Shown piece by piece: positions 1-64,000 of a stretch of 64,000 nt of DNA (within the stretch, counting starts at the first letter, position 1; each line of letters opens with the position of its first letter). The DNA is from Verrucomicrobia bacterium LP2A (GTDB lineage Bacteria > Verrucomicrobiota > Verrucomicrobiia > Methylacidiphilales > Methylacidiphilaceae), in assembly GCA_000526255.1 (NCBI GenBank), contig JAFS01000002.1, positions 1 through 64,000 of the forward strand. The letters are read 5' to 3'. The notes beneath the pieces are model-generated. The model was not told the origin of the DNA. It saw only the letters and a program-made list of their open reading frames with translations, and did no database searches. The position numbers and the translations under genes were made by a program.

Positions 1-58
1 TCTCACGACAAGGGCGCGGTCCCGGTCTCTCCCTCTCGGTCGGGTGGCTCCATTCCGG

Positions 59-87
59 TTGCCAATCCCACCCTTTCGCACTACAAA
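59..87 (+). promoter_or_regulatory. Promoter of array unit 1 (TTGCCA-17-TACAAA)
   Basis: TTGCCA at 59-64 and TACAAA at 82-87 are separated by exactly 17 bases; the ATG at 94 begins 7 bases after the -10. Transcription would start at or next to the ATG, giving a leaderless or near-leaderless mRNA. The arrangement is conserved in all five units. Confidence 0.6.
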
Positions 88-93
88 TAAGGC

Positions 94-360
94 ATGGACT
101 GGCTCCAAACCCTGACGCTCCTCGGTGGGCTGGCCGCCATCCTCTTTAGTCTCTTCCATCAGTTCGACAAACGCTTCGAACAAGTCGATAAGAGAATCGA
201 TGATCTCCGAGCGGAGATGATCAACCGTTTCGAGCAGGTCGACAAACGCTTCGAACAAGTCGATAAGAGAATCGACGACTTGCGAGCCGACACGACCACC
301 CGCCTCGACCGAATCGAGCGGCTCCTCGAACGGCTGCTCAAGCCCGAGCTGAGCCGCTAA
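94..360 (+). CDS. Small membrane-anchored coiled-coil protein, array copy 1
   Basis: 88 residues. Residues 2-22 form one hydrophobic segment (WLQTLTLLGGLAAILFSLFH) that could anchor the protein in the membrane. The rest is a charged heptad-type coiled coil built from RFEQVDK and RIDDLRA units, ending in an Arg/Leu-rich amphipathic helix. No enzymatic motif is visible and I do not recognise a characterised family; similar repeat coiled coils occur in many bacteria and archaea without known function. The start is fixed by identity with the other copies and by the promoter position. No Shine-Dalgarno is evident, consistent with a leaderless transcript. Function unknown; oligomerisation through the coiled coil is likely. 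Confidence 0.75.
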   Translation: MDWLQTLTLLGGLAAILFSLFHQFDKRFEQVDKRIDDLRAEMINRFEQVDKRFEQVDKRIDDLRADTTTRLDRIERLLERLLKPELSR

Positions 361-553
361 GGATCAGGACCATGCCCTCGGCCTTCCCTCGGGAAGGCTC
401 TCTTCGCCCTTCGGCTGCGACGCTTCGCCAAACCCGAAACCAGAGGGGGACGAACGGACAAAGAGGAATTTTGAACGCCAGCGCCAGAAGCCGCGTCAAA
501 CTTAACAGAAACCTCGAACGAATCGTTTTCCTCCTCTAACGATTCCCGAAAGG

Positions 554-586
554 ACGGCGCGGTAGAAAACCGCGCCGTTCCTTTTT
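554..586 (+). terminator. Rho-independent terminator of array unit 1
   Basis: Perfect 10-bp stem ACGGCGCGGT (554-563) / ACCGCGCCGT (569-578), loop AGAAA, then a T-rich tail with TTTTT at 582-586. A second short inverted repeat (GAATCGTT ... AACGATTC) lies just upstream. Confidence 0.85.
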
Positions 587-652
587 GGAAACCCCCTCAC
601 GACAACGGCGCGGTCCCGGTCTCTTCCTCTCGGTCGGGTGGCTCCATGCGGG

Positions 653-681
653 TTGCCCCTGCCGCCCTTTCGCACTACAAA
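653..681 (+). promoter_or_regulatory. Promoter of array unit 2 (TTGCCC-17-TACAAA)
   Basis: TTGCCC at 653-658, 17-base spacer, TACAAA at 676-681, ATG at 688. Same geometry as unit 1. Confidence 0.6.
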
Positions 682-687
682 TAAGGC

Positions 688-975
688 ATGGACTGGCCCC
701 AAACCCTGACGCTCCTCGGTGGGCTGGCCGCCATCCTCTTTAGTCTCTTCCATCAGTTCGATAAGCGCTTCGAACAAGTCGACAAACGCTTCGAACAGGT
801 CGATAAGCGCATCGATGATCTCCGCGCGGAGATGATCAACCGCTTCGAGCAGGTCGATAAACGCTTCGAGCAGGTCGATAAGAGAATCGACGACTTGCGA
901 GCCGACACGACCACCCGCCTCGATCGAATCGAGCGGCTCCTCGAACGGCTGCTCAAGCCCGAGCTGAGCCGCTAA
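688..975 (+). CDS. Small membrane-anchored coiled-coil protein, array copy 2
   Basis: 95 residues, identical in design to copy 1 (hydrophobic N-terminus, coiled coil, LLERLLKPELSR tail) but with one extra RFEQVDK repeat inserted after the first one. Residue 4 is Pro instead of Leu. The repeat-number difference together with near-identical ends shows change by slippage or recombination between 21-base repeats. Function unknown. Confidence 0.75.
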   Translation: MDWPQTLTLLGGLAAILFSLFHQFDKRFEQVDKRFEQVDKRIDDLRAEMINRFEQVDKRFEQVDKRIDDLRADTTTRLDRIERLLERLLKPELSR

Positions 976-1164
976 GGACCCTGCTCGCCGCCTTTCCTCG
1001 GGAAGGCGCTCTTCGCCCTTCGGCTGCGACGCTTCAGGCAACCCGAAAGCTGAAGGGGACGACCGGAAGAAGAGGAATCCTGAACGCCAGCGCCAGAAGC
1101 CGCGTCAAACTTTCCAGAAACCTCGAACGAATCGTTTTCCTCCTCTAACGATTCCTCGAAGCGG

Positions 1165-1196
1165 CGGCGCGGCAGAAAACCGCGCCGTTCCTTTTT
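1165..1196 (+). terminator. Rho-independent terminator of array unit 2
   Basis: Stem CGGCGCGG (1165-1172) / CCGCGCCG (1180-1187), followed by a T tract ending at 1196. Confidence 0.8.
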
Positions 1197-1262
1197 GGTA
1201 ATCCTATCACAACAAGCGCGCGGTTCCAGATGCTTCCTTCCGCTCGGAGATCTCCATTCGGG

Positions 1263-1291
1263 TTGCCCCTGCCGCCCTTTCGCACTACAAA
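1263..1291 (+). promoter_or_regulatory. Promoter of array unit 3 (TTGCCC-17-TACAAA)
   Basis: TTGCCC at 1263-1268, 17-base spacer, TACAAA at 1286-1291, ATG at 1298. Confidence 0.6.
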
Positions 1292-1297
1292 TAAGCC

Positions 1298-1648
1298 ATG
1301 GACTGGCCCCAAACGCTCACGCTGCTCGGAGCCCTTGCGGGCGTCCTCTACGGCCTCTTCCATCAGTTCGACAAGCGCTTGGAGGCGGTGGATAAACGCT
1401 TCGAGATACTCGACAAACGCTTCGAACAAGTCGACAAGCGCTTCGAACAAGTCGACAAACGCTTCGAACAGGTCGATAAGCGCATCGATGATCTCCGAGC
1501 GGAGATGATCAACCGCTTCGAGCAGGTCGATAAACGCTTCGAGCAGGTCGATAAGAGAATCGGCGACTTGCGAGCCGACACGACCACCCGCCTCGATCGA
1601 ATCGAGCGGCTCCTCGAACGGCTGCTCAAGCCCGAGCTGAGCCGCTAA
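1298..1648 (+). CDS. Small membrane-anchored coiled-coil protein, array copy 3 (longest)
   Basis: 116 residues. The membrane segment differs slightly from copies 1-2 (LLGALAGVLYGLFHQ in place of LLGGLAAILFSLFHQ), as in copy 4. The coiled coil is longest here: after a divergent start (FDKRLEAVDKRFEILDKR) come three consecutive RFEQVDK units before the conserved RIDDLRAEMINRFEQ segment. The C-terminal half matches the other copies. Function unknown. Confidence 0.75.
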   Translation: MDWPQTLTLLGALAGVLYGLFHQFDKRLEAVDKRFEILDKRFEQVDKRFEQVDKRFEQVDKRIDDLRAEMINRFEQVDKRFEQVDKRIGDLRADTTTRLDRIERLLERLLKPELSR

Positions 1649-1837
1649 GAACCCTGCTCGCCGCCTTCCCTCGGGAAGGCGCTCTTCGCCCTTCGGCTGC
1701 GACGCTTCAGGCAACCCGAAAGCTGAAGGGGACGACCGGACGAAGAGGAATCTGGAACGCCAGCGCCAGAGGCCGCGTCAAACTTTCCAGAAACCTCGAA
1801 CGAATCGTTTTCCTCCTCTAACGATTCCTCGAAGCGG

Positions 1838-1868
1838 CGGCGCGGGCAAAACCGCGCCGTTCCTTTTT
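1838..1868 (+). terminator. Rho-independent terminator of array unit 3
   Basis: Stem CGGCGCGG (1838-1845) / CCGCGCCG (1852-1859), then TTCCTTTTT. Confidence 0.8.
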
Positions 1869-1934
1869 GGTAATCCTGTCACAACAAGCGCGCGGTTCCA
1901 GATGCTTCCTTCCGCTCGGAGATCTCCATTCGGG

Positions 1935-1963
1935 TTGCCCCTGCCGCCCTTTCGCACTACAAA
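1935..1963 (+). promoter_or_regulatory. Promoter of array unit 4 (TTGCCC-17-TACAAA)
   Basis: TTGCCC at 1935-1940, 17-base spacer, TACAAA at 1958-1963, ATG at 1970. Confidence 0.6.
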
Positions 1964-1969
1964 TAAGCC

Positions 1970-2299
1970 ATGGACTGGCCCCAAACGCTCACGCTGCTCG
2001 GAGCCCTTGCGGGCGTCCTCTACGGCCTCTTCCATCAGTTCGACAAGCGCTTGGAGGCCATGGATAAACGCTTCGACATACTCGATAAGCGCTTCGAACA
2101 GGTCGATAAACGCTTCGAACAAGTCGATAAACGCTTTGAGCTGACGGATAAGCGCATCGATGATCTTCGAGCGGAGATGATCAACCGCTTCGAGCAGGTC
2201 GACAAGAGAATCGACGACTTGCGAACCGACACGACCACCCGCCTCGACCGAATCGAGCGGCTCCTCGAACGACTTCTCAAGCCCGAGCTGAGCCGCTAA
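1970..2299 (+). CDS. Small membrane-anchored coiled-coil protein, array copy 4
   Basis: 109 residues. Shares the copy-3 type membrane segment and the divergent first repeats (RLEAMDK, RFDILDK), then two RFEQVDK repeats and a unique RFELTDK. It has one fewer RFEQVDK in the second half than copies 1-3. Ends with the common tail LLERLLKPELSR. Function unknown. Confidence 0.75.
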   Translation: MDWPQTLTLLGALAGVLYGLFHQFDKRLEAMDKRFDILDKRFEQVDKRFEQVDKRFELTDKRIDDLRAEMINRFEQVDKRIDDLRTDTTTRLDRIERLLERLLKPELSR

Positions 2300-2487
2300 G
2301 GACCATGCCCTCGGCCTTCCCTCGGGAAGGCGCCCTCTCTCTCCCGCTGCGGCGCTTCGCCAAACCAGAAACCAGAGGGGGACGAACGGACAAAGAGGAA
2401 TTTTGAACGCCAGCGCCGGAAGCCGCGTCAAACTTTACAGATACCTCGAACGAATCGTTTTCCTCCTCTAACGATTCCTCGAAGCGA

Positions 2488-2518
2488 CGGCGCGGGTAAA
2501 ACCGCGCCGCCCTTTTTT
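2488..2518 (+). terminator. Rho-independent terminator of array unit 4
   Basis: Stem CGGCGCGG (2488-2495) / CCGCGCCG (2502-2509), followed by TTTTTT at 2513-2518. Confidence 0.8.
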
Positions 2519-2585
2519 CTGGACGCTCGCTCCCGCGACAGCGCCTCCTCGCGTCCCCCTTCCCCATCCGTCCGATCCATTCCGG

Positions 2586-2614
2586 TTGCCCCGTCAAGGC
2601 CTTCTTACTACAAG
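2586..2614 (+). promoter_or_regulatory. Promoter-like element of array unit 5 (TTGCCC-17-TACAAG)
   Basis: TTGCCC at 2586-2591, 17-base spacer, TACAAG at 2609-2614, degenerate ATG at 2621. Geometry is kept although the gene is broken. Confidence 0.45.
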
Positions 2615-2620
2615 CATGCT

Positions 2621-2866
2621 ATGGGCTAGCCCCAAACCCTGGCGCTCCTCGGTGGACTGGCCGCCATCCTCTTCAGCCTCTTCCGCCAGCTCGACAACCG
2701 CTTCGAGCAGGTCGATAAACGCATCGATGATCTCCGCGCGGAGATGATCAACCGCTTCGAGCAGGTCGACAAGAGAATCGGCGACTTGCGAGCCGACACG
2801 ACCAGCCGGCTCGACCGAATCGAGCGGCTCCTCGAACGGCTGCTCAAGCCGGAGCCAAGCCGCTAA
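2621..2866 (+). pseudogene. Array copy 5, inactivated by a stop at codon 3
   Basis: The expected ATG GAC TGG reads ATG GGC TAG, so the Trp-3 codon of the other copies is an amber stop. Downstream the frame stays open for 78 codons and clearly encodes the family (PKPWRSSV-type N-terminus is wrong frame; the correct frame reads ALLGGLAAILFSLFRQ-like, then RFEQVDK, RIDDLRA and the RLDRIERLLERLL tail) to TAA at 2864-2866. This copy has the fewest repeats. No obvious alternative start was found; a readthrough or non-ATG product cannot be excluded. Confidence 0.75.
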
Positions 2867-3032
2867 GGAGAACCATCCGCTCCCCGCGCCCTTCCTTCCG
2901 TCCCGGCAAGCCGGAGCCCTGGGTGTGGGAAAAAACGAGAAGCTTTGAACACCGCGCCATCCCTGTCTGGATGGGCTGACTTTCGAGGCGGCTGTCTAGC
3001 CCGCCCCAGCAGAGCGAGGTAGCGTGACGACG

Positions 3033-3428
3033 CTAGCGAGCCAGCGGTCGGTTCCTCCGCACCCTTTGGCCCGGACGCCGCCGTTCCAGACCCTCGAGCC
3101 TTTCCGAAAGGCGATCGATCTCTTCCGCCAAGCGGCCTATCGCCCGCCAGAGCCGAGCGCTCTCGGAAGCGACCTCCTCGCTTTCTTCTCGAGAGGGGGT
3201 CCCCATCCGCTCCCGGACCATCCGCTGCACCCTCTCGATCTCCTCCTGCAACAGAAGGGTCTCCTCAATCGCCCGCTGGTCCGGATCGGCCTCTTCTCCC
3301 AGGCCGAATCCCTTTTCCGATCGAATCTCTTCCCAATAGGGCAGGGCGTGTACCCAGCCCCGCAGCAGGCGCACATTCCGGCTGTTCTCTCCGTTTAGCT
3401 CGTCTTCTTTCTTCGCACTTCGGCCCAT
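3033..3428 (-). CDS. Hypothetical charged helical protein
   Basis: 131 residues, rich in Glu and Arg, with a long predicted helical stretch (EETLLLQEEIERVQRMV, then RLAEEIDRLSERLEGLERR) suggesting a coiled coil, and a basic C-terminus. No known domain recognised. It is divergent from the luxI-type gene, 86 bases away. No clear Shine-Dalgarno precedes the ATG. A real but unassigned gene is the best guess. Confidence 0.45.
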   Translation of the reverse strand: MGRSAKKEDELNGENSRNVRLLRGWVHALPYWEEIRSEKGFGLGEEADPDQRAIEETLLLQEEIERVQRMVRERMGTPSREESEEVASESARLWRAIGRLAEEIDRLSERLEGLERRRPGQRVRRNRPLAR

Positions 3429-3437
3429 GAGGGGAAG

Positions 3438-3486
3438 CTACCCCAGGCGCACCCAAGTGTAACCTATCCCTTCGGGTAGTTTTTTT
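3438..3486 (+). promoter_or_regulatory. Terminator-like hairpin with alternative pairing in the luxI leader
   Basis: CTATCCC (3464-3470) can pair with GGGTAG (3474-3479) with one bulged T, followed by seven T residues (3480-3486), about 28 bases before the luxI start. CTACCC at 3438-3443 is a perfect alternative partner for the same GGGTAG. This could be an attenuator, or only a terminator; not tested. Confidence 0.35.
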
Positions 3487-3514
3487 GCCCGCCGCTTCTC
3501 CCCATGCTCCCGCA

Positions 3515-4189
3515 ATGCACTACCAACCCGTTCATCTGCATGAGCAAGAGTTCTGCCTTCGAACCCTCACCAGCGAAAAGGAAAGGGAGCTCGCCTACCG
3601 GTTTCGCTATCGCATCTTCTGCCGCGCGCTCCGTTGGATCTCTCCTTCCGCGCCAGGGATCGACCGGGACCGATACGACGATGGCGCGACCCTCCTCGGC
3701 GTCTTCGAGGAGTCGGGAGAGCTTCGCGCGATGGTCCGCATCCTGCCGCCGACCCGGCCCTTCATGCTGGAAAGCGATTTTGCCCCGCTACTCGCTCCCG
3801 AGCATTCGGTCCGCAAGTCTCCCGACACCGTCGAGCTCACCCGCTTCGCGGTCGATCCCGCGGCGGCGCAAACACGCGGGCTTTCCCAGAGGCTCTCCCT
3901 CCTGCTCTACAAAGGCCTCTATCAGTGGTGCCATCTCAACGAGGTTCGCTATGCCTATTTGGTCGTCGAGAAATACTTCTTCCGCGCCATCCAGCTTGCG
4001 GGTTTCCCCTGTCGCCGCATCGGTCCCCTCCACCGGCTGCCTCCGGCGAATGTCGAGTCGCTGGCTGCAATCTTCGATATGGATTATTTCGCCTCCGAGG
4101 CACGCGCAAAGCGCCCGCAATTGGAGGCATGGTTGAACGCGGCCCAGGATCAGAGCACGCGGTGCTCCATCGCGAGCGCGACGGCATGA
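3515..4189 (+). CDS. LuxI-family acyl-homoserine-lactone synthase
   Basis: 224 residues from the ATG at 3515 (an upstream in-frame TTG at 3485 would add ten). The fold landmarks of LuxI enzymes are present in order: the YRFRYRIF motif with the invariant Arg and Phe near residue 30, Trp of ALRW, the acidic IDRDRYDD region that binds S-adenosylmethionine, LRAMVRILPP (conserved Arg) and VELTRFAV (conserved Glu and Arg). Such enzymes join SAM and an acyl carrier to make a diffusible homoserine-lactone signal. It converges on a LuxR-type gene whose 3' end it overlaps by 40 bases, forming a plausible quorum-sensing pair. Acyl chain specificity cannot be read. Confidence 0.85.
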   Translation: MHYQPVHLHEQEFCLRTLTSEKERELAYRFRYRIFCRALRWISPSAPGIDRDRYDDGATLLGVFEESGELRAMVRILPPTRPFMLESDFAPLLAPEHSVRKSPDTVELTRFAVDPAAAQTRGLSQRLSLLLYKGLYQWCHLNEVRYAYLVVEKYFFRAIQLAGFPCRRIGPLHRLPPANVESLAAIFDMDYFASEARAKRPQLEAWLNAAQDQSTRCSIASATA

Positions 4190-5205
4190 GAGCGGTTGGA
4201 AGCCTGCAGCTTGCCCAGGATGTTCTTCACATGAAACTTCACCGTCGCCTCGCTGACGCGAAGGATCCGGCTCACCTCCCAGTTGCTCTTCCCCTCCTTC
4301 ATCCAGCGCAACACTTCGAGCTCCCGGAGCGAGAGCACATCGATCCCGGCCGGATTGGCGGGAATGCCACTCACCCGAATGATCGCCCCATTGAGATGGG
4401 GGATGAGATGCTGGAATACGGAGCGGTGACGGATCTCGCTTTCGAGCTCCCTTCCCGACACCGAAAAAAGCGTTGCTTGGCAAGACTTCGCATCACGAAT
4501 ACCGCAGGTCAAGCCATAAGCCATCCCGAAGTCCTTCGCTTCGCGGGTGAACGCACTAGCTTGCCTGCTCTGAGCCTCCCGGAGCACCGGAGACCAGGCT
4601 ACCATTTGGAAGGTTGCCGCATACCTCTGAACAATGGGATCGAGCCTCACATACCCATTGCAAAAGTATCGGCGCAGCCACTCCTCCGGATAGTCATGCA
4701 CGGCGCTCGTCGCCAATCGCGCCTCTTGGCGAGCCGGATCAAAATAGCTAGCCACCGCGAGGATGCTCGTCGCGGGAATGAGCTTGGCGACGCGGGCGAG
4801 AAGCTCCGGAAATTCAGCGGGATCCCGAAGGCAGGCCAACGCATAGTCGAGCTCGAGCAGCTCCCCCAACTCTCTCTTGGTCAAGAGCAGATCCAGGGAC
4901 CGGCCCGAGCGCCGCACCGGAGAAGTCGCCGCTCGCCGCAAGGCTCCGACATCTCGCCCCATGCCCGGAACCCGCAACCGCGAGGATGGGATCGTCCATC
5001 GCTCGCCCTGATGCGCAAAGGGAGCCTCCGGCGTGGATCCCCCATGGGAGGCCGGGAGAGAAACGTCCTGGGACTCTTGCAAGACGCCCTGCAGCCGAAC
5101 TGTGCCTCCCTGACCCGGCTCGTGCAGGGTGGGGGAGGGCATGGCAACTCGATTTTCCGGCCTTTCCATCTCTTGAATCTCCCCCCCGCTACCGTTCCGG
5201 TTCAT
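4150..5205 (-). CDS. LuxR-type transcriptional regulator with autoinducer-binding domain
   Basis: 351 residues as given. Residues 105-270 resemble an autoinducer-binding domain (DLLLTKRELGELLELDYA through WLRRYFCNGYVRLDPIVQR; the YVRLDPIV segment is the typical Y-x3-DP motif). Residues 285-345 are a classic LuxR HTH (LSLRELEVLRWMKEGKSNWE ... ATVKFHVKNILGKL). About 100 extra low-complexity residues precede the usual start; an internal ATG at 4962 would give a 270-residue protein of normal size. Together with the converging synthase it probably forms a quorum-sensing switch. Ligand unknown. Confidence 0.8.
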   Translation of the reverse strand: MNRNGSGGEIQEMERPENRVAMPSPTLHEPGQGGTVRLQGVLQESQDVSLPASHGGSTPEAPFAHQGERWTIPSSRLRVPGMGRDVGALRRAATSPVRRSGRSLDLLLTKRELGELLELDYALACLRDPAEFPELLARVAKLIPATSILAVASYFDPARQEARLATSAVHDYPEEWLRRYFCNGYVRLDPIVQRYAATFQMVAWSPVLREAQSRQASAFTREAKDFGMAYGLTCGIRDAKSCQATLFSVSGRELESEIRHRSVFQHLIPHLNGAIIRVSGIPANPAGIDVLSLRELEVLRWMKEGKSNWEVSRILRVSEATVKFHVKNILGKLQASNRSHAVALAMEHRVL

Positions 5206-5380
5206 GACGAACGCTCCGCACTCTCAAGATTGGGTACCGTTTCTTTCCTTTATTCGCAAAATCTTTCTTTAATGCTGCTACCTAAGGTTGTCACCGTCAA
5301 ATGCAAAAACTTCCGTGCAGCCTTTCCCGCGTCGCAGTCCTTTGGACAATCGCGCGGCTCCACTCCTCGGCATCTCTCCC

Positions 5381-6157
5381 TTACCCTCGCGGAAGCAGAA
5401 AGAGGGAATCGCCGAGCTGGTAACCGACGCCCCGAATGGTTCGGATGGGATTGATTTCCTCGTTCTGTTTCAGCTTCCGACGCAGGTTCGAGAGATGCAC
5501 GTAGATCACGGATTGCAGGGGGGTGACCCGGTTGGGCTCTCTCCAGACATCGTGCGCCAGCATCTCCGGGGTCACCACCTCGTTGACATGCTGGATGAGA
5601 TAGAGCAACAGCTCGAATTCCTTCGTCGTCAGGGAGATCTCCCTCGACCCAAGCCAGACCCGGCGCATCCCGATATCGATCGTGAGGTCGCCAATGTGCT
5701 TACGCAGCACCTTCGTCTCGGCGCTCCGCCGCAGGAGTGCTGCGACTCGTGCGAGGAGCTCGGCCTCTGGCAAATCGAGCGAGGCCACATCGTCGGCTCC
5801 ATTCGCCAGTGCCGTCACGGCATGTACGGAGCACTCCCGAGGTCCCAGGGCCAATTTTGCCACGTGCCGGAACCGGCCCTGGAGCACCTCGAGCAGCCTC
5901 TTCCCGCTGCGGCTCATCTCTTCCGAACCGATGATGACCAGCGCGACCGTCTCGGTCGCCAAGTAGAAAAACCCCTCTTCGGTCGTCCGCGTGACCATGC
6001 ACCGGTAGCCCTGCCTTTGAAGCGCTCGTTGCATGGCCTGAGCTCGCTCGGCATGCGCTTCGACGATCAAGATGACCCCGGTCCCGCCGCACTGCTGCTC
6101 CGCAACGGAGCCGTTTTCGGATTCAACCACGGCTATGCTCCAAGCTCCTTGCCCCAC
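5381..6157 (-). CDS. OmpR-type response regulator with degenerate receiver domain
   Basis: 258 residues: an N-terminal receiver-like domain (residues 27-140) and a C-terminal winged helix (residues 155-250) with the usual TKEFELLLYL, YVHLSNLRRKL and IRTIRGVGYQL motifs. The receiver is unusual: the acidic pair after the first strand reads IVEAHAE rather than VEDD, and the phosphorylated Asp position reads VIIGSEEMSRSG where VILDxxLP would be expected. It is therefore unlikely to be controlled by Asp phosphorylation. No sensor kinase lies nearby. Same strand as the LuxR-type gene, 175 bases upstream of it. Confidence 0.8.
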   Translation of the reverse strand: MGQGAWSIAVVESENGSVAEQQCGGTGVILIVEAHAERAQAMQRALQRQGYRCMVTRTTEEGFFYLATETVALVIIGSEEMSRSGKRLLEVLQGRFRHVAKLALGPRECSVHAVTALANGADDVASLDLPEAELLARVAALLRRSAETKVLRKHIGDLTIDIGMRRVWLGSREISLTTKEFELLLYLIQHVNEVVTPEMLAHDVWREPNRVTPLQSVIYVHLSNLRRKLKQNEEINPIRTIRGVGYQLGDSLFLLPRG

Positions 6158-6725
6158 CGATCCAGCAGGGCCGAAAGGCCACGCGGGAAGCAGGAGCGGA
6201 GGGAGTGGACAAGACGACCGGTTGCCATTGCGACGCAGATCATAAGGTTCCCGCCCACCGCCCGGCAGACCGCCGAGGATAGCTCCGAGGAAGGCGAGAG
6301 CGAAAATCGGATAGGGAATAGGAGAAACCCGGAGGCGCTGTCAACTCTTTTGGTCTTAACGTAGCCTGCGGGTCGCCGCCACAGCACGCTTTCGCGCTCC
6401 TCGCGGCAGCACCGTGGTAACTTCTCCGCACTTCCCGGGAATATCCGCTCCTGCTCTCTGTGGCGCTCCGTCGAGCCATAAGCTTTTATCTAGGCGATTT
6501 TAAATACGTCTTTACACCATTATAAGTCCATATAAACCATCTAAAGCGCTCTTTATGTGAGGATCCACGGGGCACGCCCTCGCTGCGCTCCCTTTTTATT
6601 AATTAGGGGATGGCGCTTTCTCGTTCGCTTCCGCCAATCAACAGCGCGGGACAAAGTCCATAAGGGAGTCTTTAGATTCTTGCAGTCGACAGACGACTCC
6701 ATTCCAGGGCAATTCCCGGAGTTGG
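6158..6725. other. Non-coding region upstream of the lasso cluster
   Basis: No convincing gene. Contains an AT-rich stretch (6484-6545) suited to a promoter, and TCTTTAGATTCTT at 6669-6681, which is repeated as part of a similar leader upstream of the truncated second B1 gene (9802-9814). Confidence 0.5.
6498..6526 (+). promoter_or_regulatory. Candidate promoter of lasso half-cluster 1
   Basis: TTTTAA (6498-6503) and TATAAG (6521-6526) with a 17-base spacer inside an AT-rich island in an otherwise GC-rich region. The untranslated leader to B1 would be about 195 bases. Confidence 0.3.
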
Positions 6726-7028
6726 ATGAACCATACGACCGATTCTCTCGTCATCGGGATGCGCTACGGCGTTCGGGAGTCGGTGCTCCACACGCGCCTG
6801 GAAAGCGAATCTGTCCTTCTCGACCTCGATTCCGGGAGCTACTTCTCCCTCAACTCGGTGGGGAGTTGGATCTGGGACCGACTGATGGAGGGGCCGAGAA
6901 CCGCTGAGGAGCTCATCGCTGAGATCACGGAAGAGTACGAGGTTTCGCGGGAGAGCGCCGAGCGGGATATCCTGGAGCTGCTCCGGGAGCTCGTCACCCA
7001 CAATCTCCTCGAACCCAGGGATCGATGA
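6726..7028 (+). CDS. Lasso peptide B1 protein (PqqD-like RiPP recognition element)
   Basis: 100 residues, the size and pattern of PqqD-type recognition elements: a beta-hairpin with VLLDLDSGSYFSLNSVGSWI, then WDRLMEGPRTAEELIAEI and a helix ESAERDILELLRELV. In split lasso systems B1 binds the leader peptide and delivers it to the B2 protease and the cyclase. Its stop overlaps by ATGA the start of a decayed B2-kinase remnant, and the cyclase gene follows. A second copy with a deletion lies at 9867. Confident as to family; the partner B2 is presumably the gene at 10118 or 15522. Confidence 0.85.
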   Translation: MNHTTDSLVIGMRYGVRESVLHTRLESESVLLDLDSGSYFSLNSVGSWIWDRLMEGPRTAEELIAEITEEYEVSRESAERDILELLRELVTHNLLEPRDR

Positions 7029-7252
7029 GCCGAGCCTCCAACGGGGAGGAGAGCCATGCCTTGGCACCCTGGCTCCAAGAGAATGTCGGATCATGCCCTT
7101 TCCGGATCGCCCGCCTCCCTCAAGACGGCGATCACGACCTTGCCGGTGCAATCGATTTCCTTCCCCCAAGCGCGCCCAAGGCGCTCGCTTGGGCAGAGAG
7201 GGCCGAGACGCGGCTGATGACCTCCTCCCCCGCCCCTCCTCACTCGATGTGA
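7025..7252 (+). pseudogene. Decayed remnant of a B2-kinase pair
   Basis: 75 codons starting in ATGA overlap with B1, exactly as the intact B2 does after the second B1. The first 19 residues (MSRASNGEESHALAPWLQE) align with the B2 start MSQPSEHTQARTLPSWSEL. From about 7117 the DNA (CTCAAGACGGCGATCACGAC) matches the HprK-like kinase gene near 10650 (CTCAAGCCGGCTATCACGAC) and continues similarly for about 45 bases. This looks like a deletion that fused the beginning of B2 to the N-terminal part of the kinase gene. No B2 catalytic residue and no Walker motif remain. Confidence 0.6.
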
Positions 7253-7310
7253 CTGCTAATTTCGCCGAGAGGGACAACCGACTGTCCTCGGTCATGGGGA
7301 GCGGCTGACG

Positions 7311-9260
7311 ATGGGCGGCGTCGCGGGTATCATCCACTGGGGCTTAGAGCCCCCATGCCCCGGCGGGATCGAGGGCATGCTCGAGGCCATCCGCCACCGC
7401 GGGCCAGACGGCCTCTGGGCCGCGACCCGAAGGAATGTCGCACTGGGCCATGCTCGTTTCCTCCTCCGCGAAGGGGAGAGGAACAGGACGCAACCCGTCT
7501 GGCTGCCGGACGGCTCCGCAGGCTTGGTCGCCGACGCTCGGCTCTACAATCGAGCCGAGCTCCTCCGCATTCTCGGCGCCGTTTCCTGGCTCCGGGACCT
7601 CCCCTCGGATGCGGAGCTCCTCCTTGCCGCCTTCGAGCGCTGGGGGGAGCGATGCGTCGCTCGGCTCCGCGGGGATTTTGCCTTCGCGGCCTGGGACGAA
7701 GCGAAGGGGCGCCTCTTCGCCGCCCGCGACCCCTTTGGGGTCAAGCCCTTCTTCTACCATGAGGATGGCACCGCAATCCGTTTTGGCTCTGAGCCCAAGG
7801 CGCTGCTGCCCTTTCTCGGCGCAGCGGCAAAGCCCCATGACGGCGTGATCGCCGATTACCTCGTTCGCGGGGTCCCCCGCGCCTTCGAAGAGACCTTCCT
7901 CCAGGGTATTCATCGCTTGCGAGCGGGGCATGTCCTGGTCGCGACCAACCAGTTCTCACGCCAGAACCGCTACTGGCCAGAAGAAGGCTCGCCACCCGAC
8001 TTTCACGGCTCGCCCGCCGAATGCGCCGAGCAGTTCTACTCTCTCTTTCGCGAAAGCGTCCGCCGCCGGCTCGAATCAGACTTCCCAGCCGCCCTACACC
8101 TAAGCGGCGGCTATGATTCCTCCTCCGTCGTCTTGGCCGCAGCGGATCTGTACAAAACCCAGGCGCCCCCTGCACCTCTTCCTCTCACCGTCTGCAATAC
8201 CTACCCGGGATTTGCGTGTGACGAGAGCGCTTATAGCGCTGCCGTCGTCGCGCAAGCGGGCTTTCCTCATCTCAACGTCCCGAGCCCCTGCGAGGATTTC
8301 ACACCGGGCCTCCTGTACGAGTTCTGGAAGGCGGACGGCCCGACGGCCGAAATCGCTTGGCGGGGACGAGAGGCATTAGCCTCTACCTTGCGGAATCGCG
8401 GGGTGAAAACGCTCCTGACCGGCCTCGGGGGAGACGAGCTCATCTGGGATCCAGACTATGAGCTCGATCTCTGGCATTCGGGCCGCTATCTCGATGCCCT
8501 TCTCTATTGCCTCAACGACCCGAGGGTCGTTTGCTCGGAGCATAGCAGCAAGACGCACTTGAAGCGGCTCCTGCGCCAAGGCGTCCCGCCGGAAATTAGA
8601 AGCTTCCTCCGGCGCTGGCGAAAAAGGCGCGAAGAAATTCCGGGCTGGATCAATGCCCGGCTCGTGGAAGAGAACAGATTTTACATCGATCGAGAGCCTT
8701 TCGGCGAGACGAAGCCCGCTTTCCCAGACCTGGCCCGGAGCGAGATTTTCCGCTGGCTCTCCAACCCGGCGTTTCACTGCGTGCTCGAACAGGGAGAACG
8801 TCTCTCCGCCTACATGGGCGTAGAATTGCATCATCCCTTCCTCGATCAGGATCTCGTCGCATTCGTCTTGTCCATACCCTTTGAAACGCGCCTACGACTG
8901 CCTGGACCGTTCAAGACCCTTCTCACCGCGGCACTGGGTAATCGTCTGCCGGAGAAGGTGAGGCAGCGTGGCTCGAAAGCCTCTTTCAACGACTATTGCC
9001 TAGCCCTGCTCGTGACAGGCCGTCGCGGACTCCTGAACCAAGTGTCGAGCCAAGCCTCGTTAGCCTCCGAACGATATGTCGTCCCGGAAATTGCGCTCCA
9101 GGAGTGGAGCCGACCGATCTCCTCCGATCTCTCCTGGTATGGGGGCGCTCGCCCCCTTTGGCAGCCTCTTTTTTTAGAAATTTGGTTGCAAGACCTTCCG
9201 AATCTGGTATCAAGTTTTGCACGATTTAGTTCTGTCCCTGGAGTGTGCGAGCCGAACTAA
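7311..9260 (+). CDS. Lasso peptide macrolactam synthetase (C protein, asparagine-synthetase-like), copy 1
   Basis: 649 residues. N-terminal class II glutamine amidotransferase-like domain (MGGVAGIIHW, RHRGPDG, FAFAAWDEAKGRLFAARDPF, FGSEPKALL) lacking the catalytic Cys-2, then an ATP-pyrophosphatase domain with the loop LSGGYDSSSV and the GLGGDELIW motif. Lasso C proteins adenylate the ring-forming Asp/Glu side chain and join it to the core N-terminus, so loss of glutaminase function fits. Followed after 32 bases by a precursor gene with the lasso leader motif, and preceded by B1. Glutamine-dependent asparagine synthesis is unlikely given the context and the missing Cys. Confidence 0.88.
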   Translation: MGGVAGIIHWGLEPPCPGGIEGMLEAIRHRGPDGLWAATRRNVALGHARFLLREGERNRTQPVWLPDGSAGLVADARLYNRAELLRILGAVSWLRDLPSDAELLLAAFERWGERCVARLRGDFAFAAWDEAKGRLFAARDPFGVKPFFYHEDGTAIRFGSEPKALLPFLGAAAKPHDGVIADYLVRGVPRAFEETFLQGIHRLRAGHVLVATNQFSRQNRYWPEEGSPPDFHGSPAECAEQFYSLFRESVRRRLESDFPAALHLSGGYDSSSVVLAAADLYKTQAPPAPLPLTVCNTYPGFACDESAYSAAVVAQAGFPHLNVPSPCEDFTPGLLYEFWKADGPTAEIAWRGREALASTLRNRGVKTLLTGLGGDELIWDPDYELDLWHSGRYLDALLYCLNDPRVVCSEHSSKTHLKRLLRQGVPPEIRSFLRRWRKRREEIPGWINARLVEENRFYIDREPFGETKPAFPDLARSEIFRWLSNPAFHCVLEQGERLSAYMGVELHHPFLDQDLVAFVLSIPFETRLRLPGPFKTLLTAALGNRLPEKVRQRGSKASFNDYCLALLVTGRRGLLNQVSSQASLASERYVVPEIALQEWSRPISSDLSWYGGARPLWQPLFLEIWLQDLPNLVSSFARFSSVPGVCEPN

Positions 9261-9280
9261 CGTTTTGCCGAAACTGCTAG

Positions 9281-9290
9281 AGAGGAGGAA
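9281..9290 (+). promoter_or_regulatory. Strong Shine-Dalgarno of precursor A1
   Basis: AGAGGAGGAA ends two bases before the ATG at 9293; AGGAGG is a full match to the anti-SD. It is among the strongest ribosome sites in the window and fixes the start of a gene easily missed for its size. Confidence 0.75.
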
Positions 9291-9292
9291 AG

Positions 9293-9466
9293 ATGAAACA
9301 ATCCAACAAGATGTTACCCAAGTCCAGAGATTGGAAATCCACTGAGTCAAAGAGTTCCTATGTTAGGCCGATGCTGGTCTTCCAAGGCGCCATGGCTAAG
9401 GTTACCCAAAAGTCCGGCAGCGTTCCGGATGCTCCTGTGTATCCAACCCCAACTAGACGGGGTTAA
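9293..9466 (+). CDS. Lasso peptide precursor A1
   Basis: 57 residues, TAA at 9464-9466. The leader has the canonical lasso signature Tyr23-x2-Pro26-x-Leu28-x3-Gly32-x5-Thr38 (YVRPMLVFQGAMAKVT). With Thr at the usual penultimate leader position, the core is residues 40-57, KSGSVPDAPVYPTPTRRG: 18 residues with an Asp at core position 7, allowing a seven-residue macrolactam ring between the N-terminal amine of Lys-1 and Asp-7. Lys at position 1 is unusual, and a shift of the cleavage site by one cannot be excluded. Pro-rich, cationic, ending in Gly. Lies directly after the cyclase gene with a perfect SD. Function of the product is unknown. Confidence 0.85.
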   Translation: MKQSNKMLPKSRDWKSTESKSSYVRPMLVFQGAMAKVTQKSGSVPDAPVYPTPTRRG

Positions 9467-9866
9467 TCCCGCTTATCCGACGATTTCCACATAGGGGTTT
9501 GCCGCTTCCGCTTGCAAGTTGGGCGAGGCGGGCGTGCTACTCCTATCAGAGCGCGCTAGGCTCGCTTGGAACGTGGTGTTCATCGCCGGGCGTAGAATTG
9601 ACTTTACTTCTGTAATCACCGCAGCCTAATCGGCAGGCTCTCCGCGAGCCGTTGCCGCGAATTCTCTTCTCTTAACAACTGGATCATTTTCGCCCAGCGC
9701 CTTCCCCAGACGTTGGGTAAGCGCTCCGGCTTCTGCCCGTTCCTTTCCTCAGAAAGGCTCTTCCGTGCGCAAGAGCGCTCCCTATCACCTACACAAATAG
9801 TTCTTTAGATTCTTATTCTCGACACTCCGCCGCGCTCCGAGGGAGATCGCTACGGGATCAGCTATC
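9467..9866. other. Non-coding region between precursor A1 and the truncated B1
   Basis: No gene seen. Its 3' end (TTCTTTAGATTCTT at 9801-9814, then TCGACA) resembles the leader of the first B1 gene, so it is probably the duplicated upstream region. No clear terminator after A1. Confidence 0.5.
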
Positions 9867-10121
9867 ATGCTTCGTGTCGTTATCAGGATCTGCTATGGCG
9901 TTCGGGCATCGGTGCCTCACACGCGCCTGGAAACCGAATCGGTGCGTCTGAGTCTCGATTCCGGGCGCTGCCTCTCCCTCAACTCGGTAGGGAGTCGGAT
10001 CTGCAACCGCCTGGCGGGGCGGCCGAGCCCCCCCCAAGAACTCTTCGCCGGCATCGAGGAAGAGTACGAGGCTTCGCGGGAGATCGCCAGTGGCAATCGC
10101 CTCGAACCCAGGGATCCATGA
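9867..10121 (+). pseudogene. Truncated second copy of lasso B1 (PqqD-like)
   Basis: 84 codons, clearly homologous to the B1 gene at 6726 (GVR-S-HTRLE-ES, SLNSVGSRICNRL, EEYEASRE, LEPRD) but lacking about 13 residues of the third helix: SRESAERDILELLRELVTHN in the intact copy is reduced to SREIASGN here. The deletion is in frame and the ATGA overlap with the following B2 is kept. Several conserved positions are also changed (Trp to Arg and Cys). It may no longer bind leader, with B1 at 6726 or 18136 taking over; translation may be retained only to couple B2 expression. Confidence 0.65.
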
Positions 10122-10549
10122 GTCAACCCTCCGAGCACACGCAAGCCCGTACCTTGCCATCGTGGTCCGAGCTCTTCCTGGTTGCCGAGGCGTGGCTCAC
10201 AATTCTCTGGGTCGCGGTGATCCTTCGAACGCGCTGGCGCAAGCGTCTCTTCGAGAGCCCGCCTCCGTCGGCAGAGCGGCGACTGACGCAAGCCCAAATG
10301 CAGCGCGCCGCTCGGTTGGTGAATGGGGCAGCGAACCATCATCTCAAGCCGATGACCTGCTTGGAACGCGCATTGACGCTGCAACGCGTTCTGGCGCGGC
10401 GCGGCTGCCGAGCCATCCTGCGCTTCGGGGTCCAGAAGGATGAACAGGCCCACTTGGGGGCGCACGCTTGGCTCGAGGGGGTTCCCGGGCTGCACGATCC
10501 GTTGGCCTCCCGCTTCGTCCTGCTCCAACCCCTTCGGGAACGCCCATGA
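10118..10549 (+). CDS. Lasso peptide B2 leader protease (transglutaminase-like)
   Basis: 143 residues, the usual size of a free-standing B2. A hydrophobic N-terminal helix (LTILWVAVIL) is followed by the cysteine-protease core: MTCLERALTLQRVLARRG with the catalytic Cys, AHAWLEG with the catalytic His, and LHDPL with the Asp. It removes the leader from the precursor after recognition by B1. Start and stop overlap by ATGA with the truncated B1 and the kinase, so the three are translationally coupled. Probably acts on A1, the precursor upstream. Confidence 0.85.
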   Translation: MSQPSEHTQARTLPSWSELFLVAEAWLTILWVAVILRTRWRKRLFESPPPSAERRLTQAQMQRAARLVNGAANHHLKPMTCLERALTLQRVLARRGCRAILRFGVQKDEQAHLGAHAWLEGVPGLHDPLASRFVLLQPLRERP

Positions 10550-11391
10550 GCGAGCGAGCTCCCATCCGGATCGGCATGCGGGCTTCGCCCGCGTTCGTCG
10601 GCATCCTCGCGGGAGCTCGGATCTGGAGCAACCGCACGATCGCCGGGCTGGCTCAAGCCGGCTATCACGACCTCGACGTCGAAGTCGCTTTTCTCTCCCG
10701 GGATGATCCGGAAGCGCTGCCACCGCACGGGAAGCGCGCGGCGGAAGGCGAAACGATCCCACTGCCCGACGCCACGGGCCTGACCGGATGGATCGCCAAG
10801 GACGGCAGCTCGGGCGCGATCGAGGAGGATCTCACCGCTCCGCAGGTCCGTGCGGTCCAGCTCCGTCGCCTTCTCCCCTTTTTGGCCGCCCTCCAAGGAC
10901 GAGTCACCCTCCATGCCTCGGCCGTGGCCTCCCCGAGGGGCGTGCATGCCTTTGTCGGGGAGAGCGGCGCCGGAAAATCCACCCTTGCCCGCTGCCTCGC
11001 AGACCTCGGCTGGTCCATCACAGCCGACGACCTCTTGCCCTGCCGGATGCGGGGGGGCACGGTCACCATACCCCTTGGCGAGGGCCGATTTCTCCCTCTG
11101 CGGGGAATCCATTTTCTCGCCCGGCAGGAGGGCTTGCTCTGCGTCCGCCACACTGCGCTGCACGGAGCGGATTGCCTGAAACGGCTGCTGGCGCATGGCT
11201 TCGGCGAGATCGGCCTACGGAGAGCCTGGGCGGCGCAATTCCGCCTCTACGAGAGCATCGCACGCACCGTTCCCGCCTACGCCCTGGTCGAACCAGACGC
11301 GCTGCCGCGCCTCCGAGAGAGCGCCTACGAGGTGGGCAGCCTGATTGACGAAGAAGAGGCCCCGAACAGGTCTCATTTCGGGGTTGGCTGA
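10546..11391 (+). CDS. HprK-like kinase of the lasso cluster, copy 1
   Basis: 281 residues. A P-loop FVGESGAGKSTLARCL near residue 140, followed by GWSITADDLLP, is typical of HPr-kinase-like proteins; LHASAVASPRGVHAF precedes it as in this family. In characterised lasso clusters (paeninodin type) such kinases phosphorylate a Ser at the C-terminal end of the peptide. Here the neighbouring precursor ends in Gly, with Ser at core positions 2 and 4 and Thr at 13 and 15, so the target must be elsewhere or phosphorylation is not its role. Overlaps B2 by ATGA. Confidence 0.75.
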   Translation: MSERAPIRIGMRASPAFVGILAGARIWSNRTIAGLAQAGYHDLDVEVAFLSRDDPEALPPHGKRAAEGETIPLPDATGLTGWIAKDGSSGAIEEDLTAPQVRAVQLRRLLPFLAALQGRVTLHASAVASPRGVHAFVGESGAGKSTLARCLADLGWSITADDLLPCRMRGGTVTIPLGEGRFLPLRGIHFLARQEGLLCVRHTALHGADCLKRLLAHGFGEIGLRRAWAAQFRLYESIARTVPAYALVEPDALPRLRESAYEVGSLIDEEEAPNRSHFGVG

Positions 11392-11393
11392 CG

Positions 11394-11578
11394 ATGGCCG
11401 GCAGCGCCCCCATCCTCCGCGAGGGATCGGAGTTCCCATCCTGGTCGCCCTTCGCAGCGGTCCCACCCAGCGAGCCGACCGCCACCTTCTGGTCGTATGA
11501 CCGAGGTAAGCGAAAAATCGGCAGCCCAGCGCGTATGGCGCGGATGGGTATGGCGACGGCGCCGCCCATGCCACTGCG
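11394..11578 (+). other. Kinase-methyltransferase spacer, possibly a trace of a deleted cyclase gene
   Basis: The junction reads GGCTGACGATGGCCGGC, nearly the same as GGCTGACGATGGGCGGC at the start of cyclase C (7300-7318). Beyond this the reading frame (MAGSAPILREGSEF...) is not recognisable. Probably the scar of a cyclase copy lost from a duplicated unit; evidence is limited to about 17 bases. Confidence 0.35.
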
Positions 11579-12406
11579 ATGGTTGCTTCCCGCCTTCTCA
11601 CGTTGACGCGCACACACTCCGGCTCCTCCCTTCGGGCTCGTGGCTATGCCGCTTGGGATCGCTGGTCGAGGCGGATCTCCTCCGGCCTCGATGAGCTGCA
11701 GCAGGGCCTCTGGCTCGGTCTGCTCGACGACCGCCAGTTCGACAAGCTCGGGCGCCTCCAGTACGCCCGCTGGGAAAAATACTCAGACGAACGCTACAAC
11801 CTCGCTGGCTTGCAATCCTGGGAGGAGCGAGCGCTCGCTGCCCATTTTCGCCCTGGTTCCTCCCTGCTCGTTGCGGCTGCGGGAGGCGGTCGGGAGCCGA
11901 TCGCCCTGGCGCGCTTGGGCTACCGGGTCGACGGCTTTGACAGCACTCCAGAGCTTCTGGAAACCTATCGGAGGCTCATGGCTCGCGAGCAGCTTCCGGG
12001 CAGGATCTATTTATCCGAGGCCGGGGCCGTGCCGGTCGAGATTGATTCGCGCTATGACGGCCTCCTCATCGGCTGGAGCGGCTACATGCATATTCCCGGA
12101 CGCAGCAACCGCATCGGTTTTCTCCTCTCCTTGCGCCAGCATGTCGCGGCAGAGGCACCCCTCCTCCTCTCGTTCTTCTGCCGACGCGATCGTTCCCGGC
12201 ATTTCGACTGGATTTACGCCCTCGCCAGCCGGCTACGGACGCTGCGGAGGAGCCCTCATCTGGTAGAGTATGGCGACAGCCTCGCCGGGACCTTCGACCA
12301 CTATTTTACCGAGGCGGAAATCCGCGCCGAGCTGGCCGAAGCGAGCTTCGCTCTCCTCGAATACTGCGAAACGCCTTATGGGCACGCCGTCGGGCGCGCG
12401 GTCTGA
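11579..12406 (+). CDS. SAM-dependent methyltransferase in the lasso cluster
   Basis: 275 residues. Class I methyltransferase fold: motif I LLVAAAGGGREPIALARLGY near residue 100, followed by RVDGFDSTPELLE (acidic end of strand 2) and a motif IV-like region DGLLIGWSGYMHI. The glycine-rich loop AAAGGGRE is less typical than xDxGxGxG. It lies 187 bases after the kinase on the same strand and may methylate a lasso product; C-terminal O-methyltransferases are known in some lasso clusters. An alternative is a role unrelated to the peptide. The first 25 residues are weakly supported. Confidence 0.7.
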   Translation: MVASRLLTLTRTHSGSSLRARGYAAWDRWSRRISSGLDELQQGLWLGLLDDRQFDKLGRLQYARWEKYSDERYNLAGLQSWEERALAAHFRPGSSLLVAAAGGGREPIALARLGYRVDGFDSTPELLETYRRLMAREQLPGRIYLSEAGAVPVEIDSRYDGLLIGWSGYMHIPGRSNRIGFLLSLRQHVAAEAPLLLSFFCRRDRSRHFDWIYALASRLRTLRRSPHLVEYGDSLAGTFDHYFTEAEIRAELAEASFALLEYCETPYGHAVGRAV

Positions 12407-12449
12407 GCGCGCGTTCATTCCGAAACGCAAGATTCCCTCGGACGAAGCC

Positions 12450-14135
12450 TCATTCGGCAGGGACAAACGCCCTCTCCTCCTCGCCAGCTCCCACCAAGGC
12501 GCCATCCTTGAGCTGGAGCACCCGATCCGCAAGCTCCAGGCTTGCCGGCCGGTGGGTGATCAGCAGCACGGTCCGCCGCCGGAGCAGCTCCCGGCACTCC
12601 TGCAAAAACTCGCGCTCCCCCTCGGGATCAAACATTGCGGTCGCCTCGTCGAGGATCAGAATCGGCGGCTCCTTCAAGAGTGCGCGGGCCAGCGCCAACC
12701 GCTGCTGCTGCCCCCCGGAGAGCCGCACGCCTCGATCGCCGATCCACGTTTCGTAACCCTGGGGCAATCCGAGGATGAAGTCGTGCGCGCGGGCCGCCTT
12801 GGCCGCCGCCTCGATCTCCTGCTGGGTGGCCTGCGACCGACCATAGGCGATGTTGTCGCGGACGGTGGCATGGAAGAGGAGCACATGCTGCGGCACGGCT
12901 CCGATCTGGCTGCGCAGGCTGCGCAAGGAGACCGTGGCAATATCGACGCCGTCGACAAAGATGCTCCCCTCGGAAGGCTCGTGGAGTCGCAGGAGCAGGT
13001 GGCCGATCGTACTCTTGCCCGCCCCATTGGGGCCCGTAATCGCGACCGTCTCCCCAGCACCAATGCGGAGATTGAGGCCCTTGAGCGCGGGCGGGCGGCC
13101 CGGAAAGGAGAATGTCACCCCGCGAAATTCAATCTCGCCCCGGATCGCGGGCATCTGCCTCCTCTCCCCTCGCGGCTCAGGTTCCTCGGCCAAGGCCTCG
13201 GCCAGCCGACCCAACGCCCCGCGCGCCCGCTGGGTCTGCCCGTAGAGATCGGCGAGCCCGGCCACGGGTCGCGTCATCAGCTGGCCGTAGAGCAGAAAGC
13301 TCACAAGCTGCGACGCGGCAAGGCCCCCGTGGCCGAGGAGACCGTGTGCCAGCCAGAGCACCAGGACCACCGCCGCCCCCGCGAGGAGCTGGGTGGCCGG
13401 GCCCAATGCGGCATAGAGGCGACGCTCCCTGGCACTCAGCCGCACGATCTGCTCGATCTGCTCCCGGTACCGCTGCGACTCCTCCGGCTCGCGCGTGAAG
13501 ATCTTGATCACGGGCAGCATGCCGAGGTTTTCCTCGGCCAGGGCGATCGCCCGGCCATGCTCCTCCTGAAGCTGCCGCGCCAAGGGCCGTACCCGCCGCC
13601 CGACCAGCTTGATCCCCAGGGAGAACAGAGGAATCAACAGCGCGGCGAGCAGCGCCAGGAAGGGTTGGATCCGGAGCATGCAGACCAGCGCGCCGCACAC
13701 GGTGAGAAGGAGCGGTGCGATGCCCAGAGCGGAACCGCTGAGATAGCCGCTGATGACGGAGACGTCGTGCGTCAGCAGCGCGAGCGCATCGCCTTGCCGC
13801 CGCTGATGAAAGAATCCGAGCGGCAGAGCCTGGAGATGGTCGTAGAGGCGGATCTTCAGGTCGGCCGCCAGCCGGTCGGCGGCCGCTCCGAGCACGGAGA
13901 CATTGACAAATTTGAGCAGGGCCTGCGCCGCCAATACCGTCAGCAGGGTCAGGAAGAGCGTCTCCGGATGCGCCCATGCGGCCAAGTGCCCCGGAAGAAA
14001 GAGTTCGGCGAGCTTGCCTCCGAGCCAGGGCACAGCCAAGGCCAGGGCGCTCTCGGCCACCATCAGCCCCATCCCGAGGACCAGCGTCCCACGGCAGGGC
14101 CGGGCAAAGGCGAGCAACATCCGGATCTCCTTCAC
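12450..14135 (-). CDS. ABC transporter, fused permease and ATPase (lasso peptide exporter D)
   Basis: About 561 residues from GTG at 14135 (ATG at 14120 also possible). Six hydrophobic segments in the first 310 residues, then an ATPase with Walker A TGPNGAGKSTIGHL, signature RLSGGQQQRLALARALL, Walker B PILILDEATAMFD and the H-loop LLITHRP. Typical half-transporter of the MsbA/peptide exporter type, used in lasso clusters for export and self-immunity. No N-terminal C39 protease. Downstream of the nucleotidyltransferase on the same strand, and convergent with the methyltransferase. Probably serves both precursors, as it is the only exporter present. Confidence 0.85.
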   Translation of the reverse strand: MKEIRMLLAFARPCRGTLVLGMGLMVAESALALAVPWLGGKLAELFLPGHLAAWAHPETLFLTLLTVLAAQALLKFVNVSVLGAAADRLAADLKIRLYDHLQALPLGFFHQRRQGDALALLTHDVSVISGYLSGSALGIAPLLLTVCGALVCMLRIQPFLALLAALLIPLFSLGIKLVGRRVRPLARQLQEEHGRAIALAEENLGMLPVIKIFTREPEESQRYREQIEQIVRLSARERRLYAALGPATQLLAGAAVVLVLWLAHGLLGHGGLAASQLVSFLLYGQLMTRPVAGLADLYGQTQRARGALGRLAEALAEEPEPRGERRQMPAIRGEIEFRGVTFSFPGRPPALKGLNLRIGAGETVAITGPNGAGKSTIGHLLLRLHEPSEGSIFVDGVDIATVSLRSLRSQIGAVPQHVLLFHATVRDNIAYGRSQATQQEIEAAAKAARAHDFILGLPQGYETWIGDRGVRLSGGQQQRLALARALLKEPPILILDEATAMFDPEGEREFLQECRELLRRRTVLLITHRPASLELADRVLQLKDGALVGAGEEERAFVPAE

Positions 14136-14154
14136 TGGTCCACATCCCCCCCGA

Positions 14155-15315
14155 TCATGCAGAGATCCCCCGCCAGCTCCTCCGCAGCCGCGCTCCCGCC
14201 CGTCGCAAGTAGAGCCAAGGCAGCCAGCGCGGTTTGGCTCCCGCATACTTCCACCGCATGTAGGGCTCAGGAGGAAAACAGAGCTCCACCAGGAACTGGA
14301 GCTTGTTTCGCATGCCGGCGATCGCCTGGAAATCGGCCCGGAACCGGCAGGAGGCGGACGCCTGGAGATAGCGATCGGCGCGTCCCGGAGACCCCGGCAG
14401 GGACAGCGCCCGATCGACGGATTCCGGCAGGAGGGTGCCGAAGAGCGTGCGGGCCCGCTCGACGCTCTCCCGGCAGGTCATGCGCAACCCCTTCCGTTCC
14501 GCAAGCTCCGCGAATTCCCGGCACTCCGAAGCTGAGAGTTTTCCCAGGAGACAATGGATGTCGTAGAACCAGATCAACCGATCGCCGCCATAGTGGCGCA
14601 CGCCATCCACGTAATAGGGCACCTGCTGATGAACGGCCGGATGGAGACAGGCGAGGAGAAGCGCATAGATCCGCCGGACGGCGATCGCCTCCGTGCTCAA
14701 GCCCGGGAGAGTCTCGGTTTCAGCGCAGACTTCCTCATACGACAAGAGATGCGACAGGAACTCGGAATTGCTGATCCGCCAGTGCAGATCAAGGACATGC
14801 TCCTGATGGGAAACCGAATCGATCCACTCAAATCCCGCCTCATAGGTGATAAACTCCCCGCTCACGTTGGGCTGGCGGATGAGCCCCAAGGATCCGAGCT
14901 CCCGGATTGCCCGATCCCGCTGATCGGGAGGAATGACCAAATCGGTATCGCCCCGCGTGCGCAAGAAGGGCGCGGGGTAGAGGGAGTAGGCCAACGCCGT
15001 GCCTTTAAAAAGAACGGGCCTTGCTCCGATCTTTGACAGTCGTCCCAGCGCTTGCTGCAAAAGCCATCGGTGCCGCAGCTCCCACATCGCTTGCGCGAAG
15101 GCCTGATTCCGGCAGGCCTCGGAAACGGCTCGCGGCATGCCCCACCCACCATCCCCAGATCCGGTCTCCTGCAGCCGGTGGTGCACCAGCGCCTGAACGC
15201 CGTGGTAGGCGCTCCGCTCCAGAAAACGGCTCGCGAACTCCTCCCGCTCCCGAGATGGCCACTGGGGGTTTTCCCCGCGCAAGATCGCGCAGATCAGTTC
15301 TTCCACGTCCGTCAT
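14155..15315 (-). CDS. Nucleotidyltransferase-like protein (lasso-associated NTase)
   Basis: 386 residues from the ATG at 15315. The central GARPVLFKGTALAYSLYP and RTRGDTDLVIPP motifs, with the G-x-D-x-D pattern, match the nucleotidyltransferase family (Pfam NTP_transf_5) that accompanies kinase-containing lasso clusters. In the paeninodin-type model the protein is found beside the kinase and ABC exporter; its reaction is not well established. Here it precedes the exporter gene by 19 bases. Start at 15351 is less likely. Confidence 0.75.
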   Translation of the reverse strand: MTDVEELICAILRGENPQWPSREREEFASRFLERSAYHGVQALVHHRLQETGSGDGGWGMPRAVSEACRNQAFAQAMWELRHRWLLQQALGRLSKIGARPVLFKGTALAYSLYPAPFLRTRGDTDLVIPPDQRDRAIRELGSLGLIRQPNVSGEFITYEAGFEWIDSVSHQEHVLDLHWRISNSEFLSHLLSYEEVCAETETLPGLSTEAIAVRRIYALLLACLHPAVHQQVPYYVDGVRHYGGDRLIWFYDIHCLLGKLSASECREFAELAERKGLRMTCRESVERARTLFGTLLPESVDRALSLPGSPGRADRYLQASASCRFRADFQAIAGMRNKLQFLVELCFPPEPYMRWKYAGAKPRWLPWLYLRRAGARLRRSWRGISA

Positions 15316-15521
15316 GGCAGCCCCCTGCCCATCCCCGGAGCCAGGAATCAACTACTTTCCGGCTCCACAGACCCGCACGGCCATCGGATCCCAAAAACCA
15401 TTCCTCTTCTCCTTTCCCTCGTCCTTCTTCGCCCTTACAATTGCGCCCCATACAACGGCATGCGCTCGACGACAAGAGGTTTGCCATTCGATAGCATGTT
15501 TTACGACGACCGTCTCTCTCC

Positions 15522-16109
15522 ATGGATCGCATAACCACTCTTTCTGCGAATCGTCCTTCTCCAGCCTCCTCCGGAGATCCCACGACCACGGCTCGATACG
15601 ATACGGGAGGCTCCTGCGGACCCCTCTCCCGGCAAGCGGCCACGCCGACAGGACGCATCCTCCCGCTCTTCCTTGCAAGATCAACCTGGGTCCGCCTCCT
15701 CCACCTCGGTCCCCGGAAGCTGGCAGCACTCGCTCTCGCCTATCCCTCTCTTTGGACGGTCCGCATCGGGCTCCGTCGGCTGCCGTTCTCCCGCTTCCGA
15801 AGCCTTCTCGCCCGGGTTTCTCCAGCGGGCCTTCTCCCTCCCCTTCCCCTCTGCTGGGCCATCGAAGTTCTCTCCCGGCGCCTCCCCTGGTCGAGCTGCC
15901 TCATTCAGGCGGCGGCGGGTCACCTCCTCCTCGCCCTCTCCGGTACCCCGAGCCAGCTCGTCATCGGAGTCCGCCAACACGGAGCGGAGCTTGAGGCGCA
16001 TGCCTGGCTCGAAAGCGGCGGACGCATGATTCTCGATCCGATGCCGCAGGGGCGGTTCCAAAAGATCGACAGGATCGGTTCAGCGCACCCTTCCGGGACG
16101 CTCACGTAG
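15522..16109 (+). CDS. Lasso peptide B2 leader protease, second copy
   Basis: 195 residues with an unassigned Ser/Pro-rich N-terminus of about 50. The B2 core follows: hydrophobic helix HLGPRKLAALALAYPSLW, PWSSCLIQAAAGHLLLAL (catalytic Cys), AHAWLESGG (His) and MILDPM (Asp). Much diverged from the copy at 10118. It converges on the second cyclase gene on the opposite strand and probably processes precursor A2. A start further downstream is possible. Confidence 0.75.
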   Translation: MDRITTLSANRPSPASSGDPTTTARYDTGGSCGPLSRQAATPTGRILPLFLARSTWVRLLHLGPRKLAALALAYPSLWTVRIGLRRLPFSRFRSLLARVSPAGLLPPLPLCWAIEVLSRRLPWSSCLIQAAAGHLLLALSGTPSQLVIGVRQHGAELEAHAWLESGGRMILDPMPQGRFQKIDRIGSAHPSGTLT

Positions 16110-16225
16110 GTTCTCCGACTCTGGGGGCCTGTCCGGGAGAGAGCGCTTCGCGCGAACTACTCTTCCTCAGCACCTCCCGGAGAGACCAAGCGGCTGCGCC
16201 GGCTCTTCCCTCCCCGAGCAGAGCC

Positions 16226-18130
16226 TTAGCCCGTTCCCCGCTTGGGACGCGGAGGCCGCTCCATCCAGCCCTTGCCCGATTCGAGTCCCCGGAGCCAGAG
16301 AGCGAGAACCTTGGCCCGCCAGAGCGTCATGCAATCTGCTGGGTTCGGGGAGCCCTGGTAGCGATGCCAGGCCTTCTCGAGCTCTGCCCACTCCCAATAG
16401 GGTTCCAGGAGAGGCTTGTCCTCCTTCATTAGCCCTTGGAGCTGCGCTTGGTCATGCCGGTGGAGCAGGAGGGTCAAGGCCTGGCTCTGATCGCTCTTGT
16501 CCCGGCGCAGCCGGACCTTCTCGGGCACGATCCCCCGCACCGCTTCCCGCAACACATGGCGGGTCAGCCCATCCCGGAGCTTCTGGGCGCTCGGCAGCCC
16601 CAGGCACCATTCGACCACCTCGGGATCGAAGAAGGGGTGGGCCGGCTCGATCCCCCACCAGGCCGCCTCCTTGTCGAGCCCTTCAAAGATCGTCGCCAGG
16701 GTCGCAGGCTCCAGACGATGACGGTGCATCCGCTGGACCGAACCGCTGACGGCAAGGCTCAAGCGCCGCGCGGCAAAGATCCGATCGGCAAGATGGTGCC
16801 TTTGGGCGAGCCCCCGACGCAAGAGCGGAGGCAGCCCCTCTCCCCCCGCTTGCCGAATCCGGAACCATGCTTGGCGTGCCCATGCCGGCAGCGCGGGCCG
16901 GAGCACGTGCGCCCTCCAGACATCCGCCGCCGAAAAGCCGTGCCCGGCAGCCAAGAGCCGCGCCTCCCGGGAGAGCGTCCGCCATCTTCCCCCCCGAGCG
17001 AGCTCGGCAAGGCGCTCCACTCCGTGAGAGACGACCGTATCCCCATCAAACCCATCGAAGATGCGCTCCACTCCCGCGTCTGCTGCCTCCCGATAGAGCG
17101 CCACGTTGAGAAAGAGGTTGTAGCCGAGGACAAGCCCGTCCTGCCGATAGAGCCACTGCTCGATCTCCCCGAGCGGATCGAGCAAATCCGCCCGAACCCG
17201 ATGGCACCGCAGGCCATGATGGGCGACCACCGCCTCGAGAAAGGCGCTCTCGTCGCATTCCGGGATCGTCGGAAAGACCGCGGCAATCACCTCCGGCCCT
17301 CTCCCATCCGCCAACTGCTCCGCAAGCAGCCCCGTAATCGAGGAGGAATCGATCCCGCCACTCAGGAGAACCCCGGCGCGCCCTCCGGACCGGAGTCGGC
17401 GGACCACCGCGCGAGAGAGCCTCCGGTGGAGCTCCTCCGCCATCTCCCGATCGTTCGCCTCCCCGATGGTTGCAGGGCCAAGCGTCCAGTATCGTTGACT
17501 CCGGACTCCCTCTCGGTCGACCTCCATCCAGTGCGCCGGCGGGAGCCGAAAAATCCGCTCATAGGGCGTTTCCGACGCCTCCGCCGCCATTCCGGCCACG
17601 AAATCGACGATCGCCGACTCCCTTGGCCGACGGGGCACCTCCGGCAGGGCAAAGAGCCCCTTGATTTCCGAGGCAAAGGCGAAGAAGCCACCGCCTCCGG
17701 GCTCCCAGAAATAGGAAAGGGGCCGAACGCCGAAGCGATCGCGCGCCAAGTAAAGGATTCCCCGCCGCGCGTCCCAGAGCGCGAAGGCATATTCTCCCTG
17801 CAGGCGTTCGGCGCAGCCGCGCTGCCAGCGCGCATACGCCGCCGCCACCAGCAGCTCCACCGAGGCTTCCGGAGGAAGATCGAGCTCTGTCCGCAGCTCC
17901 TCTTGATTATCGATCCGGCCATCGAAGACTACGGGCGCTTCCGGCTGCGGAGACCTCGGGCCCACGCCCGAGGCGCCTGGGGGCGCGCCCTCTTCGAAAA
18001 GGCCAAGCCCCTCCAAGGTGAAAAATCGCCTCCCGCCCTTTCCGCGGTGGGCGAGGGCTTCCGCCATCGGGAGCAGGGCCGATTCGAAGGCTCCCCCGCC
18101 GGGGGACCAGATACCTCCAATCGCCGCCAT
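16226..18130 (-). CDS. Lasso peptide macrolactam synthetase (C protein), copy 2
   Basis: 634 residues. Amidotransferase-like domain (MAAIGGIWSP, AHRGKGG, EYAFALWDARRGILYLARDRF, FASEIKGLFALP), again without Cys-2, and a synthetase domain with VLLSGGIDSSSITGLL and FDGFDGDTV. Diverged from copy 1 throughout, so this is not a recent duplicate. It closes the A2 ring in the predicted scheme. Last gene of the - strand operon kinase, radical SAM, A2, B1, C; five bases after the B1 stop. Confidence 0.88.
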   Translation of the reverse strand: MAAIGGIWSPGGGAFESALLPMAEALAHRGKGGRRFFTLEGLGLFEEGAPPGASGVGPRSPQPEAPVVFDGRIDNQEELRTELDLPPEASVELLVAAAYARWQRGCAERLQGEYAFALWDARRGILYLARDRFGVRPLSYFWEPGGGGFFAFASEIKGLFALPEVPRRPRESAIVDFVAGMAAEASETPYERIFRLPPAHWMEVDREGVRSQRYWTLGPATIGEANDREMAEELHRRLSRAVVRRLRSGGRAGVLLSGGIDSSSITGLLAEQLADGRGPEVIAAVFPTIPECDESAFLEAVVAHHGLRCHRVRADLLDPLGEIEQWLYRQDGLVLGYNLFLNVALYREAADAGVERIFDGFDGDTVVSHGVERLAELARGGRWRTLSREARLLAAGHGFSAADVWRAHVLRPALPAWARQAWFRIRQAGGEGLPPLLRRGLAQRHHLADRIFAARRLSLAVSGSVQRMHRHRLEPATLATIFEGLDKEAAWWGIEPAHPFFDPEVVEWCLGLPSAQKLRDGLTRHVLREAVRGIVPEKVRLRRDKSDQSQALTLLLHRHDQAQLQGLMKEDKPLLEPYWEWAELEKAWHRYQGSPNPADCMTLWRAKVLALWLRGLESGKGWMERPPRPKRGTG

Positions 18131-18135
18131 CGGAG

Positions 18136-18426
18136 CTACCGCGTGGCCCCGACCCGCCGCACCATGCGCCGTTCCAGCAACTCTTGGAGCAGAGCCTCGG
18201 TATCCGCCGAGCAGAGGCTCTCCTCCACCTCAAACTCCCCGACCAGCGCCGCTATCAGCGCCTCGAGGGAGATCGGCTCGGCCAGCAGCTCCCAAACCCG
18301 GGTCCCCACGCCATCAAGCTGGTAGTAGATTCCCTCCTCCGTATGGAGGATCACCACCGACTTCTCGACCATGGTCGAGACCGCTTCGCTGGCTCTCTCC
18401 AACAGATCCTCGTTGGCAACGCTCAC
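18136..18426 (-). CDS. Lasso peptide B1 protein (PqqD-like), copy 3
   Basis: 96 residues from a GTG at 18426 preceded by two GGAGG sites (start chosen for this; a longer frame to 18537 exists but has no ribosome site). Pattern of a recognition element: VVILHTEEGIYYQLDGVGTRVWELL, then ISLEALIAALVGEF and TEALLQELLERRMV. Lies between precursor A2 and cyclase C2 and should bind the A2 leader. Confidence 0.8.
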   Translation of the reverse strand: MSVANEDLLERASEAVSTMVEKSVVILHTEEGIYYQLDGVGTRVWELLAEPISLEALIAALVGEFEVEESLCSADTEALLQELLERRMVRRVGATR

Positions 18427-18550
18427 TCCGCCTCCTCTTCCTCCTGAAGGAATCGACCAGGAAGAGATCCCGACATGGAGGGGAGCAGATTTTTTCCTGC
18501 TCCCCTCTGTTTCCAAGGTCTCATCCCAGCAGACCAAGGACCACCCGAGC

Positions 18551-18742
18551 TTAGCCGAGGACGGTGACGGTCGTGACCGTGCTTCCTGTCAGAAGCGTAT
18601 CGGTGAGCAAGAGGCCGCTAGCCTTCGTGAGCTCTTCGACCGACCCATGAACAATCAGCTTTGGCGCCTCGTAGGGCTTCCGACTCCGATTCGCTCGCCG
18701 GACCGCCTGATTGAGTTCCCGCTTTTCCCTATCGTTCTTCAT
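18551..18742 (-). CDS. Lasso peptide precursor A2
   Basis: 63 residues; ATG at 18742 preceded by AAGGAGGAAACG. Leader signature Tyr24-x2-Pro27-x-Leu29-x3-Gly33-x5-Thr39 (YEAPKLIVHGSVEELT), spacing identical to A1. With Thr penultimate in the leader, the core starts at Ala41: ASGLLLTD gives an eight-residue ring from Ala-1 to Asp-8, followed by a 15-residue tail rich in Thr, Val and Leu that ends in Gly. The core is hydrophobic with no charge except the ring Asp. It lies between a radical SAM gene (23 bases) and B1, in one operon. Confidence 0.88.
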   Translation of the reverse strand: MKNDREKRELNQAVRRANRSRKPYEAPKLIVHGSVEELTKASGLLLTDTLLTGSTVTTVTVLG

Positions 18743-18765
18743 CTCGTTTCCTCCTTTTCTTCTGG

Positions 18766-19830
18766 TTAACCGCACCCCTTGCCGCAGCCGGCCAAGCCCG
18801 CGCCGATTGCCCCCTCCTCCCGCAGCGTCCGCGCCGCTGGCCGCACATCCGCCGGCTTCCCGGCCCTTCTCGCGAGCAGGTGGGCCGCCAGCACCAGGCG
18901 GATCTCTGGGTCCGCAAGCCTCTCCCGGATTTTGGTTACAAACGACGGATCGTTGGTGAGCTTCAGGCAAACTTGACAGATGCCGGAAAATCGTTGGGAT
19001 GAGAGGCCGTTGCCTTGCTCGATCAGCTTCCCCATCGCCCGCGGTCCGATGGCGTAGATCGCATGGAGCACCGGATCGGAAGCTCCCCGAGCGAGGATCC
19101 GATCGAGCGGCTCCTCGAGCGCATTCCCCAGGATGAGGGGAGACCCCGGCTTGGCCTCGAGCGAGGGACCGCAGCAGGCATAGACCGTGCCATCCCAACG
19201 GACGACCGGCAGGACGACCGAAGGGCAGAATCCCGCCGGGGGACCGCTCGACCAGTCGAAGCTTTCCACGGGCAGGCTGGCGGCCCGTCCAACCGGCAGC
19301 ACCTCCGCCGCCTCGTGCCCTTGGGCAAACGAGGCAAACTCCGCATAATAATCTGCACGTGCCTCCGGAGAATCACTAGCCCGGAAAGCGGAACGGATGA
19401 TCGGACGAAGCCCCAGGTTCGCCGCCGTTTGGGCCACTCGGACCGCAGCCTCCCTCCGCAAGAAGACCTCATGGAAGGGATCCCAGCTGATCACCAGCTG
19501 CCGGAGGCCCGCCTCCGCCAGCTCCGAGAGCACAGGCTCAACCCGCTCCTCGTCCTTGGCCCAGCCGCAGCCGGTCACAAGCGAAACGCGTAAGCCGAGT
19601 TGGCTTGCCAGGGCGACCAGCCTCTGGATCTCCTCCGGGTAGAGCAGCGGCTCCCCGCCGGTGAAGCAGAGCTGCGTGCTGACCCGTGCCGCCTCCCCGA
19701 TGTAGCGTGCCGCATCCCGGGGATCCATCTTTCCCTCGGCCCCGGGAGAAGAGCGGGTGACGCAGTGGCCACACGCGAGCGGGCAGCGTCGCGTATACAT
19801 GAGGCCCACGGTCTTCCAGGCAAAGCTCAT
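18766..19830 (-). CDS. Radical SAM enzyme with SPASM-like C-terminus, beside precursor A2
   Basis: 354 residues. CPLACGHC near residue 16 is the C-x3-C-x2-C cluster motif, and CFTGGEPLLYP is the GGEP SAM-binding motif. The C-terminal third has further cysteines (YACCGPS, GICQVCLKL, and a GCGKGCG end) as in SPASM/twitch proteins that modify ribosomal peptides. ATG overlaps the kinase stop (ATGA). It immediately precedes A2, which makes the peptide its likely substrate; Thr- or Val-side-chain chemistry is possible but unproven. A peptide-modifying radical SAM enzyme is not a standard lasso component. Confidence 0.8.
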   Translation of the reverse strand: MSFAWKTVGLMYTRRCPLACGHCVTRSSPGAEGKMDPRDAARYIGEAARVSTQLCFTGGEPLLYPEEIQRLVALASQLGLRVSLVTGCGWAKDEERVEPVLSELAEAGLRQLVISWDPFHEVFLRREAAVRVAQTAANLGLRPIIRSAFRASDSPEARADYYAEFASFAQGHEAAEVLPVGRAASLPVESFDWSSGPPAGFCPSVVLPVVRWDGTVYACCGPSLEAKPGSPLILGNALEEPLDRILARGASDPVLHAIYAIGPRAMGKLIEQGNGLSSQRFSGICQVCLKLTNDPSFVTKIRERLADPEIRLVLAAHLLARRAGKPADVRPAARTLREEGAIGAGLAGCGKGCG

Positions 19831-20792
19831 CTTGCTCCTGTTGCTTCGAGCTCGAGCTGGCGGTAGAGCAGCTCCAAGACCGCTTCCAGCTTGCTCCGGT
19901 CCCTGGGAACATCGAGCCCGACCACCGGAAGCTCCCGGGACAGCTTTCCAAGCCCCTCGAGGTCTGGTCGATCGCACCAGCGAAAGCGCGCGATCCGATG
20001 CGCACAGAGCTGGAGCAACGCTTCCGGCAATGGTAAGAGGCGGATAGCGGGTGCGGACCAGCCGGGCACTGGCCGTAGCAGGCAGAAAAGCGCTAGCGGC
20101 ACGGGTTCCCCAGCCGGGTCTTCCACCCGGCGGCCCAAGGATTCGGGCAACCGCTCGGGCCGGTGGTAGGGATGGGCGGGCAACCCGTTCCACTCCCCAT
20201 GGGAACAGACGATGGGGAGCTTATCGTCGCAGACCAAGCGATGGCCGCGGCTCATCGCAAAGCCGGTCAAGGTCGTCTTTCCGGCGCCGCTGCCACCGAG
20301 GAAGGCGACCCCGCGACCCCCGACCTCGATGCAGCCCGCGTGGAGGAGGGTAAATGCCCCAGCAGAGGAGAGGAAGAGCGGGAGGACCTGCTCCAAGAGC
20401 CAGTAGGGGAGAACGCCCTGATGCTCTGGATGCATCCTCCAGCGGATCTGCTTCGACGCTACCTCCCAGTCAAAGATCCCACGGCCGTCGACCGCCATGC
20501 GGATCCTTTGGGGAGCCCCTTCTTCCGCATAGCGCGCAAAGCGGACTCGCCGCCCTTGGCATCGACCCTCCGAACGGTCCAGCGGCTCCTCTCCCTCCCA
20601 GAGCTCACCCTCCCGAATCGTGAGCGGTCGTTGCCCCCGGCCTCCCCAAAGGCCAGTGGGTAAGGGAGGGAGTGGCGCCGGCAGCCGGATCGGCACTCCA
20701 TAGGCAAAGGTCACTGGCTCGGGCCTGTCGGGATGGCGGCATGGATCTTCTACCAGGGAGGGGAAGGCGCTCTCGTGGATTCGACACAGCAT
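19827..20792 (-). CDS. HprK-like kinase of the lasso cluster, copy 2
   Basis: 321 residues from the ATG at 20792. P-loop FLGGSGAGKTTLTGFA near residue 190, preceded by LLHAGCIEVGGRGVA and followed by HRLVCDDKLPIV, as in HPr-kinase-like proteins. Distinct from copy 1. First gene of the - strand lasso operon, overlapping the radical SAM start by ATGA. A2 contains many Thr and one tail Ser that could be targets, but ends in Gly rather than Ser. No Shine-Dalgarno is seen; the predicted promoter is only 10 bases upstream. Confidence 0.75.
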   Translation of the reverse strand: MLCRIHESAFPSLVEDPCRHPDRPEPVTFAYGVPIRLPAPLPPLPTGLWGGRGQRPLTIREGELWEGEEPLDRSEGRCQGRRVRFARYAEEGAPQRIRMAVDGRGIFDWEVASKQIRWRMHPEHQGVLPYWLLEQVLPLFLSSAGAFTLLHAGCIEVGGRGVAFLGGSGAGKTTLTGFAMSRGHRLVCDDKLPIVCSHGEWNGLPAHPYHRPERLPESLGRRVEDPAGEPVPLALFCLLRPVPGWSAPAIRLLPLPEALLQLCAHRIARFRWCDRPDLEGLGKLSRELPVVGLDVPRDRSKLEAVLELLYRQLELEATGAR

Positions 20793-20802
20793 CAATTGAA
20801 AG

Positions 20803-20831
20803 CGCGTACCTAAAGATATCTTTACTGTCAA
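20803..20831 (-). promoter_or_regulatory. Promoter with palindromic operator for lasso half-cluster 2
   Basis: On the - strand a perfect TTGACA (20831-20826), 17-base spacer, and a weak -10 TACGCG (20808-20803). The spacer holds the 14-base perfect palindrome TAAAGATATCTTTA (20811-20824), well placed for a repressor or activator. A transcript would start close to the kinase ATG at 20792. Confidence 0.45.
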
Positions 20832-21130
20832 TAGGAAGTCACCGTTCCATTCGCTGCCTACGGACGGGCGGCCTGGGGTGGCGGCGGCGCTCCATTTGCC
20901 CGTTACGAGGAAAGCGCAGTCACCGGCCCGATCCGCCAGCCAGCCAAGCTGACCGGCACACCGCATGCAGCGACAACGCGGCGGCGGAGGAGCGGTTCAC
21001 CCGTCACGGGAGAAGGTTCGTTGGTGGCGGAGGCCGGATTCCTGCCAAATACGTCAAGGGCATCCGAACTGCACTCGCTCCGAAACGCAACCACTTCCAA
21101 CAGGACACCAACTAAGCATGCCCTAGCCAA
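20832..21130. other. Spacer between lasso locus and polysaccharide locus
   Basis: No convincing gene on either strand. Marks the change from the lasso operon to the more AT-rich glycosyl/methyltransferase region. Confidence 0.4.
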
Positions 21131-21955
21131 TCACAACTTCCACGCGCGCATGCCGAAAGCATTCTTTGCTCCCAAGCGCTCGCCAATTCGTTGCCACCAC
21201 GCCGATTGGGTACTAAAGTAGCATGTCATCTCACAACCCATGCCTATCTCAGCAAAGAGACGTTGCATCGCCTCCTGATCTACGCCGTTGCGAACGACAT
21301 GATATTCCACATTGTCGGCATCGTCATCGCGAAAGATACCGAGGCGCCGCCGCAAATGGCGTATCGCGCCGTTCAGTACGTCACCTTGCCCGAGCCTCCA
21401 TCCAAAGTAGCTGACTCTGCTGACGCCCTTGTCCCACAACGGCAAGGAGTCGTATCGCATCGGGTCTTCGAATGTCAGCACCTGACCATGGCTCGTCAAC
21501 AGTGCTGCCGCCCGACGCAGGAGATCAATATAATCCGGAACATGATGGAGAAATGCTATAGCCGTAACCACGTCAAAGCTTCTCCCCTGCCTTTCCAGTA
21601 AGTCAACCGCACCCACTGCGTCCGCCTGAATCGTTTCCAACGCCACAGCCCACTTCGTGCACCTGCATCGCAGTTGATCGAGGCGCCCTGCAGCGACATC
21701 GACTGCTACGACTGACGCGCCACGTTGCAGAGCCTTTTCCGTCACCGAACCCTCACCAGCCCCTAAATCCAAAACGCATGGCGTTGGCGTGCGCTGAGTA
21801 GCCTCCGTAAGGACTCGCTCGAGCAAACCATCGTACCGCAGTGCAATCCGGGGATGCTGGATGTGCGGCGCACCCTCGATGTAGCGCTGGCGCTCCAGAT
21901 CGTTGTACGAACGGGCATTTGCCGACGCTACCCCATCAGAAGATGCATCATTCAT
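21131..21955 (-). CDS. Class I SAM-dependent methyltransferase
   Basis: 274 residues. SAM site VLDLGAGEGSVTEKAL (motif I), VVAVDVAAGRLDQL, DVVTAIAFLHHVPDY (motif IV region). Resembles methyltransferases of polysaccharide and natural product loci. Last gene of the - strand run that begins upstream with glycosyltransferases, so a sugar hydroxyl is the likely acceptor; a small-molecule substrate is possible. Confidence 0.75.
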   Translation of the reverse strand: MNDASSDGVASANARSYNDLERQRYIEGAPHIQHPRIALRYDGLLERVLTEATQRTPTPCVLDLGAGEGSVTEKALQRGASVVAVDVAAGRLDQLRCRCTKWAVALETIQADAVGAVDLLERQGRSFDVVTAIAFLHHVPDYIDLLRRAAALLTSHGQVLTFEDPMRYDSLPLWDKGVSRVSYFGWRLGQGDVLNGAIRHLRRRLGIFRDDDADNVEYHVVRNGVDQEAMQRLFAEIGMGCEMTCYFSTQSAWWQRIGERLGAKNAFGMRAWKL

Positions 21956-22005
21956 AAACCCATTGCCCTTCCCTTGCTCCTCTGAGCACGCAGCTTCCTA
22001 CCGTT

Positions 22006-22860
22006 TCACGCAATGCGCTCTGGCATCGTGGCACCTTGCTCCATCCGCTTTGCCTCCCAAAGCTTTGCATCAATGAGAAAGCGAAACCAGAATGTCTGCA
22101 ATACATAAAACACAAACCCTTCTCTTCCATCCAGGATGCCGAGTCGAACAACATACCGGTATGCAAAAAGGATAAACGGACGAACAAACAGTGGAAGGCC
22201 ATAGTATCGCTCTCGCAGGGCTTTCTTTTTCTCAACCGGATTGTCACGCCCCTTTCCTAAAGTACCCCTTTCCTTCAGCGGCTTCCGAAGCTCGAGAACC
22301 TCTGCATCTGACCAGCGATTGTGGCGCGTGGTCCATTCGCTCAGATCCAACTGGATATCGTCGATAAGCGGGTAACGTAGCCTTTTCGTTGCTCCCTCAA
22401 CGTAGAAGTGCTGGTCATAAAGCCGGTCTTCACACTTCCCTTTGCCGCGACGAAACAGTCGCATATGCCATGTCGGACACAACCCGCCATGGCGCAACAC
22501 CCGCCCTAAAAAGCGGACCCAGCGGGGCAGGAAGTATCCCTCGACTCCTCCGGCCGGCTCATCGTCCAGCCTTCGAATCTCCTCTATGAGCCCAGGAGAC
22601 AGTCTTTCGTCGGCATCCAGATGAAGCTCCCATGAATACCGGAGAGGCAACTCGCGTATAGCCCAATTCCTCTGCCTTCCATAGTTCTCGAACGGGTGCT
22701 GCACGATCTGCACGCCCATGGACTGTAGAATGTCTATCGTGCCATCCGTGCTAAAGGAATCAACAACATGAATGTCATCAGAAACCTCTGCCGCCGTTGT
22801 GATCGTTGACCCAATCGTCTTTTGCGAATTGTAGCTCAGCAGGACCACCGAGACCTTCAT
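22006..22860 (-). CDS. Family 2 glycosyltransferase (WaaE/KdtX-like)
   Basis: 284 residues. N-terminal MKVSVVLLSYNSQKTI, DIHVVDSFSTDGTIDI, FENYGRQRNWAIRELP and LHLDADERLSPGLIEEI follow the GT2 pattern with its DxD (DAD) metal site. The NWA and DADERL features are typical of lipopolysaccharide core and exopolysaccharide beta-glycosyltransferases. The C-terminus has a short hydrophobic region (FVRPFILFAYRYVV) that may associate with the membrane. Donor sugar unknown. Confidence 0.85.
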   Translation of the reverse strand: MKVSVVLLSYNSQKTIGSTITTAAEVSDDIHVVDSFSTDGTIDILQSMGVQIVQHPFENYGRQRNWAIRELPLRYSWELHLDADERLSPGLIEEIRRLDDEPAGGVEGYFLPRWVRFLGRVLRHGGLCPTWHMRLFRRGKGKCEDRLYDQHFYVEGATKRLRYPLIDDIQLDLSEWTTRHNRWSDAEVLELRKPLKERGTLGKGRDNPVEKKKALRERYYGLPLFVRPFILFAYRYVVRLGILDGREGFVFYVLQTFWFRFLIDAKLWEAKRMEQGATMPERIA

Positions 22861-22911
22861 AATTCCGTATCCATCGCACGCCGCCCGCCTTGCGGTGCGG
22901 GTATTTTCTGG

Positions 22912-23643
22912 TCACCTCTTGCGCCGAAAAAGAAAATCTCCCTGAACACACTGCCCCCTAGAGCCGTAGCTAATATTGTACACTCCGCTAAGCCGGAAGT
23001 CCTGTCGGTCGAGGAAGGCAATGATCTCATCTGCAAGGGCTTGCCCGGAATACAGTTCTTGAAACGAGCACTCCACATATGCGAATGCAAACTGATTTAC
23101 CAGCATTGCGCAGGCCTGTAAGGCTTCTAGCTCGTAGCCTTGCACGTCCAGCTTCAAAAGTGCCGGCGGCTCGATCCGGCCTGCTTCGAGCCATTGCGCC
23201 AGGTTTCCCGTTTTGACGCAGACCGTTTCACGTTCTTCGGTCCCGGGAAAGAACTCACCCTGAAGCGGCCCGATCTTCAGTAGGGACGAGGAATCGTCTC
23301 GGCCAGCCACGTGCATGAGGGCGTCACCCTTCGTAGGGGCGATCGCCGCCCTCGTTAGAACCACCCTCGCATCCCCCGCGAAAAGCTTTTCAAAGGAATC
23401 GCCGGGAGCCTTCAGTGGTTCAAATGCGTAGATCGCAGCTTGTGGAAAGCATTTGCGGGCAACCAGGGCAAACTGGCCCCGATTTGCGCCAACGTCAACC
23501 ACCGTGCGGCAGCCGAGGCCTTGCAAAACAGCTTCATGCTCTATCCCTGCGGCAATGCCGTGCAAGAGTGCTTGACGATAGCTGCGCTCAGGAAGGAGCT
23601 GAAGCAATTTCCGTAGTTTTGCGATGCCTCCAGTGATGCTCAT
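22912..23643 (-). CDS. FkbM family methyltransferase
   Basis: 243 residues from the ATG at 23643 (23670 also possible). TVVDVGANRGQFALVARKCF is the FkbM motif I, followed by IYAFEPLKAPGDSF and ALLKLDVQGYELEALQA, the usual KxDVEGxE-type motif. FkbM proteins O-methylate sugars or natural products; here probably a residue of the exopolysaccharide. Confidence 0.85.
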   Translation of the reverse strand: MSITGGIAKLRKLLQLLPERSYRQALLHGIAAGIEHEAVLQGLGCRTVVDVGANRGQFALVARKCFPQAAIYAFEPLKAPGDSFEKLFAGDARVVLTRAAIAPTKGDALMHVAGRDDSSSLLKIGPLQGEFFPGTEERETVCVKTGNLAQWLEAGRIEPPALLKLDVQGYELEALQACAMLVNQFAFAYVECSFQELYSGQALADEIIAFLDRQDFRLSGVYNISYGSRGQCVQGDFLFRRKR

Positions 23644-23756
23644 GGCTCGCCTTTTTCTGCGGCCCATCATTTACTACACGGTCGCACTACTCGCCACAGG
23701 ATGTGCCACAACCGCACGAAGTGCCACGCGCCCAATCAGCGCCAGATGCCGATTTG

Positions 23757-24572
23757 CTAGCACGCACTCCTTGGAGTCATGACGCCTGACGAATTGTAGC
23801 GAGGCTTGTAAGCTACCAGGCAAATCGAAAAGTGGGGCCACCCGAGCAGCCGCGTCACGAGGCCATCCAGGAGAGCCACTCCCGGGCGAAACGGCAAGGT
23901 GGCTATCCATCCGAGGCGGGAACGCATTTGTTCCAGACGGCGCATGAGCCAGGTTACTTTCTGGCTGAGGAGCCCGCTGCAATAGGAAATTTCTTCCGCG
24001 TAAAATCCGACGCTTTTGCAGAGTTCCTCCAGCATCGCTGGTGTGTATCCCCGCCTGACGTGCCAGCCTCGCTCTTCCCGTTCAAATGGCCCTTTGTCTG
24101 CAGCAGTGATCGGGTGGTAAAGGTAATAAGGGGTGCTGAGCAGAAGACGGCCCCCAGGAGTCAGGCAGTCGTACAGAGCCTCGACCAGCGCTCGATCATG
24201 GAGAACGTGCTCGATTGTCTCAAGGCAGACCACGACGTCAAAAGAGCCTTTCCATTCCTCCATGGTGCCTAGCTGTCGAACATCAAGACGGACAAAGCGT
24301 GCAGAATCTACTTTGCTGATTTTTGCTCTCTCTGCCGCCGCCCCCAGGTCTTCTTCACTCCAGCTGGTCCCGAGCGCAGCATACCCAAGCTTGGCCGCAG
24401 CGACAGTGAAGGCACCGCTTCCACATCCGACGTCCAACAGACGCTCGCCATTTGCCGTCTCAGGCAAACGCCTCTTCAACCAACGCCATCGATCTTGAAG
24501 CAGCGTATCTCCGTGCCAAAATCCCGCACGGAATCCAAATAGCCTAATGAGGGCATGACGATCCATTAGCAT
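23757..24572 (-). CDS. Class I SAM-dependent methyltransferase
   Basis: About 271 residues from the ATG at 24572 (longer frame to 24701 is less likely). Motif I RLLDVGCGSGAFTVAAAKLG, then GTSWSEEDLGAA, and SFDVVVCLETIEHVL, the pattern of UbiG/COQ3-like small-molecule methyltransferases. GGRLLLSTPYYLYHP follows. Located among glycosyltransferases; likely acts on a nucleotide sugar or polymer. Confidence 0.8.
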   Translation of the reverse strand: MLMDRHALIRLFGFRAGFWHGDTLLQDRWRWLKRRLPETANGERLLDVGCGSGAFTVAAAKLGYAALGTSWSEEDLGAAAERAKISKVDSARFVRLDVRQLGTMEEWKGSFDVVVCLETIEHVLHDRALVEALYDCLTPGGRLLLSTPYYLYHPITAADKGPFEREERGWHVRRGYTPAMLEELCKSVGFYAEEISYCSGLLSQKVTWLMRRLEQMRSRLGWIATLPFRPGVALLDGLVTRLLGWPHFSICLVAYKPRYNSSGVMTPRSAC

Positions 24573-24909
24573 GTGTAAAGACTCCTCCACAGGCGCCGAG
24601 TCCCTCGTTGTCACAAGATCGAGGAGCCGTAAAGGGAGACAAACGCAGGGCGAACACCGGTTTTCCTCCGGAGCCACGTCAAGCCCTGTACGGCATGCCA
24701 TAATCGATGACGGTCCATGTGATTACCAGGTAGACAATCGCAGCCTCTTGCTGATCGAGCATCTGGCGTTGCGCGAGGTTGTGGCAAGCTCGCAAAGCCG
24801 AGTTCGGGCACAGTCGCTCGGGAGGAGGAAGCGAGCGCCACAGCTCTCCGCCAGAAGCTCGTCCCGTCCCCCCTCCCACCCGCGGGCTCTCCCGAACAGC
24901 AGCATGCTC
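24573..24909. other. Intergenic region
   Basis: No gene or clear signal seen. Confidence 0.35.
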
Positions 24910-26109
24910 TCACGTGGCACGCGACGCAACGCCCGCTGAAGCGCCTTCGCGCTTGTCCTTGTCACAAATTTTCCGATAAAGGGCCACAAGCTGTGGAGAA
25001 ACGCTATCCGGAGAGAAGCGATCTTGAAATAGCTTTCTCGCATTTTCTCCCATCCTGGCTCTTAGCCCAGCGTCCCGGATGATCTCCCCCAGTCGCTCGG
25101 CCGCTTCTGCCGGATCATTCACGATAAAGCCAGCCCCGTATTCCTCCACTTCTGGAACGTTCGCTCCCGGAGTCACGACCACCGGAACACCGTTCCGAAG
25201 CGCCTCGAGCACAGCCATCGGAAGCCCCTCACTCTTTGACAGAGTCGCGAAGGCGGCGACGCTGCGAAGAAGAGCCTCCTTTTCGAAGCCGTATACGGGT
25301 CCCGGCAGGCGCACGTTCTCTGAACAGGCCATCGACGCAACTTTGCTCCGCACCCGCTCAGCATATGCGCCCCGACCCGGACCCACCAACAGCAGCACTG
25401 AGGATTCCTCCCTGTGGCAAAGTTGCTCAAATGCATCCAATAGCTCTAAAACACCCTTCTGCGGATCGAGCCGTCCCAAGAATAGAATAGCCTGGGCCTC
25501 CGCAGCGATTCGCATCCTCCTCCGCATGTCCACGAGCGAAGCATCGGGCACTTCCAATATCGGTTCCAGCCAGTTCGAAACGATGACACCCCTCTCCTTG
25601 CCTGGGAGCCAGCAATCCTCTTTCTCCTGCTTGGACAGGAACCGGTAGGCGCTCGCGCCTTTCCATGCCTTCAGCAACCAAAGCCATGCAAATATCCGTT
25701 TCCGTAACGGGCCCTTGCCGAAATCCCATTTTGCCGCTTGACCACGGGGCGTGACCACGTATGCGATCCCGCGTCTTCGGCAGACCCGAGCCACACCGAC
25801 AGTGATGAATGACCAGATACCCTGGATATCGACGATATCGAAGCGCGTGATATTTCGTTCCAGCCATTCGATAAGTTCCGAGCTGCGCAGGAGCCGCGTA
25901 TCCAATCCTCCAGACAGGGGAAACACCTTCAACTCAACACTCTCCGCAAACGGAACCAGCCCCTCGGACATTCCCTGATCCGTTGTCAGTACCGTAACCT
26001 TCCATCCATTTCCGGCGAGCCGACCCGCCATCGACGCTACCGACACCCCAGGTCCACCACTTGCCTTAGGGATGCCCGGCACGACCAACGCTATGCGAAG
26101 CTGCTCCAT
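24910..26109 (-). CDS. Family 4 glycosyltransferase
   Basis: About 399 residues from the ATG at 26109 (frame open to 26172). N-terminal LRIALVVPGIPKASGGPGVSV, donor-site strand AILFLGRLDPQKGVLELLDA and SKSEGLPMAVLEALRNG (the E-x7-E motif) identify a GT-B retaining enzyme. Transfers a sugar from a nucleotide donor during repeat-unit assembly on the inner face of the membrane. Specificity not readable. Confidence 0.88.
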   Translation of the reverse strand: MEQLRIALVVPGIPKASGGPGVSVASMAGRLAGNGWKVTVLTTDQGMSEGLVPFAESVELKVFPLSGGLDTRLLRSSELIEWLERNITRFDIVDIQGIWSFITVGVARVCRRRGIAYVVTPRGQAAKWDFGKGPLRKRIFAWLWLLKAWKGASAYRFLSKQEKEDCWLPGKERGVIVSNWLEPILEVPDASLVDMRRRMRIAAEAQAILFLGRLDPQKGVLELLDAFEQLCHREESSVLLLVGPGRGAYAERVRSKVASMACSENVRLPGPVYGFEKEALLRSVAAFATLSKSEGLPMAVLEALRNGVPVVVTPGANVPEVEEYGAGFIVNDPAEAAERLGEIIRDAGLRARMGENARKLFQDRFSPDSVSPQLVALYRKICDKDKREGASAGVASRAT

Positions 26110-26301
26110 TTGCGCCAGATCCCGCTGGTCGAGCAGAAGGCGTCTACTCGATTCGGCTACGATTTCGTCCACGCCCTAAGGCCGCCCTTTCCTCCGCCCT
26201 ACCACGCGAGGAGCCGTCTTGCCACAACATCGCCAATCAGCCCGCCTCAACCGGTCACAAGCGCCGTTTGAGAACAGGCACCGTACGATCTCTGACAGGC
26301 T

Positions 26302-27822
26302 TCAAGCCCGCAAACCTCCGGCTCCGGCCGGCACCATTCGCTTCTGCCGACGCCCAAGCATCGCGCACGTAGCCCAAAGAACCATGAAAGCGAATGGCCC
26401 AAATTGAAAAGCCGTAAGAGCACGTATTTGAAAGAGCAAAATGAGCAGAAGATAGGCGTATTCAAGTAGTGCGCCGTCCTGCTTCCGCATCCGATACAGC
26501 GGCTCCAGGGAACGGACCACTGCTCCGAACAGAATCGCACCCACAATCAAAAAGCTCATTCCTCCCGATCTGAAAAGATCCCCTACCGCAGCAGAGGAGA
26601 CATTCCACGTGCGCGTGTCATCTTGCAGCTCTGTCGCCTGCGGCTTGTTCGGCCAGATCGCCCTTGGAATAAATGAAATACACCAAAACATTCCGACCTC
26701 TCCTAATCCATCCACAAATCCCAAGGGACCCTTATACGACAATGTGCCATCTCTATGGTCCACAAAGTCAACCAGGTTAGCAATCCAGTAGAGATTATCA
26801 TCGCGGTGAGCCTGAGCAACATTCCAGCTCACGTCCTCTACCTTATCAAGATTGCTCCAACCATATCCGCGCACTCTCACCATCACATCCAGCAGAGGGG
26901 CAAGTGCAAACGTGGAGAGAACGAGAATCCACAGCATGCGCTTCAGGTTCTTCCTATGCTCGGCTGCCCTGGCGAAGATCGGCAACACCAAGCTCATGAC
27001 CACGTAGCTTCGATTTCCGGACAAGGCCTGCATCGCGAGCTGCGATACGACAACACCCACGAGGATAACTTTTCGGCTCGAGTTTATCCCGCGCAACACA
27101 GCCCGATCCGCTAGATAGGGAACACCGAGAAACAAGACCCCGATCGGCTCCAGGAGAACGCGCCAATCTCCCTCCGTTCCGCGCACGGTCACGCCTCCTT
27201 CAGTACCGATGGCTCGCGACTGAAACATTTCCCACGCGACCAGTGAAACATCCCCTCCGGCCAGCGCAACTCGCTTCCCAAGCTCCATGCCAAACGTAGC
27301 GATCGCAAGCCAGAAAAACATGTTCCCAGACAAGGCCATGTCACCAGTTCGAAGAAACCATTCGAAAGGACTCCGGTCCATTCGGATCAGGTACCATGAC
27401 AATAGCGAGAGGAGTACGAAGAGATCGCATAGCGTGTAAGTAATCAGCACTATCCTGAAGGGGAAGTCCTCCATTTCCCTCATCACGGCCATGTCCATAA
27501 GGAAAAAATACAAGGCCCCGGCGGCAAAGACGACGATCGGTCGAGCAAGCATGCTTGGATCCTGGATCACCGCCGAGCCCACTCCAACGACTACAAGCGC
27601 GGCGCTGGCAATCCCGAGTGTCAGGATGAGTGGATAACTCACCCCCCAGATCCCATCAACCAGCCAGGCAAGCCACAGAATTCCCGCCAGGGCAGCCGGT
27701 AGGTAAAGACCGAGGATTCGATCGATCCACCGAGATGGCCCCACAGAAGGAACCTGCGCAGCAGTCATTTTTGCTCGGTCAGCCTGCACCGTTGCTCTTT
27801 CGGCCTCTTCTGCTCTTTCCAA
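26302..27822 (-). CDS. Wzy-like polysaccharide repeat-unit polymerase
   Basis: 506 residues with about ten to twelve hydrophobic segments, and internal motifs ALSGNRSYVVMS and FIPRAIWPNKP found in O-antigen/oligosaccharide polymerases. Such proteins link lipid-bound repeat units in the periplasm. Central position among glycosyltransferases supports this. The first 30 residues are hydrophilic; a later start near residue 19 is possible. Confidence 0.75.
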   Translation of the reverse strand: MERAEEAERATVQADRAKMTAAQVPSVGPSRWIDRILGLYLPAALAGILWLAWLVDGIWGVSYPLILTLGIASAALVVVGVGSAVIQDPSMLARPIVVFAAGALYFFLMDMAVMREMEDFPFRIVLITYTLCDLFVLLSLLSWYLIRMDRSPFEWFLRTGDMALSGNMFFWLAIATFGMELGKRVALAGGDVSLVAWEMFQSRAIGTEGGVTVRGTEGDWRVLLEPIGVLFLGVPYLADRAVLRGINSSRKVILVGVVVSQLAMQALSGNRSYVVMSLVLPIFARAAEHRKNLKRMLWILVLSTFALAPLLDVMVRVRGYGWSNLDKVEDVSWNVAQAHRDDNLYWIANLVDFVDHRDGTLSYKGPLGFVDGLGEVGMFWCISFIPRAIWPNKPQATELQDDTRTWNVSSAAVGDLFRSGGMSFLIVGAILFGAVVRSLEPLYRMRKQDGALLEYAYLLLILLFQIRALTAFQFGPFAFMVLWATCAMLGRRQKRMVPAGAGGLRA

Positions 27823-28273
27823 GCTGAATCCGCCTCAACGCTCCGTTCCACGCTTACCAGAGGCTTCAGCGGAGTCTGGCCATCTGCCCTGCCCACTTGG
27901 CCGACTGCCGCTCGACCGCCTCGCTCACTGCCTTGCCGCCTTGAGGATTCAGCATAGCGGAAAAGAGAGAACCCTACTGCTACGATTATCCATCGCCGCG
28001 GAAAGCGCGTAAAGGACGTTCGGTCCTTTCCCAATTCGCCCCACGAACGCCATCATCGATAGCCCTTCCCTATTGCGCAACAAAGCGCGCAACAAAGCCC
28101 CCTTCCGCTTCCTCCCATTGCCGCCTCCTCCCTGCCCACCTTGCGCAGTGCGTCGGCCCCGGCATGCCCAGAGGAACGTGCCCCATGCACGTTCCTCTGG
28201 AGATCCAGCTATCCCAAGAGGCCCCTAGCAACCACCTATTCAACGGATCGCCACAAAAGCTCTTCTTCCAACT
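27823..28273. other. Intergenic region with a long hairpin
   Basis: No gene seen; contains the hairpin at 28168-28200 described separately. Confidence 0.4.
28168..28200. repeat. Perfect 14-bp inverted repeat with 5-base loop
   Basis: CCAGAGGAACGTGC (28168-28181) and GCACGTTCCTCTGG (28187-28200), loop CCCAT. Lies about 74 bases after the stop of the glycosyltransferase ending at 28274 (- strand). No T tract follows on either strand, so it is not a standard terminator; it could stop transcription with Rho, stabilise the mRNA or bind a protein. Confidence 0.55.
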
Positions 28274-29530
28274 TCACCCTATCCCCCCTCCGCCCAAGGA
28301 ACGTGATTGGCCTGTCCTGGCGTGCGCAGCGCGCACCGCCGACATCAATCCTTCCGCCCAACGTTCCGGAGTATAACGGGCGATTTGCGCAGCAGATGCC
28401 GCGCCCATCTTCTCCAAGACACCTGGAGGCGTCGCTGCAGCCACCTCCAATGCTTCCGCTAGCCCCAACAGGTCCTTCGAATCGAAAATCCACCCATTAG
28501 CCGAAGTCACCAAATCTGGGGCACAGCCGCACCGGTCTGAGACGATCACGGGCAGGCTACACGCCATGGCTTCATTCACGACTAGACCCCAGGGCTCACG
28601 ACTGCTCGGCAACACAAATGCTCTTGCCCATGCATAGTATGGGACAGTAGCGGCGGTAGGCAAATAGCCTGTCAGGACTAGCCCCGGCAGCTTCCGTTCC
28701 TCGCTCAAGCCCTCCAGCTCCCTCCGCAACGGGCCGTCCCCCACCAAGACAAGGCCCCAACCGTCCTTATTCCGGGAGCGATAGATCTCATATGCCCGAA
28801 GGAGCATCCTTACATTTTTCTCCTCTGCCAACCGCCCCACAAAGACAAAATACCTTTCCGGGAGACCAAGTCGCTCCGCCCATGCACTCCGGTCCTCACA
28901 GCGGACTTTCCGCACTCCATCCCTGAAAAATGCGTTATCAACCACCGACAATGGCTCCCACATCCGATCTGTTGGAAAGCCGAGCTCCGCCAAATAGTCT
29001 CGATGGACCTGGCCTCCCACCATCGCGCTATCGAAGAGCCGCACCACTAGCGTTCGTTTGAATGCCTCAAGGAAGTAGTTCCTCTTTCGATCATGCCGAC
29101 CGGTCTCGAAGAGGAGCACCGACGCGCGCCGATTTTTTGCTGCCCAAACTGCAGCCGTCAGCATACACGAAAGCCCATATCCCGCAACTGCCACCGCATC
29201 CGGCCGGAGCGCTCTCAGGACCTCGAGCGTCTTCTGGCTAGCCTCTCGCCATCCAACCTCCTCATACCTTCGCTCAAAGAGCGTTAGCACAGGAACGTCC
29301 TCGACTTGCTCCTGGAGCCACGGATGCGACCTCTGACTCGAAGCGAGTTGCAAGAATACTGGATCTACCTCGCCCATGCCTAACAGTGCCCTTGCTCTGG
29401 CCAAGTGATAAGGCCCATAGTTCACGTAGAACACGAGCAACCTGATACGAGCACCCACTACTCCTCTCCATCCATTGGCTAAGCCGCCCCACAAACTGCC
29501 GTAACGTGCGCCGCACGCCTCAACATCCAC
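28274..29530 (-). CDS. Family 4 glycosyltransferase
   Basis: 418 residues. RYFVFVGRLAEEKNVRMLLRAY (donor domain), GLVLVGDGPLRRELEG, and SSREPWGLVVNEAMACSLP (the E-x7-E motif). The N-terminal part lies in RIRLLVFYVNYGPYHLARAR, a variant of the acceptor domain; the first 25 residues may not be translated. Probably adds one sugar of the repeat unit. Confidence 0.85.
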   Translation of the reverse strand: MDVEACGARYGSLWGGLANGWRGVVGARIRLLVFYVNYGPYHLARARALLGMGEVDPVFLQLASSQRSHPWLQEQVEDVPVLTLFERRYEEVGWREASQKTLEVLRALRPDAVAVAGYGLSCMLTAAVWAAKNRRASVLLFETGRHDRKRNYFLEAFKRTLVVRLFDSAMVGGQVHRDYLAELGFPTDRMWEPLSVVDNAFFRDGVRKVRCEDRSAWAERLGLPERYFVFVGRLAEEKNVRMLLRAYEIYRSRNKDGWGLVLVGDGPLRRELEGLSEERKLPGLVLTGYLPTAATVPYYAWARAFVLPSSREPWGLVVNEAMACSLPVIVSDRCGCAPDLVTSANGWIFDSKDLLGLAEALEVAAATPPGVLEKMGAASAAQIARYTPERWAEGLMSAVRAAHARTGQSRSLGGGGIG

Positions 29531-30055
29531 TCAGCCCCTCACTCCCAGGTTCCACCGCATCACGCGCGCCTGCTTTTGGAAGAGGCTGAGGCGAAACGGC
29601 CTGCCATTCCTTAAGTGCATACAGCCTACTCAAGCGACTCAGCAGCATTTGGGCAGCTTTCCCTTCGTCGACTTCGGGAACCACATGCGGCCGCTTTTCA
29701 GAACACTACCCATCTTCGATGGAGAAGGTCCCTTTCGCGTCCCTCACGCTCGTCACGGGGATCCGCCAAAGCCATTTGGCGCTCGATTCCACACGCCCTC
29801 ACTCCTGCAGACTCGCGGGCTGGCCACAAGGCCGGGTATTGGCTGACCATCCCGTGGGCCCATGCCCAACGGCTTCCAAGGGTTATCCCGCGACCCAAGG
29901 ACAGGCTCCTTGCCGCAGGCCACACGCTCCCTGCCGGACCGAAGAGCGCACCCGATTGCTCTTCGCCCCGTTCCGGAGCTAGGGTCCTCTTTTTCACATA
30001 CCCTCCCTTCGTCAAGCCAAGGCGAAGTCCCCCTTCTTCCAAGAACGGCAACACA
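29531..30055. other. Long intergenic region
   Basis: No convincing gene. Open frames here (for example - strand to 29698) lack recognisable features and overlap the 3' end of the neighbouring glycosyltransferase. Confidence 0.4.
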
Positions 30056-31075
30056 TTAGCTTTCAGCTTTTCCATCAGGCTCACGACCTTTCCTCGTGCC
30101 GGAAACCGACTCGACAATCTCTAGCATCTCCCTTTGCATCGCCCTTCCGGCTGTCTCTCTCATGGCGAGCCGCACCGTAGCCTTGATCGCCTCCCGGATC
30201 GCTGTCCTCGCCCCTGGCTTTCCTAAGCCCTTCGCCCCCCCCTCTCCCCCCACCCTGCCTCCAGCACCGTCGGAACCGCTCCCCAGCTCCGCTTCCCATT
30301 GCAACGTCTCCTCCCGAACCCTCTCCTCCCTCTGCCTGACCACATCGCACCACTCAGGACGAATCAATCCTCTTTCCAACAAGAAGCCAAAGAGCCTTCT
30401 CATCCCACGCAGATAGCCACTCACATTCACAGCCGCCGAGTTCCGCGAATGTAGTCTATAGCAAAACAGAGGATCCCACACAAACCTCATGGGCATCTCC
30501 TGACTCAGGACAATCCCATAGTACCACTCTGGCATCAGGTCAGCCTCAGATGGAAGAACAGGCAATCCCACGAGCGCCTCTCTATTCCATAACGTACCAG
30601 ACATTAGGTAACATGTACCCTCCAGTACATGCAGGAAGCTCCTCGGTGGCCGCAACTCGCGAATCCCAAGGTACTGGACAAAGTAGTACTGATATTCACG
30701 CATGTTAACCAATGTTTCGTCCGTCCTAAATCCTCCTGACGAAACTATACCATAATCCTCGCAGTACGGCCGCGTTTTTTCTAGATACTTGGGACCCAGC
30801 ACGTCGTCAGCGGACAAGAGCATCACGTGCGTGCCCTTTGCTTGGGATGCACAAAAGTGATAATTGCCGGATATCCCCAAGCGCCGCGGCGGCCGAATAT
30901 ACCTTACGGACTGCAAATGCTTTGCCACCACTTCTTCGGTATTATCCACAGACCAATCATCTGATACGATAATTTCATAAGGGGACCGTGTTTGACGGCA
31001 GATTGACGTGATAGCATGCTCGATGTACCTCCCGTAGTTGAAAGTAGGAATACAAATGCTGACCTCAGCAGACAT
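30056..31075 (-). CDS. Family 2 glycosyltransferase
   Basis: 339 residues. MSAEVSICIPTFNYGRYIEHAI, EIIVSDDWSVDNTEEVV and HVMLLSADDVLGP give the GT2 nucleotide-sugar site with an ADD metal motif. The C-terminal 100 residues are charged, Gly/Arg-rich and unlike the family. Likely a repeat-unit glycosyltransferase. Confidence 0.85.
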   Translation of the reverse strand: MSAEVSICIPTFNYGRYIEHAITSICRQTRSPYEIIVSDDWSVDNTEEVVAKHLQSVRYIRPPRRLGISGNYHFCASQAKGTHVMLLSADDVLGPKYLEKTRPYCEDYGIVSSGGFRTDETLVNMREYQYYFVQYLGIRELRPPRSFLHVLEGTCYLMSGTLWNREALVGLPVLPSEADLMPEWYYGIVLSQEMPMRFVWDPLFCYRLHSRNSAAVNVSGYLRGMRRLFGFLLERGLIRPEWCDVVRQREERVREETLQWEAELGSGSDGAGGRVGGEGGAKGLGKPGARTAIREAIKATVRLAMRETAGRAMQREMLEIVESVSGTRKGREPDGKAES

Positions 31076-31367
31076 ACGCTTGACTTACCTGTTGTGCCAG
31101 ATCTGACTCTGCATGGAGCCACCGGGCCATGTTATTAGCTGCTCTATTCCCTAAACCTCGATACACTCTCCTACGAGCTGCGGCCTGGGGGAGCGAGCAC
31201 TCGACGCCGTGTCCGGGCCGCAAGAACGCTCAGCACCCCGGTGGATCGTCACCCCCACCGCCCGCCAGGGCGTCCTGGCGAGGCTTCACGACACACTTCT
31301 GCTTACCCCACCGGGAATCCCCTTTGCGCGTTCCCTCCCGTCTTCCTGCCCTCTTCATCTGCAGGGA
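31076..31367. other. Intergenic region with a small hairpin
   Basis: CGCCAGG (31263-31269) / CCTGGCG (31274-31280) with a 4-base loop lies about 90 bases after the glycosyltransferase stop at 31368 (- strand). No T tract. No gene seen. Confidence 0.35.
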
Positions 31368-32594
31368 TTACGAACGCAGGGTAGCATCCTTTGCGCCGCT
31401 GAACCCGGGCAGCCCAGGGCTTGGGCCAACCAGTTCGCGGTACAGATCCACGATTCGCCTTGCATGAACCTCCCAGCCGAGAGATTCTCGCGCGATCCTT
31501 GCCGCCTCGGCTCCCATGGAGCGGCAGAGATTGTGATCTCGGTAAAGCCTTTCCAATAGCTCGGCGAGCTTGCCAGGCGATCGTATCGGCACCACGTAGC
31601 CATTTCGCCCTGACACGATTACATCCGCAGCACCATTCTGCTCAGTCGTAATGACCGGAATCCCGCACCCCAAGGCTTCCATGCATGCAACGGAAAATCC
31701 ATCCTCAATGGAGGGAAGGACAAAAACGGATGCTCCACGATAATAGTGAGGCAGGTCTACGTTCGGCACGAAAGGAATGTGGCGATATTGCCCATGAAAT
31801 TCCTTGAGCACAGGACGCATGGATTCATCCAGAGCTCCGATCAACACGAGTTCCGCATCAGGCAATCGAATCATGTTCCATGCCCTGAGAAGGTCTATGT
31901 GCCCCTTCCTCGGCGATATCTGAGCGACCGACAGCACGCGAAAGGGCCGAGGAGGCATTTCGTCGGTTCCAGGAGTGAAGCGGCTCAGGTTCACGCCATA
32001 GGGGATGATGCCGATCCTCTCCTCCGGATAGCCCCAGTGGACGAAGGATCGCTTGAGCCAGAGGGAGGCAACCACCAGCCGATCGGTCAGCGCCAGCTCC
32101 TCCAAACGTCGCTCCTCACTCTTGCCAAGGCCATGACGCGAAGGAAGTCCCAAGCGCTCCGCCTCTTCGGCCATCAATTCAGATAGGCCTAGCGGATGCG
32201 CGTTGACCGGCTCGCCCAATACATGGCTCCCTTCCCCTTTTGCTTTTTTAAGAATTCCCAGCGCCGTGCCATGGAGGAGAACATGCCAGATTTCCGCCGG
32301 AGCCCAAGCTCGAAAAACACCCCCCTGCCAGAGATCGTGCAACACGGGGAGTACCCGGCCAACAACTTCGTAGCCAAAGAGGCCCCCACACGCGCGCATC
32401 AAGTATTCCTTTTGCCAAAGATTGATGGCCTTTGCCTCGCCTGAAGGCAACGGCTTCCCCCCTATCCTATGCGAGTAGTAATAACGATTGAGAACTCCCC
32501 AGTCCGCCAGAAACCGAACATAGTTGTGAAAGTGGAAGCGACCGCACACTGCCAGATTCGTGCCGTGTCTGCTGCCAGGAGCCGCGCTCATCAC
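31368..32594 (-). CDS. Family 4 glycosyltransferase
   Basis: 408 residues. FRVLSVAQISPRKGHIDLLRAW, ELVLIGALDESMRPVL and SIEDGFSVACMEALGCGIP (E-x7-E motif) mark a GT-B enzyme. A charged extension of about 10 residues precedes the conserved part. One of three GT4 enzymes in the locus. Confidence 0.87.
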   Translation of the reverse strand: MMSAAPGSRHGTNLAVCGRFHFHNYVRFLADWGVLNRYYYSHRIGGKPLPSGEAKAINLWQKEYLMRACGGLFGYEVVGRVLPVLHDLWQGGVFRAWAPAEIWHVLLHGTALGILKKAKGEGSHVLGEPVNAHPLGLSELMAEEAERLGLPSRHGLGKSEERRLEELALTDRLVVASLWLKRSFVHWGYPEERIGIIPYGVNLSRFTPGTDEMPPRPFRVLSVAQISPRKGHIDLLRAWNMIRLPDAELVLIGALDESMRPVLKEFHGQYRHIPFVPNVDLPHYYRGASVFVLPSIEDGFSVACMEALGCGIPVITTEQNGAADVIVSGRNGYVVPIRSPGKLAELLERLYRDHNLCRSMGAEAARIARESLGWEVHARRIVDLYRELVGPSPGLPGFSGAKDATLRS

Positions 32595-32721
32595 AAGTCT
32601 CCTGCCCGCCCGGCATCAGCGATCGCCCGATTCACTTCAAGCCGATCGCCCCGCTCCTCCGGAGCAGCAGATGCTTCTTTCATTCCCCTATTCTCCCTTC
32701 GAAGCGCAGGCTCGGACCAAG

Positions 32722-33675
32722 TCATGGCGCACGATCCACCCGTAGGTAGATAGACGAGGGGAAATAGCCCTCGGGGGTAGAGAACGCAGGCACCTGTGGC
32801 TCCACCAGCCCATCGCAATCCTTTTGCGGTTGATATTCCGGAAACACCTCAGCAAGCTCCTTCGGGCGCCCGTAGTGGAGTAGGCTCAAGCAAAAGATGA
32901 TCCTGAATCGGCTATTAAAAGCAAGGAATGCGTGCAAAAGGGAGGACTCAAGGGCGGGATAAAAAGTCTTGAGCACGTCCCGAGGATAGTCGTACGGGAA
33001 GTAGATGTCGTGAAAATGAACGATTACGCCTTCATGCAGCCTTGGCAACACCTCCAGGATCAAAAAGTTCACATCTCCACCAGCCTTCACAGTGTGGGAC
33101 GAGTCAATAAAGAGAAGATCGTTCTCTTCGAGTGCCTCAAATAACTCGTATCCCGTCTCCTGAACGCGCTGATGAGCGAGCCTGATCCCGTCCATCGCCC
33201 GAAGAGCGCCGGAGGGATTGGGCTCAATCGCAATAATCTCCGTCTTGATCCCGCTTTGCTGATTCCTAGCCGCAGCCTCCCGCATGCAGTACGTCGACAC
33301 TCCCGATCCTACCTCGACAATTCTCCTAGGCTTGAAATGTCGAATCACCCCATGCAATGCTTGTGCTTCAACGTATCCGTACCCCGGGCCGAATTCGTGG
33401 CTGCTGGCGTAGCGATAGGCGGCATTTCCGCGATACTCGTGCGCGACGGGAAGGCACACCTTCCGCAAATCTCCCAATTGCCGATCCAAATCCACGTCGA
33501 TTCCCTTCATTTCGGACGCGTGCGCCCAGACTTTTCGGCTCCGTTCGAGCTCGACTGGATCTGGCAGCGGACAGTAGTAATGAACAGGAAGGACATGCAG
33601 GCCGAAGAGTCTTCTCGCAGTCCTGTATGCACTGAGCAAAGCGCGCTTGAGCCCATCCTTGGTCCACCTCTTCAT
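32722..33675 (-). CDS. Class I SAM-dependent methyltransferase (Methyltransf_24-type)
   Basis: 317 residues. RRIVEVGSGVSTYCMREAA is the SAM-binding motif, EIIAIEPNPSGALRA the second strand, NDLLFIDSSHTVKAGGDVN the conserved acidic motif, and GVIVHFHDIYFPYDYP the HDI motif of this family. Probably methylates a sugar. Follows a glycosyltransferase in the same direction. Confidence 0.82.
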   Translation of the reverse strand: MKRWTKDGLKRALLSAYRTARRLFGLHVLPVHYYCPLPDPVELERSRKVWAHASEMKGIDVDLDRQLGDLRKVCLPVAHEYRGNAAYRYASSHEFGPGYGYVEAQALHGVIRHFKPRRIVEVGSGVSTYCMREAAARNQQSGIKTEIIAIEPNPSGALRAMDGIRLAHQRVQETGYELFEALEENDLLFIDSSHTVKAGGDVNFLILEVLPRLHEGVIVHFHDIYFPYDYPRDVLKTFYPALESSLLHAFLAFNSRFRIIFCLSLLHYGRPKELAEVFPEYQPQKDCDGLVEPQVPAFSTPEGYFPSSIYLRVDRAP

Positions 33676-34118
33676 ACTATAGCCTCACTCCTGGATGCCC
33701 GAGTTCACCGCCTCCATGCCCTGTCTTACGGCCTGCTGAACGGCCCGCTGATCTCCCAACACGCTTCATCGCTATTCAGACTCCCCGACATCAGAGGGTA
33801 ACGCCTTCGCAATGAACACGCGCCTCAAGTGCTGAGGCCCACACTTTGCAAGCTGACAACCCCATACCACATCCGATTCGCGATGTTCCTTGAGTCCGCC
33901 CCTGTATCCCATCCCCCTCCGTCCTCGACTCGATCCCTCGCCTTGCCATCCCACTCCATCGGCGGGGCTCATCTCCACCACTACCGCACGCAGACCCTTC
34001 CGTGAAGAAGCCGATTGCTCCAATCAGTAACCCGTCCATGCACTCGTCACCCAAAGTATTGTCCTGTTCCCAAAGGCAAAGCGAAGCCTCGCCGTCGCTA
34101 ACCGCGACCGGACCGTGG
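33676..34118. other. Intergenic region
   Basis: No gene or regulatory site recognised. Confidence 0.35.
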
Positions 34119-36527
34119 TCATTCCCCTCCGCCCCTGGCACTTCCGGGGCCCATCAGTGCATTCGGATCCACAACGATAAGCGGAACATTAACTCGATTG
34201 AACCGATTCCCCTCTAATAGCACTCGATCCACTCCAGCCTTGATATGGATTCCAACAGCCGTGTCCTCAATCTCGTTATCCTGAATAGCCAGATCCTCGA
34301 TCACGGCCGGGAGCGCACTATCTGGATCACTCACCCAATAGCCCTTCCGAAAGTAGATCTCGTAGCCCCCTCTAAGGCGATTTCTCCTGACGATTCCGCC
34401 CATGAATCGATCGACTTCATAGCGGCTGACATCCGCCCCCTTCGGGTTCCCTGCACTCTTCCAAAAGGCATCGGAAGACACCACGCCCAACAGGCCAAAC
34501 GGTAGGTTCCCCTCCGCGGTCCTCTCATCCGTACCCTGAGGGCCAACGCCCTGTTGAAACGTCCGTGCTGCGTCAAGCTCGTTATCGAGCCATTGAATCA
34601 GCCACCCTCCGGTGGCCCAACTTCCCTGACTTTCCCGAATGTGGTTCCGTGCAATGACGCAATCATAGGCAAATCCCCAGATCTCTGCAAAGCCGCTTGT
34701 CCCGCTAAAGTCGTTTCCGTACCACACGAGATCCTGACAAAGCATGTGCACAAGGAGTAGACTGTCTCCATCCGGGCCGATTGCCCATGGGCGATCCACT
34801 TCAACATAGGGCAGGCCATCGACCCCATCCTGCCCCGCGGACACCACTTTACGAACTTGCGTCACGCCAGTGCCGTGCAGCACCTGCATGTCCATCCCTA
34901 CCCACTTCTCGCACGGAACATTGCTTTCACAATAGATCCGAGTTCCCTTACATCGAACGGCGTGCCCAACCCACGACTCTGCCGTGAAGGGATGCCTTCT
35001 CGAGTACGGCTGCCCGATCCCGTCTAAAGCGAGCCCTTCCCTTTCTCCATCATACACCTGGCCCCAATTGTGCGCAGCATACACGTGCGCCACAGGAAAC
35101 TCCCATCCACCGCGCATCGTGAGCACTCCAGCGCGAAGCACGTTCCTCTCTACCACCCAGTTCTCGCCACCAATATCCACCCAATGAGAGTGAGCCCACG
35201 GATTGCTACTTTCGCAATCTTCCATTCTCACATTCTGCCCATCCACGATCCGGATTCTCCCCAGGATCCTACACCGGCTGATTTCTACGTTGTGTACACC
35301 AGCCATCAGAATCCCAAAGTACGCCACAGAGTTATTGTCGTACAACCCCCAGAACCCATGCTTCCATTGCATGTCTTTTGCGGGGTTTCCGGGATCGCTC
35401 GGTCTTCCCGCTGACTCCATATATTCGATGGACACTTTCGTGAGGAAAATGTTTCCCGCAGTACCATAAGTGGGTACACGGCCTTGAAGGGCGCTCGGCA
35501 GAAAGCTAATGACGCCGGGTGACTCCGCCTTCAGATAGCTCCAAAAGGATAAGTCGCACAGAGCTGCCCATTGCACGTTCCGCATCCGCAGCGTTATATT
35601 CTGGATCGCATAGTCCCCGGCCCCGGTTAATCCGGCAAAGAGGTAATCCTCTGAGGAGCCGGGTGAAGACATGGGCCACTGAAGAATCGTCTGATCATCC
35701 AGTTCCCCTCTGAGGGTGGTGCGCTTCGGAAGAAACAGGCTGCGGGAAACCCTATAGGTGCCTTTCGGAAACCAAAGGACTCCTCCCCCGGTCTCCGCTA
35801 TCTTCTCCAGTCCTCGCTCGATGGCTGCAGTGTCATCGTCTTGATTATTTCCTTTTGCACCGAAATCCCTTGCATTCCAGACTTGCTTCGGCCACTGCTC
35901 GGGCGATTTCACCCGAATGGCCAGCGGTCTGCCCCATCCTTTGGAGCCACCGTGGCCGTTGTGGACCAAAAGCTCCCAGTTGCCCTCGGACAGGGCCGGA
36001 GGCACGGAGACCACGAGAGAAAATGGCTCCACCTCTCGAACTGCCACTGGAACTCGTTGACTCCCACGCTGCAATACAACTGCGACCCTGCTTCTGTCGG
36101 ACTCCTTTAGAAGAAAATTCCTCCCCAGGATTTGAAGGTTCCCTCCTGGAGTTCCCTCATTCTTTCCAATGCCGGGAGCCAAGGGGAGTGCCTGAGCCCA
36201 TCGCGGCCTCGGCAGGTTCACGAGAACGGTCTCCGCCCCGATTCCCAATGAGAAAATGCCCTCACCGAACTCGATATCTTTTGGGAGTCGGCAGAAGGCT
36301 GAGCGGCCCCCCCGGCTCAAAAGCCCTACTATTCTGCTCCCTCCCATTTTCGGTTCATCTCCATCCGGCAATCTTCCCATCGCCGCTTGCCGTTGATCCC
36401 CCAGCCCACTACCAAAAATGATAAGCCAGTCGCCGGGCATCGCCGGTTCGGACACCCAGGAGATGGCACCAACATGGAAGAATACCCCACCCAGCAATGA
36501 AAGTGCAGCGCTAATCCAGAACTCCAT
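34119..36527 (-). CDS. Large secreted right-handed beta-helix protein (pectate-lyase-like)
   Basis: 802 residues. N-terminal hydrophobic segment FWISAALSLLGGVFF suggests a signal peptide or anchor. Residues 215-300 contain NARDFGAKGNNQDDDTAAIE and GGVLWFPKGTYRVSRSLFLP, the start of pectate-lyase-superfamily helices, followed by parallel-helix rungs rich in Asn and Asp (NVEISRCRILG, NVRMEDCESSN). Such proteins bind or cut acidic polysaccharides; the residues 140-210 region resembles an Ig-like fold. Its place in an exopolysaccharide locus suggests action on the polymer (lyase or release). No catalytic site could be assigned. Confidence 0.75.
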   Translation of the reverse strand: MEFWISAALSLLGGVFFHVGAISWVSEPAMPGDWLIIFGSGLGDQRQAAMGRLPDGDEPKMGGSRIVGLLSRGGRSAFCRLPKDIEFGEGIFSLGIGAETVLVNLPRPRWAQALPLAPGIGKNEGTPGGNLQILGRNFLLKESDRSRVAVVLQRGSQRVPVAVREVEPFSLVVSVPPALSEGNWELLVHNGHGGSKGWGRPLAIRVKSPEQWPKQVWNARDFGAKGNNQDDDTAAIERGLEKIAETGGGVLWFPKGTYRVSRSLFLPKRTTLRGELDDQTILQWPMSSPGSSEDYLFAGLTGAGDYAIQNITLRMRNVQWAALCDLSFWSYLKAESPGVISFLPSALQGRVPTYGTAGNIFLTKVSIEYMESAGRPSDPGNPAKDMQWKHGFWGLYDNNSVAYFGILMAGVHNVEISRCRILGRIRIVDGQNVRMEDCESSNPWAHSHWVDIGGENWVVERNVLRAGVLTMRGGWEFPVAHVYAAHNWGQVYDGEREGLALDGIGQPYSRRHPFTAESWVGHAVRCKGTRIYCESNVPCEKWVGMDMQVLHGTGVTQVRKVVSAGQDGVDGLPYVEVDRPWAIGPDGDSLLLVHMLCQDLVWYGNDFSGTSGFAEIWGFAYDCVIARNHIRESQGSWATGGWLIQWLDNELDAARTFQQGVGPQGTDERTAEGNLPFGLLGVVSSDAFWKSAGNPKGADVSRYEVDRFMGGIVRRNRLRGGYEIYFRKGYWVSDPDSALPAVIEDLAIQDNEIEDTAVGIHIKAGVDRVLLEGNRFNRVNVPLIVVDPNALMGPGSARGGGE

Positions 36528-36846
36528 ATCGCGTACTTTTCCAGGAAGCGCAAACCTCGTTCCCGTTTCCTCTCACAGTGTCGATAGGACGCTTCTGCTT
36601 TTGTCCTTCCGCCTCTCCGTTCGTCTCGGGGGCTAAAGCTCGTCCTGGGCTCCTCACCGCTCGATCAAAACTGCGGTAGGAGCTCCTCAAGGTTCCGGAG
36701 CCTAATGAGCGCATCACGAACGGCTCGGATGCGGCACAACGCCAATGACGAGCCACGTCCGTTTGGACCGATGTTCCGGGGGTGCGTCAGGGGTGCGTCA
36801 GGGGTGAGTCAGCGTCCGAGTCAGCGTGCGATCCTCCGCCCGTAGC
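36528..36846. other. Intergenic region with short direct repeats
   Basis: Holds the 11-base repeat at 36779-36811 and a tRNA-like 16-base match, GCCCGTAGCTCAATCG, beginning near 36839. No gene. Confidence 0.45.
36779..36811. repeat. Three tandem copies of an 11-base repeat GGGGTGCGTCA
   Basis: Units at 36779-36789, 36790-36800 and 36801-36811; the third is GGGGTGAGTCA. Two looser AGTCA copies follow to about 36823. Lies upstream of the beta-helix gene; could be an operator or slippage product. Confidence 0.6.
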
Positions 36847-37215
36847 TCAATCGAAGCATACCCCTTCCACAAGGATGTTCGTGTCCGATTCAGGGGCCAG
36901 CCCAAAGCCTAGTCCCGTTACACCGACATTGATCCAGTCAAATACGATCAATGGGTGCGGGTTGTAGATCACTGCTCTAGCTTTTGTCACATCCTGAACG
37001 TATATCCACGTCACACCATCCATGGCAAAGCTGTAGGTTTCTCCAGAGTCGTCCACAATTTGAAACAGGGGCTCAGTCGGATTGAGGTTTGCGCTGGTGT
37101 AAATATAGAAGGTATAGCGTGAGAAATGACCCGGTGCCGGCCAGAGCACCGACAAGCCCGTATAGCTGGACGGAGTCGCGGTTAACAACGTTTGAGGAAG
37201 CACGCATTTTTGCAT
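36847..37215 (-). CDS. Orphan protein, AT-rich gene pair, distal member
   Basis: 122 residues from the ATG at 37215; the gene upstream ends at 37217, so the two are adjacent and probably cotranscribed. Contains HFSRYTFYIYTSANL, FQIVDDSGETYSFAMDGVTW, and VFDWINVGVTGLGFGL, consistent with a beta-sandwich. No known family. Codon use is more AT-rich than its neighbours. Confidence 0.55.
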   Translation of the reverse strand: MQKCVLPQTLLTATPSSYTGLSVLWPAPGHFSRYTFYIYTSANLNPTEPLFQIVDDSGETYSFAMDGVTWIYVQDVTKARAVIYNPHPLIVFDWINVGVTGLGFGLAPESDTNILVEGVCFD

Positions 37216-37216
37216 T

Positions 37217-37978
37217 TCAGTTTGCCTCCTGAATAGTAAGGTCAAACGACAACCCTTCTGCCGCCGCATTTGTCTCCCAATACAGTAGCAAACCGTATGG
37301 TGGCATCGTGTACCCGTTGATGAAGCCCCCCGACTCATCCGGCGATACCTTTCGTGTCGCCCAAAACGCTCCGTTCGGCTGAATCAGGCTCTGAAATACC
37401 CTGCCTATCTCCGTCGAAGACGCCCCCATCACCCCTGAGATAGAGAAAATCCCAAGGTACGTCCCATCGTGATTATGCCATATCTCTTTCGTCTGAAGCG
37501 CTCGCCCATTCCAAGGCAGGTAGAGATACGGAGTAGATGGAGTCAAAAAAGAGATCGTATCGTTATCCGTGATTACAATGCTAGCAGGTATACGAGAGAT
37601 CACGACATAGAACGCTGCTGTAATTGTGTTTGTCGGCACATAAGAGGCCAGGTTCCTCAGCCGCACTAACGGAAAGATGCACGGGGCGTCTAAACAGGCT
37701 CTGCCGCTTGGGACATCCGCGACGAAGGCTTGCGTTAAACGCTGCCATGTGACGCCATCAAGAGAACCCTCCAAGGCCAACCATGTGTAGCTGGGCTGAG
37801 ATGCCAGAAGTGAATATGCCCCCGCCCCTGTCGTAAGTTCGCAGTGGAGCCATCCACCAGTTGTTTGTGAATTCAGGTAGTTTGCATTGTTTGCTGCAAA
37901 CGTAACCGGGCTCGCCGCTGCAATAGTTAATGCACTTATGAATGGATAGTTGATAGCAACATTTCCTGTATTTCCCAT
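37217..37978 (-). CDS. Orphan beta-rich protein, AT-rich gene pair, proximal member
   Basis: 253 residues from the ATG at 37978. The core WLALEGSLDGVTWQRL and FPLVRLRNLASYVP resemble repeated structural motifs in virion or secreted beta-sandwich proteins. Rich in Thr, Ser and aromatic residues; no signal peptide obvious. A 60-base line in it is 48% G+C against 70% or more nearby. A phage or other mobile origin is possible but not shown. Function unknown. Confidence 0.6.
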   Translation of the reverse strand: MGNTGNVAINYPFISALTIAAASPVTFAANNANYLNSQTTGGWLHCELTTGAGAYSLLASQPSYTWLALEGSLDGVTWQRLTQAFVADVPSGRACLDAPCIFPLVRLRNLASYVPTNTITAAFYVVISRIPASIVITDNDTISFLTPSTPYLYLPWNGRALQTKEIWHNHDGTYLGIFSISGVMGASSTEIGRVFQSLIQPNGAFWATRKVSPDESGGFINGYTMPPYGLLLYWETNAAAEGLSFDLTIQEAN

Positions 37979-38131
37979 GCTATCTCCATTTTTGGTTACT
38001 CCGATGGTTGGAAGCCGTTTACGCCTACGTGCTCCGCAATGCAAGAAAAAAAGGGCACGTTGGATTCGATGAGCGCATGCGATGCGCCAGAACCGTTCGC
38101 CCAATGCTCACGTCGTACTGCTTCATCTGCG

Positions 38132-39706
38132 CTAGTTGAGTCTCCGTTTCCTTAGGAATGCGTACGCTGAACGCAGTTCTCCCCATCCATAGGCTCCCAC
38201 AGCTCGCGCCTCGGGAAGGCGGAGGAGCGAGCATCCGAGGAGATAGAATCCCATCCCGAAAAGCCCGCCAGAGAAAAGCGCAGCTACGGGGCCTGCTCCC
38301 ACCGATTCCATGCTTTCGGCAAGGGTGCGAGCGACACCCGCAGCAACTCCCCCGAGGGTGATGAGCGCCGTGAAGAACCTCCATGCGTCCTTTCCGGGCA
38401 AGCCTCCCTGGCGTTCCCACAACCATCCGGCGAGAGCAATAGCTGTGGCAAAGCCCAAAATTGTCCCTTGCCAGGCAATGCCTCGTGCACCGAACTTTTC
38501 CGCCACCCAAGGGCAGCAGGCTACGATGGCTGCGTTCCGTAGGATTAGCAGGCTATTGGGCCGCCAGAAGCTCCCAAGGGCATAAAATCCCTTTTGCAAG
38601 AACCCTTCGGCGCTGTTGGCCGGCAAGGCAAGGACGCAGACGCCAAAAATTGCGGCTGTCCGCGCGACGGCTTCGGAGGAGAACGCTCCCCGTTGAAAGA
38701 AAGACTCAATAAGCTCCCTTTGCAGGGCAAAGCAGAGGGCACCCATTGGCACAGAAAGAAAGAGGCCCATCCGAACCCCCTTGCTGCAGAGAATCTGGAA
38801 TTCGGAGGAGCTTCCGCCGGCACCGGCATGAGCCAAGCGAGGAAAGAGTACCGTGCCCAGTGCCCCCGGCATCAGGCTCGCGACTTGAAGGGCCTTCCAA
38901 CCGTACCCGAACGCAGCAACGGATCCGGACTCCGAGTTGGAAAGGGCCCGGTTCATGGCCACGACCGCCAGGTAACCGACGGCGGTTACGACCAGGAAGG
39001 GAAGGCATTGCCAAAAGGCCGAAGCCAGCCGAGAGTCGAAGAGATCCAAGCGCAACCATTCCCTGAGTCCGCGCCATCGCCTCAGCCGCAAGAGCACAAG
39101 GCCGTACAAGGCGAAGCTCAGCCATGAGCCCGCCACAACTCCCGCTGCGATCCCGGGCAAGGCACCCGAATAGACGCCGGCAAGAGCGCATAGATTCGCT
39201 GCGCACTGCCCTACCGGAACGATCCAGAAGAGCCGATACGCCTGGAGCACACCAGCCATGACACCCGACCAGCCGAAGGGAATGAGCGCCAGTCCGAACC
39301 AGCGTAAAAAGTAGGCGGCGGCAGCGCTCCCTGCCGGCGAAAGCCCGGGACCCAGCCAACCCGCAAGCTGCTTGGCAGCGAGAAAGGCGGCGAGCCCTCC
39401 CACAAAGCTGAAGAGGAGCAACAGATTTGCCAGAGACATGGCGAGCCGCCAGGCGTCGGCATCGCCCTTGGCCCTCTTCCGCTCAACGAAGGCGGGAAGA
39501 ACGACATTGGGCAAAATGAAGCCGACGGTAACTTGGCCCAACAAAATCAAAGTTAACCCGATCCGGTAGCCATCGGCCACAGGAGAGAGTCCAAGCCGAA
39601 GAGCCAGAACAATATCGACCATGAACCCCGAAGCGGGGCCGAGGATCGTCAGGATCCCAAGCCAGAGCGCCTGACGCGCGATCGGGGGCGTGGAATTCAG
39701 TTGCAT
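38132..39706 (-). CDS. MurJ/Wzx-type lipid-linked oligosaccharide flippase
   Basis: 524 residues from the ATG at 39706. About fourteen hydrophobic segments. The N-terminus, GPASGFMVDIVLALRLGLSP then VGFILPNVVLPAFVERKR, and the middle AFGYGWKALQVASLMPGALGTVLFPRLA match the MurJ/MviN superfamily. Expected to move lipid-bound repeat units to the periplasm for the polymerase at 26302. A peptidoglycan role would also fit the family, but the locus argues for the polysaccharide. Confidence 0.82.
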   Translation of the reverse strand: MQLNSTPPIARQALWLGILTILGPASGFMVDIVLALRLGLSPVADGYRIGLTLILLGQVTVGFILPNVVLPAFVERKRAKGDADAWRLAMSLANLLLLFSFVGGLAAFLAAKQLAGWLGPGLSPAGSAAAAYFLRWFGLALIPFGWSGVMAGVLQAYRLFWIVPVGQCAANLCALAGVYSGALPGIAAGVVAGSWLSFALYGLVLLRLRRWRGLREWLRLDLFDSRLASAFWQCLPFLVVTAVGYLAVVAMNRALSNSESGSVAAFGYGWKALQVASLMPGALGTVLFPRLAHAGAGGSSSEFQILCSKGVRMGLFLSVPMGALCFALQRELIESFFQRGAFSSEAVARTAAIFGVCVLALPANSAEGFLQKGFYALGSFWRPNSLLILRNAAIVACCPWVAEKFGARGIAWQGTILGFATAIALAGWLWERQGGLPGKDAWRFFTALITLGGVAAGVARTLAESMESVGAGPVAALFSGGLFGMGFYLLGCSLLRLPEARAVGAYGWGELRSAYAFLRKRRLN

Positions 39707-40279
39707 TTGGTCAGACCTCCTGCCCGCAAGCCCCCGAATCTCCGAGCCAGTCCGCGCGGTACTGGCGCATTGCCGTCGGATGCAGCTCCATTTTCGCAAC
39801 CTTGTTTTAGTCCACGCGGAGGCAAACCGTCATCCAAGAGGACCGGAAGGAGAGGAAGCCATGCCTTCAGGCCGATCCGGGCATCCCCAGTGGGGGACAG
39901 GCGGATAGTTGAGCTGGCCTTTGATTCCGAAAAACGCTTTTGCAATTTACCCAAGCCTCCAGCCATGCATCAAAGCTTTCCTGGGTATCGCTCTTTCCAG
40001 AAGCCTTTATCGCAGAGCATCCGCCCGGCGATCGCGCAGCGGATGCTCTCCAGGCCTTGCAAGCCAGTTTGCTTCGGGATCATGCCGCAAATGGCGATGC
40101 CCGCAATGGTGCAGGGCCTCTCCTTCTCTCACCAAAACTTCGCACCTTCGCCGCCGCCACTTCTTTACCCACCCCGATGCCGCAGGTCGTGGTCACGATA
40201 ATGTTTGACGGGCCGCCCCTTTCAAAATCCGAAGTTGATTGAAAACAACCCCGAAACGAAAAAAGGGCCTGCCCGGATC
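39707..40279. other. Intergenic region with a hairpin
   Basis: Contains the inverted repeat at 40014-40049. No gene recognised. Confidence 0.4.
40014..40049. repeat. Perfect 11-bp inverted repeat
   Basis: AGAGCATCCGC (40014-40024) / GCGGATGCTCT (40039-40049), 14-base loop that contains the palindrome GCGATCGC. No T tract on either side. Lies between a methyltransferase and the flippase gene on the - strand. Confidence 0.5.
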
Positions 40280-41308
40280 TCAACGATGCTTCGTCGCCAG
40301 GCAGATCACTTCCTCACCCAGGTGCGGCTGCCACGCAACCCATAGCGGGCCCGCGATCCAATCGACCGCCCACGCTCTCAGCCGTTGCAGCATCATCAAG
40401 CGTGTCCTCCCCGCGTTTTGCCGACTCAACCACCACGTGAAGCCCATATTCAACGGACTGGTGAAGAGATTCACGTTCACCGGCAGATCGGCCAGGAGCG
40501 CACGATAGCCGGAAAAGCTCGGAACAATCAAATGGCGGGGGGGGTCCATCCCCATCCAAATCTCTCGAAGCACCCGTGCATTTCGCCCCTCCGGATTGGG
40601 GGAGCCGCTCATGAGAATCCCCCCTGGGCGCAGAGCAGCAACACATCGCTCCAAAACCGCCCGCGGCTCCAGAAGATGCTCAATAACGTGGCTCATGGTT
40701 ATTGCGTCATAGGAGTCTGGAGCAAGAGGCGCTGCTTCAACGCTGCCCTGGAAGACGGAGAGCCCCTTCTTACGGGCGAGCGAGGCCGCCGCCTCATCGG
40801 GCTCGACTCCTTCGACTTCCCATCCCAACTGACGCATCATCGAAAGGAAATGCCCGTTCGCGCACCCGATGTCGAGCAATCTGCCCCTCTTCGAAAAGGG
40901 TAAGAAGCGCACCATCCTGCTTGCGGCAAAAGATGGCAGATACTGCGCTGCGGCCCGCTGCCAGCCACCCCCTCCCACACCATCCCACCAGTCTTGGGGA
41001 ATTCCATATCCCCACCGCTTCTCGAGTACGGCATAATTGACCGCGAGGCGCACAGCCGCAAACTTCCTGTCCTGACCGTCGGGTCCCCCATCCTCCCTCG
41101 ATGTGTGTGTGTAGTAGTACGCTGGATAAAAGCCTGGGATCTCTTCCGGTCGCGGAAGAGGATCCATCCAGAGCGAGCGGCAGCTGATGCATCGCTGGTA
41201 CGTCCACCTTCCAGGCAGCTTATGGAAGAGATCCTGACAGCCAGCTAGGGTTTCGCACGGCTCTCCGCCACACAGTGGGCATCTGCTAGCGGTATTTGAC
41301 ATTGGCAT
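40280..41308 (-). CDS. Methyltransferase with N-terminal zinc ribbon
   Basis: 342 residues from the ATG at 41308. N-terminus CPLCGGEPCETLAG with the second pair CISCRSLW forms a four-Cys ribbon seen in sugar methyltransferase families. SAM motif LLDIGCANGHFLSMMRQLGW near residue 165, then VEGVEPDEAAASLA and YDAITMSHVIEHLLEP. Probably methylates a sugar in the repeat unit. Confidence 0.82.
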   Translation of the reverse strand: MPMSNTASRCPLCGGEPCETLAGCQDLFHKLPGRWTYQRCISCRSLWMDPLPRPEEIPGFYPAYYYTHTSREDGGPDGQDRKFAAVRLAVNYAVLEKRWGYGIPQDWWDGVGGGGWQRAAAQYLPSFAASRMVRFLPFSKRGRLLDIGCANGHFLSMMRQLGWEVEGVEPDEAAASLARKKGLSVFQGSVEAAPLAPDSYDAITMSHVIEHLLEPRAVLERCVAALRPGGILMSGSPNPEGRNARVLREIWMGMDPPRHLIVPSFSGYRALLADLPVNVNLFTSPLNMGFTWWLSRQNAGRTRLMMLQRLRAWAVDWIAGPLWVAWQPHLGEEVICLATKHR

Positions 41309-41719
41309 TGCTTGCGGTTCCGGGTTGAGGTTGAGGTAGACCTTGCCTGCCATCCACTCATCAGCCAGCTCGGTGACCAGTGTCTAGACAAATCCCTGGC
41401 AGGCCACGGGGTTACGGAACGCCCTGCGGAGCCAGCGGGCAGCGTCGGCAGCACGGCGCGACGGACGGCTTTTCAGGCCACATGATCATCGTCCAACTGA
41501 AGCACGATCCGGTTTGAATTGCAAATCATCAGTACTTTGATGCGACTATCCAGAACATGCTTTTGCCTCAGATAATTCAAACCGCACGTTGATGTGCGCG
41601 ATCGCGAGGTTGATATCGCGGGCAAGGAGCACTATCGTGCTCCAGGAGCTGATCAAGCGATACATATAACAACTCGGCAGCTCTTCTTGGACGAGGCTAT
41701 CACAGACCGTGCCTCGTTC
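41309..41719. other. Intergenic region with an 11-base inverted repeat
   Basis: No gene recognised. Inverted repeat at 41510-41584 described separately. Confidence 0.4.
41510..41584. repeat. Inverted repeat CGGTTTGAATT ... AATTCAAACCG
   Basis: Arms at 41510-41520 and 41574-41584, 53-base spacer. In a low-G+C part of the intergenic region. May be the ends of a very short non-autonomous element or a large hairpin; no target duplication was found. Confidence 0.45.
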
Positions 41720-42505
41720 TCATGGGATCGCCATCGCTTGCTTTTTACGTATGAACACCATGAGAACAGGCACGAATCTTTGCGGGATTAGTCTCTCCAA
41801 AAATAATATGCTCTGCCAGAGAATCTTCGTTTCACCACAGTAGGCCGGTTCCGGCCAATAGCCATAGCTGTGATGACAAAAACGTCCAATCGGAAACAGG
41901 CGCTTCAATGTGGCGATACTATTCATTCGATAGCGAGTCGGGAACACGTCCTGCGGCTGCCGATACGGTTGAAGCCGCTTCAACACTCCGACGTGCCAGC
42001 GGTTCGCAACCAGACGTGCGCCCAGCGCGATATAGCCCCAGCGGTTGGGCGTCCGGGCGCAAATCCAGCCCCCAGGCTTGAGCACCCTATCGAGTTCGGC
42101 AGCGGTTTGCAATGGGGTGTCGATATGCTCGAAGACGTGATCGCTCACGATGAGGTCAAAGGTGTCATCCGGAAACGGTAGGGGAGCTCCCGGCTCGATT
42201 TGCACTGCTTCGTCCACGCCAACGTTTTCCTGGATAGCGGCGCTGATGTCCACGCCCACCACGCGATCGCAGCGACCGCGCAACTTTCGGAGACCACAGC
42301 GATAGGCACAGGGATCGTCCGAAACACCCTGTCCCCGGCCAGCACCGTAGTCCAGGACCTGCGAATCGCTCGACAGAAGCGCATGGATCCGCCCGAAGAA
42401 CTCGACAGTTCCATCGCGTCGACTGAACCCTCCGGCCGCAACCTCGGGGAAGAGCTTGGCCATCGTTCCAGGTGATCGGTTGTCCACTTCGATATTTGCT
42501 GTCAC
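41720..42505 (-). CDS. Class I SAM-dependent methyltransferase
   Basis: 261 residues. Motif I QVLDYGAGRGQGVSDD, DRVVGVDISAAIQEN, FDLIVSDHVFEHIDTP and GGWICARTPNRWGYI. A typical Methyltransf_11/23-type enzyme; 270-residue length is normal. In the polysaccharide locus it likely acts on a sugar. Confidence 0.8.
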   Translation of the reverse strand: MTANIEVDNRSPGTMAKLFPEVAAGGFSRRDGTVEFFGRIHALLSSDSQVLDYGAGRGQGVSDDPCAYRCGLRKLRGRCDRVVGVDISAAIQENVGVDEAVQIEPGAPLPFPDDTFDLIVSDHVFEHIDTPLQTAAELDRVLKPGGWICARTPNRWGYIALGARLVANRWHVGVLKRLQPYRQPQDVFPTRYRMNSIATLKRLFPIGRFCHHSYGYWPEPAYCGETKILWQSILFLERLIPQRFVPVLMVFIRKKQAMAIP

Positions 42506-42941
42506 AGCTCACTCCCCATCGTTGGAACCGCTGAGGGGTGTGATTGGAAACTTCCCGCGATGTTCCGCTCGGCCTTCAACAGTTCCTTGACGGCCGCCTT
42601 GCTGCTTTCATGCTCCGGAGTATCCGTTGCCTTTGTGCGACCATACCGACATACGGGAACTTGCTCCTCTTCCAACGGTACCCAAACTTGCTCCCGATCT
42701 GGATGACTTCCTCCAGCAGCCCTTTCGTGGACGCGCCCGGATCGATCCTCAGACGCAGAAAGCGATCATTGGCAAGATCCCGTTTGTGCTCGTCGGGCAA
42801 TGAAGCACAACTTCCTCTGCCCCCTCTCGCATAAATGGCCGAACCTTGTTTCTGCATCGCCCTCACCATGTTTCCAGAGAAGATGATTCGCCACCTTCGT
42901 TACCATCCTTCCTTCGCAATAGCCCAGCCTGGTCAGTGGCG
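42506..42941. other. Gap between two methyltransferase genes
   Basis: Holds a possible small gene (42576-42869) and otherwise no recognised signal. Confidence 0.4.
42576..42869 (-). CDS. Small hypothetical protein or gene fragment
   Basis: 97 residues in the same direction as its neighbours, with a segment GSKFGYRWKRSKFPYVG that does not look random. No start signal or family recognised. May be the remnant of a larger transferase gene. Confidence 0.25.
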   Translation of the reverse strand: MVRAMQKQGSAIYARGGRGSCASLPDEHKRDLANDRFLRLRIDPGASTKGLLEEVIQIGSKFGYRWKRSKFPYVGMVAQRQRILRSMKAARRPSRNC

Positions 42942-43799
42942 CTACCTTTTGCGCGCGGCTACGACGAGCTCGTCTCCTTCGAGTGCCCGAAGATCACCAT
43001 TCCACGGCAGCAGGGATACGAGCTCCCTACCAAAGCGGCTGGCGAATAGCGGCGGCTCGAAACCGTAGGCGACAAGGTTCTTTGCGAAAAATGGCGCGGC
43101 GAGGGCTAAGCAGTGCTTCTCGCCAATCATCGGTCCCCAGCGGACGCCTTCCTCCCTTGCGTGCTTCCCTCCCCCATTCGGAACGAAGATCAATGCCCAT
43201 CCACCCGGGGCGAGGAGCCGGGAAAACGCATCCAAGGCGGGCATTGGACTAGGTAGATGCTCCAATACGTGGGAAGAAAAAATGCCATCGAGAGGAGCCC
43301 TTCGCTCAATCACGGACCAATCCGATTCAACGGCGATCTCCAGCATTGCTCTTCCAAATTCCGCCCGCGCCCGAGAGATCTCCCAGCCGAAGGCATCATA
43401 GCCTGCGCCGACCAATTGGTAGACGCCGTAACCCCATGAGGAGCCGTAATCGAGAATCTTGCCACGCGGGACCAGGCCCGCAAGAATGGCAAGCCGGTCT
43501 GACAGGTCCATCGGCGAGCCAACGAAGTTCGACTTGCGCAAGACCGCAATTTCTTCCTGGCTGGGAAGAGCGGTTACCGCTCCTTGCTCATATTCGCTTT
43601 GATAGAAGGCATCGTTATCCGAATCGGTATCTTTCGGCCATCGAAACTGGAGTTCGCAGTTCGGACAGCGCCGCAGTTCCAAGAGAACAAATTTCCGCTC
43701 CAAGAAAATTGTCTCCGGCTTCCCACAAAAGGGGCAGCTTCGCTCCTGCTGTTTTAAACGCTTTCTCAAGCAAGACATTGCAAAGGCTAATCGAGCCAT
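42942..43799 (-). CDS. Methyltransferase with N-terminal zinc ribbon
   Basis: 285 residues. CPFCGKPETI and RRCPNCELQFRWP give the ribbon; KILDYGSSWGYGVYQLVGAG is the SAM motif, GWEISRARAEFGRA the second strand and IFSSHVLEHLPSP the acceptor loop. Same architecture as the protein at 40280. Probably a repeat-unit methyltransferase; the DYGSSWG motif departs from the standard GxGxG. Confidence 0.8.
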   Translation of the reverse strand: MARLAFAMSCLRKRLKQQERSCPFCGKPETIFLERKFVLLELRRCPNCELQFRWPKDTDSDNDAFYQSEYEQGAVTALPSQEEIAVLRKSNFVGSPMDLSDRLAILAGLVPRGKILDYGSSWGYGVYQLVGAGYDAFGWEISRARAEFGRAMLEIAVESDWSVIERRAPLDGIFSSHVLEHLPSPMPALDAFSRLLAPGGWALIFVPNGGGKHAREEGVRWGPMIGEKHCLALAAPFFAKNLVAYGFEPPLFASRFGRELVSLLPWNGDLRALEGDELVVAARKR

Positions 43800-43866
43800 A
43801 TCTTCTGCTTTCCTTCCGGGCCTTTTTTACTGACCAGCAGCTTTTCATCGAAAGATGAGACGAACA

Positions 43867-45405
43867 TCAGGCAGCTTGCTCCCGTTCGCGGACTGCTCCC
43901 TCACTACTACCCATCCCCAGCTTCGCCGCTTTACCCATTACCACAAGGGCTACACCCACATATAACCAGTTAGCCATGATGCTTAGATCAAAGTTTGCCA
44001 GACCTTGCAAGCAGGCGCCAACCACCGAAACGAGACCCCCCAGGACGATCCTCTCCCTCGCGTGCCTCTTTGCTTGCGCTGCAGCACGCAATCCGGCTGC
44101 CAGAACTGCTAGCGCTAGCCAGACAGCTAACCCGAGGCCGATGACCCCGGTATCGCAGAGAAGCTGCACGTAGTTACTCTCAGCGTGCGTCACCGCGTGG
44201 TTTCCAGGGAAGACCTTGCGCACCAGGTTAAATGCAGGCTCGAAGGTCCCCATGCCGCTCCCGGCTAAGGGAAAGCGCATCCAGAGCCCGATAGCCTGGC
44301 TCCAGAGTACGATGCGACTGCTCTCCTTCGCATCGAGGACTTCTACAGCCAGCCGCTCGGTCGCTCCCAAAAAGAGGTCCGCCGCGACCCAAAGGGCGGT
44401 CAGGAACGCGGCCAGCACGAACGCCGTGATCCCAACAACACCGCTCCGTCCTTCTCGCCCTCGGGAGGCGAACCAGGCCGCCATAAGAAGGAGACCCAAG
44501 AGCAGGCTCGTCAGGGCACCGCGGGATTTCGAGGTCAGGACCCCAGCCGCCATGAGCAGCAAGAGAAGCGGAAGAAGAAGACGCTCGAAGAGTTCCTCGG
44601 CCGGCAAGCGGACCCAGGTGCGCCAGTCGAAAGTCTCGCCCCGCTGCCGACGGACGGCTTTCGCGGAAAAGAAGCCCAAGCCAAGGGGTATGATCAGCAG
44701 AAGCAGTCCACCCATATGGGTCCGATTGACATAGGGACCAAAAGGATCGCCCAAATGAATCGGCCGAACCCAGTAGATGGCCCCTGCCCAGGTCGCTCTC
44801 TGGATGATCGCAAAGAGCGTCAAGGTGGCCCCGTTTGCGATTGTGGCGAGCAGAAGGCGATGGAGCTGGCGGCGGTTGGTAATGAGGTTCCAGAGAAGAA
44901 GCGTAAAGAGGGCAATGCCCAGGAATTCCCATAGGTAGGTCCGCGTAAGCGCGGGGTCGACCGAGAGAGTAAGCCAGCCCGGTGCCTTCGCCCCGAGAAG
45001 CCCTGCGGCAAGCTGCTCGAGCCGGAAGCGCTCCGGGGAGAGGAGCGCGACAAGCGGAGCGGGGATCGGAAGGAGCTGAACCCCGACCCAGGCGAGGAAG
45101 CAGGCCGCCGGCAGCCACCCGGGTGGAAGGAGCAGCGGCCTGCCCGTGGCGGATGTTCGGGCCACCAAGGTTGCGAGGAGGAGGGCGGCGGCGCAGAAGA
45201 TCCCCGCTTGGGCCCAGGCTTCGACGGCGCCGAAGAGCCAGGGCGCCAGCACGAGGACTCCGAGCGTCCCCCACTCGACAAGCCCATCCGCCCAACCAGC
45301 CAGTCGACTAGGGTGCGCGAATTCCGGGTCCCGCCGAGGCTCCCTTAAACTCGATTCCCGGTGCAGACTCGACGATCTCCAGCTCATCGAACCACGCCAT
45401 GCCAT
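43867..45405 (-). CDS. O-antigen ligase-type membrane protein (Wzy_C)
   Basis: 512 residues, about twelve hydrophobic segments. The large periplasmic loop carries SGMGTFEPAFNLVRKV and THAESNYVQLLCDTGVIGLG, the His-Ala-Glu-x-Asn motif of O-antigen ligases and some polymerases. Overlaps the upstream gene by 98 bases when started at 45405; the ATG at 45387 also overlaps. Could be a ligase, or a second polymerase beside the one at 26302. Confidence 0.8.
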   Translation of the reverse strand: MAWRGSMSWRSSSLHRESSLREPRRDPEFAHPSRLAGWADGLVEWGTLGVLVLAPWLFGAVEAWAQAGIFCAAALLLATLVARTSATGRPLLLPPGWLPAACFLAWVGVQLLPIPAPLVALLSPERFRLEQLAAGLLGAKAPGWLTLSVDPALTRTYLWEFLGIALFTLLLWNLITNRRQLHRLLLATIANGATLTLFAIIQRATWAGAIYWVRPIHLGDPFGPYVNRTHMGGLLLLIIPLGLGFFSAKAVRRQRGETFDWRTWVRLPAEELFERLLLPLLLLLMAAGVLTSKSRGALTSLLLGLLLMAAWFASRGREGRSGVVGITAFVLAAFLTALWVAADLFLGATERLAVEVLDAKESSRIVLWSQAIGLWMRFPLAGSGMGTFEPAFNLVRKVFPGNHAVTHAESNYVQLLCDTGVIGLGLAVWLALAVLAAGLRAAAQAKRHARERIVLGGLVSVVGACLQGLANFDLSIMANWLYVGVALVVMGKAAKLGMGSSEGAVREREQAA

Positions 45406-46480
45406 AGGTGGGGATTTCCCACTCGGAGGTCCCTTTCCATTTGATCTGCAGGAGTGCTGCGCCGCCGTCCGAAGGGGCTACCACCGGTACCGTGAGCTCG
45501 GTCCAATCGGTCGTACCATTTAGTATGGGAGTTGTCGACCATACGGTCCCGGTTTCCCGGTCGGAGACCTCGATCACCAGCCCTGAGCTGCTCGTGATCT
45601 CCTCGGCCTTGCCCTTGGCGCGCAGCTCGTAGCGCTGGCCGAGGGACAAGAGGATCGTCTGCTCCGCAAAAACGTGGTCGCTCTCGACCGCTAAGCCGCT
45701 CAAGCGAATCCGAAGGGAGAACTTCCCCGCCGAAGCCCGCTTGCCGTCCCGACCAATGCCCACAGAGCTCTGTGGTTTCGTCCTCCATCCAAAGCCCCAT
45801 CCCACCAGATCCTGCTCGAATCCCCCGTTCCAGACGATTCCTCCTCCCGGGTAGAGAGTATCCCAGGCCTTCCTCGCGTCGGCAAGCTGCCCCACTTCCC
45901 AGAGTGACTCGACATAGCGCCGCGAAAGGGAGGAATCAAACGGCCTCCCTTCCCGCTCCGCCTGCTCCCAGAGTTGCGCGGATTCCTTCTGCCAATGCTC
46001 CTTCAAGGCGAGGTCGAAGTAGGCCGCGCGCAGCAGGCTGTCGTTTGCCGGAACGAGCCGAAGCCCGCCTTCCTCACCCCAGGTCGCCTTGGCGACATAG
46101 GCCGCTTGGCGGCGCAGGTCGGGATCGTACCGGAAGACGAACCGGAGATCGCGAAAGGCCGTGCGAAGCTCGCCCAGCTCGATCGCCAGAGTCGCCGCCT
46201 TGAGGCGGATCGGGCTGACCGGCTCCGCTTCCCTCCGGCACTCGGCGAGCAGCCTCTTGGCCGATTCAAGCTTACCTTGATTTGCTCTCTTCTGGGCGAG
46301 GGCGAGCCACCGCTCCGGTTGGAGCGGAGCGACGAGGAGGCGCTCCTTGGGGCTCTCCGAATCGAGAAGGCGAAGGGCCAGGAGGAGGAGCAAGCAGCCA
46401 CTTCCCAGAAATCCTAGGCATCGACTGCGTGGCGAGACCGTCGGACCACTCTCCGCCTCCATCGGCTTGATCGGGGGCAT
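45308..46480 (-). CDS. Periplasmic repeat protein with C-terminal carbohydrate-binding-like domain
   Basis: 390 residues from the ATG at 46480, eight bases after the Wzc-like gene. A membrane segment (FLGSGCLLLLLALRLL), TPR-like helices to about residue 240 (RWLALAQKRANQGKLESAKRL), then a beta-sandwich starting with IVWNGGFEQDLVGWGF and including AEQTILLSLGQRYELRAKGK. This last region resembles carbohydrate-binding CBM_4/9-like modules. May hold the growing or finished polymer. Function not established. Confidence 0.6.
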   Translation of the reverse strand: MPPIKPMEAESGPTVSPRSRCLGFLGSGCLLLLLALRLLDSESPKERLLVAPLQPERWLALAQKRANQGKLESAKRLLAECRREAEPVSPIRLKAATLAIELGELRTAFRDLRFVFRYDPDLRRQAAYVAKATWGEEGGLRLVPANDSLLRAAYFDLALKEHWQKESAQLWEQAEREGRPFDSSLSRRYVESLWEVGQLADARKAWDTLYPGGGIVWNGGFEQDLVGWGFGWRTKPQSSVGIGRDGKRASAGKFSLRIRLSGLAVESDHVFAEQTILLSLGQRYELRAKGKAEEITSSSGLVIEVSDRETGTVWSTTPILNGTTDWTELTVPVVAPSDGGAALLQIKWKGTSEWEIPTYGMAWFDELEIVESAPGIEFKGASAGPGIRAP

Positions 46481-46487
46481 GCGCGTT

Positions 46488-48728
46488 TCAGGACGGCTTG
46501 GAGAGGTTCTTGGACGGCGGGCGCTGTTGGTCCTCAGGAAGCCGGTAGGCATAGTGATAGGCGTAGTAGGATCGGGCCGACGTCTGCACCCGGTTGAGGA
46601 TGACCCCCAGGATCCGCGTATTGACGGCCGAGAGGGTCTCGACGACCCGGCGCGCTTCCGACCGGTCGACCTGCCCATCGCGGATCACCAGGACCGCGCC
46701 ATCGACCAGGGTGCCCAAGACCGCGGCGTCGGGCATGCCGGCCAAGGGAGGGCAATCGAGCAGGACGTAACTGAAGTGGGAGCGGGCCCACTGGCAGAGG
46801 TAGGCCATGGCTGCCGCACCGAGAAGATCGGCGGGATGGCAGGGGGTGCGGCCCGCCCCGATCGCCCAGACGCTGGGGAGAGCCGTTGGCTGGATCGCCT
46901 GTTCCAGAGCTGCCTGGTTGGTGAGAAGCTCAGAGAGACCCGGATGGGGGCGGAGCCCTAAGGTCTTGTGAATGTTGGGGCGGCGGAGGTCACAGTCGAC
47001 CAGGAGGACGGTTCCCTGCTGGCCAAGAACGGTGGCCGTATTGATCACCGTCGATGTCTTTCCCTCCCCCGGTTGGGAGCTCGTGACAAGCATCACCTGC
47101 GGTCGTCGGTCGGGAAGGCTGTAATGGAGAAGGGTACGAATCTGCCGGAAGGAGTTGCTCACCGCCGAATCGGGCGCCACGTGCGCCACCAGGGCCATCG
47201 GAAGATCGGTGGGAATCTCGTCGATCCCTTTGGCGCGGAGCTTTTCTGTATCGGGGACCATGCCGAGGATAGGAAGTCCCAAGGTCCGCTCGACCTCTTC
47301 CTTCCCGCGGAGCCGAGTGTCGAACTTCGTCAAGCCGATCGCCAACCCGATTCCTCCCAGCCCGCCGCCCAAAAAGCCGAGCAGCAGGTTGCGGGCTTTT
47401 TTCGGGCGCGATGGGAAGCCCGGGACATCGGCGCTCTCGACCACCTCAACGTTGCTCGAATTGAGAGCGGAGGTGATGTCGGTCTCCCGCATCCTCTTCA
47501 TGACGCTCGCGTACATATCCCGGTCAGTATCCGCCTCGCGCTTGAGCAGGGCGTACTGGGCCAGCGCTTTGTTCTCCCCGCGGGCCTTTTCAATTGCATG
47601 CTGGAATTCCTGCTCAAGGCTTTCGTAGTTCGCCTTGGCCGCTTCGGAGGCGGCCTCGAGGTCGGCCACGCTCCCCTCCTTTTCCTGGGCAAGCTCGCCC
47701 TGCAGTCCTTCGATTTCCGCGTGGAGCCGCGTCATCCCCGGATACTCGGGCTTGTAGATCTCCTCCATCTGGCGGTACTTCGCAACCTCCTTGAGGAGAA
47801 GCTTCTTGATTTCGAGCGTGTAGGGATTTTCGGGCACGCCCGCCTTGCCTTCGGCGAGCGCTGCTTTCGCCCGCTCGAGCCGAATCTCCTTTTGGAGCAT
47901 CAGGAGCCGAGCCCGGAAAAGGGAATCCCTGATCTGGCTCAGCTCCTTCTCGGCCGGCGCCTTCTCCTGGGGGGACAAGCGGGCGATTCCAGCCTGCGCC
48001 ATAAAGTCGGCGAGCCGCTCCTCGCTTTGGGCCATCTTCTTCCGCAAGGCATCCATCTGACCCGCCAGGAACTTCCTCGCATGGCGGTTCGCCTCGAGCT
48101 TCCGGTCGAGACCAAAGCTGATGAACGATTCGGCATACCCGTTGGCGAGCTGGGCCGCGACAAGCGGCTGCCTGCTTTCGCAGCGAAGCCGGACGAGCCT
48201 CGTATTCTTGATCGGCTCCACCTTGAGAGAGCCCATGAGGATGCCGGCTAAGGGAGAGACGTGAACCTCCCCCTCTGCTTCAGCTTTTTGGGCTGCCTTC
48301 CGCCAGTTCGGCTTGAGGCCAAACCACTCCGGATGCTCTTCCAGATCAAGCCGCTCGACTACCCGAGAAGCCAGCCCCCGGCTCTTCAGAATCTCCAGTT
48401 CCGTACGGTAGAAGATGTCATACTCGAAGAAGTTGGCCGACTCGTCACCGACCTGCCGGTAGGGAAGGATCGTGTTGCCCACTCCCGTACCGATCTTCAC
48501 CACGGCGACGCCTTCGTAGACCGGCTTTTGCGTAAAGGTCGCTACGACCGTCAGTCCGAAGACGCAGGCGAAAAAGGCGAGAGCAGCTCCTCGATATCGG
48601 TTGACGTCGGCGATCAGCCTGCGGACACTCTCCCAACCCGCGCCTTCCTCGAAAGGCTCCGCCGGAGCCCTCCGCCCGGGAATCACGGTCCCAAGGCTTT
48701 CCCGCGGCCTTGGTTGAATTTCCTCCAT
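46488..48728 (-). CDS. Wzc-like polysaccharide chain-length regulator and BY-kinase
   Basis: 746 residues. Transmembrane segment near residue 50 (ALAFFACVFGLTVVATF), a long coiled-coil periplasmic region, a second membrane segment near residue 450, and a tyrosine kinase domain: SSQPGEGKTSTVINTA (Walker A), TVLLVDCDLRRPNIHKT (A'), YVLLDCPPLAG (B). The C-terminal cluster RSYYAYHYAYRLPED holds five Tyr that could be autophosphorylated. Controls length and export with the Wza-like gene 6 bases downstream. Confidence 0.9.
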   Translation of the reverse strand: MEEIQPRPRESLGTVIPGRRAPAEPFEEGAGWESVRRLIADVNRYRGAALAFFACVFGLTVVATFTQKPVYEGVAVVKIGTGVGNTILPYRQVGDESANFFEYDIFYRTELEILKSRGLASRVVERLDLEEHPEWFGLKPNWRKAAQKAEAEGEVHVSPLAGILMGSLKVEPIKNTRLVRLRCESRQPLVAAQLANGYAESFISFGLDRKLEANRHARKFLAGQMDALRKKMAQSEERLADFMAQAGIARLSPQEKAPAEKELSQIRDSLFRARLLMLQKEIRLERAKAALAEGKAGVPENPYTLEIKKLLLKEVAKYRQMEEIYKPEYPGMTRLHAEIEGLQGELAQEKEGSVADLEAASEAAKANYESLEQEFQHAIEKARGENKALAQYALLKREADTDRDMYASVMKRMRETDITSALNSSNVEVVESADVPGFPSRPKKARNLLLGFLGGGLGGIGLAIGLTKFDTRLRGKEEVERTLGLPILGMVPDTEKLRAKGIDEIPTDLPMALVAHVAPDSAVSNSFRQIRTLLHYSLPDRRPQVMLVTSSQPGEGKTSTVINTATVLGQQGTVLLVDCDLRRPNIHKTLGLRPHPGLSELLTNQAALEQAIQPTALPSVWAIGAGRTPCHPADLLGAAAMAYLCQWARSHFSYVLLDCPPLAGMPDAAVLGTLVDGAVLVIRDGQVDRSEARRVVETLSAVNTRILGVILNRVQTSARSYYAYHYAYRLPEDQQRPPSKNLSKPS

Positions 48729-48734
48729 AGGAGA

Positions 48735-49880
48735 CTACAAGCCCATGAGCCAGGCGGCCATGATCGCGGGATACATGAGGTCCTTCATGGTGGTCAAAGC
48801 CACCATGGCGCCACTCGTCCCCACCATCACCACGTCATCCTTCTGTAGGGGAAAATCGATTCGTGCGCTGTTGTTCTTACTGAGGTCGAGCTTGATCTCC
48901 TGCCGCTGCCCGGAGGCCAGCAGGCGATAGACCCTGACCTTGGCCATCGCGGCCAGCTGAGTTGTCCCGCCGGCGGCGATGATCGCCTGCTGCGCCGTCA
49001 TCTTTCCTCCGAGGATTTCCACCCCTCTTGGAGTTTTGACATTGCCACCTACGTAGACCGACCCCGCGCGTGGCACTTCCACAATATCTCCCGGACGCAG
49101 GAGGAGATTTCCCCGGTCAGCCTTGCCATCCAGCAGCTCGCGCAAATCGATCTCCACCATGCCCGGAGCAGATGCGCTTGGGGGGCTCGTTCTTGTTGCT
49201 TTTGCCGAACCCTGGGGAGGCGCTCCCCCTTTGGGTGCAGGAGAGGATCGCTCCAGCTGCCGGCGTATCAGGAAGACACGTGGCGAAGCCTCATCCTTGA
49301 GGCCTCCGGCCATCCCGATAGCGTCGGCCACCCGCATCCGGCTGTTCATGTCAAAAAGGCCCGGATGATTGACTTCGCCCATCACCGCCACCTTGTGGCT
49401 CCGCATCTCAGCCACCGAAATGGAGACTTGGGGATTCCTCACATACTTTTCCGCAAGCAACGTCCGCAGCTTCTCGTGGAGCTCCTCGGCCGTCATCCCC
49501 TCCACCCGGAGCTGGCCTACGAGCGGCAGCAAGATGGTTCCGGCCGGCGTCACCCTGACCTTAAGCTGCCTCAACTCTGGTACATCGGCCACATGAATCT
49601 CGAGGAGATCCCCGCCTCCCAATGGAGCTTCGTTGCGGTCGGGCTCTTGGGTGGCCTGCCCCAGGACGACATGGTTGATCCGATTATTCGGGGAGTCGAC
49701 ACTGCCTCCCGGAAAGGTGGTAACCAGGGGAGGAACTGGCGCAGTGGAACTCGAACATGCACCGAGCGCAAGCAGCGCAAGCAGCGCGGGCGAGGCATAC
49801 ATGAGGGCCGCTCGCACCTTCAAGTCGTGCGAGCGACCCCTCATGGAAGCATCTTCAACTGGATCAGGTCTGGCTCTCAC
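48735..49880 (-). CDS. Wza-like outer-membrane polysaccharide export lipoprotein
   Basis: 381 residues as given; the ATG at 49844 is also plausible. Lipobox LLALLALGACSSS with Cys near residue 42. GGGDLLEIHVADVPELRQLKV begins the Poly_export domain and two SLBB-type repeats follow (HKVAVMGEVNHPGLFDM, GSVYVGGNVKTPRG). Forms the outer-membrane exit pore for the polysaccharide. Upstream of the Wzc-like gene in the same operon. Confidence 0.88.
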   Translation of the reverse strand: MRARPDPVEDASMRGRSHDLKVRAALMYASPALLALLALGACSSSTAPVPPLVTTFPGGSVDSPNNRINHVVLGQATQEPDRNEAPLGGGDLLEIHVADVPELRQLKVRVTPAGTILLPLVGQLRVEGMTAEELHEKLRTLLAEKYVRNPQVSISVAEMRSHKVAVMGEVNHPGLFDMNSRMRVADAIGMAGGLKDEASPRVFLIRRQLERSSPAPKGGAPPQGSAKATRTSPPSASAPGMVEIDLRELLDGKADRGNLLLRPGDIVEVPRAGSVYVGGNVKTPRGVEILGGKMTAQQAIIAAGGTTQLAAMAKVRVYRLLASGQRQEIKLDLSKNNSARIDFPLQKDDVVMVGTSGAMVALTTMKDLMYPAIMAAWLMGL

Positions 49881-49898
49881 CAGCCTCCAAGCTAGCCG

Positions 49899-50918
49899 CT
49901 AGGGATGGGTTGGCGTTACGGGCGCTGCAGACGGCTGGGTGATGAACGCAGCGGCAGAGCCGATGCCAGCACCGACGGCTGCCAACGTTGCGACCCAGAC
50001 CCACCAGGGAAGCCCCGCGACACCTTTGTGGCCATATGGGTACCAGACGTTCTTATAGAGATAACCCTGATAGCTGCCATTCTTAGCAAACCCGGCGGTC
50101 GCACCCTCTGGCTGATTCGCATCGACCGGGATATCGGCGTCGGTGAACGTCTTGTTGATCGGCGGGACGACCCCTTTTTGCAAGGCAAACCCACCTCCTT
50201 GGGGCACATATCCGAACGACTGGCCGTTCATGCCGTAGACCGGCTTCGCTCCCGAGGGAAGGGTTGTGTCCCCTTCTTCCAGGCCTGCAGGGGCCTGGGT
50301 GCGCTTGATCTTCGCGATCGCACCGGTGCCGACATCGACTGGGTTCCCGGCGGTGGCGAGCGTCACCTTGTGGCTGACCAGATCCTCGACCGGCAGGCTC
50401 CCCTTGGTCATGTAGACCGCCGTGTTGCCATAGGCGCCCAGAAGAATCTCCCCTTCGCGAAGCTCCTTGCCAGCGGATGTGGCGTGGAACTTCTCCGTCT
50501 CGAAGGTGAGCTGGGACCCGGCGGGCAGACGGAAGCGGACAATTCCCGAATCAACCTTAGCCACGATGCCCGTCGCGGTTTTCTGCAAGATCATCGATCC
50601 GTAGGGTCCAAGCACGATCGAGCCGCCGCTGAGCAGATCGACCCGCAGGGAGCCCTCTTGGGTCTCGATCCGGGCACCGTTCGCCACCGGCATGTTGCCG
50701 CCGCTGAGCGGAAGCTGGACCCCGTTTTGAGCCAAGACCCCCATGCCGGTGACCCGCCCCACCGAAGAGGCCGCCACCGACGCCGCAAGCAGCGTTGGCG
50801 AAAGGGGAGCGGTCGCCATCCAGACCGCTGCCGAACCTACCACGGACGTCGCCATCCAGAATCGAGACAGCTTCTTCGAGCGAAGCAGTCGCACCGAATC
50901 CTCTTTCCTATATTTCAT
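49899..50918 (-). CDS. FecR-like membrane protein in the polysaccharide operon
   Basis: 339 residues from the ATG at 50918, preceded by GGGGAGGAAAG. An N-terminal hydrophobic segment, then a beta-rich FecR-like part (GSLRVDLLSGGSIVLGPYGS, SGIVRFRLPAGSQL), and a C-terminal membrane segment VWVATLAAVGAGIGSAAAF. No sigma factor is nearby, so the usual signal role is not supported. Probably an envelope protein linked to export. Confidence 0.65.
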   Translation of the reverse strand: MKYRKEDSVRLLRSKKLSRFWMATSVVGSAAVWMATAPLSPTLLAASVAASSVGRVTGMGVLAQNGVQLPLSGGNMPVANGARIETQEGSLRVDLLSGGSIVLGPYGSMILQKTATGIVAKVDSGIVRFRLPAGSQLTFETEKFHATSAGKELREGEILLGAYGNTAVYMTKGSLPVEDLVSHKVTLATAGNPVDVGTGAIAKIKRTQAPAGLEEGDTTLPSGAKPVYGMNGQSFGYVPQGGGFALQKGVVPPINKTFTDADIPVDANQPEGATAGFAKNGSYQGYLYKNVWYPYGHKGVAGLPWWVWVATLAAVGAGIGSAAAFITQPSAAPVTPTHP

Positions 50919-51039
50919 CTTTCCTCCCCGTTTGAGCAGACTGTAGTTCTCTCCCACCAATAGACCTTTGAAACTTTCAGGAATTTTCTTACTCGCGTCA
51001 ACGCTTTTCTTCTCGGCAATTTGCGCCTCCAGGAAGCGA

Positions 51040-52497
51040 TTACTTCCCCTTCCCGCCGAAGACGGCGGGGAAGGTGCGCAACAGGATCTTGAGATCAAGC
51101 CAGGGGCTCCAGTGCTCGATGTAGTAGCGGTCGAGCTCGACCGCCCGCTCGAAGCGGGGATCGCTCCGGGCCTCGACCGCCCAGAGGCTCGTCATTCCCG
51201 GCTTTGCGTCGAGCCGGCGGTAGTAGCCGACGCTCAGCTCCTCGTAGCGGGCCACCTCGTCGGGCGTGGGGGGACGGGGCCCGACCAGGCTCATCTCCCC
51301 CTTAAGGACGTTCCAGAGCTGGGGGAGCTCATCGAGGCTGTACTTGCGGAGCGTCCGGCCGATCGGGGTGATCCGCGGGTCGCCCGTGATCTTGAACATC
51401 GGCCCTTGGCGCTCGTTCCGGGCGGTGAGCTCTGCCTTTTTGGCCTCGGCGTCTGGCACCATCGTCCGGAACTTCCAGCAGATGAAGGTCCTCCCCTTGC
51501 GCCCGATGCGGGGAGAGCGATAGAAGACCGGGCCCCCGTCGCGGCCCTTGATCGCGATCGCCAGGCCGAGGAAGAGGGGGGAGAGGAGCAGGAGGCCCGC
51601 AAGCGCCCCCGAGAAGTCGATGGCGCGCTTGAGCAGAAGGCAGAGGACCGGTGCGGGCTCCCAGTGGAGCGGCACGATGGGGCGGCCGCCGATCAGCTCG
51701 AGAGCGCGCCAGTCCGGCCAGATGGACGTCCCTTCCGCCGGATGGGTCGGAAGGAGCCAGACGTTCTTGCGCCGCTGCCGGGTTTCGGTCAGGATGGTCT
51801 CCCACTGGTCCTTCTGCAGGGGGCTGCAAATGAAGACCTCGTCGACGAGGTAGCGATCGAGGATCCGGGGCAGGTCGACAATCCTCCCCAAGACCCCCTC
51901 TCCCTCGTCATCGTCGAGAAAGCCCCGGACGAAGACACCCAGGTGGGCGGAGGCGGAAAGCGATCCGGCGAGCTCCCGGCCGCGATCACCGGCGCCGACA
52001 ATGAGCACATGGCGCCAGCCGTTGCCCACGTCGACATCCCGTCGCGCGATGTTCCAGAAAAGAAGCCGCCACGCGGGCAGAGCGACCAGGGAGATCCCAC
52101 AGAGCCAGAGCACCATGAGGCGGCTGATCGGCATCCGCGCCAGGTAAAAGACGACCATGAGCAGGAGGGCACCCTGGACTACGCCTTTGACGACCGCCCA
52201 GAGCTCCCGGCTCTCGCCCCGCGCCCAGGCGAGCGTGTAGACCCCTTCGCGCTGGAGAAAGAGGAGGACGAGAACCAGATAGAGCAGGAGAAATCCGAGA
52301 TGGCGGTAGCCCCTCGGCCAGGTGATCGTTGCGCCTTCCAAAGCGGTGCGGAGCCAGAAGACCAGAACTCCCGCAGCCAGGATGAGGAGGCTGTCGACGA
52401 GGACCGCAAAGCGATCCTGCCGGCCGCCGTGGCGGGCGATCCCTGGCTCGAGATAGCGTCGGAGCGCGACGAGCGCCGGCAGGCTGGGAGCGGTCAT
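51040..52497 (-). CDS. WcaJ-type polyprenyl-phosphate glycosylphosphotransferase
   Basis: 485 residues from the ATG at 52497. Four or five N-terminal membrane segments, a CoA-binding-like central part (VLIVGAGDRGRELAGSL), and the catalytic region: FYRSPRIGRKGRTFICWKFR, SLDELPQLWNVLKGEMSLVG and RPPTPDEV, then LDAKPGMTSLW. Starts repeat-unit assembly by moving a hexose-1-phosphate to undecaprenyl phosphate. First gene of the - strand export operon. Confidence 0.9.
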   Translation of the reverse strand: MTAPSLPALVALRRYLEPGIARHGGRQDRFAVLVDSLLILAAGVLVFWLRTALEGATITWPRGYRHLGFLLLYLVLVLLFLQREGVYTLAWARGESRELWAVVKGVVQGALLLMVVFYLARMPISRLMVLWLCGISLVALPAWRLLFWNIARRDVDVGNGWRHVLIVGAGDRGRELAGSLSASAHLGVFVRGFLDDDEGEGVLGRIVDLPRILDRYLVDEVFICSPLQKDQWETILTETRQRRKNVWLLPTHPAEGTSIWPDWRALELIGGRPIVPLHWEPAPVLCLLLKRAIDFSGALAGLLLLSPLFLGLAIAIKGRDGGPVFYRSPRIGRKGRTFICWKFRTMVPDAEAKKAELTARNERQGPMFKITGDPRITPIGRTLRKYSLDELPQLWNVLKGEMSLVGPRPPTPDEVARYEELSVGYYRRLDAKPGMTSLWAVEARSDPRFERAVELDRYYIEHWSPWLDLKILLRTFPAVFGGKGK

Positions 52498-52967
52498 GGG
52501 CGCTTCCCCTGTCGCGAGTCGACTTTCGGCGAGTAAGCTGCCGCCCTTGGCGCTACCGTCTGCCGGAGAGCCAAACTCACTGGTTCCCCACGGCAACAGG
52601 CCACGGGAACCGATCTTTTCGGCCTACCCACCACGGCCAATCTTTCCCTCTCCGCCGTCTCCCTCTCGTTTCGCGAACGAGCGGGTTACGACAAGAAAAT
52701 CGAGCCATTCCCTTTAGTCTTTTCTTCCTAAAGGCACTTTTACGTATATGCGTGGAGACAGTCTTACGCGAGGAAAAAATGCCGAGGGCCACGGCCGCAA
52801 GACGGCCTACCGGAAGGCTGCCGAAGGGAGGCAATCCGCGTGTCCGAGGTGCGCATCCGCCCACGGGCGGCTCGCCTCCAGCCCATGGGACCGGCGGAGA
52901 ATCTTTTCGGGTTTTCCGTTGACCGTCCGCGCCCTTGCGAGGACGCTCCCGGAAGAAAGGTAGGGCC
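52498..52967. other. Divergent intergenic region
   Basis: Separates the - strand polysaccharide operon from rmuC on the + strand. AT-rich part at 52690-52790. A 71-codon frame at 52748 shows nothing recognisable. Confidence 0.4.
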
Positions 52968-54452
52968 ATGAACATCTGGGGAATCGGGCTTGCGGGCGTG
53001 GGGATCGGGGTTGCCCTGAGCTGGCTCTTCGTCCGAGGAAGCCTGGGGGCGTTGCGGGAGAAGCTGGGCGAATCGGAGCGCAATCGAGCTCGGTTGGAGA
53101 CGGAGCTTGCCGAGAGCCGGAGGGCGGAAGAGGAGGCGGCCAGCGCCCTGCGCGCCGAGTCCGAGCGGCGGGCTGCGGCCGAGGAGAGGGCGAACCGGCT
53201 GCCCGGGATCGAAAGGGAGCTTGCGGAGGGCCGGAGGGAGCTTGGGGAGGCGCGGGCGCGCCTGGCCGAGCTTTCCAGCAGGATCGCCGAGTCGGAACGG
53301 GCGGCCCAGGAAAAGCTCCAGCTCCTGGAGGAGGCCCGGGCCAAGCTCGGGGAGGCGTTCCGCGGGCTCTCCGCGGAGGCGCTCCGGCAGAACAACGAGG
53401 CCTTCCTGACGCTCGCCCGGGAGAAGCTCGCCCAGTTCCAGGAAGGGGCGAAGTCCGATCTCGAGGCGCGGAGGAAGGCCGTGGAGGCGCTGACCGAGCC
53501 GATCCGGGAGTCGCTCGTCAAGGTCGACGGCAAGCTCGGCGAGATGGAGAGGAGCCGGATCGGCGCCTACAGCGCCCTCCAGGAGCAGCTCAAGGCGCTC
53601 GTGGAGACCCACCTGCCCCTGCTCCGGAACGAGACAGCCAACCTGGTCAAGGCGCTCCGGCAGCCCGCCGCCCGCGGGCGGTGGGGGGAGATCCAGCTCC
53701 GGCGGGTGGTCGAGATGGCGGGGATGGTCGAGCATTGCGACTTCTTCGAGCAGATGGGCCACGAAGGAGAAGAGGGGCGGATCCGTCCCGATCTGATCGT
53801 CCGGCTCCCGGGAGGAAAGCAGATCGTGATCGATGCGAAGGCGCCGGTGGCCGCCTACCTGGAAGCGGCCGAGGCTCCCGACGAGCCGACTCAGATCGCT
53901 CGGCTGGCCGACCATGCCCGGCAGGTCCGCGAGCATATTGCGAACCTGAGCAGGAAGGCCTACTGGGAGCAGTTCGCGCCGACACCAGAGTTCGTGGTGC
54001 TCTTTCTGCCGGGGGAGATGTTCTTCTCGGCAGCGCTCCAGCAGGATCCGGGGCTGCTCGACTACGGGGTCGGGAAGCGGGTGATCCCGGCGACCCCGAC
54101 CACGCTGATCGCCCTGTTGCGGGCGGTTGCCTACGGCTGGCAGCAGGAGGCGCTCGCCGAGAACGCCCGGGAGATCAGCGAGCTGGGGCGGACCCTCTAC
54201 AAGCGGATCGCCACCCTGGCCGGCCATTGGGAGGGCGTGGGCAAGGGGATTGAGCAGGCGATCAAGTCCTACAACAAGGCGACGGCGACGCTCGAGTCGC
54301 GGGTGCTCGTCACCGCCCGGCGCTTCACGGTCCTCCAGGCGGCACCGGAGGGGGAAGTGATCGAGACGCCCGAGCCGATCGACCATTCGGCCCGGCTCCT
54401 CCAGGAGCCCGAGCTCTTGGAAGAGGACCGGGAGGGCAAAGGCACGGGATAG
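52968..54452 (+). CDS. rmuC: RmuC-family DNA recombination protein
   Basis: 494 residues from the ATG at 52968. N-terminal membrane helix (WGIGLAGVGIGVALSWLF), a 150-residue coiled coil rich in Glu, Arg and Ala, then the RmuC nuclease-like domain: RGRWGEIQLRRVVEMAGMV, RPDLIVRLPGGKQIVIDAKA and FVVLFLPGEMFFSAALQQDP. RmuC limits inversion at short repeats. C-terminal 30 residues are acidic. Standalone. Confidence 0.92.
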   Translation: MNIWGIGLAGVGIGVALSWLFVRGSLGALREKLGESERNRARLETELAESRRAEEEAASALRAESERRAAAEERANRLPGIERELAEGRRELGEARARLAELSSRIAESERAAQEKLQLLEEARAKLGEAFRGLSAEALRQNNEAFLTLAREKLAQFQEGAKSDLEARRKAVEALTEPIRESLVKVDGKLGEMERSRIGAYSALQEQLKALVETHLPLLRNETANLVKALRQPAARGRWGEIQLRRVVEMAGMVEHCDFFEQMGHEGEEGRIRPDLIVRLPGGKQIVIDAKAPVAAYLEAAEAPDEPTQIARLADHARQVREHIANLSRKAYWEQFAPTPEFVVLFLPGEMFFSAALQQDPGLLDYGVGKRVIPATPTTLIALLRAVAYGWQQEALAENAREISELGRTLYKRIATLAGHWEGVGKGIEQAIKSYNKATATLESRVLVTARRFTVLQAAPEGEVIETPEPIDHSARLLQEPELLEEDREGKGTG

Positions 54453-54516
54453 CTCTCATGGTCGGAGGAGCACGACGGCCGCTCCCCCGCCAGACGATCG
54501 GGCACGCGGGCCCGCG

Positions 54517-54921
54517 TCACTTCACCAAATACATCTCGGCCAGCAGATCGATGTAGGCGTTGGCCGCCTCCGCGAGCTTGTGGCTGTAGGCCATTTCGCG
54601 GCTCTCCCCCTGGCCTTGGCTATGGAGCTCGGCCATCGCCTTGCTCTCCATGACCTTCTTGACCAGGGCCTTTGCTTCGCGAATCGCCCCTTTCCCATGC
54701 TCGACCGCCAGCTCGTCCGTTCCGGGAGCCATCTTTCTTTCGCCTAGCATCACGAGGTTGGAGCCTTCGGCCGCCATCTCGACCGCATGGTTGATCACGG
54801 CGTGCATGTGATGGAGCTGGAGCGTGCTGTCGGCATGCTCTTCCTGGGAATAGAGCGAGCTTGCGCCCGATCCGATTCCGAGGAGAAGGATCGAAGCCAA
54901 GAGAAGGGCTAGCGTTTTCAT
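54517..54921 (-). CDS. Secreted small helical protein of unknown function
   Basis: 134 residues. Signal peptide MKTLALLLASILLLGIGSG with a likely cleavage near Ser/Ala 20. Mature part is helical with several His and Met (STLQLHHMHAVINHAVEMA, VMLGERKM, MAELH), suggesting a four-helix bundle and possibly metal binding. No match to a named family. Convergent with rmuC. Confidence 0.6.
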   Translation of the reverse strand: MKTLALLLASILLLGIGSGASSLYSQEEHADSTLQLHHMHAVINHAVEMAAEGSNLVMLGERKMAPGTDELAVEHGKGAIREAKALVKKVMESKAMAELHSQGQGESREMAYSHKLAEAANAYIDLLAEMYLVK

Positions 54922-54996
54922 CGTTTTTTCTCCGTTCTTCTGGGTTAGATGTTTTTTGCTTGGTCAGGAATCACTTCCTGTTGGCAGGACCGTACA

Positions 54997-55785
54997 ATGA
55001 CCGTCAACGAAGCCGCAAACGCAATCTCGACCCGCTTCCCGCGGCTGCCCCCCGCCACTTCGCCGCAGCCGCTACAGTCCCTGGGGAGGGTCGCCAGCAA
55101 AGGATGCTGGCTGATCCTCGCCCTCTTCCTTCCGGTTACACCCCTGAGAGCTCAAGGGGCATCGCAAGCCGCGGAAGGGGAAAGACGCCCCGCGGGGATG
55201 GCGCCCGACGCCTCGCTTCGGCCTGACGACCTGATCGACTTCGAGAAGCAGCCGGCGGCGGTGCAGGAGCTGATCCGCCAGGCACTCCTCTTGACCGAAA
55301 AGGATCTCACCTACCGGTACGGCTCGGCCGATCCCGAGAGCGGAGGGATCGACTGCTCGGGCTTCGTCTACTACGTGCTCCGCCGGTGCGGGATCCCGGA
55401 CGTGCCCCGGAGCGCGAGCGGCCAGTATGCCTGGGTCCGGAAGGCGGGGAACTTCCGGGCGGTCTTGAGCCGGAACCCCGAGAGCTTCGAGCTGGACGAG
55501 CTGCGTCCGGGGGACCTGCTTTTCTGGGAAGGCACCTATGCGACCCAGAACGATCCGCCGATCACCCACTCGATGATTTACCTGGGACGGGAACGGGCCG
55601 GAGGCGAGCGGGTGATGGTGGGATCGAGCGACGGGCGGACCTACCATGGTCAGCAGCGGTGGGGGGCCAGCGTCTTCGACTTCTGGCCCACGTTTCCGGG
55701 GCAGAAGACGACTCCGGGGAGCAGCCGCTTCGTCGGCTATGGGAAGATTCCGGGGCTGGGAGCCGGGGAGGGATCCGCACCCTAG
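54997..55785 (+). CDS. NlpC/P60 cell-wall hydrolase
   Basis: 262 residues from the ATG at 54997 (54949 also in frame). Signal-like segment GCWLILALFLPVTPLRAQ near residue 45, then the catalytic domain: YRYGSADPESGGIDCSGFVY with the nucleophile Cys, LRPGDLLFWEG, and THSMIYLG with the His. A third polar residue should be the His of GRTYHGQ. Predicted to cut peptide cross-links of peptidoglycan. The stop overlaps the convergent maturation protease stop. Confidence 0.85.
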   Translation: MTVNEAANAISTRFPRLPPATSPQPLQSLGRVASKGCWLILALFLPVTPLRAQGASQAAEGERRPAGMAPDASLRPDDLIDFEKQPAAVQELIRQALLLTEKDLTYRYGSADPESGGIDCSGFVYYVLRRCGIPDVPRSASGQYAWVRKAGNFRAVLSRNPESFELDELRPGDLLFWEGTYATQNDPPITHSMIYLGRERAGGERVMVGSSDGRTYHGQQRWGASVFDFWPTFPGQKTTPGSSRFVGYGKIPGLGAGEGSAP

Positions 55786-56267
55786 CCCGCCCGTCGGCAC
55801 TCCTCTGCGATCCGCTCCACCGCCTCGTCCACCGCGGCGGCGACGGAAGGCGAAAGCGGCGCCCCGGGAGCAAAGGATGACCCTTCGGCCGCGTAGACGA
55901 TGATCTGCCCAGGGAGCCGGCCCAAGGTGCGGCCAAGCTCGATCGCCTCGGCGAGCCCGAGCCCGTGGGTCGAGGCGGAGGCGGCCGGAGGCAGGAGCGC
56001 CCAATCCCCAAGCGGGTCGATCCGGTGGAGCCGACCGGGCTTTCCCCGCGGGAGGGCGGCATCGAGGACGAGCACGAGCCCCCTCCCCTCCCAATGATCG
56101 AGGAGGTCGAGCGGCCGGCAGAAGGCAAGGAGATCGACTTCCGGGAGGGCGAGGCGGGCCAGGCGTGCGATCACCGCGGGCCCAAAGCCGTCGTCGCCCC
56201 GGTCGGGGTTGCCCAGCCCGGCGACGAGGAGGGGTCGCGGACGGGAGGGTTCCGAAGAGATCGTCAT
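55782..56267 (-). CDS. [NiFe]-hydrogenase maturation protease
   Basis: 161 residues from the ATG at 56267, overlapping the hyhL stop (ATGA). [20 protein letters not shown] is the HycI/HyaD signature with the metal-contacting Asp/Glu. [15 protein letters not shown] and [14 protein letters not shown] follow, with the conserved Asp and His. It trims the C-terminal peptide of the large subunit after nickel insertion. Length is normal. Confidence 0.88.
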
Positions 56268-57553
56268 CGGCCATGAATCCGCAGCCGGAGGAAGTGGGTC
56301 GAGCAGGAGATGCAGGGGTCGTAGTTGCGGATCGCCTGCTCGCAGCGGGCGCGGAGGCTCTCCTCGGGCAGCGCAAGGAGGCTCTCGGCCAGAAGACGGA
56401 GATCCTCCTCGATCGAGGCCTGGTTCTGGGAGGTGGGAGGAACGATCCGGGCCTGCTCGATGGTTCCCTCGGCGTCGAAGCGGTAGCGGTGGTAGAGCAG
56501 CCCGCGTGGAGCCTCGGTTGCGGCGTGGCCCTCGCCCGCTACTCGGGGGAGGGGGAGCGCGGGGGCCTCGGGCGGCTCGTAGAGGGAGAGGAGCCGGAGC
56601 GCCTCCTCGCAGGCGAAGAGCACCTCGACCGACCGGACGAGGATGCTCTGGAAGGGGTTGTGGCAGGCGGCCCCGAGGCCCGCTTCCCGGGCGTGCGCCT
56701 GGATGGACGGGGGGAGACGGTCGAAGTTGAGGTTGTAGCGGGCTAAGGGGCCGACCAGGTAGCTGCCCCGCTCCCGCAGCGAGCAGTAGAGGGCGGTCGA
56801 GTGGGGGAGATGGCGCTCCTCGAATGCCGTGTCGAACTCCTCCGGAGCGAGGGAAAGCCCCCGGCTCGAAGCGATCTGTCCCTCGTTCATCGGATATTCG
56901 GAGGGGTGGCGCAGGGCGATGAACTCGTAGTCGCGCTGATATTCGGGCATGGGGAAGGTGGCGACCCAGCGGAGGAGCGCCACCGCCTCCTCGCGCGCCC
57001 TTTCGAGCCTTGCCCGGAGGGCCGAGAGCTCCGCCGGGCTCGGCAGCCGGTAGAAGCCCCCGACCCGGACGTTGATCGGGTGGATCTCCCGCCCTCCCAG
57101 GAGGCGGACAATCTCGTTGCCCGCGCGCTTGAGCGCCAAGCCCCGCTCGACCTCCGCGCGGTGATCGCGGGAAATGGCGATCGCGTCGGGATAGCCCAGG
57201 AAATCGGGAGCATGGAGCAGGACGATGTGGAGGACATGGCTTTCGATCCACTCCCCGCAGTAGAGCAGCCGCCGGAGCAGCCGGAGGGGGCCGTCCACGA
57301 CGACTCCCAGCCCATGCTCGAGCGCATGGACGGCACTCATCTGGTAGGCGACCGGGCAGATGCCGCAGATGCGCGCCACGATGTCGGGGACCTCGGCGGC
57401 CGCCCGGCCCCGAAGGAAGGCCTCGAAGAAGCGCGGGGGCTCGAAGATCCGGAGCCGGGCGGTCTCCACCTTCCCGTCGTGGAGGAAGAGCTCGAGGCTC
57501 CCCTCGCCTTCGACGCGGGCGAGCGCTTCGAGCGAGAGCTTCTTAGTCGGCAT
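56264..57553 (-). CDS. hyhL: [NiFe]-hydrogenase large subunit, group 3b type
   Basis: 429 residues from the ATG at 57553. Nickel ligands in the [11 protein letters not shown] motif (residues 62-72) and the C-terminal [10 protein letters not shown], followed by the 8-residue peptide LRLRIHGR that the downstream protease should remove. [11 protein letters not shown] near the start is the usual first motif. Lacks extensions of membrane-bound enzymes; cytoplasmic bidirectional NAD(P)-linked activity is expected from the subunit set. Starts 11 bases inside the 3' end of hyhS. Confidence 0.92.
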
Positions 57554-58322
57554 GGGCCTCGCTTTCCCTCCGGAAGGGTGCTGCCGCCGCGTTGAAGGTG
57601 CGGAAGACGCGGTGGAGATCGCGTTCGGAGGCGCCGAGAGCGCGCCATCGGAGGGAGAGGCTCGGGGGGTTCGGGCTCTCCATCGGCCCGTAGCAGCCGT
57701 AGCAGCCGCGCGCGTAGCCGGGGCAGATCGCCCCGCAGCCCGCATGGGTGACGGGACCCAGGCAGGGAGTTCCGCGGGCGACCAGGACGCAGGGATGGCC
57801 CGCCCGCTTGCATTCGAGGCAGACGCTATAGTGGGGGATCGCCGGGCTGCGGCCGGAGAGAAAGGCCGAGATCACCTCCAGGAGCTGGAAGCGGTGGATC
57901 GGGCAGCCCTGGAGCTCAAAATCGACCGGGACGTGGGCGGCGATCGGGGTCGAGCGGTCGAGGGTCCGGATATATCCGGGCGAGGCGTAGACCGCCGAAA
58001 GGAAGTCCCCAATGCGCGCGAAGTTGCGCAGGGCCTGGATCCCGCCCGCGGTCGCGCAGGCGCCGATCGTGACCAGCTTCTTCGAGGCACGGCGAACCTC
58101 CTGGATCCGTTCGGCATCCTCGGGCGTGGTGATCGAGCCTTCGACGAGCGAGAGGTCGTAGGGTCCCGGGAGCGTCTTCCGGGAGGCTTCGAGGAAATAG
58201 CCGATCTCGACCTTCTCCGCGAGCGCGAGCAGCTCCTCCTCGCAGTCGAGGAGGGAGAGCTGGCAGCCATCGCAGGAGGCGAACTTCCATACGGCGAGGC
58301 GGGGGCGGGGTGGGTTCGACAT
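57543..58322 (-). CDS. hyhS: [NiFe]-hydrogenase small subunit, group 3b type
   Basis: 259 residues from the ATG at 58322. [13 protein letters not shown] (proximal cluster), [27 protein letters not shown], and the Cys-rich C-terminal third ([39 protein letters not shown]) coordinate three iron-sulfur clusters. No twin-arginine signal, so the enzyme is cytoplasmic. It begins 3 bases after the hyhG stop. Confidence 0.92.
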
Positions 58323-58324
58323 GG

Positions 58325-59152
58325 TTAGATCTCCCGGAGGGAAAGCAAGCGGGCAATCCGGCTGTAGGGAAAGACCGGACCGTCGCGGCAGACGAAGGTG
58401 GGGCCCATCTGGCAGCGGCCGCAGACCGCAAAGGCGCACTTCATGTTCCGCTCGAGCGACAGGAAGATCCGCTCGGCCGCAACCCCGGCACCGAGCAGCG
58501 CCAGGGCGGTAAAGCGCATCATCACCTCGGGCCCGCAGACGAAGGCGGTGGCCCGCTCCGGGGCAAAGCGGGCGTAGGGGATCCGCGAGGGGACCACGCC
58601 GACCGAGCCCCGCCACGCGGGAGAGGCATGATCGACGGTCACCTCGACCTGGAGGTCGGGTTGCGAGCGCCAGCGGCCGATCTCGGGGCCAAAGGGGAGC
58701 CCTTCGGGGCTGCGTGCCCCGCAGAGGAGAGCGATCCTCCCGTAGCGCTCCCGCTCGGCCAGGGCGGGAAGGAGGGCGGAGCGGATGGGCGCCAGGCCGA
58801 GGCCGCCGGCAATGAGCAGGAGATCGCTTCCCGCCGCCTGGGCGAGCGGCCAAGGGGATCCGTAGGGGCCGCGAGCCCCGAGGACGTCGCCGGCCTCGAG
58901 CTGGCAGAGGGCCTGGCTGACCGGGCCGACCGCTCGGATCGTGTGGAGGAGCGGGCCTTCGCCCGAGAGGCCGCTCACGCTGACGGGGATCTCCCCGATC
59001 CCGAATGCGTAGAGCATGAAGAACTGGCCCGGGAGGAAAGCCGGGGGAGTCCCTTGGGTCGGGCTCAGCGCCAGGGTGATGGTGTCGGCGGTCTCCCGAG
59101 AGACCCGCTCGACGCGGAAGAGGCTCGGGACGAAGGGGTCGGCGGCGCGCAT
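58325..59152 (-). CDS. hyhG: Hydrogenase FAD/NAD(P)-binding subunit
   Basis: 275 residues. FAD-binding region [23 protein letters not shown](P)-binding [20 protein letters not shown], and a C-terminal [2Fe-2S] site with Cys in [19 protein letters not shown]. It passes electrons between the small subunit clusters and NAD(P). Separated by 3 bases from the cNMP-binding gene. Confidence 0.9.
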
Positions 59153-59155
59153 GGC

Positions 59156-59620
59156 TCAGGCGGGCGATTCGCCATAGACATCGAGGAGCTGGAGCCGGAC
59201 CGCCTCCAGCCGCTGGACGAAAAGCGGCAGGAAGCGCTTGAGCAGCTCGTAGCCGAGCTGGGGATCGGATTCGGATTTGCCCCGGAGGCAGCGGGCATCA
59301 ATCGCAATTCCCTCGATGGGTTCGACCGCGCGCACATCGCAGCTCCACCGGTAGGGCGCGATGACCCAGGAGGTGCCGACCACCTCCCCCTCGCGCAGAG
59401 TTTCGAGCACGATCGGCATCCGGCCCGGTCGGTGGAGCTCGAGCGCGACGGTGCCAGACTCGAGGAGGAAGAAGCCGGAAGCGGGCTCCCCCTCCCGTGC
59501 GAGGAACTGGCCGGCCGGAAAGGAAACCCCGTGCGCGCATTCGGCGAGCGTCTCGACGATGGCGGGATCGATCCCGGCGAAGAAGGGGTGCTTGGCGAGC
59601 GCCGACTTGGGATCAGGCAT
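59156..59620 (-). CDS. Cyclic-nucleotide-binding domain protein in the hydrogenase operon
   Basis: 154 residues from the ATG at 59620, overlapping the hyhB 3' end. A complete cNMP-binding domain: [57 protein letters not shown]. There is no HTH, so it is not a Crp-type regulator. Position inside the hyhBGSL operon suggests a regulatory or assembly subunit. Ligand binding unproven. Confidence 0.8.
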
Positions 59621-60758
59621 GGGTAGGCTCCGGAAGGGAGGCGCGGATCGCCCGGGCCTCCTCGGTGAGGTCGATTCCGACTGGGCACCAGGTGATGCAG
59701 CGGCCACAGCCGACGCAGCCCGAGCTGCCGAACTGGTCGAACCAGGTCGAGAGCTTGTGGGTCATCCACTGGCGGTAGCGGGAACGGATCTCTTTGCGGA
59801 CGCTGCCCCCATGGAGGTAGGAGAAATCGAGGGTGAAGCAGGAGTCCCAGAGCCGCGTCCGCTCGGCACCCTCGCCCGTGAGGGTGGTATGGTCCTCGAC
59901 CGTCGAGCAGAAGCAGGTGGGGCAGACCATGGTGCAGTTGGCGCAGGCGAGGCAGCGGGCCGCTACCTCCTGCCACCGGGGATGTTCGGGATGATCCTGG
60001 AGAAGCTCCCGGATCCCCCGGGTGTCGAGCGAACGGCCCATCCGGGAGGCGGTAGAGGCGAGGAGCGCATCGGCCTCCCGCCGGTCGGCCGCGCCCGCCG
60101 GGCGGTGGGGAATGGCCCCCAGGATCTCCTCGCCCGCAGGGCTGCCGACCTCGACCAGGAACCGGTGGGAGCCGGGCGAAAGGAGCTCGGTGAGTGCCAG
60201 GTCAAAGCCCGAAGCGGCCTTCGGGCCCGCCTCCATCGAGACGCAAAAGCAGGTGCCGGATGGCTCGCCGCACTGGAGGGCGACGATAAAAAGGCCCCGC
60301 CTCCGCTCGGCATAGGAGCGGTCGGGATGGCTTCCCCCGAGAAAGACCCGGTCCTGGATCGCCAGCGCCCGAAGCTCGCAGGCCCGGACCCCGAGGAAGG
60401 CCCAGCGATCCAAGGGCGGCGCCTCCTCGAGGATGGCAAAGCCCGCACCGGTCCGCTGGGCCCGCCAGAGCCGCTGCTGCGGGGGAAAGAGGAAGCGCTT
60501 CCAGGAATGGGGCCCGACCGCGTAGCCGAAGAGCGCCCGGTCCTTCCGCCGCTCGAGCCGGTAGTGGCCCCCGTCCTGCCGGTCGGTCCAGCCCTCGGGA
60601 AGATCGGCGACCTCGCGCACGGCCTCGTAGACGATCGCCTCGTCCCGGACCCGGGGGCCGATCACGGAAAAGCCGCGGGCGCTCAGCGCATCGAGAAGCG
60701 CCTGGAGCCCTTCCCGATCGATGATCGCTTCGCCGGCAGTCGGGGCTTGGCCTGGCAC
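59613..60758 (-). CDS. hyhB: Hydrogenase beta (iron-sulfur) subunit
   Basis: 381 residues. The C-terminal half carries two 4Fe-4S motifs: [16 protein letters not shown] and [14 protein letters not shown]. The N-terminal portion (residues 60-230) with [14 protein letters not shown] and [16 protein letters not shown] matches the HyhB/sulfhydrogenase beta family. First gene of the operon; divergent from the imuA-like gene across 164 bases. Confidence 0.9.
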
Positions 60759-60897
60759 GGTGCGATTCTCCGCTTTCCGTGATAGCTCATGGGGGGAGCC
60801 GGAACAAGCCGAAGCGTCCCGGAGCGAGCTGCTGGCGGCGGTCGATGCCAGAGCGATTGCCAGGAGCCGCAGTGGAGAACCGATCTGCTTGCTTCCA

Positions 60898-60916
60898 TAT
60901 AATACATCTATATAAT
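60898..60916 (+). promoter_or_regulatory. Two TATAAT boxes upstream of the imuA-like gene
   Basis: Perfect TATAAT at 60898-60903 and at 60911-60916. Either would start transcription within 15 bases of the GTG at 60923, so a very short leader is expected. No convincing -35 and no LexA-type box were recognised. Confidence 0.5.
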
Positions 60917-60922
60917 GCCTTT

Positions 60923-61618
60923 GTGCTTCCTCCCCCGCTCGTCGAGATCAGGGCCCGGCTCGGCCTCCTCGGGCTCCCGCGGGCACCCCTCCGGAAGCGG
61001 ATCGTGCGTTGGGAAGAGAGTCCCGATCCGTGGCTCCGGCGGGGGTTCCTCTCCCATGCCCTCACCGAAATCGTGGCCCCCGGGCCGGGAGGGGGGCTCT
61101 TGCTTTCGGCCGCTCTCCGCTTTTGCGACCAAAATGGGTTGGGCCTGCCGATGGCGCTGATCGACGGGACCGATTCGTTCGATCCCAAGAGCGCCCTGGC
61201 CGGCCCGATGCCCTTCCTGCTCTGGGTCCGCTGCCGCCTCCCCCGGGAGATCCTCTCCGCAGCCGACTTCCTGCTCCGGGACGGGAGCTTTCCCTTGGCC
61301 TGGATCGATCTTGCCCGGCTCCCCTCCCGGGAGCTCCGCCGGATTTCCCCGACGACCTGGCACCGGTTCGGACGCCTGGCGGAAAAGAAGGGGTCGGCGG
61401 CCCTTCTGCTCACTCCGTTTCCCCTGATTCCCGCGGCTCGGGAGCGCTACCGGATCGAGGCTTCCCTCTCCCTGGCTTGCTTGGAAGAGCCGAGGGAAGC
61501 CCTCCGGCAACGGCTGCAGCTCGTTCCCTTGCGGCTTACCCATTCCCAGGAGCCCGGATCGTCCGCCCCCCTGACCTGGAGCGCGACAAGCCTCGCCGTT
61601 CAGGGCGGGGAAGGATAG
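60923..61618 (+). CDS. imuA: ImuA-like protein (RecA-related mutagenesis accessory)
   Basis: 231 residues from a GTG at 60923, chosen because both -10 boxes lie just upstream; an in-frame ATG at 60779 would give 279. MALIDGTDSFDPKSALAG, LLWVRCRLPREILSAADFLL, FPLAWIDLARLPSRELRRI and KKGSAALLLTPFPL correspond in order to ImuA/SulA-like proteins (truncated RecA fold without a visible Walker A). Assignment leans on the ImuB-like gene downstream; the insertion between them probably uncouples the pair. Confidence 0.6.
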   Translation: MLPPPLVEIRARLGLLGLPRAPLRKRIVRWEESPDPWLRRGFLSHALTEIVAPGPGGGLLLSAALRFCDQNGLGLPMALIDGTDSFDPKSALAGPMPFLLWVRCRLPREILSAADFLLRDGSFPLAWIDLARLPSRELRRISPTTWHRFGRLAEKKGSAALLLTPFPLIPAARERYRIEASLSLACLEEPREALRQRLQLVPLRLTHSQEPGSSAPLTWSATSLAVQGGEG

Positions 61619-61689
61619 CGGGGGAGGCGTTAGCTTTGGCTGAGTGTCCGTTGCTGGATGGACTCGTCACTGGACATTTCACGGAGACC

Positions 61690-63011
61690 AGGGAACGTTT
61701 GCATCCATCATGATACGCCCGTATGATTGAGCGCATGCGGCGGCTGCAAGCCTTCAGGTTTCAACTGCGGCCAGACGGCCAGCAAGAGCGGCAAATGCGC
61801 CGCTTCACTGGCTCGTGTCGGGTTGTGTTCAACGAGGCGTTGAACTTGCAGATGGCGCGTTACGATGCCGGAGAGAAGAGGCTCGGTTACGCCGGGCTGT
61901 GCAAGGAGCTTACGAAATGGCGTAACGGCGATCCCATGCCTTCCGGGCGTGTCGCGCCTTGGCTGGCCGATGCGCCCGTTCATCCCTTGCAACAGGCGCT
62001 CAAGGACTTGGAGCGGGCCTACAGTAACTTTTTTGCCAAGCGGGCCGACTTCCCGCGCTTCAAGAGGAAGGGCCAGTCGGATGGCTTCCGTTACCCCGAC
62101 CCGAAGCAGATCAAGCTCGACCAGGCGAATGGCCGCCTCTTCCTGCCCAAGCTCGGCTGGCTGCGCTATCGCCTCAGCCGGGACGTGTTGGGAGAAGTGA
62201 GGAGCGTCACCGTCAGCCAGTCCTGCGGCAAGTGGCACGCGAGCATCCTGGCCGAGCGCGAAGTCGAGCAACCCATCCCGAAGGGCGGCGCGGTCGGCAT
62301 CGACATGGGCGTGGCGCGGTTCGCCACGCTTTCGGATGGCACGTTCTATGCGCCGCTCAACAGCTTCAAGCGGCATGAAACCGCCCTGCGCAAGGCGCAG
62401 CAGGCCATGAGCCGCAAGGTCAAGTTCAGCAACAACTGGAAGAAGGCCAAGGCCCGAAACCAGAAGATTCATTCCCGCATCGGCAATGCCCGCCGCGACT
62501 CCCTGCACAAAGTCACGACCACGATCAGCAAAAACCACGCGATGGCGTGCATTGAGGACTTGCAGGTGCGGAACATGTCCAAGTCGGCTTCGGGCACGGC
62601 GGATGCACCGGGAAGAAACGTTCGGGCCAAGTCTGGACTGAACAAGTCCATCCTCGACCAAGGCTGGTTCGAGTTCCGGCGGCAGCTGGAGTACAAGATG
62701 GAGTGGAGAGGCGGCCGCCTTCTGGTCGTGCCGCCGCGGAACACGAGCCGGGCTTGTCCGTGTTGCGGCCACGTGTCGGCGGACAACCGTTGGACGCAAG
62801 CCCGGTTCGAGTGCGTGGAGTGCGGTTTTGAGGAAAACGCCGATTTGGTCGGCGCGATCAATGTTTTAGGGGCGGGGCACGCCCGGATCGCCTGTGAAGT
62901 GAGCGGCATCGAGCCGCCAGCAGCAGGAACCCACCGAAGCGGCTCATTCCGGTTCAAGCCCGGATTGAGCGCCGTAGGAATCTCCGAACTTTAGGCCGGA
63001 GAGGATGTCAA
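61690..63011 (+). mobile_element. IS200/IS605-type element with tnpB only
   Basis: Left boundary uncertain: a bulged hairpin around ATACGCCCGTAT (61712-61723) just before tnpB is a candidate left end. Right end: TCTCCG (62981-62986) / CGGAGA (62997-63002) hairpin followed by GGATGTCAA, the usual form of right ends in this group. No TnpA. The element lies between the imuA-like and imuB-like genes, which are normally adjacent. No target duplication is expected for this family. Confidence 0.65.
61723..62994 (+). CDS. tnpB: TnpB, RNA-guided nuclease of IS200/IS605 elements
   Basis: 423 residues (alternative ATG at 61735). Full-length RuvC core: GIDMGVARFATLSDG (first Asp), ACIEDLQVRNMSKSA (Glu) and ENADLVGAINVLGAG (last Asp). 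Zinc ribbon CPCCGHVSADNRWTQARF with CVECGF. N-terminal basic region LQAFRFQLRPDGQQERQ. All key residues are present, so it may be active; the guide RNA in this family overlaps the 3' end of the gene and the right end. Confidence 0.92.
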   Translation: MIERMRRLQAFRFQLRPDGQQERQMRRFTGSCRVVFNEALNLQMARYDAGEKRLGYAGLCKELTKWRNGDPMPSGRVAPWLADAPVHPLQQALKDLERAYSNFFAKRADFPRFKRKGQSDGFRYPDPKQIKLDQANGRLFLPKLGWLRYRLSRDVLGEVRSVTVSQSCGKWHASILAEREVEQPIPKGGAVGIDMGVARFATLSDGTFYAPLNSFKRHETALRKAQQAMSRKVKFSNNWKKAKARNQKIHSRIGNARRDSLHKVTTTISKNHAMACIEDLQVRNMSKSASGTADAPGRNVRAKSGLNKSILDQGWFEFRRQLEYKMEWRGGRLLVVPPRNTSRACPCCGHVSADNRWTQARFECVECGFEENADLVGAINVLGAGHARIACEVSGIEPPAAGTHRSGSFRFKPGLSAVGISEL

Positions 63012-63039
63012 GGCAGCCGCCGAATAGGAAGGCAATGTC

Positions 63040-64000
63040 ATGTTTGCCGCTCTCCTGCTGCCGCGCTTTTTCCTCCAAGCCGCTCTCCGCTCCCATCCCG
63101 AGCTCGAGCGGGAAGCTACGGCTCTCGTGGAGGGAGAAGGCTCCAAGGCCCTGGTCCGGGAAGCGAGCGAGGCCGCCCGGGCGGAAGGGGTCGAGATCGG
63201 GATGGGCGCAGCCCAGGCGCAGGCCCGCTCCCCCCGCCTGCACTTTCTTTCCCGAAGCCGACGGGAGGAAGACGCACTCCGCCGGCTCCTCCGGGAATCG
63301 GCTTGCGCCTGCTCGGGGCAGGTCGAGGAGCGGGCGCCCGGGCTCTGCCTCCTCGATCTCCGCCGTCATCCGAGCTGCCGCAACGGGCGGTGGGAACCGA
63401 GTGGACGCGGGGCCGATCCTTCCGATCCCACGGCCCTTCCCGCGCTCTTCCAAGCCCGCGGCCTCATCCTCCAGGTCGGGATCGGACCCACGCCCGAGAT
63501 CGCCCTTTGGGCGGCGCGGGTCGCCCACCCCTGCCGGATCGTGGAGAAGGGAGAGGAGATCGCGGGCGAGCTCCCGATCGAGGAAGCGGCTCCTCAGCCC
63601 GAGCTTGCCGCGCTGCTCCGCCTCTGGGGAGTGACGACCCCCGCCGAGCTGGCCCTCCTGCCCCGGGAAGGAATCGCCGCGCGGCTGGGACAAGAAGGGC
63701 TTACCCTCTGGGAAGCGATCCAGGGAAAGGCGCACAAGCCCTTGCATCTCCTCCTCCCGGAGGAGCCCTGCGAGGAGGGGCGGGAGTGGGAGCGGCCGAT
63801 CGAGGAGATCGCCCCGCTCCGGGAGGCGCTCCGCTCTTCCTTGGACAAGCTTGGGCAGCGGCTGGAGCGGGAGGGCAAGGCGGCCGCCTCGCTGCGGCTG
63901 ACCCTCTTTCCGGAAGGCGAGGCGGCAGAGGAGCGCTTCTTTTCGGTGCCGACCCCGACCGCGGAGCCGCAAAAGCTCTTCGAGCTCCTCGACCCCTTTT
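63040..64000 (+). CDS. imuB: ImuB-like Y-family polymerase homologue, partial (runs off the window)
   Basis: At least 320 residues from the ATG at 63040; AGGAAGG (63026-63032) is its ribosome site. FAALLLPRFFLQAALRSHPE and ATALVEGEGSKALVREASEA then GVEIGMGAAQAQARSPRL are the ImuB/DinB-like N-terminal motifs; later residues FQARGLILQVGIGPTPEIAL and LLRLWGVTTPAELALLPREG match the palm and helix-hairpin-helix regions. Catalytic Asp/Glu of true polymerases are not obvious, as in ImuB. The insertion element ends just before its ribosome site. Confidence 0.75.
   Translation, partial: MFAALLLPRFFLQAALRSHPELEREATALVEGEGSKALVREASEAARAEGVEIGMGAAQAQARSPRLHFLSRSRREEDALRRLLRESACACSGQVEERAPGLCLLDLRRHPSCRNGRWEPSGRGADPSDPTALPALFQARGLILQVGIGPTPEIALWAARVAHPCRIVEKGEEIAGELPIEEAAPQPELAALLRLWGVTTPAELALLPREGIAARLGQEGLTLWEAIQGKAHKPLHLLLPEEPCEEGREWERPIEEIAPLREALRSSLDKLGQRLEREGKAAASLRLTLFPEGEAAEERFFSVPTPTAEPQKLFELLDPF

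Follow-up and report, generated by a model that had tools for sequence, protein, structure and literature searches.

A radical SAM enzyme gene with probable kinship to EpeE-type peptide epimerases is located in a predicted lasso peptide operon of Methylacidiphilaceae

The sequence analysed, referred to here as the window, is the whole 64,000-nucleotide stretch at the start of contig JAFS01000002.1 of Verrucomicrobia bacterium LP2A. The nearest named homologs of the radical SAM enzyme (rSAM) described here are in Methylacidimicrobium tartarophylax and a Candidatus Methylacidiphilaceae MAG, which places the window in Methylacidimicrobium. Members of Methylacidimicrobium are acidophilic methanotrophs of the Verrucomicrobiota; for the second genus of the family the label Methylacidiphilum was assigned by inference. 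The genes and features at the locus are as follows.

19827-20966, minus strand: HprK-like kinase (lasso-type tailoring kinase family), with the His, P-loop Lys and Asp-Asp motif retained
18766-19830, minus strand: radical SAM enzyme (rSAM), EpeE/YydG-like, 354 aa, ATG start
18551-18742, minus strand: predicted lasso precursor A2, 63 aa
18478-18507, minus strand: A2-B1 intergenic hairpin, perfect 11-bp stem, no T-run
18136-18426, minus strand: B1, PqqD-type RiPP recognition element (RRE), GTG start
16226-18130, minus strand: C, lasso cyclase (asparagine-synthetase-like)
15522-16109, plus strand (opposite to the operon): B2, transglutaminase-like leader peptidase
14155-15351, minus strand: NTP_transf_5 nucleotidyltransferase, of a Pfam family also found beside the Methylacidiphilum rSAM
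12450-14246, minus strand: ABC exporter (MsbA-like)

The kinase, rSAM, A2, B1 and C genes follow one another in this order on the minus strand as one operon, and the B1 (PqqD-type), B2 (transglutaminase-like) and C (asparagine-synthetase-like) components of a lasso pathway are all present. The ABC protein is the probable exporter of the pathway product. A preliminary description had placed rSAM and A2 at 18551-19830, with rSAM overlapping the upstream kinase and ending 23 bases before A2, and these coordinates are right throughout: the end of the kinase and the start of rSAM share 4 bp (ATGA), as they do in all three species measured, and 23 bp separate the rSAM stop from the A2 start both in the window and in the congener G004. 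In two of four species (G001 and G006) the reading frames of rSAM and A2 have 4 bp in common. An AGGAGG-type ribosome-binding site precedes A2 in each of the four species, the one in the window being strong (aaaaggaggaaacgagATG). This spacing or overlap, taken with the ribosome-binding sites, supports co-transcription and, in two species, translational coupling. The hairpin between A2 and B1 was considered as a rho-independent terminator and rejected for want of a T-run; it is possibly a transcript-stability or processing element, and is missing in the nearest relative, G004, where the A2-B1 gap is shorter.

A2 passes the NCBIfam lasso leader model L3 (27.8 against a cut-off of 19), and its leader carries YEAPKL...G...LT with Thr at position -2. 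Homologs were found at the same position in three congeners, the four orthologs having in common the leader PYxAPxLxVHGSVExxTK and the core [A/N/S]xGx[L][LVI]TDT-LL-[TS]-GS-x-[VI]-[TS]-T-x-[TS]-[VL]. Given the Thr at -2, the core would start at Ala, Asn or Ser, and Asp8 would close an eight-residue ring; the predicted core in the window is ASGLLLTDTLLTGSTVTTVTVLG, with an Ala1-Asp8 ring. Asp8 is invariant in the four species and is the sole acidic core residue except for Glu23 in one of them. By leader model, Thr at -2 and Asp8, A2 is thus a predicted lasso precursor, for which a threaded macrolactam is expected. The tail beyond Asp8 (TLLTGSTVTTVTVLG) had been described as Thr/Val-rich, in agreement with the nine beta-branched residues among its 15. 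No Cys, Trp, Tyr, Phe, His, Lys, Arg or Met occurs in the A2 cores of the four species, which end in LG, LG, SP and EP and have no conserved C-terminal Ser. A2 looks to be under constraint (dN/dS about 0.23-0.55 by NG86, on a short sequence) and rSAM is under purifying selection (about 0.10-0.27 in Methylacidimicrobium pairs); together with the A2 homologs in place, these values show that neither is a chance ORF.

For rSAM, the Pfam Radical_SAM match is significant (54 bits, cut-off 29.5) and the SPASM match falls just below its cut-off (21.1 against 21.5), so the earlier label 'SPASM-like' was a fair one. The top NCBIfam profile is that of the YydG peptide epimerase, TIGR04078 (E 3e-21, 76 bits); as this is far below the curated equivalog cut-off of 300 bits, rSAM is a relative of the YydG equivalog and not a member. 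The Methylacidiphilum homolog scores 112 bits against the same profile. A PDB sequence search with rSAM returned EpeE entries first (E 8e-13), at an identity of only about 17%. The fold was modelled with AlphaFold2 from nine homologs at moderate confidence (mean pLDDT 69); confidence drops to low values at residues 177-205, adjacent to the auxiliary cluster. In a Foldseek search with this model the top nine chains were all EpeE (TM 0.65; next enzyme 0.51), and in VIA-align EpeE again ranked first (Z 20.7; next 17.9).

The cysteines of the active site are invariant in the nine homologs: C16, C20 and C23 of the SAM cluster (CxxxCxxC), C202, C219, C285 and C288 of the auxiliary cluster, and Cys220, the putative hydrogen donor. 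In EpeE the proposed donor is Cys223 and the targets are Val36 and Ile44 (PMC8326336). C219-C220 of rSAM align to EpeE C222-C223, and the second Cys of this CC motif is found in every aligned close YydG-like relative, while SPASM-type controls, mostly from related genomes, have Gln, Pro, Ile or Ala there; one weak relative (L078) likewise has Cys. The sequence alignment shows no conservation of EpeE Asp210 in rSAM; this residue carries a mutation in one crystal structure. In sequence, predicted fold and active site alike, EpeE/YydG is the nearest characterised relative of rSAM, which is best placed with the EpeE-type peptide epimerases. The Methylacidimicrobium rSAMs also have a Cys-rich GCxxGCG near the C-terminus (GCGKGCG in the window, 18766-18810), which the Methylacidiphilum homologs do not have; this tail is unexplained and counts as such against an epimerase assignment, as do the low YydG score, the low identity to EpeE, the non-conserved Asp210 and the limited confidence of the model.

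Three other chemistries were considered for the enzyme and rejected: a thioether of the sactipeptide or ranthipeptide kind, as the four A2 cores contain no Cys; a cross-link through Trp, Tyr or Lys, on core composition; and B12-dependent methylation, on the domains of rSAM, in which Pfam detects no cobalamin-binding domain. The enzyme may instead modify A2 by some other reaction at C-alpha or C-beta (an ether cross-link through Thr or Ser, dehydrogenation or C-methylation), with a change in mass. We regard this as unlikely but worth keeping in view, since Thr and Ser are plentiful in the A2 tail, many C-H reactions are known from rSAM/SPASM relatives and the YydG model score is below the cut-off. 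Against it, all Fe-S ligands and the hydrogen-donor Cys of the epimerases are retained, EpeE is the best match in both sequence and fold, the high-ranking NCBIfam matches of rSAM include no family that forms ethers or transfers methyl groups, and the make-up of the cores rules out thioether and aryl links.

We therefore favour, with some reserve, the reading that the operon makes a lasso peptide epimerised by an EpeE-like rSAM, with D-residues in the A2 tail. The preliminary description had pointed to C-H sites in that tail and had not specified the chemistry of the SPASM-like enzyme; the genetic tie between enzyme and precursor is retained here, and an EpeE-type epimerase fits better than a generic SPASM C-H modifier. 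In the proposed pathway, B1 would bind the A2 leader and rSAM, acting on the linear precursor ahead of B2 and C, would abstract the C-alpha hydrogen from at least one beta-branched residue of the core, most likely within the tail stretch GS-x-[VI]-[TS]-T-x-[TS]-[VL], where the Val or Ile at core position 16, beta-branched in all four species, is the first candidate, followed by positions 19 and 21; Cys220 would then give a hydrogen back on the other face, leaving a D-residue. B2 would next cleave off the leader and C would join Ala1 to Asp8 with the tail trapped, after which the ABC protein would export the product. Further decoration may come from the kinase and perhaps from the nucleotidyltransferase. 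The sequences show how the genes are arranged and that they co-occur, the enzyme family with its predicted fold and active-site cysteines, and cores that offer neither Cys nor aromatic residues as targets; A2 as the substrate, epimerisation as the reaction, the residue changed and the order of steps are inferred. An epimerised peptide made in H2O has the same mass as the unmodified one, whereas in D2O it is heavier by 1 Da per site. A comparison of masses in H2O is thus unsuited to an epimerase, and the earlier proposal that an unchanged mass would refute modification by rSAM does not apply.

Among 13 genomes of the family, rSAM occurs in a lasso context in four Methylacidimicrobium genomes, and the same four have A2 and the cyclase. 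Three congeners gave no match to rSAM, which is weak evidence of absence: G005 is complete, G002 is 83% complete, and in G003 the contig stops within the kinase homolog. Across 388 Verrucomicrobiota genomes, close members of the rSAM family are confined to Methylacidiphilaceae, with three weak matches elsewhere; a single-protein genome scan with rSAM, which misses relatives near 35% identity, gave two close relatives and one weak match. The suggested search for the same adjacency in other lasso clusters found no comparable rSAM near 13 other verrucomicrobial lasso B2 loci, some of them on short contigs. A motif resembling rSAM beside one other lasso locus (L065) proved to be RlmN-like. None of ten annotated plasmid rSAM neighbourhoods contained a lasso cluster; an eleventh plasmid record was unannotated.

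Five Methylacidiphilum genomes (L027-L031) have an rSAM 34-38% identical to that of the window. Its gene lies between those for a kinase and a PqqD protein, ordered as in the window, and a divergent NTP_transf_5 gene adjoins the set. Upstream lie two tandem genes for small proteins of 110-176 aa with an LE[SA]R-LFAA motif and V/T/I/L/G-rich tails, for which Pfam gives no match. No lasso cyclase was found genome-wide in these five genomes and no B2 in the four covered by the B2 search. The loci are possibly an uncharacterised RiPP-like system, and they look like the rSAM-adjacent cases among RREs surveyed with RRE-Finder, in which about 300 lasso-type RREs beside rSAM enzymes were counted as false positives (PMC7470986). 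Beyond its own genus, the window kinase finds its closest matches in those of Methylacidiphilum, with weak tree support for the grouping (0.43). One in-frame TAG interrupts the kinase frame in G007 (L028, 6910-7938) and in G001 (L025, near 12690), perhaps through decay or sequencing error.

Homologous operons without any lasso genes had been named in advance as evidence against the pairing; with their discovery in Methylacidiphilum, the notion of rSAM as a lasso-specific enzyme is refuted, and the set of rSAM, kinase and RRE is not tied to lasso chemistry. Action of rSAM on A2 is spared by this result, because the Methylacidiphilum loci carry other candidate substrates. The same loci show that the family has other substrates if the small proteins adjoining the homolog are taken as such, and rSAM might accordingly act on another peptide and merely be located in the lasso operon. 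We consider this improbable: the LE[SA]R-LFAA proteins have no homolog in the Methylacidimicrobium genomes, A2 lies immediately downstream of rSAM and overlaps it in two species, and four genomes have rSAM, A2 and C as a set. That rSAM is an inactive relic, as stops in the kinase frames of some relatives might suggest if the loci are decaying in part, is very improbable for a gene that is intact in nine genomes, with invariant cysteines and the low dN/dS given above.

The Methylacidiphilum loci bear on the origin of the operon: an older RiPP-like module was probably taken up by the lasso pathway, or is shared with it, with transfer possible in either direction. More speculatively, and with doubt prevailing, an older module of HprK-type kinase, EpeE-like epimerase, RRE and NTP_transf_5, serving long LE[SA]R-LFAA precursors in Methylacidiphilum, may have been combined with B2 and C in Methylacidimicrobium. 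The outcome would be a first class of lasso peptides epimerised by a radical enzyme, in which D-residues of an aliphatic tail replace bulky plugs in holding the thread.

Lasso tailoring so far comprises phosphorylation, methylation, hydroxylation, citrullination and others. Our searches of the open-licence literature gave no lasso peptide described as tailored by a radical SAM enzyme, in keeping with the earlier remark that SPASM enzymes are not standard in this role; the pairing is unusual, and its novelty is to be read as 'not found' and not as proven. To our knowledge the only lasso epimerase reported is MslH, which belongs to another enzyme class. A 2026 review of interlocked peptides lists lasso modifications, names epimerisation only for MS-271 and nowhere uses the term 'radical SAM' (PMC13352647).

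Each of the known systems closest to the locus differs from it in part. With EpeE/YydG of the Bacillus subtilis epipeptide it has in common the fold, the cysteines of the SAM and auxiliary clusters and the hydrogen-donor Cys next to a cluster ligand, and the action of that enzyme on Val and Ile in a short precursor is likened to the reaction proposed for A2. In contrast, the lasso genes B1, B2 and C and a kinase adjoin rSAM here, there is no YydF-type precursor, and the low identity and the non-conserved Asp210 set the two enzymes apart. In the MS-271 pathway MslH epimerises an amino acid on the precursor before maturation (PMC9266682). MslH is metallophosphatase-like and acts reversibly on a C-terminal Trp, whereas here the enzyme is of the radical SAM class and the tail is aliphatic. 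Paeninodin and pseudomycoidin (PadeK/PsmK, PsmN) likewise have an HprK-like kinase and a nucleotidyltransferase by a split B1/B2 lasso system, to which rSAM is added here. The paeninodin-type kinases phosphorylate the C-terminal Ser of the precursor (PMC9266682), which A2 does not have, so that a role of the paeninodin type is doubtful for the kinase here. The Methylacidiphilum locus agrees in gene order, nearby NTP_transf_5 and rSAM, and differs in having no lasso cyclase and two LE[SA]R-LFAA proteins in place of the lasso precursor.

If the proposal is true, lasso peptides would gain an irreversible route to D-residues, through an rSAM epimerase that acts ahead of threading. It would permit a test of whether backbone stereochemistry aids the threading of a plug-less tail, and would show how RiPP modules recombine between classes.

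The window also contains a separate second lasso cluster, cluster 1, at 6726-11391 on the plus strand, without an rSAM.

6726-7028, plus strand: cluster 1 B1
7311-9260, plus strand: cluster 1 C
9293-9466, plus strand: cluster 1 precursor A1
10175-10489, plus strand: cluster 1 B2 domain
10468-11391, plus strand: cluster 1 kinase

G004, the closest relative (L024, about 3800-4700), is without the segment matching about 6.4-14.2 kb of the window, so that cluster 1 is missing together with the greater part of the ABC exporter, and the A2 cluster is kept. A cluster related to cluster 1 is present at the start of contig C10 of G001.
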